Shown here in pieces: positions 1 to 22,223 of a DNA stretch of 22,223 bases. Below the pieces are notes generated by a model, which saw nothing but the letters and a program-made list of their open reading frames with translations, was not told where the DNA came from and did no database searches. The DNA is from a bacterium (GTDB lineage Bacteria; CAIWAD01). The stretch is from contig JAUIFJ010000046.1 of NCBI GenBank assembly GCA_030429345.1, forward strand, positions 1-22,223. Reading direction: 5' to 3'. The position numbers and the translations under genes were made by a program. The first letter of the stretch is position 1, and each line of letters starts with the position of its first letter.

Positions 1-312
1 GGTCCCTGGCACCGTCCCTGGCACCGTCCCTGGCACCGTCCGTGGCACTGTCCCTGGCACTGTCCTTGGCACGGTCCCTGGCACGGTCCCTGGCACGGTC
101 CCTGGCACTGTCCTTGGCACCGTCCCTGGCACTGTCCTTGGCACGGTCCTTGGCACGGTCCTTGGCACCGTCCCTGGCACCGTCCGTGGCACTGTCCCTG
201 GCACCGTCCCTGGCACTGTCCTTGGCACGGTCCCTGGCACCGTCCCTGGCACTGTCCCTGGCACGGTCCTTGGCACCGTCCTTGGCACTGTCCCTGGCAC
301 AGTGCCTGGCGC
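1..312. repeat. 12-bp tandem repeat (minisatellite), about 26 copies, cut by window edge
   Basis: A strict 12-bp period, NGTCCXTGGCAC, runs from the first base to about 312, where the last unit degenerates. N is c, t or g, and X is c or t, rarely g. The 11-mer GTCCCTGGCAC is nearly its own reverse complement (one mismatched pair), so single units or neighbours could fold. The period is a multiple of three, so reading frames stay open. In the S-L-A-x frame X is nearly silent but N changes the amino acid; in the V-P-G-T frame the reverse holds. No single frame makes both variable positions silent, which argues against protein-level selection. The array could still be the tail of a gene that starts left of the window. 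Confidence 0.95.
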
Positions 313-328
313 CGGGTCTCTGGACTGT

Positions 329-356
329 TTGGCCGCTGGATGCAGCTTGTTATGCT
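329..356 (+). promoter_or_regulatory. Possible sigma70-type promoter for the importer locus
   Basis: TTGGCC at 329-334 and TATGCT at 351-356 are separated by 16 bp, each matching four of six consensus bases. They lie about 80 bp upstream of the first binding-protein start, just after the tandem repeat ends. This is a weak match in GC-rich DNA. TTGACC at 392-397 is another -35-like hexamer but has no convincing -10 partner. Confidence 0.25.
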
Positions 357-433
357 GAAACCGCACAGAGGTCCGCCCCGCCGGCGGCCTGTTGACCCAT
401 ACAAGCTTTGCACCATTCAAACCGGAGCCTTCC

Positions 434-2401
434 ATGTCCGCCTTCCGCCGCCTGTTGATCCTGTTTTTCGCCTTGCCCCTCTTCATTGCCTGCGGCGGCG
501 GGGACAAGGCCCGCTACGATACCGGGCCGATCATGCCCGTCGACGAGGGCGTCAACAGCTTGCAGGTCTGGCGCGATGCGGGCTTCGAGGTGCTGGAAAC
601 CCCCGCCGGCGCCCTGCCGCAAATCCCAGCCGCCCAGGGCGGAGCAGGATTCGAGGAGCTCGCCGCGGCCGATGGCTGGGTCACGGAAACCGAGTATCAC
701 AGCGACGGCAGCACCGAGGCCCTGCCCGGCGGCCAGATCCGCGTTTACATTTCCGACTATCCGGCAACCACCCGCACCGAGGGCAAGGATACACACAACG
801 TCAACAACAGCATGTTCCGCCGCATGCAGTATGAGACGCTGCTCAACATCGATTCGGAAAGCCTGAAGTTCGTTCCCGGGCTGGCCAGCCACTGGAAGAT
901 CGTCGACCACGAGGACGGCAGCCAGAGCTACTTCTTCCGCATCGACCCCGATGCCCGCTGGCAGACCGGTCACCGTGTGACAAGCGCCGATGTCGTCGCC
1001 ACCTGGAAGCAGCGCGTCGACCAGGGCATGCTCTACCCCGCGGACGAGCTGACCTACAAGGAATACTCCGAACCCGTGATCCATTCGTCCTACATTGTCG
1101 AGGTGCGGACGGACAAGAAGAGCTGGCGGCGCTTCATGACCTTCGCGGCGGTCACCTGGATCTACCCGGACCACCTGATCGGCGGGCTGAGCGGAAAGGA
1201 CTTCCTCGAGCAGTACCAGATCCGCCCCCTGCCCGGGACGGGCCGCTACCTGCTCAAGGAGCGCGACCTGAAGCCTCCCAACAGCCTGACCTACACCCGC
1301 GTCGCCAACTACTGGGACAAGGACAACCCCAAGAAGGCCGGGCAGTGGAACTTCGCCCGCATCAAGTTCATCACGCTGAACGAGGAGACACTGATCCGCG
1401 AGCGCTTCAAGAAGGGGCAGCTCGACATGTACCTTGTCACACAATCCAAGTACTGGATGAAGGAGCTCGTGCCGGAAAGGGTGCACCAGGTCGCGAAGGG
1501 CTGGATCCAGAAGAAGCAGGTCTACAACAAGAAGGCCAACGGCATGCAGGGCCACTTCTTCAACCTGCGCAAGCCGCCCTTCGACGATATCCGCGTGAGA
1601 CAGGCCATCGCGCATCTCAACGACCGCGAGACCATGATCGAGAAGCTCTTCTACAACGCCTACGAGCCGGCGCACAGCATTTTCCCCGGCATGGAATTCG
1701 AGTACCCGGGCAACCCGAAGATCACCCATGACCCGGAAAAGGCGCGCCAGCTGCTGGCCGAGGCTGGCTGGAGCGAACGCAACGACGAGGGCTGGCTGGT
1801 CAAGGACGGGCAGGTCTTCGAGGTGGAGATCATGTACGACGGCTCACCCTCTTCCGAGCGCGTGCACACGGTCTTCCAGGAGAACTGGGCCGAAGCGGGC
1901 ATCAAGATGAACCTCAAGTCCACCACCTGGGCCACGATGATGCAGATCATGGACAGCCGCGAGTACACCTGTTACTACGGCGCCTGGTCCGGCAGCCTTT
2001 ATCCGGATCCGCAGGCCACCTGGCACAGCAAGTACGCCGATCGCGACAACTCGAACAACTTCACCGGTTTCCGCAACGCGGAACTGGACAGCCTGCTCGA
2101 GATCTACGAGGTCACCGACGACATCCAGGAACGCATCGGGCAGCTGCAGCAGATGGACCGGATCCTCATCGAATCCCAGGTCGGCGCCCTGGCCTGGTAC
2201 GGCCCCAACGAGCGCATTGCCCACTGGAACAAGTTCGGCATGCCCGAAGGCGTGCTCAACAAGACCGAGGACTGGCGCCGCCTGATCCGCCTGTGGTGGT
2301 ACGACGCGGACAAGCATGCCGAACTCAACGAGGCCATTGCCGCCGACGCCGAGATGGACCTGCCAAGCCTGAAGAAGATCACCTACTGGCTGGAGCACTG
2401 A
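434..2401 (+). CDS. Peptide ABC transporter lipoprotein substrate-binding protein (SBP family 5, YejA-like), copy 1
   Basis: This is a 655-residue extracytoplasmic binding protein that should capture oligopeptides or similar solutes for the permeases encoded downstream. The signal sequence [20 protein letters not shown] ends in a lipobox (LFIAC), so Cys20 is the likely lipid anchor. An acidic linker with K-A-R-Y-D-T-G-P follows. The family 5 domain covers roughly residues 110-600, with typical stretches such as [21 protein letters not shown] and [19 protein letters not shown]. The ATG at 434 was chosen over an upstream TTG at 392 because GGAG at 424-427 is 6 nt away and the signal peptide starts there. 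It is about half identical by eye to the next gene. The link to YejA rests on the YejB/YejE-like permeases and on the greater length than OppA/DppA. The substrate is not readable from sequence. Confidence 0.93.
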
Positions 2402-2782
2402 AACCGGGCGGGAGGCAGCCGGTCTGATTCCGGTAGACGCCGCCGCGGCCCCCCTCCGGAGGAGCATTGCAGGTGCAGCGGCAGTCTTGTACTTTTTTCG
2501 CTTGCGACGGAAAGGTGCGTCAGCTTCTCCGTTGCCCGATTTCCGGGTCGACCACCGTCGATTGCCCCCCGCCCCGCGGGAAGTGCAATTGCCTGAAAAC
2601 CAACCTGCTCGCGAGGGAACCCTGAACTCCGCGGGAGCAATCCTCCCATTTTCCGGGTCCGGCTTTCCGGCACACTGTCGTCGAAGGTCGGCTGCAGCCT
2701 TGCGCGCAGCGGTTGGCTCGCATCGAATGAAATCCAACTCGCCACCAGGCGAATCCCACACGATGAAAGGCTGGAGTCCGCG
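2402..2782 (+). other. Intercistronic region between the two binding-protein genes
   Basis: This 381-bp stretch has no credible gene; the open frames crossing it have no recognisable domain. It contains short palindromes: CCTCCGGAGG at 2453-2462, CTCGCGAG at 2609-2616, and a 5-bp stem GGGAG/CTCCC at 2633-2647 followed by ATTTT. A T-run lies near 2492-2497. The length suggests that the second binding protein has its own promoter or a structured leader, but I cannot point to a convincing -35/-10 pair or a known riboswitch fold. GGAG at 2773-2776 is the ribosome binding site of the next gene. Confidence 0.5.
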
Positions 2783-4753
2783 ATGAAGCTTCGCTCCCTG
2801 CTCACCCTTGCCCTGTCCGCGGCCCTGCTGGTCGCCTGCGGAGGCGAAAAGAAGGCCCGCTACGACACGGGTCCCGTAATCACCAAGGACCTGTCCGTCA
2901 ATTCCAAGGATTACTGGCGCAGCACCGACTTCGAGGTGGTTGATGTCCCGGACGGGGCGCTTCCCGATGTCAGCGCCGAAGACGGCGGAGCCGGTTTCGA
3001 GCAGATCGCGGAAGCCGATGGCTGGATGACCAAGACGGATGTCGTCAGCATCGGTTCGCCGAAGGCCAAGAAGGGCGGGCTGATCCGCTTCGCCTTGAGC
3101 GAGTACCCGGCCACGCTGCGCAGCGAAGGCAAGGATTCCAACACCAGCGTCAACCAGATGTACAACGGCCTGATGTACGAAGGACTGGTCGGCGTGGATC
3201 CCACCACCCTGGACTTCATTCCGGGCCTGGCCAGCCACTGGAAGGTCGAGCAGCACGAGGACGGCACCCAGACCTTCTGGTTCCGCATCAATCCCGAGGC
3301 CCGCTGGCAGACCGGACACCGCGTCACCACCGCCGATGTCCTGGCCAGCTACAAGCAGCAGATGGACGACGGCCTGAAGGTGCCCTACGCTCTCGTTCTC
3401 TATGGAGAGTACAGCGAGCCCGAACTGCACAGCCCCTATATCGTCAGCGTCAACACCAAGGAGCTCAACTGGCGCCACTTCCTGTATTTCGGCGCCTCCC
3501 TGCAGATCTATCCTTCCCACATCCTCGATGGCATGACGGGCGCCGAGTACATGGAGCAGTTCCAGAACAAGGTCATGCCCGGCACCGGCCCCTACGTGCT
3601 GCGCATGGAGGATGTCAAGCAGGGCAACAGCATTACGCTGACCCGCCTGAACAACTACTGGGACAAGGACAGCCCGGCCAACGTGGGCATCAACAATTTC
3701 GACCGGATCAAGATTGTCATCGTCCAGGATGAGACCCTGAACCGCGAGAAGCTCAAGAAGGGCGAGCTGGACTTCTACGTGGTCGGCCAGGCCAAGTACT
3801 GGGTCAAGGAATTCATCGCCAGCGAGATCGATCAGGTCGACAAGGGCTGGATCCAGCGTCGCCGCGTCTTCAGCGACAACCCCAACGGCATCAACGGCTT
3901 CTGCTTCAACATGCGCGAGGCGCCCTTCGACGACATTCGCGTGCGCAAGGCCTTCGCCCATGTGATGAACCGCGAGAAGCTGATCGACAAGCTCTTCTAC
4001 GACCAGTACCTGCCCATGTACAGCTACTACCCCGGCAGCATCTACGAGAGCGACAACGTGGCGACCTACCCCCACGACCTGGACAAGGCGCTCGAGCTGC
4101 TCGGCGAGGCCGGCTGGAAAGAGCGGGACAACGAAGGCTGGCTGGTCAACGCCCAGGGTGAGCGCCTCGAGTTCGAGTTGATGATCGACCAGAGCCCCAC
4201 CTGGGAACGCGTGATGACCGTGATCCAGGAAGACTACAAGCAGGCCGGCATCAAGCTGAATCTCAAGCCGACCACCAGCGCCACCATGTTCCAGATGCTG
4301 ATGGAGCACAACTTCAAGCTGCACTGGCAGAACTGGGGCGGCCTGACCTTCCCCAATCCGGAATCCTCCTTCCATTCCAACATTGCCGACCAGGTGAATT
4401 CGGGCAATGTCAACGGCCTCAAGAACGCCCGTCTCGACTCCCTCTGCGAAGTATACAACGTGACCTTCTCGCAGGCCGAGAGGAATCGCCAGATCCAGCA
4501 GATCGACGACATCCTGACCCGCGAAGTGCCTTACGTGCTCGGCTGGTACGGCCCCTACAGCCGTGTCGCCTACTGGAACAAGTACGAGCACCCGGAAGCC
4601 GGCTGGAGCCGCACGGGCGACTGGCGCGCCGCGGTCCAGTACTGGTGGTACGACGCCGACAAGCACCAGGCCCTGCGCGAGGCCGTCGCCAACGGCCAGG
4701 GCATGCCCATCGGCACGGAAGACGTGACCTTCTGGCCGGAATACCAAGACTAG
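2783..4753 (+). CDS. Peptide ABC transporter lipoprotein substrate-binding protein (SBP family 5, YejA-like), copy 2
   Basis: This 656-residue paralogue of the preceding gene has the same layout. The signal peptide ends in lipobox LLVAC (Cys19), followed by the shared K-A-R-Y-D-T-G-P segment. The SBP_bac_5 domain includes KKGGLIRFALSEYPATLRSE near residues 95-115, [34 protein letters not shown] and the closing [12 protein letters not shown] at 2773-2776 sits 6 nt before the ATG. It has diverged from copy 1 throughout, so the duplication is old, and differing pocket regions could mean differing peptide preference. It lies 66 bp upstream of the first permease gene, separated by a hairpin, which fits higher expression of the binding protein than of the membrane subunits. 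Family assignment is firm; substrate is unknown. Confidence 0.93.
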   Translation: MKLRSLLTLALSAALLVACGGEKKARYDTGPVITKDLSVNSKDYWRSTDFEVVDVPDGALPDVSAEDGGAGFEQIAEADGWMTKTDVVSIGSPKAKKGGLIRFALSEYPATLRSEGKDSNTSVNQMYNGLMYEGLVGVDPTTLDFIPGLASHWKVEQHEDGTQTFWFRINPEARWQTGHRVTTADVLASYKQQMDDGLKVPYALVLYGEYSEPELHSPYIVSVNTKELNWRHFLYFGASLQIYPSHILDGMTGAEYMEQFQNKVMPGTGPYVLRMEDVKQGNSITLTRLNNYWDKDSPANVGINNFDRIKIVIVQDETLNREKLKKGELDFYVVGQAKYWVKEFIASEIDQVDKGWIQRRRVFSDNPNGINGFCFNMREAPFDDIRVRKAFAHVMNREKLIDKLFYDQYLPMYSYYPGSIYESDNVATYPHDLDKALELLGEAGWKERDNEGWLVNAQGERLEFELMIDQSPTWERVMTVIQEDYKQAGIKLNLKPTTSATMFQMLMEHNFKLHWQNWGGLTFPNPESSFHSNIADQVNSGNVNGLKNARLDSLCEVYNVTFSQAERNRQIQQIDDILTREVPYVLGWYGPYSRVAYWNKYEHPEAGWSRTGDWRAAVQYWWYDADKHQALREAVANGQGMPIGTEDVTFWPEYQD

Positions 4754-4781
4754 ACCTGTAACACGAATCACCCTTTGCAGG

Positions 4782-4801
4782 GGCGGTGAGCGATCGCCGC
4801 C
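4782..4801 (+). promoter_or_regulatory. Intercistronic hairpin between binding protein and permease genes
   Basis: GGCGGTG pairs with CGCCGCC (one G-U pair) around a 6-nt loop, between the binding-protein stop at 4753 and the permease start at 4820. No T-run follows, so it is probably not a full terminator. Such hairpins in other ABC import operons (malE-malF is the classic case) protect the binding-protein part of the mRNA. A role here is inferred. Confidence 0.45.
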
Positions 4802-4819
4802 TCTCCGAAAGGCAGGCTG

Positions 4820-6337
4820 ATGACCACATATTTCATTCGCAGGCTGCTGCTCATGATCCCGACCTTTCTCGGGATCACGCTGGTCGCCTTCACGGTGATC
4901 CAGTTCGTGCCCGGCGGGCCGCTGGAGCAGGAAATGATGCGCCTGCGCGGCGCCATGGCCGGCGGCGAGGCCGGAGCCGGATCCGGGGACAACACGGGCG
5001 GCACCACGGCGATTCCGGCCGAAGCGCTGGAAGAGATGAAGGCCTACTACGGCTACGACAAGCCGATCCTGCTCAACTTCAAGGTCTGGAGCCCCGGCAA
5101 GCAGGTCGAGGAGTACTTCGAACTCATTCCCCGGGAAGAAGAGATCACGGTCCTCGAGGACGAGCTCGGCGGGCTGATCGAGGAGATGAAGACCGTCGAC
5201 GGCCGTCAGGGACACCTGGACCGCGACGAGGTCGAGCGCCTGCGCGGCGAGATGGACGCGGTGCGCTCGGAGATCACCGATCTGCGAGATCTGATCGACG
5301 GCGAGCGTAGCGACGTGATCGCCACCGCCGAAATGGCCCTGCCCTGGCTGAAGCCGATCGCCCTCGGCGAAGGCGGCGTGTCGCGCCTGCAGCAGGAAAA
5401 GGCCATCGACCTGATCATCAAGCGCGAGAAACTGCCCGTCTGGACCAACCAGGAATTCGAGCGCAAGTTTGCCGAAGTCCAGAAGTGGGCCGCCGACAAC
5501 GACCCCCAGCCCTCGAGCTTCGTCCCCAAGATCTGGCGCACTTTCACCTATGGCCGCTACGGCTCCTGGCTGATCCGCATCGTGCAGCTCGACCTGGGCA
5601 AATCGCACCGCTATTCGCGGCCGGTGTGGGACGTCATCAAGAGCAAGTTCCCGATCTCGATCTACTTCGGCGTGATCGGTCTGCTCCTGTCCTACGGCAT
5701 CTGCATTCCATTGGGCGTCTGGAAGGCGGTGAAACACAACAGCCGCTTCGACACGGCGAGTTCGGTGATCATCTTCGTCGGCTATTCGACGCCCGGCTGG
5801 GCGCTGGGCGCCGTGCTGCTGGTGCTGCTCGGCGGCGGCAGCTTCCTCGACGTCTTCCCTCTGGGCGGTTTCCGCAGCGAGGACTTCGAATACCTGAGCT
5901 TCTGGGAGAAGGTCAAGGACCAGATGCATCACACCACCCTGCCGCTGATCTCCTGGAACATCGCCTCCTTCGCCAGCCTGACCGTGCTGATGAAGAATTC
6001 GCTGATGGAGAACCTGAGTGCCGACTATGTGCGCACGGCCTTCGCCAAGGGCCTGAGCGAGCGGCGCGTGGTCTTTCTGCACGCCCTGCGCAACAGCCTG
6101 ATCCCCCTGGCCACCGGCCTGGGCACGATCATCGGCGTGATCTTCGCCGGCAGCTATCTGATCGAGAAGGTCTTCAACATTGACGGCTTCGGCCTGCTGG
6201 GTTTCAACAGCCTGGTCAACCGGGATTATCCGGTGGTGCTGGCCAACATGGTCATCGCGGCCGTGATTCGTCTCTTCGGCAATATCCTGTCAGACATCAT
6301 CTACGCATCCATCGATCCACGGATCCGATTCAAATAG
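4820..6337 (+). CDS. yejB: Peptide ABC transporter permease, YejB-like, with a large extra coiled-coil-like segment
   Basis: This is the first membrane subunit of the importer, 505 residues; E. coli YejB is about 364 and DppB about 339. Residues 2-30 are the first helix (FIRRLLLMIPTFLGITLVAF), followed by the PGGPLEQ motif. Residues 70-85 (EEMKAYYGYDKPIL) match the YejB-type YGFDKPI region. An acidic, heptad-like stretch at about 100-165 and a further linker to about 245 follow, not found in standard permeases. The canonical core then resumes: DLGKSHRYSRPVWDVI (258-273), helices from 281 onward, the EAA loop YVRTAFAKGLSERRVVFLHA (403-422) and FGLLGFNSLVNRDYPVV near 457-473. The ATG at 4820 is preceded by AAAGGCAGG. 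The reading frame is clean, so the insertion is not a frameshift artefact. I recognise YejB-type motifs from memory; OppB/DppB is the broader family. Confidence 0.93.
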   Translation: MTTYFIRRLLLMIPTFLGITLVAFTVIQFVPGGPLEQEMMRLRGAMAGGEAGAGSGDNTGGTTAIPAEALEEMKAYYGYDKPILLNFKVWSPGKQVEEYFELIPREEEITVLEDELGGLIEEMKTVDGRQGHLDRDEVERLRGEMDAVRSEITDLRDLIDGERSDVIATAEMALPWLKPIALGEGGVSRLQQEKAIDLIIKREKLPVWTNQEFERKFAEVQKWAADNDPQPSSFVPKIWRTFTYGRYGSWLIRIVQLDLGKSHRYSRPVWDVIKSKFPISIYFGVIGLLLSYGICIPLGVWKAVKHNSRFDTASSVIIFVGYSTPGWALGAVLLVLLGGGSFLDVFPLGGFRSEDFEYLSFWEKVKDQMHHTTLPLISWNIASFASLTVLMKNSLMENLSADYVRTAFAKGLSERRVVFLHALRNSLIPLATGLGTIIGVIFAGSYLIEKVFNIDGFGLLGFNSLVNRDYPVVLANMVIAAVIRLFGNILSDIIYASIDPRIRFK

Positions 6338-6347
6338 GAGCCGCACG

Positions 6348-7394
6348 GTGGCCCAGAAAACCGCATCCCCGTCGATCTTCGCCAAGCGCTGGCGAAAGTT
6401 CAAGAGCATGAAGCGCGGCTATGTGAGCCTGCAGATCCTGCTGATCACCTATGGCCTGTCCTTCCTGCTTCCCTTCTTCGTCAGCAACAAGGCCCTCATC
6501 GTGTCCTACGAGGGCGAGTGGCATTTCCCGATGTTCGGCTACATCAGCGCCTCCGACCTCGGCCAGGAGCGCATCGGCGAGGCCAACTACCGCGAGCTGA
6601 AGGAGCTCTACAAGGCCCGGGACGAGGGCAACTGGGTGCTGATGCCCCTCTATCCCTACGGTCCCAAGGAGTCGCTGCTGGAAATGGACGGCACGCCGCC
6701 GCATCCGCCCAGCTCCTCGCACTGGATCGGCACGGACGACCGCGCGCGGGATGTCTTCGCGCGCCTCGTATACGGCTACAAGGTCTCGATCTCCTTCGCG
6801 CTGATCGTCACGATCATCGCCTACATCATCGGCGTGAGCATCGGCGGCATGCTGGGCTACTTCGGCGGCCTCTTCGACATCACGGTCCAGCGCTTCATCG
6901 AGATCTGGGGCTCGATCCCCTTCCTCTTCACGATCATGATCCTCAGCTCGCTGATCCAGCCCAGCTTCTTCATGCTGGCCGGCCTGCTGATCGCCTTCGC
7001 CTGGATGGGCATGACGTATTACATCCGCGGAGAGTTCTACCGCGAGAAATCGCGCGACTACGTGCAGGCCGCCATCTCCATGGGCGCCAGCGACCGCCGC
7101 GTGATCTTCAAGCACATCCTGCCCAACAGCCTGACGCCCGTGATCTCCTTCATGCCTTTCGCCATCGTCGGCAACATCAGCGCGCTGGTCTCGCTGGACT
7201 TCCTGGGCTTCGGCCTGCCGCCGGAGGAGCCGTCCTGGGGCAGCATGGTCAAGGTGGGCATGGCCAACATCACCGACTGGTGGCTCGTGCTGGCGCCGCT
7301 CGCGGCCCTGTTCGTGACACTCCTGCTCGTGGTATTCATCGGCGAGGGCATCCGCGAAGCCTTCGATCCCAAGGTCTATTCGCGGTTGAGGTAA
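6348..7394 (+). CDS. yejE: Peptide ABC transporter permease, YejE-like
   Basis: This 348-residue protein is the second membrane subunit, pairing with the 505-residue permease. A cytoplasmic N-terminus with KRGYVSLQI leads into the first helix (about 25-48), then NKALIVSYEGEWHFPMF. That segment and the long periplasmic stretch ending in SSSHWIGTDDRARDVFARL match the YejE type rather than shorter OppC/DppC proteins. Five core helices follow, with the EAA loop YVQAAISMGASDRRVIFKHI and the conserved SLDFLGFGLPPEEPSWG. The end, FIGEGIREAFDPK, is also YejE-like. The GTG at 6348 is supported by TAGGAG at 6335-6340, which overlaps the stop codon of the upstream permease, so the two are translationally linked. 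Confidence 0.94.
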   Translation: MAQKTASPSIFAKRWRKFKSMKRGYVSLQILLITYGLSFLLPFFVSNKALIVSYEGEWHFPMFGYISASDLGQERIGEANYRELKELYKARDEGNWVLMPLYPYGPKESLLEMDGTPPHPPSSSHWIGTDDRARDVFARLVYGYKVSISFALIVTIIAYIIGVSIGGMLGYFGGLFDITVQRFIEIWGSIPFLFTIMILSSLIQPSFFMLAGLLIAFAWMGMTYYIRGEFYREKSRDYVQAAISMGASDRRVIFKHILPNSLTPVISFMPFAIVGNISALVSLDFLGFGLPPEEPSWGSMVKVGMANITDWWLVLAPLAALFVTLLLVVFIGEGIREAFDPKVYSRLR

Positions 7395-7397
7395 GGG

Positions 7398-8415
<1,018 letters not shown>

Positions 8416-8426
<11 letters not shown>

Positions 8427-9453
8427 GGACCTGCTGCTGAAGGTGGAGGACCTCCACGTCCACTTCCCGATCCATGGCGGCCTGATGCTGCGCAAGGTGG
8501 CCGAGGTGCGCGCCGTCGACGGCATCAGCTTCGAACTGAAAAAGGGCGAGACCCTGGGCCTGGTCGGCGAATCCGGCTGCGGCAAGACCACGGTCGGCCG
8601 CGCCATCGTCAACGTGCTGCGCAGCGGCAGCCCGGATGTCGAGATCAGCGGCAAGCTGCTCTTCAACTCGGACAAGGGCTGGGTCGATCTGGCGCATCTG
8701 AAGCGCCGCGAGATGCGCCCCTACCGCAAAGACATCCAGATGATCTTCCAGGATCCCTTCTCGAGCCTCAACCCGCGCATGCTGGTCAAGGACATCATCG
8801 GCGAGCCCCTGGAGATCACCAATCCCGGCATCAAGGCTGCCGAAGTCACCGAGCGCGTCCACTGGCTGCTGGAAAAGGTGGGCCTTTCCGGCGAGCAGGC
8901 GCTGCGCTACCCGCACGAGTTCAGTGGCGGCCAGCGGCAGCGCATCGGCATTGCGCGCAGCCTGGCGACCAATCCGAAGCTGATCGTTGCCGACGAGCCC
9001 GTATCGGCGCTGGACGTGTCGATCCAGGCCCAGGTGATCAACCTGCTGCAGGATCTGCAGGAAGAATTCGACCTGACCTTCATCTTCATTGCCCATGACC
9101 TGAGCGTGGTCGAGCACCTGAGCGACCGCATTGCCGTGATGTATCTCGGCAGCATGGTCGAGCTGGGCGAGGCGCAGCAGGTCTACCGCAAGCCGACGCA
9201 CCCCTACAGCCGAGCCCTGCTGGACGCCGTGCCCCTGCCGGACCCCACGCGGGTCAAGACCAAGGATCGCCGCCTGCTGGAAGGCGACGTGCCCAATCCG
9301 ATCAACAAGCCCAGCGGCTGCTCCTTCCGCACCCGCTGCCCCATTGCCAAGCCGGAATGCGCCCAGAATGTGCCCCCCGTCGTCGAGGTGGGACCGAACC
9401 ACTTCGTCGCCTGCCCGCATGTGGATGTGGATCTGCTGGACCAGACCAAGTAA
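8416..9453 (+). CDS. Peptide ABC transporter ATP-binding protein, OppF/DppF-like
   Basis: This 345-residue second ATPase completes the transporter as a heterodimer with the preceding subunit. Motifs: Walker A GESGCGKT (51-58), Q-loop Gln112 in [12 protein letters not shown], signature FSGGQRQR (169-176), Walker B LIVADE (189-194), His227 in IAHDLS, and the C-terminal Cys-containing extension (C302, C308, C315, C333). The start at 8416 was chosen because AGGAGG at 8401-8406 precedes it at 9 nt and the protein begins with a normal ABC N-terminus; the frame is open further upstream, but that part is the other gene read out of frame. It overlaps the previous gene by 11 nt, so the two are coupled. 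It is the last gene of the importer locus. Confidence 0.95.
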
Positions 9454-9466
9454 GGCTGTCCAGCGG

Positions 9467-9500
9467 ATCGCTATCGCTATCGGGATCGCTATCGGGATCG
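9467..9500. repeat. Hexanucleotide microsatellite, about 5.7 copies
   Basis: Units ATCGCT and ATCGGG alternate without interruption, starting 14 bp after the stop of the ATPase gene. It opens the 511-bp gene-free stretch 9454-9964. Confidence 0.85.
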
Positions 9501-9635
9501 ATGTACCCATGACCGGCAGCGGTCCCGCTTTGCATTGCACCGCATTGAGCGGGAACGGGGCGCATTGGCGGAACGGGTTGGTTTGGGAAACGGATTTTGG
9601 GGTGGCCAACCCCATTTCCACACCCCCCCCGGTAC

Positions 9636-9654
9636 GGGTCGCCTGCGGCGACCC
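9636..9654. repeat. REP-like hairpin, copy A
   Basis: GGGTCGCC pairs perfectly with GGCGACCC around loop TGC: an 8-bp stem and 3-nt loop. It follows direct-repeat copy 1. It is the exact reverse complement of the hairpin at 9865-9883, so the two are mirror-oriented copies of one element. Confidence 0.85.
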
Positions 9655-9864
9655 TCGTCAAACCGACCCCAACCCGGCCACACCGATACACCCAATCCGC
9701 CGGCATCACGTTGCAACCCGGCCCATCAATTGGACAATCGCAACGGGGCGCGTTGGCGGAACGGGTTGGTTTGGGAATCGATGTTGGCGTGGCCGACGGT
9801 GGAACAATCTGCGTTGGCGGACGGGAATGGTTCGGGAAACGGTTTTGGGGGTGGCCGGCGGTTA

Positions 9865-9883
9865 GGGTCGCCGCAGGCGACCC
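9865..9883. repeat. REP-like hairpin, copy B (inverted relative to copy A)
   Basis: GGGTCGCC pairs with GGCGACCC around loop GCA; with one bulged base the stem extends by a TA pair on each side. It lies about 80 bp before the start of the exchanger gene. Confidence 0.85.
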
Positions 9884-9964
9884 CTACCAGGGTGATGGGC
9901 GTTGATAATTGGTGGGATGTTGGGACATTGTTGCCGTTGACGGACGGATTGGTTTGGAATCGGA

Positions 9965-10954
9965 TTGAATACTCTCCTCCTCATTGCATTCCTTGCCGGC
10001 GGATTTTTTTTGATGATCCGTGGGGCCGACTGGCTCGTGGATGGGGCCTCGGCGTTGGCGCGGCGGTTGTCGGTGAGCGAACTGATGATCGGCCTGACCA
10101 TTGTCGCCCTGGGCACCTCTCTTCCCGAACTGATCGTCAGCATTCTGGCCGGCTATCGCGACGCCAACGAGATGATCCTTGGCAACATCGTCGGCAGCAA
10201 CCTGATGAACACCCTGCTGATCCTGGGGGTGACCGCCCTGATCGCGCCGATCCCCTTCGAGCGCGGCACCGTCCTGCGTGAAATCCCCTTCAGCCTGTTG
10301 GCCAGCGTCGTCGTCTGGATCCTGGTCAACGACTTGTTCTTCGAAGGCGTCTCTCCCGGCCAACTGGGGCGGATCGACGGCCTGATGCTGTTGGCCTTCT
10401 TCCTGGTCTTCCTGGCCTACCTGGTCGCGATTGCCGGCAAGGACGAGATCGAGTCCGACGGCCTGGACCTCCCGATGGGCAAAAGCCTGCTGCTGCTCGC
10501 CGGCGGCCTGATCGCCCTGCCCCTGGGCGGGGAATTCGTCGTCCGCGGCGCGGTCGGCATGGCCGAGAGCCTGGGCGTCAGCCAGAAGATGATCGGCCTG
10601 ACCATCGTCGCCGCCGGCACCAGTCTGCCGGAACTGGTGACCTGCGTGGCCGCGGCGCGCAAGGGACGTGCCGCCCTGGCCGTGGGCAACATCATTGGAA
10701 GCAATATCTCGAACCTGCTGCTGGTGCTTGGCGTCAGCGCGGGCCTGCAGTCGATTCCCTTCGACCCGGTGATGAACCTGGACCTGGCGTTGATGGTTGC
10801 CAGCGCCCTGGCCCTGTTGAGCTTCATGTTCATCGATCGCCAGGGCAGCCGCATCCGCCTGGCGCTGGGCGGTTTTTCACTGGACAAGGCCGAAGGATTG
10901 CTGTTCATTGGCGCCTACACCGTCTACCTTGTATACACCATTCTGAGAGCCTGA
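9965..10954 (+). CDS. yrbG: Calcium/sodium antiporter, CaCA family (YrbG-like)
   Basis: This 329-residue inner-membrane exchanger probably extrudes Ca2+ in return for Na+. It shows the two inverted alpha repeats that define the family: GLTIVALGTSLPEL (43-56) with GNIVGSNLMNTLLILG (73-88), and GLTIVAAGTSLPEL (211-224) with GNIIGSNISNLLLVLG (241-256). Glu55 and Glu223 are the expected ion-binding acids. About ten membrane segments are visible and the length fits YrbG (325). The TTG at 9965 was chosen because it supplies a full first helix (NTLLLIAFLAGGFFLMIRGA); an in-frame stop ends at 9940 and no ATG lies between. The next ATG, 10012, would cut the helix. The ribosome binding site is weak and lies inside repeat copy 4. 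The stop overlaps the next gene. Confidence 0.95.
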   Translation: MNTLLLIAFLAGGFFLMIRGADWLVDGASALARRLSVSELMIGLTIVALGTSLPELIVSILAGYRDANEMILGNIVGSNLMNTLLILGVTALIAPIPFERGTVLREIPFSLLASVVVWILVNDLFFEGVSPGQLGRIDGLMLLAFFLVFLAYLVAIAGKDEIESDGLDLPMGKSLLLLAGGLIALPLGGEFVVRGAVGMAESLGVSQKMIGLTIVAAGTSLPELVTCVAAARKGRAALAVGNIIGSNISNLLLVLGVSAGLQSIPFDPVMNLDLALMVASALALLSFMFIDRQGSRIRLALGGFSLDKAEGLLFIGAYTVYLVYTILRA

Positions 10955-11502
10955 TGACCCTTCCCAAAACCGATCACGGGGCCGGCGTGCCCCTCGTCCA
11001 GCGCGCACTGCGCGACCTGTCGTCCGCCCAGGGACTCGTCTCCGCCGTCGTCGAGGGCCTGAGCGCCGCCGACTGCCGCCGCCGCGAGGCGGAGGACCGC
11101 TGGAGCATGCTCGAGATCCTGCATCACCTGTGGGACGAGGAGCGCGAGGACTTCCGTGTCCGCATCCGCCACCTGGTCGAGAAGCGCGAAGGCGACTTCC
11201 CCGCCATCGACCCGGAAGGCTGGGTCAAGGAGCGCAAGTACAACGAGCAGCCGCTTGAGCGCGTCGTGCGCGGCTTTCTGCAGGAACGCAACGAGAGCCT
11301 GCTCTGGCTGCGCGGCCTGGGCGCCATCGACTGGGGTGTGTCACGCAAGGCTCCCTGGGGCGGGGAACTGAGCGCGCACGACCTGCTGATGAGCTGGCGC
11401 GCCCACGACCTGATCCACGCCCGCCAGCTGCTGCGCTGCCGCTACTGGCTGCTGGGCGAGGAGTACGGCGCCGAGCGCCTGGCCTACGCCGGAAAATGGT
11501 AG
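10954..11502 (+). CDS. DinB-fold (DinB_2 / YfiT-BstA superfamily) putative metal-dependent protein
   Basis: This 182-residue, mostly helical protein has the spaced histidines of the DinB/BstA/YfiT fold: His58 in [10 protein letters not shown], and His151 and His155 in [13 protein letters not shown]. In the family such a triad holds a divalent metal. Some members are thiol S-transferases (bacillithiol, mycothiol); the substrate here cannot be told. The ATG overlaps the exchanger stop (TGATG), a sign of translational coupling. A metal-linked function beside a Ca2+ exchanger is possible but unsupported. Family call good, function open. Confidence 0.8.
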
Positions 11503-11507
11503 AACCC

Positions 11508-11526
11508 CATCCGCCCTCGGCGGATG
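11508..11526 (+). terminator. Hairpin after the DinB-fold gene, possible terminator or attenuator
   Basis: CATCCGCC pairs perfectly with GGCGGATG around loop CTC, 6 bp after the stop at 11502 and 36 bp before fumC. The following bases (TTCACACC) are not a strong T-run, so termination may be partial. Confidence 0.45.
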
Positions 11527-11561
11527 TTCACACCTGTATCACTCCATGCAAAGGACCGATC

Positions 11562-12962
11562 ATGGCTGATTATCGCCTTGAAAGCGACTCGTTCGGAGAG
11601 CTGAAGGTGCCCTCCGACATGTATTACGGCGCCCAGTCGGCGCGTTCGCTGATCAACTTCGCCATCGGCGAGGAGACCATGCCCAGGCCGCTCATCCGGG
11701 CACTGGGCATCATCAAGCAGAGCGCTGCGCGGGTCAACATGGAGCTCGGCGTGCTCGAGCCCCGCATCGGCAAGGCCATCGTCGAGGCGGCGGGCGAGGT
11801 GATGGAAGGCAAGCTGGACGCCCACTTCCCGCTGTCGGTCTGGCAGACCGGTTCCGGCACGCAGAGCAACATGAACAGCAACGAGGTCGTCTCCAACCGC
11901 GCCATCGAGCTGCTCGGCGGGACCATCGGCAGCAAGGACCCGGTGCACCCCAACGACCACTGCAACATGGGCCAGTCCTCCAACGACACCTTCCCCACGG
12001 CGATGCACATTGCCGCGGTGGAGGAGATGCATCACAAACTGCTGCCGGCTCTCAAGGGACTGCGTGATGCATTGCAGGAGAAGTCGACGGCCTTCGCGCA
12101 CCTGGTGAAGATCGGCCGTACGCATACCCAGGACGCCACGCCGCTGACGCTGGGGCAGGAGTTTTCCGGGTATACGGCGCAGATGTCGAACGCCATCCGC
12201 CGCGTCGACGCTGTGCTGCCGGCGCTCTGCCAGCTGGCCCAGGGCGGCACGGCCGTCGGCACGGGCATCAACTCGATCCAGGGTTTCGACACGAAGTTCG
12301 CCAGCCAGGTGGCGGAGATCACGGGGTTGCCCTTCGTCACGGCGGAGAACAAGTTCGAGGCCCTGGCGGCACACGACGCCGTCGTCGAAGCCAGCGGGGC
12401 GCTGAACACGATTGCCGCCAGCCTGATGAAGATCGCCAACGACATCCGTTTCCTCGGCTCCGGTCCGCGCTGCGGCATCGGCGAGATCAGCCTGCCGGAA
12501 AACGAGCCGGGCAGCTCGATCATGCCGGGCAAGGTCAATCCGACACAGTGCGAGGCGCTGACGATGATCGCCGCGCAGGTGATGGGCAACCACACGACGG
12601 TCACGGTGGCCGGCTCCAACGGCCATTTCGAGCTCAACGTCTTCAAGCCCGTTATGATCTTCAACCTGCTGCAGTCCGTGCGCCTGATCGCCGACGGCTG
12701 CCGCAGCTTCACGGAGAAATGTGTTACGGGCATCACGGCCAACGAGGCGCGCATCACGAAGCTGCGTGACGAGTCGCTGATGCTGGTGACGGCGCTCAAT
12801 CCGCATATCGGCTACGACAACGCGACGAAGATCGCCAAGAAGGCGCACAGGGACGGCTCCACGCTGCTGGAGGCCGCGCTTGCGCTTGAGCTGCTGACAG
12901 AGGAGCAGTTCCGGGCCTGGGTCGTGCCGGAGAAGATGATCGGCCCCAAGAGCGCCGATTAG
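11562..12962 (+). CDS. fumC: Fumarate hydratase class II
   Basis: This is a 466-residue cytoplasmic TCA-cycle enzyme interconverting fumarate and malate, in the homotetrameric, iron-free class. Length and numbering align with E. coli FumC (467): [13 protein letters not shown] (97-109), the H129-P-N-D segment, [13 protein letters not shown] (139-151), catalytic His188 in [16 protein letters not shown], and the flexible signature [11 protein letters not shown] (317-327) containing Ser318. These favour fumarase over aspartase, adenylosuccinate lyase or argininosuccinate lyase. The ATG at 11562 follows AAGGA (11551-11555) at 6 nt; the frame is open further upstream, but that extension crosses a hairpin. 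It is followed by a strong terminator, so it ends its transcript. Confidence 0.97.
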
Positions 12963-12974
12963 CTTCATTCCCAG

Positions 12975-13020
12975 TGCGGCCGCCATTCTTGTCGAGAGTG
13001 GCGGCCGCATTCTTCCCTTG
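12975..13020 (+). terminator. Rho-independent terminator of fumC
   Basis: TGCGGCCGCCA at 12975-12985 pairs perfectly with TGGCGGCCGCA at 12999-13009. The stem continues inward through a G-U and three more pairs to loop TGTCG. TTCTTCCCTT follows directly. It starts 13 bp after the fumC stop. Confidence 0.88.
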
Positions 13021-13131
13021 CCCTCCAGACCCGCCCTTCCCAGATTGAAACTCCTGCCAGTCCCCCGGGCAGAGGACGACGCCTTGGCGTCTCCAGCGCG
13101 GCACTTCCATTCAAACGACAAGGTATGCACG

Positions 13132-16100
13132 ATGACGATGCTACTGCGCGCCCTCGCGGGACTCCTGATCGCGGCAGGCTGCGCCTCCGCCCAGTCCATT
13201 GAGATCCAGTCCCTGTCTCCTGCCCCTTTCGAGAACTACGCGGATGAGCAGACAGTGATCGAGGTCGAGTTCGACCAGCTCCTCGACGGCGCTTTCCTCA
13301 ACGACACGACCTTTGTCGTACGAGGAAGCCAGAGCGGGCCGATCGCGGGAAGCTATGGCGGCGCGGCCGGACTGACCGCGAGTTTCACGCCCCTTGAACC
13401 CTACCGCTCCGGTGAGACCATCTCCTACACCTTGACGACGGGCCTGCGCAGCACGGACGGGAACACCCTTGCCCGCGGGCACAGCTATTCCTTTCGCGTG
13501 GCATCCGCTCCCCCGGAGCCGGGCAGCGTCTACTCGCAGCGGGTGATTACCGGCACCAGCAGCCAGGGCGAGGACCTGCGGGTCATGGACTACGATTTCG
13601 ACGGCGACCTGGATGTGCTGCACGCCAGCGAGGGCCTTCCCGAACACATCTATGTATCCGAGGCGACGGGAAGCCACGAGTACTGCACCTGGCCCACGGG
13701 AGGCAACTTCCGCCAGCTGGCGGTCTTCGACATTGACGGCGACGGCGACTACGACAACTTCGGGGCGACAGGATCCTTCGACACGGAACTCAACTGGTTC
13801 GAGAACGTGGACGGGCCGCCCTTTGTCGAGCGCTTCATCACCTCGCGGGACCCCTGGACGATCGCCGGCGGAGACCTGGACAGCGACGGGGACATCGATG
13901 TTGTCTCACCGACCCTGATTCCGAATCGCGTCTACTGGTACGCGAACGACGGCGTGGGGAACTTCAATGGCGGCGCACAGATCCCGTCGAGTTTCGACGG
14001 CGGCAGCGATTCGCATTTCCTGGTGCGAGACATCAACGGCGACGGGGCCATGGACATTCTGGCCTTCCACCGCGACAACTTCGATCTCGTGTGGTACGAG
14101 AACGACGGCGCCGAGAACTTCAGCGAGCACCTGGTGCACGCCTCCGACGATCGCGGCCGCATCGAGTGCGTCGACCTGGACGACGACGGCGATGTAGACA
14201 TTCTCTGGGCCAGCACGGAGAATTCCCCGGCGGTCTTCCTGGCCTGGTTCGAGAACGACGGTAGCGAGAACTTCAGTTACCATCCCCTGACCAGCGTCGC
14301 CGGCGGCAAGCTCTTCGTGATCCAGGCTGCCGACCTGGACGGGGACATGGACATGGACCTGCTGGCGGGCGGCTTCAAGTATCTCAACGACGGGTCGGAG
14401 ATTTTCACCGAAAGCCCGATCGGCCGGGGTCTGGGCCTGGGCAACAGCCAGTATGCCAGGGGCCTGGATACGGCCGACATGGACGGAGACGGCGACCTGG
14501 ACATTGGAGTACAGGGTCTATTCGCCGTCAGCTGGTACGAGAACGGTCCGGCGCTCGAGCTGCTGGGCACGGTGCCGTCACACGGCGCTTCTGCCGCGGC
14601 CGCGAATGCGAGCATCGAACTGCTCTTCAGCGAGGCCATTGACGTGTCGACAGCAGGCGCGGAGTCCATTTTTATCCTTAGCGACCAGCGCGCCCGGGTG
14701 GAGGGCGAATTCAGCCTGGCGGACGGCGGAACGCGCGTCGTCTTCACTCCCGACGAGCCCTACCGTCCGGGAGAGTGCATCGAGGTCTCCGTGCACGCCC
14801 GCCTGCGCTCGCTGGCCGGCAAGGCGCTGGAAGTGAATCAGGGCTTCAGTTTCACGGCAACCGCCGCGGAGACCGTGGATCCGGCTTTCACTCCGCATGT
14901 GATCCATTCCTTCAGCAGCAATGCTTCAGGCATGGACCTGGCGGACATCGACGGCGACGGCGACCTGGACATTGCCGCCACAAGCTTCAACGAGGTCGCC
15001 TGGGCAGAGAACACGGGAGGCGCCTTCACGGTCCACTCTGACAGCTCGACCTATGCCCCGATCGGGATCCACGTGGTCGACATGGACCAGGACAACGACA
15101 TGGACTTCTGGGTCGACAACAGCAGCAGCAACCAGGGCCGCGCCGAGCTGTGGGTCAATGATGGCAGCCAGGTCTTCACGCCGGAGGACCACTCGGGGTC
15201 GCGCAACAGCTTCGAGATCAGCGACCAGGACCGGGACGGGCAGCTGGACAACCTCTGGAGCTCGACCTTCAACGAACGCCTCTACTGGAATTTCGGCGTC
15301 TGCGGCGGCCTCGGGAGCTACGGCCTGGTGCAGACCCTGTACGCCAAGGACGGGATCAGCGAGGATTTGAGCGGCGATCGCGTCGACGACCTGCTGGCGG
15401 CGACAACGGTCGGTACGCTGGCCCTGCAGGACGGGGACTCGAAACTGTTCTTTTTTGTAGACACGGTGGCCACCTTGAACGCGAAGGCCCTCGCCCTGGG
15501 CGACCTGGACCAGGACGGCGATCTGGATCCGGTGGTGGTCGAAACCTTCAACCGCGTTGCCTGGTATCCCAACGAGAGCGCCGGGGATTCGCTGGCCTTC
15601 GGCTCCGGGCTCGAGATCGGCCCGTTGGGCTCGGATCCGAGGGATGTCGCCCTGGCCGACCTGGACGGGGATGGCGACCTGGATGTCGCGGCTGTGACAC
15701 GCAACGGCGACGAGGTCGTGTGGTACATGAATCGTCTCAACGGGCCGGAGGCGGACTTCGGACCCCAGCAGGGCGGCCCCGGCATTGCCGACGGCCCGAT
15801 CCTGCTCCGCGCCGGCGACCTGGACGGCGACGGCGACATGGACCTGGCCACACTCAGCGACGGCGACGATCGGCTGATCTGGTGGGAGAACACCGGCACG
15901 ACCACGGTCCGCGAGCCCGCAGTTGCCACACAGCCCAAGAGCCTTCGCCTGCACCCTGCGGCGCCGAACCCCTTCAATCCGACGACGACCCTTCGCCTGG
16001 AAATGCCTCGCGAAGGGCGTGCCGATCTCAGTGTATACAACACCCTGGGCCAGCGGGTCCGCACCCTGCTCGACGAGCATCTGCCCGCCGGCGAAGCGGC

Positions 16101-16215
16101 CATCACCTGGGATGGCCTTGGATCACAGGGGCAGGCCCTGGCCAGCGGCATGTATCTCGTGCGGTTGCAGGCGGAAGGGGACGTGCGTGTGAGGAAGGTG
16201 GTGTTGTTGAAATGA
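13132..16215 (+). CDS. Secreted FG-GAP/VCBS-repeat protein with two Big_5-like domains and a C-terminal FlgD-Ig/sorting-type domain
   Basis: This 1027-residue extracellular or surface protein starts with a signal peptide (1-20, ending ASA). A Big_5-type Ig-like domain (about 22-125) precedes a first FG-GAP/VCBS array (about 143-473), a second Big_5-like domain (473-580) and a second array (about 590-930). About 14 Asp-rich loops of the DxDGDGDxD kind probably bind calcium and build beta-propellers. Residues 937-1027 form a FlgD-Ig / type IX-like C-terminal domain with PNPFNPTTTLRLEMP, VYNTLGQRVRTL and GMYLVRL. The repeated (Big_5 + array) unit suggests duplication of a half-protein. The ATG at 13132 has AAGG 8 nt upstream; another ATG lies at 13138. 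Binding or adhesion is likely; no catalytic domain was seen. Export by T9SS is inference. Confidence 0.9.
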   Translation: MTMLLRALAGLLIAAGCASAQSIEIQSLSPAPFENYADEQTVIEVEFDQLLDGAFLNDTTFVVRGSQSGPIAGSYGGAAGLTASFTPLEPYRSGETISYTLTTGLRSTDGNTLARGHSYSFRVASAPPEPGSVYSQRVITGTSSQGEDLRVMDYDFDGDLDVLHASEGLPEHIYVSEATGSHEYCTWPTGGNFRQLAVFDIDGDGDYDNFGATGSFDTELNWFENVDGPPFVERFITSRDPWTIAGGDLDSDGDIDVVSPTLIPNRVYWYANDGVGNFNGGAQIPSSFDGGSDSHFLVRDINGDGAMDILAFHRDNFDLVWYENDGAENFSEHLVHASDDRGRIECVDLDDDGDVDILWASTENSPAVFLAWFENDGSENFSYHPLTSVAGGKLFVIQAADLDGDMDMDLLAGGFKYLNDGSEIFTESPIGRGLGLGNSQYARGLDTADMDGDGDLDIGVQGLFAVSWYENGPALELLGTVPSHGASAAAANASIELLFSEAIDVSTAGAESIFILSDQRARVEGEFSLADGGTRVVFTPDEPYRPGECIEVSVHARLRSLAGKALEVNQGFSFTATAAETVDPAFTPHVIHSFSSNASGMDLADIDGDGDLDIAATSFNEVAWAENTGGAFTVHSDSSTYAPIGIHVVDMDQDNDMDFWVDNSSSNQGRAELWVNDGSQVFTPEDHSGSRNSFEISDQDRDGQLDNLWSSTFNERLYWNFGVCGGLGSYGLVQTLYAKDGISEDLSGDRVDDLLAATTVGTLALQDGDSKLFFFVDTVATLNAKALALGDLDQDGDLDPVVVETFNRVAWYPNESAGDSLAFGSGLEIGPLGSDPRDVALADLDGDGDLDVAAVTRNGDEVVWYMNRLNGPEADFGPQQGGPGIADGPILLRAGDLDGDGDMDLATLSDGDDRLIWWENTGTTTVREPAVATQPKSLRLHPAAPNPFNPTTTLRLEMPREGRADLSVYNTLGQRVRTLLDEHLPAGEAAITWDGLGSQGQALASGMYLVRLQAEGDVRVRKVVLLK

Positions 16216-16234
16216 ATACGACATCGTTCGATAT

Positions 16235-17842
16235 TTGCCGGGTTCAGGCGTGCGGGCCCCGCCGGATTCGCCTGTGAGGCCGAACACCCCGGAAGCGGAG
16301 CGACGGGTCGCCGATGCCGTGGCGGGCATCGAGTCCAGGCTGCTCAACGAGACGCCCTCGGCCTGGCTGCTGCTCGATGGCGACGGAATCATCGTGCGTC
16401 ACAACCTGGAGCTGGAACTCATGTTCGGCTATGCGCCGGGCAGCCTGAAGGGACAGGTCATCGAGGTCCTTCTGCCGGAGCGGCACCGAAAGGCGCACGA
16501 GGAGATGCGCCGGCGCTTCTTCGCGCAGCCGGAAGAACGGCGCATGGGACCGGGGCGCGAGCTGACAGGCCTGCGTCGCACGGGCGAGGAGTTTGCCGTC
16601 GAGATCGGCCTCAAGCCGCTGCCGACCCGAGAAGGCCTGCAGGTGCTGGCCGTGATGCGGGACGTCGATCTTCGGCGGAAGGCGGAGCAGCAGTTCCAGG
16701 CCGCGGTGGAGTGCGCCCCGCTGGCCATGATCCTGGTCGATCTGCAGGGCCGGATCGTCCTGGTGAACCGGGAAGCGGAATCCCTCTTCGGCTACAGCCG
16801 CATGGAACTGATGGGCGAGACCGTAGAGGTCCTGCTGCCCGAAACGCTTCGCAGCGCTCATGTGCGTTCCCGGGAGGCCTACCTGGACAAGATGGTCCCC
16901 CGCCGCATGGGCGAGGGGCGGGACCTCAACGGCCTGCGCAAGGATGGAAGCGTGATTCCGCTCGAGATCGGCCTGAACCGGGTGCAGATTGCCGAGGAGA
17001 GCTTCGTGTTGAGCGTGATCGCGGATATCACGGAACGCAAGAAGCTGGAGGAGGCCCAGAGCCGGTTGAACCGTGAGATCACGAAGGCCAATGACGCCCT
17101 GGAGAAGAGCAACGACGAGCTGAAGCGCTTTGCCCATGTGGTGTCCCACGACCTTCAGACGCCCCTGCGCAGCATCGCCGGGTTCGCCCACCTGCTGAAA
17201 CAGGTGGGCGGAAGCGGAACGATCTCGAAGGCGGACGAGTATACGGGGCGGATCATCCGGGGCTGTACGCGCATGCAGGCCCTGATCACGGACCTGTTGG
17301 CCTACACGGGCATCGAGGCGAGGCCTCTTGTCAGGCGCAAGGTGAACCTTGAGAAGCTGTGTGACGAGATCATTGCCGAGAGGGAGACGGTGCTGGAAGA
17401 ACAGGGAGCGAAGATTCGCCGGGGCGCGTTGCCGACCGTCACCGGGGATTCGACGCAGCTCTACCAGCTCCTGCAGAACCTGATCGACAACGGGCTGAAG
17501 TATCACAGCGAGCAAATGCCCGAAGTGGACATCCGCGGGGAGCGGGAACCCGGGGGCTGGCGGATCACGGTCGAAGACAACGGGATCGGCATCGCGCCGA
17601 AGCACCATGAGCGGATCTTCGAGGTCTTCAAGCGCCTCCACACCCGGGAAACCTTCCCCGGGACGGGAATCGGCCTGGCGATCTGCCGCCGCATCGTCGA
17701 GCGCCATGGCGGAAGGATCAGCCTGGATTCCGAGGAAGGCCAGGGCTGCCGCTTTCACGTCTTCCTGCCGGATGATCCCGGCCAGCCGCCGCCGGATGGC
17801 GGGTCAGCAGCAACAGAATCCTGCGAAGAGGAGCTCGCATGA
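16235..17842 (+). CDS. PAS-PAS sensor histidine kinase
   Basis: This is a probably cytoplasmic kinase (no membrane helices) of up to 535 residues. Two related PAS domains lie at about 36-150 and 155-270; both carry the VEVLLPE..R.AH / RMG.GR.L.GLR pattern of FixL-type PAS. FixL has its haem-binding His just before the GxGR motif; both domains here have Arg, so haem is unlikely. A short helical linker leads to the HisKA domain with His305 in VVSHDLQTPL. The HATPase core has N-box NLIDNGLKYH (415-424), G1 DNGIGIAP (448-455), F-box IFEVFKRLH and G2 GTGIGLAICRRIVERHGG (476-493). The start is uncertain: TTG 16235 is the first possible one, GTG 16250 and GTG 16274 are alternatives, and none has a clear ribosome binding site. 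The stop overlaps the response regulator start (ATGA). Confidence 0.92.
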   Translation: MPGSGVRAPPDSPVRPNTPEAERRVADAVAGIESRLLNETPSAWLLLDGDGIIVRHNLELELMFGYAPGSLKGQVIEVLLPERHRKAHEEMRRRFFAQPEERRMGPGRELTGLRRTGEEFAVEIGLKPLPTREGLQVLAVMRDVDLRRKAEQQFQAAVECAPLAMILVDLQGRIVLVNREAESLFGYSRMELMGETVEVLLPETLRSAHVRSREAYLDKMVPRRMGEGRDLNGLRKDGSVIPLEIGLNRVQIAEESFVLSVIADITERKKLEEAQSRLNREITKANDALEKSNDELKRFAHVVSHDLQTPLRSIAGFAHLLKQVGGSGTISKADEYTGRIIRGCTRMQALITDLLAYTGIEARPLVRRKVNLEKLCDEIIAERETVLEEQGAKIRRGALPTVTGDSTQLYQLLQNLIDNGLKYHSEQMPEVDIRGEREPGGWRITVEDNGIGIAPKHHERIFEVFKRLHTRETFPGTGIGLAICRRIVERHGGRISLDSEEGQGCRFHVFLPDDPGQPPPDGGSAATESCEEELA

Positions 17843-18288
17843 ACGTTTCCAAGGCGCGCCCGGCTGAGATCCTGCTGGTGGAGGACGACAGCGACGACGT
17901 CCTGTTGACCCGCCTGGGCATGCAGGAGGCCAAGCTGGCCGTCAACCTGCATCACGTGGAGAACGGGGAGCAGTGCATGACCTTCCTGCGCAAGGAGGGC
18001 GAGTATACGAACGCGCCGACTCCGGATCTGATTCTGCTCGACCTGAACATGCCCGTGATGGACGGGCGTGAGGTGCTGGCGGAGATCGTCAAGGACGAAG
18101 CCCTGCGCAAGCTGCCTGTCGTGGTGCTGACCACTTCCGGCACGGAAGGTGACCTGCTGGACATGTACGACCTTCGCTGCAGCTCCTACATCCGGAAGCC
18201 GGTGGACTTCGAGCAGTTCCAGTCGGTGATCAAGCAGATTGGCGAGTACTGGTTCACCGTGGTCGTGTTGCCGGACTCGACCGGCTAG
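17839..18288 (+). CDS. Single-domain response regulator (Rcp1-like)
   Basis: This 149-residue receiver domain has no output domain. Acidic pocket residues are in LLVEDDSDD (13-20), the phospho-acceptor is Asp68 in LILLDLNMP, Thr98/Thr99 lie in VVVLTTS, and Lys120 is followed by Pro in YIRKPV. The EDDSDD start and the long loop before the active-site strand are typical of Rcp1-type regulators that partner PAS- or phytochrome-type kinases. The ATG overlaps the kinase stop codon and has GAGGAG at 17829-17834, so kinase and regulator are coupled and almost certainly cognate. Signalling must pass to another protein, since no DNA-binding or enzymatic domain is present. Confidence 0.95.
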   Translation: MNVSKARPAEILLVEDDSDDVLLTRLGMQEAKLAVNLHHVENGEQCMTFLRKEGEYTNAPTPDLILLDLNMPVMDGREVLAEIVKDEALRKLPVVVLTTSGTEGDLLDMYDLRCSSYIRKPVDFEQFQSVIKQIGEYWFTVVVLPDSTG

Positions 18289-18505
18289 CGCAGGGGCAAT
18301 TGCCGAAGCGCGGGCAGGCGATGACCGATGAGTGGCTCCCAGGCTTCGGGGCTATGCCGCCCAGGAGCGATGGCATACGGAAAGACCACTGTCCCGCGCA
18401 GGACGGCGGAATTCGGCGCTGCGCGACCATGGAAAGACGCGCCCGCTCCTCTTGTGCAGGACATGCATCCCGGGGGGGCGGTCCTTAATGGAGAGAACGC
18501 AAGCC

Positions 18506-19150
18506 ATGACGGAAACCCTGAATCTGGTCTCCATCAATCGCGGAAAAAGGGAGCGCCTGCACATCGGATCCGAGGAGGTGGAAACGGGCATCTGCAAACG
18601 ACCTGTCGCAGGGGAGGTGCGCGTCGGTACTCTGGGGCTGGAGGAGGACGCCGTCGTCAACACGGTTCACCACGGCGGACCGGACCAGGCGCTATACCTA
18701 TACAGCCTGGAGGACTACGCCTGGTGGTCCGAGGAGCTATTGCAGGACCTGCCCTGCGGCATTTTCGGCGAGAACCTGACCTTGTCCGGTTTCGGACCGC
18801 GCGCCCTGCGGATCGGCGACCGCCTGCGCCTCCGCGAAGTCCTGCTGGAAGTGTGCGCTCCCCGCGTGCCCTGCGCGACCTTCGGAGCGCGAATGAGGAT
18901 TCCGGGCTTCGTGAAACGCTTCGTCCAGGCCAGCCGACCGGGGGCCTATGCCCGCGTGCTCCAAACCGGCGTGATCCAGCAAGGCGACTCGGTCGAGCTC
19001 CTGCCGACGAAGGAGGATTATCCGACAGTGGTCGAGATCTTCGACCTGTGGCATTCAAAGACCCGGGATGCGGAAGCGATCCGCCGCGCTCTGGCGGCGC
19101 CCCTTGCGGTACGCACGCGGGCGGCCTGCGAACGGTGGTTGGGGGAGTAG
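18506..19150 (+). CDS. MOSC domain protein, YiiM-like
   Basis: This 214-residue protein of the MOSC (molybdenum cofactor sulfurase C-terminal) family is close in layout to E. coli YiiM (224), which reduces N-hydroxylated compounds such as 6-N-hydroxylaminopurine using Moco. Landmarks: HHGGPDQALYLYS (55-67), FGENL (87-91), the conserved Cys123 in APRVPCATF, expected to coordinate molybdenum, and a C-terminal three-helix segment (about 170-214). The ATG at 18506 was preferred (GGAGAG about 10 nt upstream; homology begins just after). ATG 18488 is in frame and also possible. The 217 bp since the response regulator hold no other gene, so it may have its own promoter. Confidence 0.9.
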   Translation: MTETLNLVSINRGKRERLHIGSEEVETGICKRPVAGEVRVGTLGLEEDAVVNTVHHGGPDQALYLYSLEDYAWWSEELLQDLPCGIFGENLTLSGFGPRALRIGDRLRLREVLLEVCAPRVPCATFGARMRIPGFVKRFVQASRPGAYARVLQTGVIQQGDSVELLPTKEDYPTVVEIFDLWHSKTRDAEAIRRALAAPLAVRTRAACERWLGE

Positions 19151-19152
19151 AG

Positions 19153-19195
19153 GAATTGCCCGGGGGCATCGCCCAGCTCACTCCGGGAGTAATTC
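19153..19195 (+). terminator. Possible structured terminator after the MOSC gene
   Basis: Nested inverted pairs GAATT/AATTC, CCCGG/CCGGG and GGGC/GCCC fold the region right after the stop at 19150. TCCTTCT follows, which is only moderately T-rich. The rest of 19196-19284 shows nothing recognisable. Confidence 0.35.
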
Positions 19196-19284
19196 TCCTT
19201 CTGGCGTGTTGCACAGGCCGCGCATTGCTATCCGGGCATCGGCTGTTCCGCGGCGAAACGACCAGCTGCCATCGACCTTAAGAC

Positions 19285-19455
19285 GCTTCGCCGATCTTGC
19301 AGACTTCACACCCAAAAAACAATCCGTGCATCCAGCAGCCGACGCAGAAGCCCAGGACGGCTTCCATTCCGGGCGGGCCTTCGTGGTCAGCACCGTGCCG
19401 ATCATGCCGGTGGGGCTCAGCGAGGATCTCCGGGTCGATGGCCCAACAGGATAGT
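19285..19455 (-). pseudogene. Degenerate DUF4395 gene copy with two internal deletions
   Basis: Three blocks align in order with the intact DUF4395 gene at 21528-22079: 19285-19366 with 21541-21622, 19361-19420 with 21756-21815, and 19424 to about 19455 with 21998 to about 22028. The offsets imply deletions of 139 and 179 bp, together 318 bp. The first junction lies at GGCTTCCA (19359-19366), which matches GGCCTCCA present at both ends of the missing segment (21615-21622 and 21754-21761). Translated fragments still read AIDPEI (intact AIGPEI), MIGTVLTTKARPEW and AVLGFCVGCWMHGLFFGCEV. The two membrane segments in the gaps are gone. A 64-codon frame from GTG 19472 remains open because the deletions sum to whole codons, but it has no ribosome binding site and its middle is out of register. 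Confidence 0.85.
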
Positions 19456-19521
19456 CCGGAATGCAAGTTCACTACCTGGCGAAGCTACTGCCATCCGCGC
19501 ACTGTGGTTGGAACAATCTCT

Positions 19522-19568
19522 CCCATTTGTAAGAAAAAACACCTACTATTTCTTACAATCTTAATGGG
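19522..19568 (+). promoter_or_regulatory. Inverted-repeat operator/promoter of the AbiE toxin-antitoxin genes
   Basis: TTGTAAGAAA at 19527-19536 is perfectly complementary to TTTCTTACAA at 19549-19558, separated by 12 nt. Outer CCCAT (19522-19526) also pairs with ATGGG (19564-19568). The right arm contains TACAAT, a good -10 candidate, and the region is much more AT-rich than the rest of the window. AbiEi antitoxins are known to bind inverted repeats at their own promoter and repress it; this site, 18 bp before the antitoxin start, fits that role. Confidence 0.75.
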
Positions 19569-19576
19569 AAGAACGA

Positions 19577-20191
19577 ATGGAATCAATTGAAAATAAAGTA
19601 CGTAAAAGGATCTATGGCATGGGGAGGGGCTGGGTATTTTCTCAAATCGACTTTGCTCACCTTGGATCCCGGTCAGCCATTGATCTTGCCTTGCATCGCC
19701 TGATGCGCAAAGGGACCATTCGACGAGTTCTGCGGGGGCTTTACGACTACCCGCGAACCAGTTCTCTGCTTGGCCAGGCCCTGGGTCCCGACATCCATCA
19801 GGCGGCACAGGCCCTGGCGCGGAAATTCGGCTGGCGGATTCAACCCAGCGGGCAAACCGCTTTGAACGTTCTAGGGCTATCCACGCAACTGCCGGGGCGC
19901 TACGTCTATCAATCCGATGGGCCCGGCCGAAGCTACCCGATTGGAAAACAGGAAGTGCGTTTCGAGCATACCGTTCTCAGGGAAGTCGGCTTCAAAAGGA
20001 TGGAAAGCGCCCTGCTTGTGAGCGCACTGAAGGTCCTAGGAGCCGATCGCGTGGATGCCACGATTGAAGCACAGCTCCGGGAATGGCTGAAGCCCAGCCT
20101 GCGAAAGCCTGTGCTCAAGGACACAAGCACCGTGCGGGGCTGGGTGCGTGAGATCCTGCGCCGGATCTGCCTGGAGGGCAAGAATGGATAG
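19577..20191 (+). CDS. AbiEi-family antitoxin (DUF6088-type), type IV toxin-antitoxin
   Basis: This 204-residue protein has an N-terminal winged-helix region (about 1-60: VFSQIDFAHLGSRSAIDLAL, RLMRKGTIRRVLRGLYDYPR), typical of AbiEi antitoxins, followed by the longer C-terminal antitoxin part with GQTALNVLGLSTQLP. In characterised AbiE systems this protein represses its own promoter and counters the toxin without binding it directly (type IV). GGGAA at 19566-19570 lies 6 nt before the ATG, and a strong inverted repeat sits just upstream. It overlaps the toxin gene by 8 nt. The family call rests on motif style plus its partner; the lower-GC 5' end suggests horizontal arrival. Confidence 0.88.
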   Translation: MESIENKVRKRIYGMGRGWVFSQIDFAHLGSRSAIDLALHRLMRKGTIRRVLRGLYDYPRTSSLLGQALGPDIHQAAQALARKFGWRIQPSGQTALNVLGLSTQLPGRYVYQSDGPGRSYPIGKQEVRFEHTVLREVGFKRMESALLVSALKVLGADRVDATIEAQLREWLKPSLRKPVLKDTSTVRGWVREILRRICLEGKNG

Positions 20192-21212
20192 GGTCGCCCG
20201 CCTGCCGGAAGCTGAACGGCGCGAGCTGTTCACGGAAACCGCCAACCAACGCGGTATGACACCGGGCATCGTGGAAAAGGACTTCTGGGTCTGCTGGGTG
20301 ATGGACCGCCTCTTCCGCTCTCCCCTGGGCGAGATCCTGCTCTTCAAGGGTGGAACCTCCCTCTCCAAGGTCTATGGCCTGATCGAGCGCTTCTCCGAAG
20401 ACATCGACCTGATCCTGGACCCGCAGGTCCTGGGGCTGGAATTGTCACACGGGCTTGAAGACCCTGGGAACCAGCGCTTGCAGGCATCGCGTCGATTTCG
20501 AAGACTCAACGCCGCCTACTTGCGGGAGCACCTGGTTCCTGCCTTGCGTACACACATAGGCGAACACTGTGAAGTCAAGGACCTGGCGGAGCGTGAGCCG
20601 GGGGAACACCCTCCTCAGGAGTTGAAGCTTCGTTACCCGGCCACTTTTCCTCCCGGTTATCAGACACCGGAGATCAAGCTGGAGATCAGTCCGCTGGCAC
20701 TGGCCTTGCCCTATGAGCATGCCAGCATTCAGCCCTACTCGGCGCAGAGCTTCCCCCGGCTTTTCGAGTGGGCGGAATGCCCCGTACGGGTCATCAAGGC
20801 AGTACAGACCTTCTGGGAAAAGGCGACCATTCTCCATACCCTGGCCCATTTGCCTGAAGATCGCTCCGTACCCCAGCACCACTCACGCCATTTCTACGAC
20901 ATTGCCCGACTGGCCAAAACGACTGTGAGACAACAGGCGCTGGATGCGCTGGTCCTGCTTCGGGAAGTGGCAGACTTCAAGGCGACCTACTATTCCCAGC
21001 CCGTCGCACGCTACGACCTGGCTCGTGATCCGCAAAGCCTGAAGTTGGTTCCCGGCACTCGTGTGCTTCGCGAACTGGAGCGCGACTACCGGAGTATGAG
21101 AGAAATGATCTACGGTGAAGTGCCGGACTTTCGCACCATTATCGACCAGCTTCGTGAGCTGGAAGCAGAAATCAACCAGTTGGAACTTCCCAACCCTGTG
21201 AGCCAGGAATAA
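20184..21212 (+). CDS. AbiEii-family nucleotidyltransferase toxin
   Basis: This 342-residue nucleotidyltransferase-fold toxin (PF08843-type) has the active-site signature FKGGTSLSKVYGLIERFSED followed by IDL: GGTS at 56-59 and DxD at 73-75. Further landmarks are KLEISP (165-170), a Lys-rich helix near VIKAVQTFWEKATIL, and SRHFYDIARL (234-243), the family's usual late motif. Known members bind GTP and stop growth; mycobacterial relatives (MenT) modify tRNA by adding nucleotides. It starts within the antitoxin gene with GGAGG at 20173-20177, 6 nt before the ATG. An upstream in-frame start at 20148 lies inside the antitoxin gene and lacks such a site. All catalytic residues seem present, so the toxin looks intact. 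Phage defence by abortive infection is the classic role. Confidence 0.92.
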   Translation: MDRVARLPEAERRELFTETANQRGMTPGIVEKDFWVCWVMDRLFRSPLGEILLFKGGTSLSKVYGLIERFSEDIDLILDPQVLGLELSHGLEDPGNQRLQASRRFRRLNAAYLREHLVPALRTHIGEHCEVKDLAEREPGEHPPQELKLRYPATFPPGYQTPEIKLEISPLALALPYEHASIQPYSAQSFPRLFEWAECPVRVIKAVQTFWEKATILHTLAHLPEDRSVPQHHSRHFYDIARLAKTTVRQQALDALVLLREVADFKATYYSQPVARYDLARDPQSLKLVPGTRVLRELERDYRSMREMIYGEVPDFRTIIDQLRELEAEINQLELPNPVSQE

Positions 21213-21236
21213 TCGACGACCCCGCTTGCCCCTTAG

Positions 21237-21362
21237 GCAGAAGGCTCTTCCGCCGACTTGATTGCACAGAACACCGTAAAGTTGAAAGCGCTGTTTCCCG
21301 AATTGGATTCAGAAACCAAGAAGGGCGTCGCCATCAACGAAGATGTGTTGGAAGCAGTGTAA
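21237..21362 (+). pseudogene. N-terminal relic resembling a type III Mod DNA-methyltransferase
   Basis: A short frame (open after the TAG at 21234-21236, possible TTG start at 21258, stop TAA 21360-21362) encodes ADLIAQNTVKLKALFPEL, then DSETKKGVAINEDVLEAV. From memory this matches the start of many type III restriction Mod proteins (pattern: N.EKLK.LFPE...EG....D.L...L), which normally continue for 500 or more residues. No catalytic motif is present. The remaining gene-free sequence (21213-21236 and 21363-21527) shows no further recognisable piece. It lies 25 bp after the AbiEii toxin. Short length makes the match tentative. Confidence 0.45.
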
Positions 21363-21527
21363 TGAGTCGAGCCACCCTGATGACTTCTCAATTCCTGTAT
21401 CCAACGATCAGATGCTAGCAGGTCAAAATGATTCAGATGGAAGGAAAGCCAGCAGCGAATCTGTGCTCTCTGGAAGATGTCCTACAGACGCCTGCACTTC
21501 GAGCGGGCGCTCTACAGGTGCCGGAGC

Positions 21528-22079
21528 CTACTCGTAGCGCGGCTCGCCGATCCTGCAGACCTCGCAGCCGAAGAACAGTCCATGCATCCAGCAGCCGACG
21601 CAGAAGCCAAGGACGGCCTCCAGCCAGGTCAGCGCGAAGCAGGCGCCCAGGACGGCAAGCAGCCAGACCGTCGAGAACCCCAGCCACCAGAAAGTGAAAC
21701 AGGTGAGGCCAAGCGCCGCCCCCAGGCTCCAGGCGAAACGCTTGGGCTTGACGGGCCTCCACTCCGGGCGGGCCTTCATCGTCAACGCCGTGCCGATCAT
21801 CCCGGTCGGACTGAGGGGCGTCAGGCCGAAAAGGGCCGTTATGACCATATCGAAGATCACATAGGGGCCGACATAGCGGACGGGGTCCCACTCCGGCTTG
21901 ACCAGCAGGATCAGGATCGTCGCCGAACTGAGGATGTTCAGCAACCCGGCGCGGGCGCGTGTGGCGGTCTCGTTGATCCGCCGGTCGCATTCGCCGGGGA
22001 TCTCCGGGCCGATGGCCAGCAGGGGAGTGGTGAAGAAGCTGTGATAGGTGTAGGGGTTGGTGGAGTTGGGCATATGCAT
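21528..22079 (-). CDS. DUF4395 family membrane protein
   Basis: This 183-residue integral membrane protein has about four hydrophobic segments (LLNILSSATILILL; YVIFDMVITALFGL; SLGAALGLTCFTFWWLGF; and VWLLAVLGACFALTWLEAVL) and the family landmarks I-N-E near the N-terminus, PKRFAW before the third segment, and a Cys-rich end with GFCVGCWMHGLFFGCEVC. No biochemical function is established for DUF4395; the paired cysteines hint at redox or metal roles, which is inference. The start at 22079 was chosen because GAGG lies 5 nt upstream on the - strand; ATG 22073 is the alternative. It is one of only two - strand coding sequences seen, the other being its own degenerate copy at 19285-19455. Confidence 0.88.
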   Translation of the reverse strand: MHMPNSTNPYTYHSFFTTPLLAIGPEIPGECDRRINETATRARAGLLNILSSATILILLVKPEWDPVRYVGPYVIFDMVITALFGLTPLSPTGMIGTALTMKARPEWRPVKPKRFAWSLGAALGLTCFTFWWLGFSTVWLLAVLGACFALTWLEAVLGFCVGCWMHGLFFGCEVCRIGEPRYE

Positions 22080-22223
22080 CCAAGCCTCATGAACTGATTT
22101 TTCAGGCCGAATATAAGGTCCATGAAGAACCACTGGTGGGTTGAGTCCGTAGATTTGTGCAAAAGCAGCTAAGCCCTTGAAAAAGGAAGGGCCATGGCCT
22201 TCTTTAGTGGTGCATAACCAAAT
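22080..22223. other. Upstream region of the DUF4395 gene, to the window edge
   Basis: No gene is visible. On the - strand a TATATT hexamer lies about 40 bp before the DUF4395 start but lacks a good -35 partner. Around GGCCATGGCC near 22190-22199 a short imperfect hairpin is followed, on the - strand, by CCTTCCTTTTT. It could be a weak terminator for a - strand gene right of the window. Confidence 0.3.

Follow-up and report, generated by a model that had tools for sequence, protein, structure and literature searches.

A predicted helical domain inserted between the scoop motif and helix α3 of a YejB-like peptide importer permease

The permease gene of a bacterial peptide-importer operon encodes a protein that is clearly longer than E. 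coli YejB, which raises the question of where the additional residues are placed, how they fold, and whether they could act on the binding proteins encoded beside them. The operon lies in a stretch of 22,223 nucleotides (contig JAUIFJ010000046.1 of assembly GCA_030429345.1, positions 1–22,223; GTDB lineage Bacteria; CAIWAD01), called the window below. An initial annotation, made from the sequence alone, had described the extra part as a heptad-like segment after the first helix, outside the membrane, and as a possible docking arm for two lipoproteins.

The operon and its long permease

All genes of the operon lie on the forward strand, and together they specify a type I ABC importer of (oligo)peptides. 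Two genes encode binding-protein lipoproteins of the SBP_bac_5 type: S1 (434..2401; PF00496, E = 8.7e-59; lipobox FIA-C, nt 491–493), which starts at the ATG at 434 within a program-called TTG open reading frame of 392–2401, and S2 (2783..4753; PF00496, E = 1e-59; lipobox LVA-C, nt 2837–2839). They are followed by the YejB-like (OppB/DppB-type) permease (4820..6337; PF00528, E = 5.5e-32) and by a YejE-like second permease of ordinary length (348 aa; 6348..7394; PF00528 and NF011596). Profile matches identified an OppD/DppD-like ATPase (7398..8426) and an OppF/DppF-like ATPase (8317..9453), the latter being a program-called frame whose true start is probably downstream of 8317. Elsewhere, the window encodes a 1065-aa surface-type protein (13018–16215) with Ig-like (Big_5) domains, FG-GAP repeats and a C-terminal FlgD_ig domain, and a likely type IV toxin-antitoxin pair (19577–21212), made up of a DUF6088/AbiEi-like gene and, after it, an AbiEii-type nucleotidyltransferase gene.

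The frame of the YejB-like permease begins with ATG and is open throughout 4820–6337, confirming a protein of 505 residues without a frame break. It passes the BPD_transp_1 profile (PF00528) with 111.4 bits against a gathering score of 26.4. The best-scoring NCBIfam model is YejB (NF011712), and since the 269.2 bits fall below its curated cut-off of 445, we use the name YejB-like only. The core of the protein matches the E. coli DppB sequence with E = 4.7e-41, residues 3–35 and 247–505 aligning with DppB 3–35 and 66–338, while the middle matches nothing. The predicted structure matched DppB (8z1v_A) in Foldseek with E = 2.7e-13 and TMt 0.78; TM1, the scoop region, α3 and TM2–TM6 follow each other as in the solved protein, and an RTA coupling loop is present within LSADYVRTAFAKGL.

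Borders, membrane side and predicted fold of the insert

Alignments, AlphaFold2, heptads and hydropathy delimit an inserted extracytoplasmic helical domain at residues 88–246 (nt 5081..5557, forward strand). Residues 1–90 (59%) and 246–505 (70%) align with a 346-aa relative from genome G011 that has no middle part. The insert, of about 159 residues, is in frame and is absent both from the closest relatives outside the family (346–347 aa) and from true YejB (364). The excess amounts to 160 residues over the G011 protein and 141 over the 364-position YejB model, for which the earlier estimate was about 140. In a multiple alignment, ordinary relatives have 28 residues in the interval from YYG-DKP to DLG-S, where the window permease has 188. 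The initially proposed limits, nt 5117–5560, captured an insertion, although 5081–5557 describes its borders better, and it does not directly follow the first helix, from which it is separated by the scoop-motif region (about residues 32–87). At 5051–5120 and 5540–5590, proteins of the window's family carry LLNFKVW after DKP and RYGSWL after the insert; the RY-x-x-WL motif of uninserted relatives is thus doubled in weak form around the insert, possibly a trace of how it arose. GC3 is equal in insert and core (0.88). Searches of solved structures with the insert sequence gave chance coiled-coil matches only (best E = 0.11), Pfam gave no real match up to E = 10, and Foldseek with the insert alone gave no match below E = 0.001.

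In the solved E. coli DppABCDF complex, a periplasmic scoop motif (DppB 32–62) between TM1 and α3 binds the cleft of DppA, its α1 touching the C-lobe and its α2 the N-lobe (PMC12136057). The equivalent region of the window permease, residues 32–87 (4913..5080, forward strand), matches DppB 32–62 in position and is predicted by AlphaFold2 to consist of a helix (34–48), a Gly-rich loop of low confidence and a second helix (67–77). Ordinary homology resumes at the α3 equivalent, residues 246–255 (RYGSWLIRIV; 5555..5584, forward strand). Because the flanks align to DppB 3–35 and 66–338, the insert falls between α2 and α3. No hydrophobic stretch was found between TM1 and TM2, and none within the insert itself (maximum KD19 0.93); Arg7-Arg8 stand at the start of TM1, and positive charges mark the segment that follows TM2. 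Homology to DppB, hydropathy and charge together predict that the insert lies outside the membrane, between scoop and α3 and beside the docked binding protein, in agreement with the side initially proposed.

For the fold prediction, AlphaFold2 was given 38 aligned sequences, only three of which cover the insert. Mean pLDDT for the full permease was 86.6, most blocks of ten residues from 91 to 230 scored 84–97, and helices were placed at residues 92–102, 104–128, 135–168, 170–181, 189–203, 213–226 and 234–244. When the insert was predicted alone, nearly identical helices were obtained (mean pLDDT 81.5), except in the last 17 residues. The insert is predicted, with high confidence, to be all-helical: an antiparallel coiled-coil hairpin (residues 104–168; nt 5129..5323, forward strand) followed by shorter helices. 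In helix 135–168, V/I/L/M/F occupy 89% of a/d positions compared with 8% elsewhere, and its heptads beat shuffles of the helix's own letters in the window (p = 5e-5) and in each of the two relatives (p about 5e-4), whereas those of helix 104–128 reach p = 0.006 in the window and are weak and not significant in the two relatives. The heptad-like character first ascribed to the whole extra segment thus applies to the hairpin, most strongly to 135–168, while 170–244 appears helical but not coiled coil. VIA-align matched the insert model to coiled-coil hairpins (5nfd and others) with Z of 8–10, a range common for helical bundles; these are common hairpins, among them the LipC adaptor and seryl-tRNA synthetase arms, and they cover model residues 1–88, barely touching the C-terminal bundle. 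With a length of only 38–51 Å, the hairpin cannot span the periplasm.

Distribution of the insert and other inserts in the same loop

When used as a query, the insert found only three of 386 genomes, all of the window's own family: the window's genome (G000), where only the window's own copy was found, G001 and G003. The insertion is therefore not general to ordinary YejB homologues. Both relatives have permeases of 499 aa with an insert of 152 residues. Identity is 40–42% in the insert compared with 79% in the core. Between G001 and G003, pairwise dN/dS comes to about 0.36 for the insert against 0.15 for the core; pairs with the window were near saturation and were not used. These values point to weak purifying selection on the insert. 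Its net charge varies among the three sequences (−12, 0 and +7) and, given this and the fast evolution, it is unlikely that docking uses a conserved charged face. Length (152–160 aa), fold and heptads are kept across two genera, and all three sequences have the same residue at several W, P and R positions. Core trees computed without inserts place the window's family near two close relatives that have no insert, G011 and the Calditrichota protein L012; on the core tree, the insert/no-insert label needs three changes, at least two of them by the best-supported branches alone.

A strong YejB-type match was present in 48 of the 386 genomes of our broad sample, and eight of these 48 had open frames of at least 426 aa, including the three of the window's family. 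In other lineages, this loop holds unrelated inserts, the shortest of 76 and the longest of about 283 residues. Inserts of about 75–80 residues, beta-like by eye, occur in Neomarinimicrobiota, G004 and G108; others measure 98–223 residues (L010/G199, L131 and the Bacteroidia locus L042), about 108–111 residues (three Planctomycetota permeases) or 164 residues (G386, apparently helical). G222 has a helical, HEAT-like insert of about 283 residues, a relative of which lies on broken contigs of G388. The corresponding permeases have 425–430 aa in Neomarinimicrobiota, 452–453 aa in Planctomycetota and 570 aa in Bacteroidia, and G222 has a 655-aa frame. YejB proteins of 720 aa in some Neomarinimicrobiota loci were set aside, their 2.1-kb match spans being two permeases joined.

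Several of these loci have features of their own. The three Planctomycetota permeases (L013:10001-11359, L011:10001-11359 and L015:4153-5508) carry, in the scoop-α3 loop, a domain of biotin/lipoyl-like (barrel-sandwich) type (Biotin_lipoyl in L013, 28.4 bits against a gathering score of 22.1), and a modified-lysine motif is not evident in these inserts. The HEAT-repeat-like residues are encoded at L133:1925-3889 (G222) and at L145 and L146 (G388). The 570-aa Bacteroidia permease (L042:10001-11710), with its 223-residue insert, has two adjacent binding-protein genes.

Beta-type inserts begin after RYLIWLG, a few residues further along than the window's insert, which begins before it; because the entry points differ, the gain in the window's family was probably independent of the beta-type gains. 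The G222/G388 permeases branch far from the window's family in the core tree, and comparison of the window insert with the C-terminal half of theirs gave P = 0.006 in hhalign with a probability of only 6%. Both sets of inserts share the flanks KPVILN-RI and F-x-x-RYG-WL, and a distant relation of the window's insert to the C-terminal half of the G222 insert is possible. More broadly, we tentatively suggest that the scoop-α3 loop of YejB-like permeases may be a plug-in site in which lineages independently placed different domains (a coiled-coil hairpin, a beta domain, a biotin/lipoyl-like barrel, HEAT-like repeats) that would tune the docking of binding proteins.

Binding proteins, possible roles and known importers

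S1 and S2 are 50% identical. By identity (59–60%), S2 is nearest to the binding proteins encoded next to yejB in G001 and G003 and to the one of G002; in the tree it groups loosely with these. S1 groups (99/100) with binding proteins encoded away from yejB in G001 and G003. These S1 orthologs, L126 (G001:C44) and L127 (G003:C156), are unlinked to the YejB-like permease gene and are orphan binding proteins, presumably of that same transporter. The operons of G001 and G003 combine an insert-bearing permease with one binding-protein gene each, so that only the window has both members of the family pair in the operon; no further SBP_bac_5 gene was found in G000. Since G001 and G003 hold the S1 ortholog elsewhere, one translocator, presumably working with at least two binding proteins, seems to be characteristic of the family as a whole, and old.

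An N-terminal arm of 43–44 aa with a conserved RF/YDTG...W...GF/YE motif is also common to the family's main binding proteins. In S1 it runs for 44 aa from the lipid Cys to the GALP motif (491..622, forward strand; RYDTGPI...EGVNS..W...GFE), and S2 has an arm of 44 aa with the same motif (2837..2968, forward strand). The arms of the G011, L012 and G004 binding proteins are 27–30 residues long and lack the family motif, so that the family arm exceeds that of the nearest uninserted relatives by about 13–16 residues. Arms of similar length but other sequence also occur in some Acidobacteria, so that length by itself does not set the family apart. We regard the arm as a candidate partner for the insert; because both were inherited within one family, they represent a single co-occurrence and not a correlation.

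Sequence comparison and structure prediction support an inserted domain of helical fold, with the place and side described, confined to one family; we infer that it may contact the binding protein and affect docking or transport. In the reading we favor (probability roughly 0.5), the insert serves as an additional contact surface by which the docked lipoprotein is held or oriented, for which MalF-P2 is a precedent. The YejB-like permease has gained, in its scoop-α3 loop, a predicted helical domain made of the hairpin and a short helical bundle, placed outside the membrane next to the expected site of the docked binding protein. Contact would be made with a lobe of the lipoprotein or with the N-terminal arm peculiar to the family, at the stage when the scoop motif reaches into the cleft of the binding protein and the peptide moves into the channel.

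The main rival is a tolerated ornament: the loop would accept domains cheaply, and the insert would fold without a strong function. The unrelated inserts of other lineages, together with fast evolution, weak constraint and unconserved charge, fit this explanation, but a length, fold and heptad pattern little changed across two genera, a dN/dS below 1 and invariant W, P and R positions speak against it, and we consider it rather unlikely. Coiled-coil hairpins are also common devices for protein–protein contact, and the generic hairpins retrieved by VIA-align would suit an insert that binds peptidoglycan or an outer-membrane or envelope protein, or that dimerises transporters through its coiled coil. 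That seems improbable: no partner gene was found, the hairpin is too short for the outer membrane, and the matches reflect a common arrangement and carry no functional evidence.

Least probable, in our view, is that the insert exists so that one translocator can serve two different lipoproteins. All three insert-bearing genomes do have at least two related binding proteins and one YejB-type permease, and G011, the nearest uninserted genome, has one binding protein. Against this, G001 and G003 encode the second binding protein away from the operon, L025 combines three binding-protein genes with an uninserted permease, and a single such gene is found in most operons with beta inserts, those of Neomarinimicrobiota included. 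Across the wider set, insert presence and binding-protein number do not go together, and the initial proposal of a docking arm for two lipoproteins was not supported in that form.

Natural inserts next to the scoop, which arose several times and with different folds, are ready-made variants for studying how binding proteins are held and released, and a tool for asking how one translocator serves several of them. Extracytoplasmic accessory domains on ABC importer permeases are already known, and the insert is another of these; periplasmic insertions in peptide permeases were not found in the literature searched, in which subscription journals were hardly covered.

Compared with known systems, the window permease resembles E. 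coli DppB/OppB (8z1v, 8z1y, 8z21) in core fold, RTA coupling loop and TM1-scoop-α3-TM2 order (for DppB, 30% identity and 2.6 Å over 277 columns), and differs in its 159 extra residues between scoop and α3 and in the greater length of its Gly-rich scoop loop. E. coli YejB (364 positions) lacks the insert, and the E. coli Yej system has a single fused ATPase, YejF, whereas the window operon has separate OppD-like and OppF-like genes. Inserts of other phyla lie in the same loop and are likewise extracytoplasmic and lineage-specific, and homology to the window's insert is not demonstrable. The insert is also comparable to MalF-P2 (MalF 91–271), a large periplasmic permease insert that contacts the binding protein MalE, both being large extracytoplasmic insertions on the binding-protein side of a type I importer permease (PMC3150292). 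Unlike the beta-rich MalF-P2, the window's insert is all-helical by prediction. The two also differ in site, as the window's insert is located between TM1 and TM2, and MalF-P2 elsewhere in its permease, between TM3 and TM4 of MalF.
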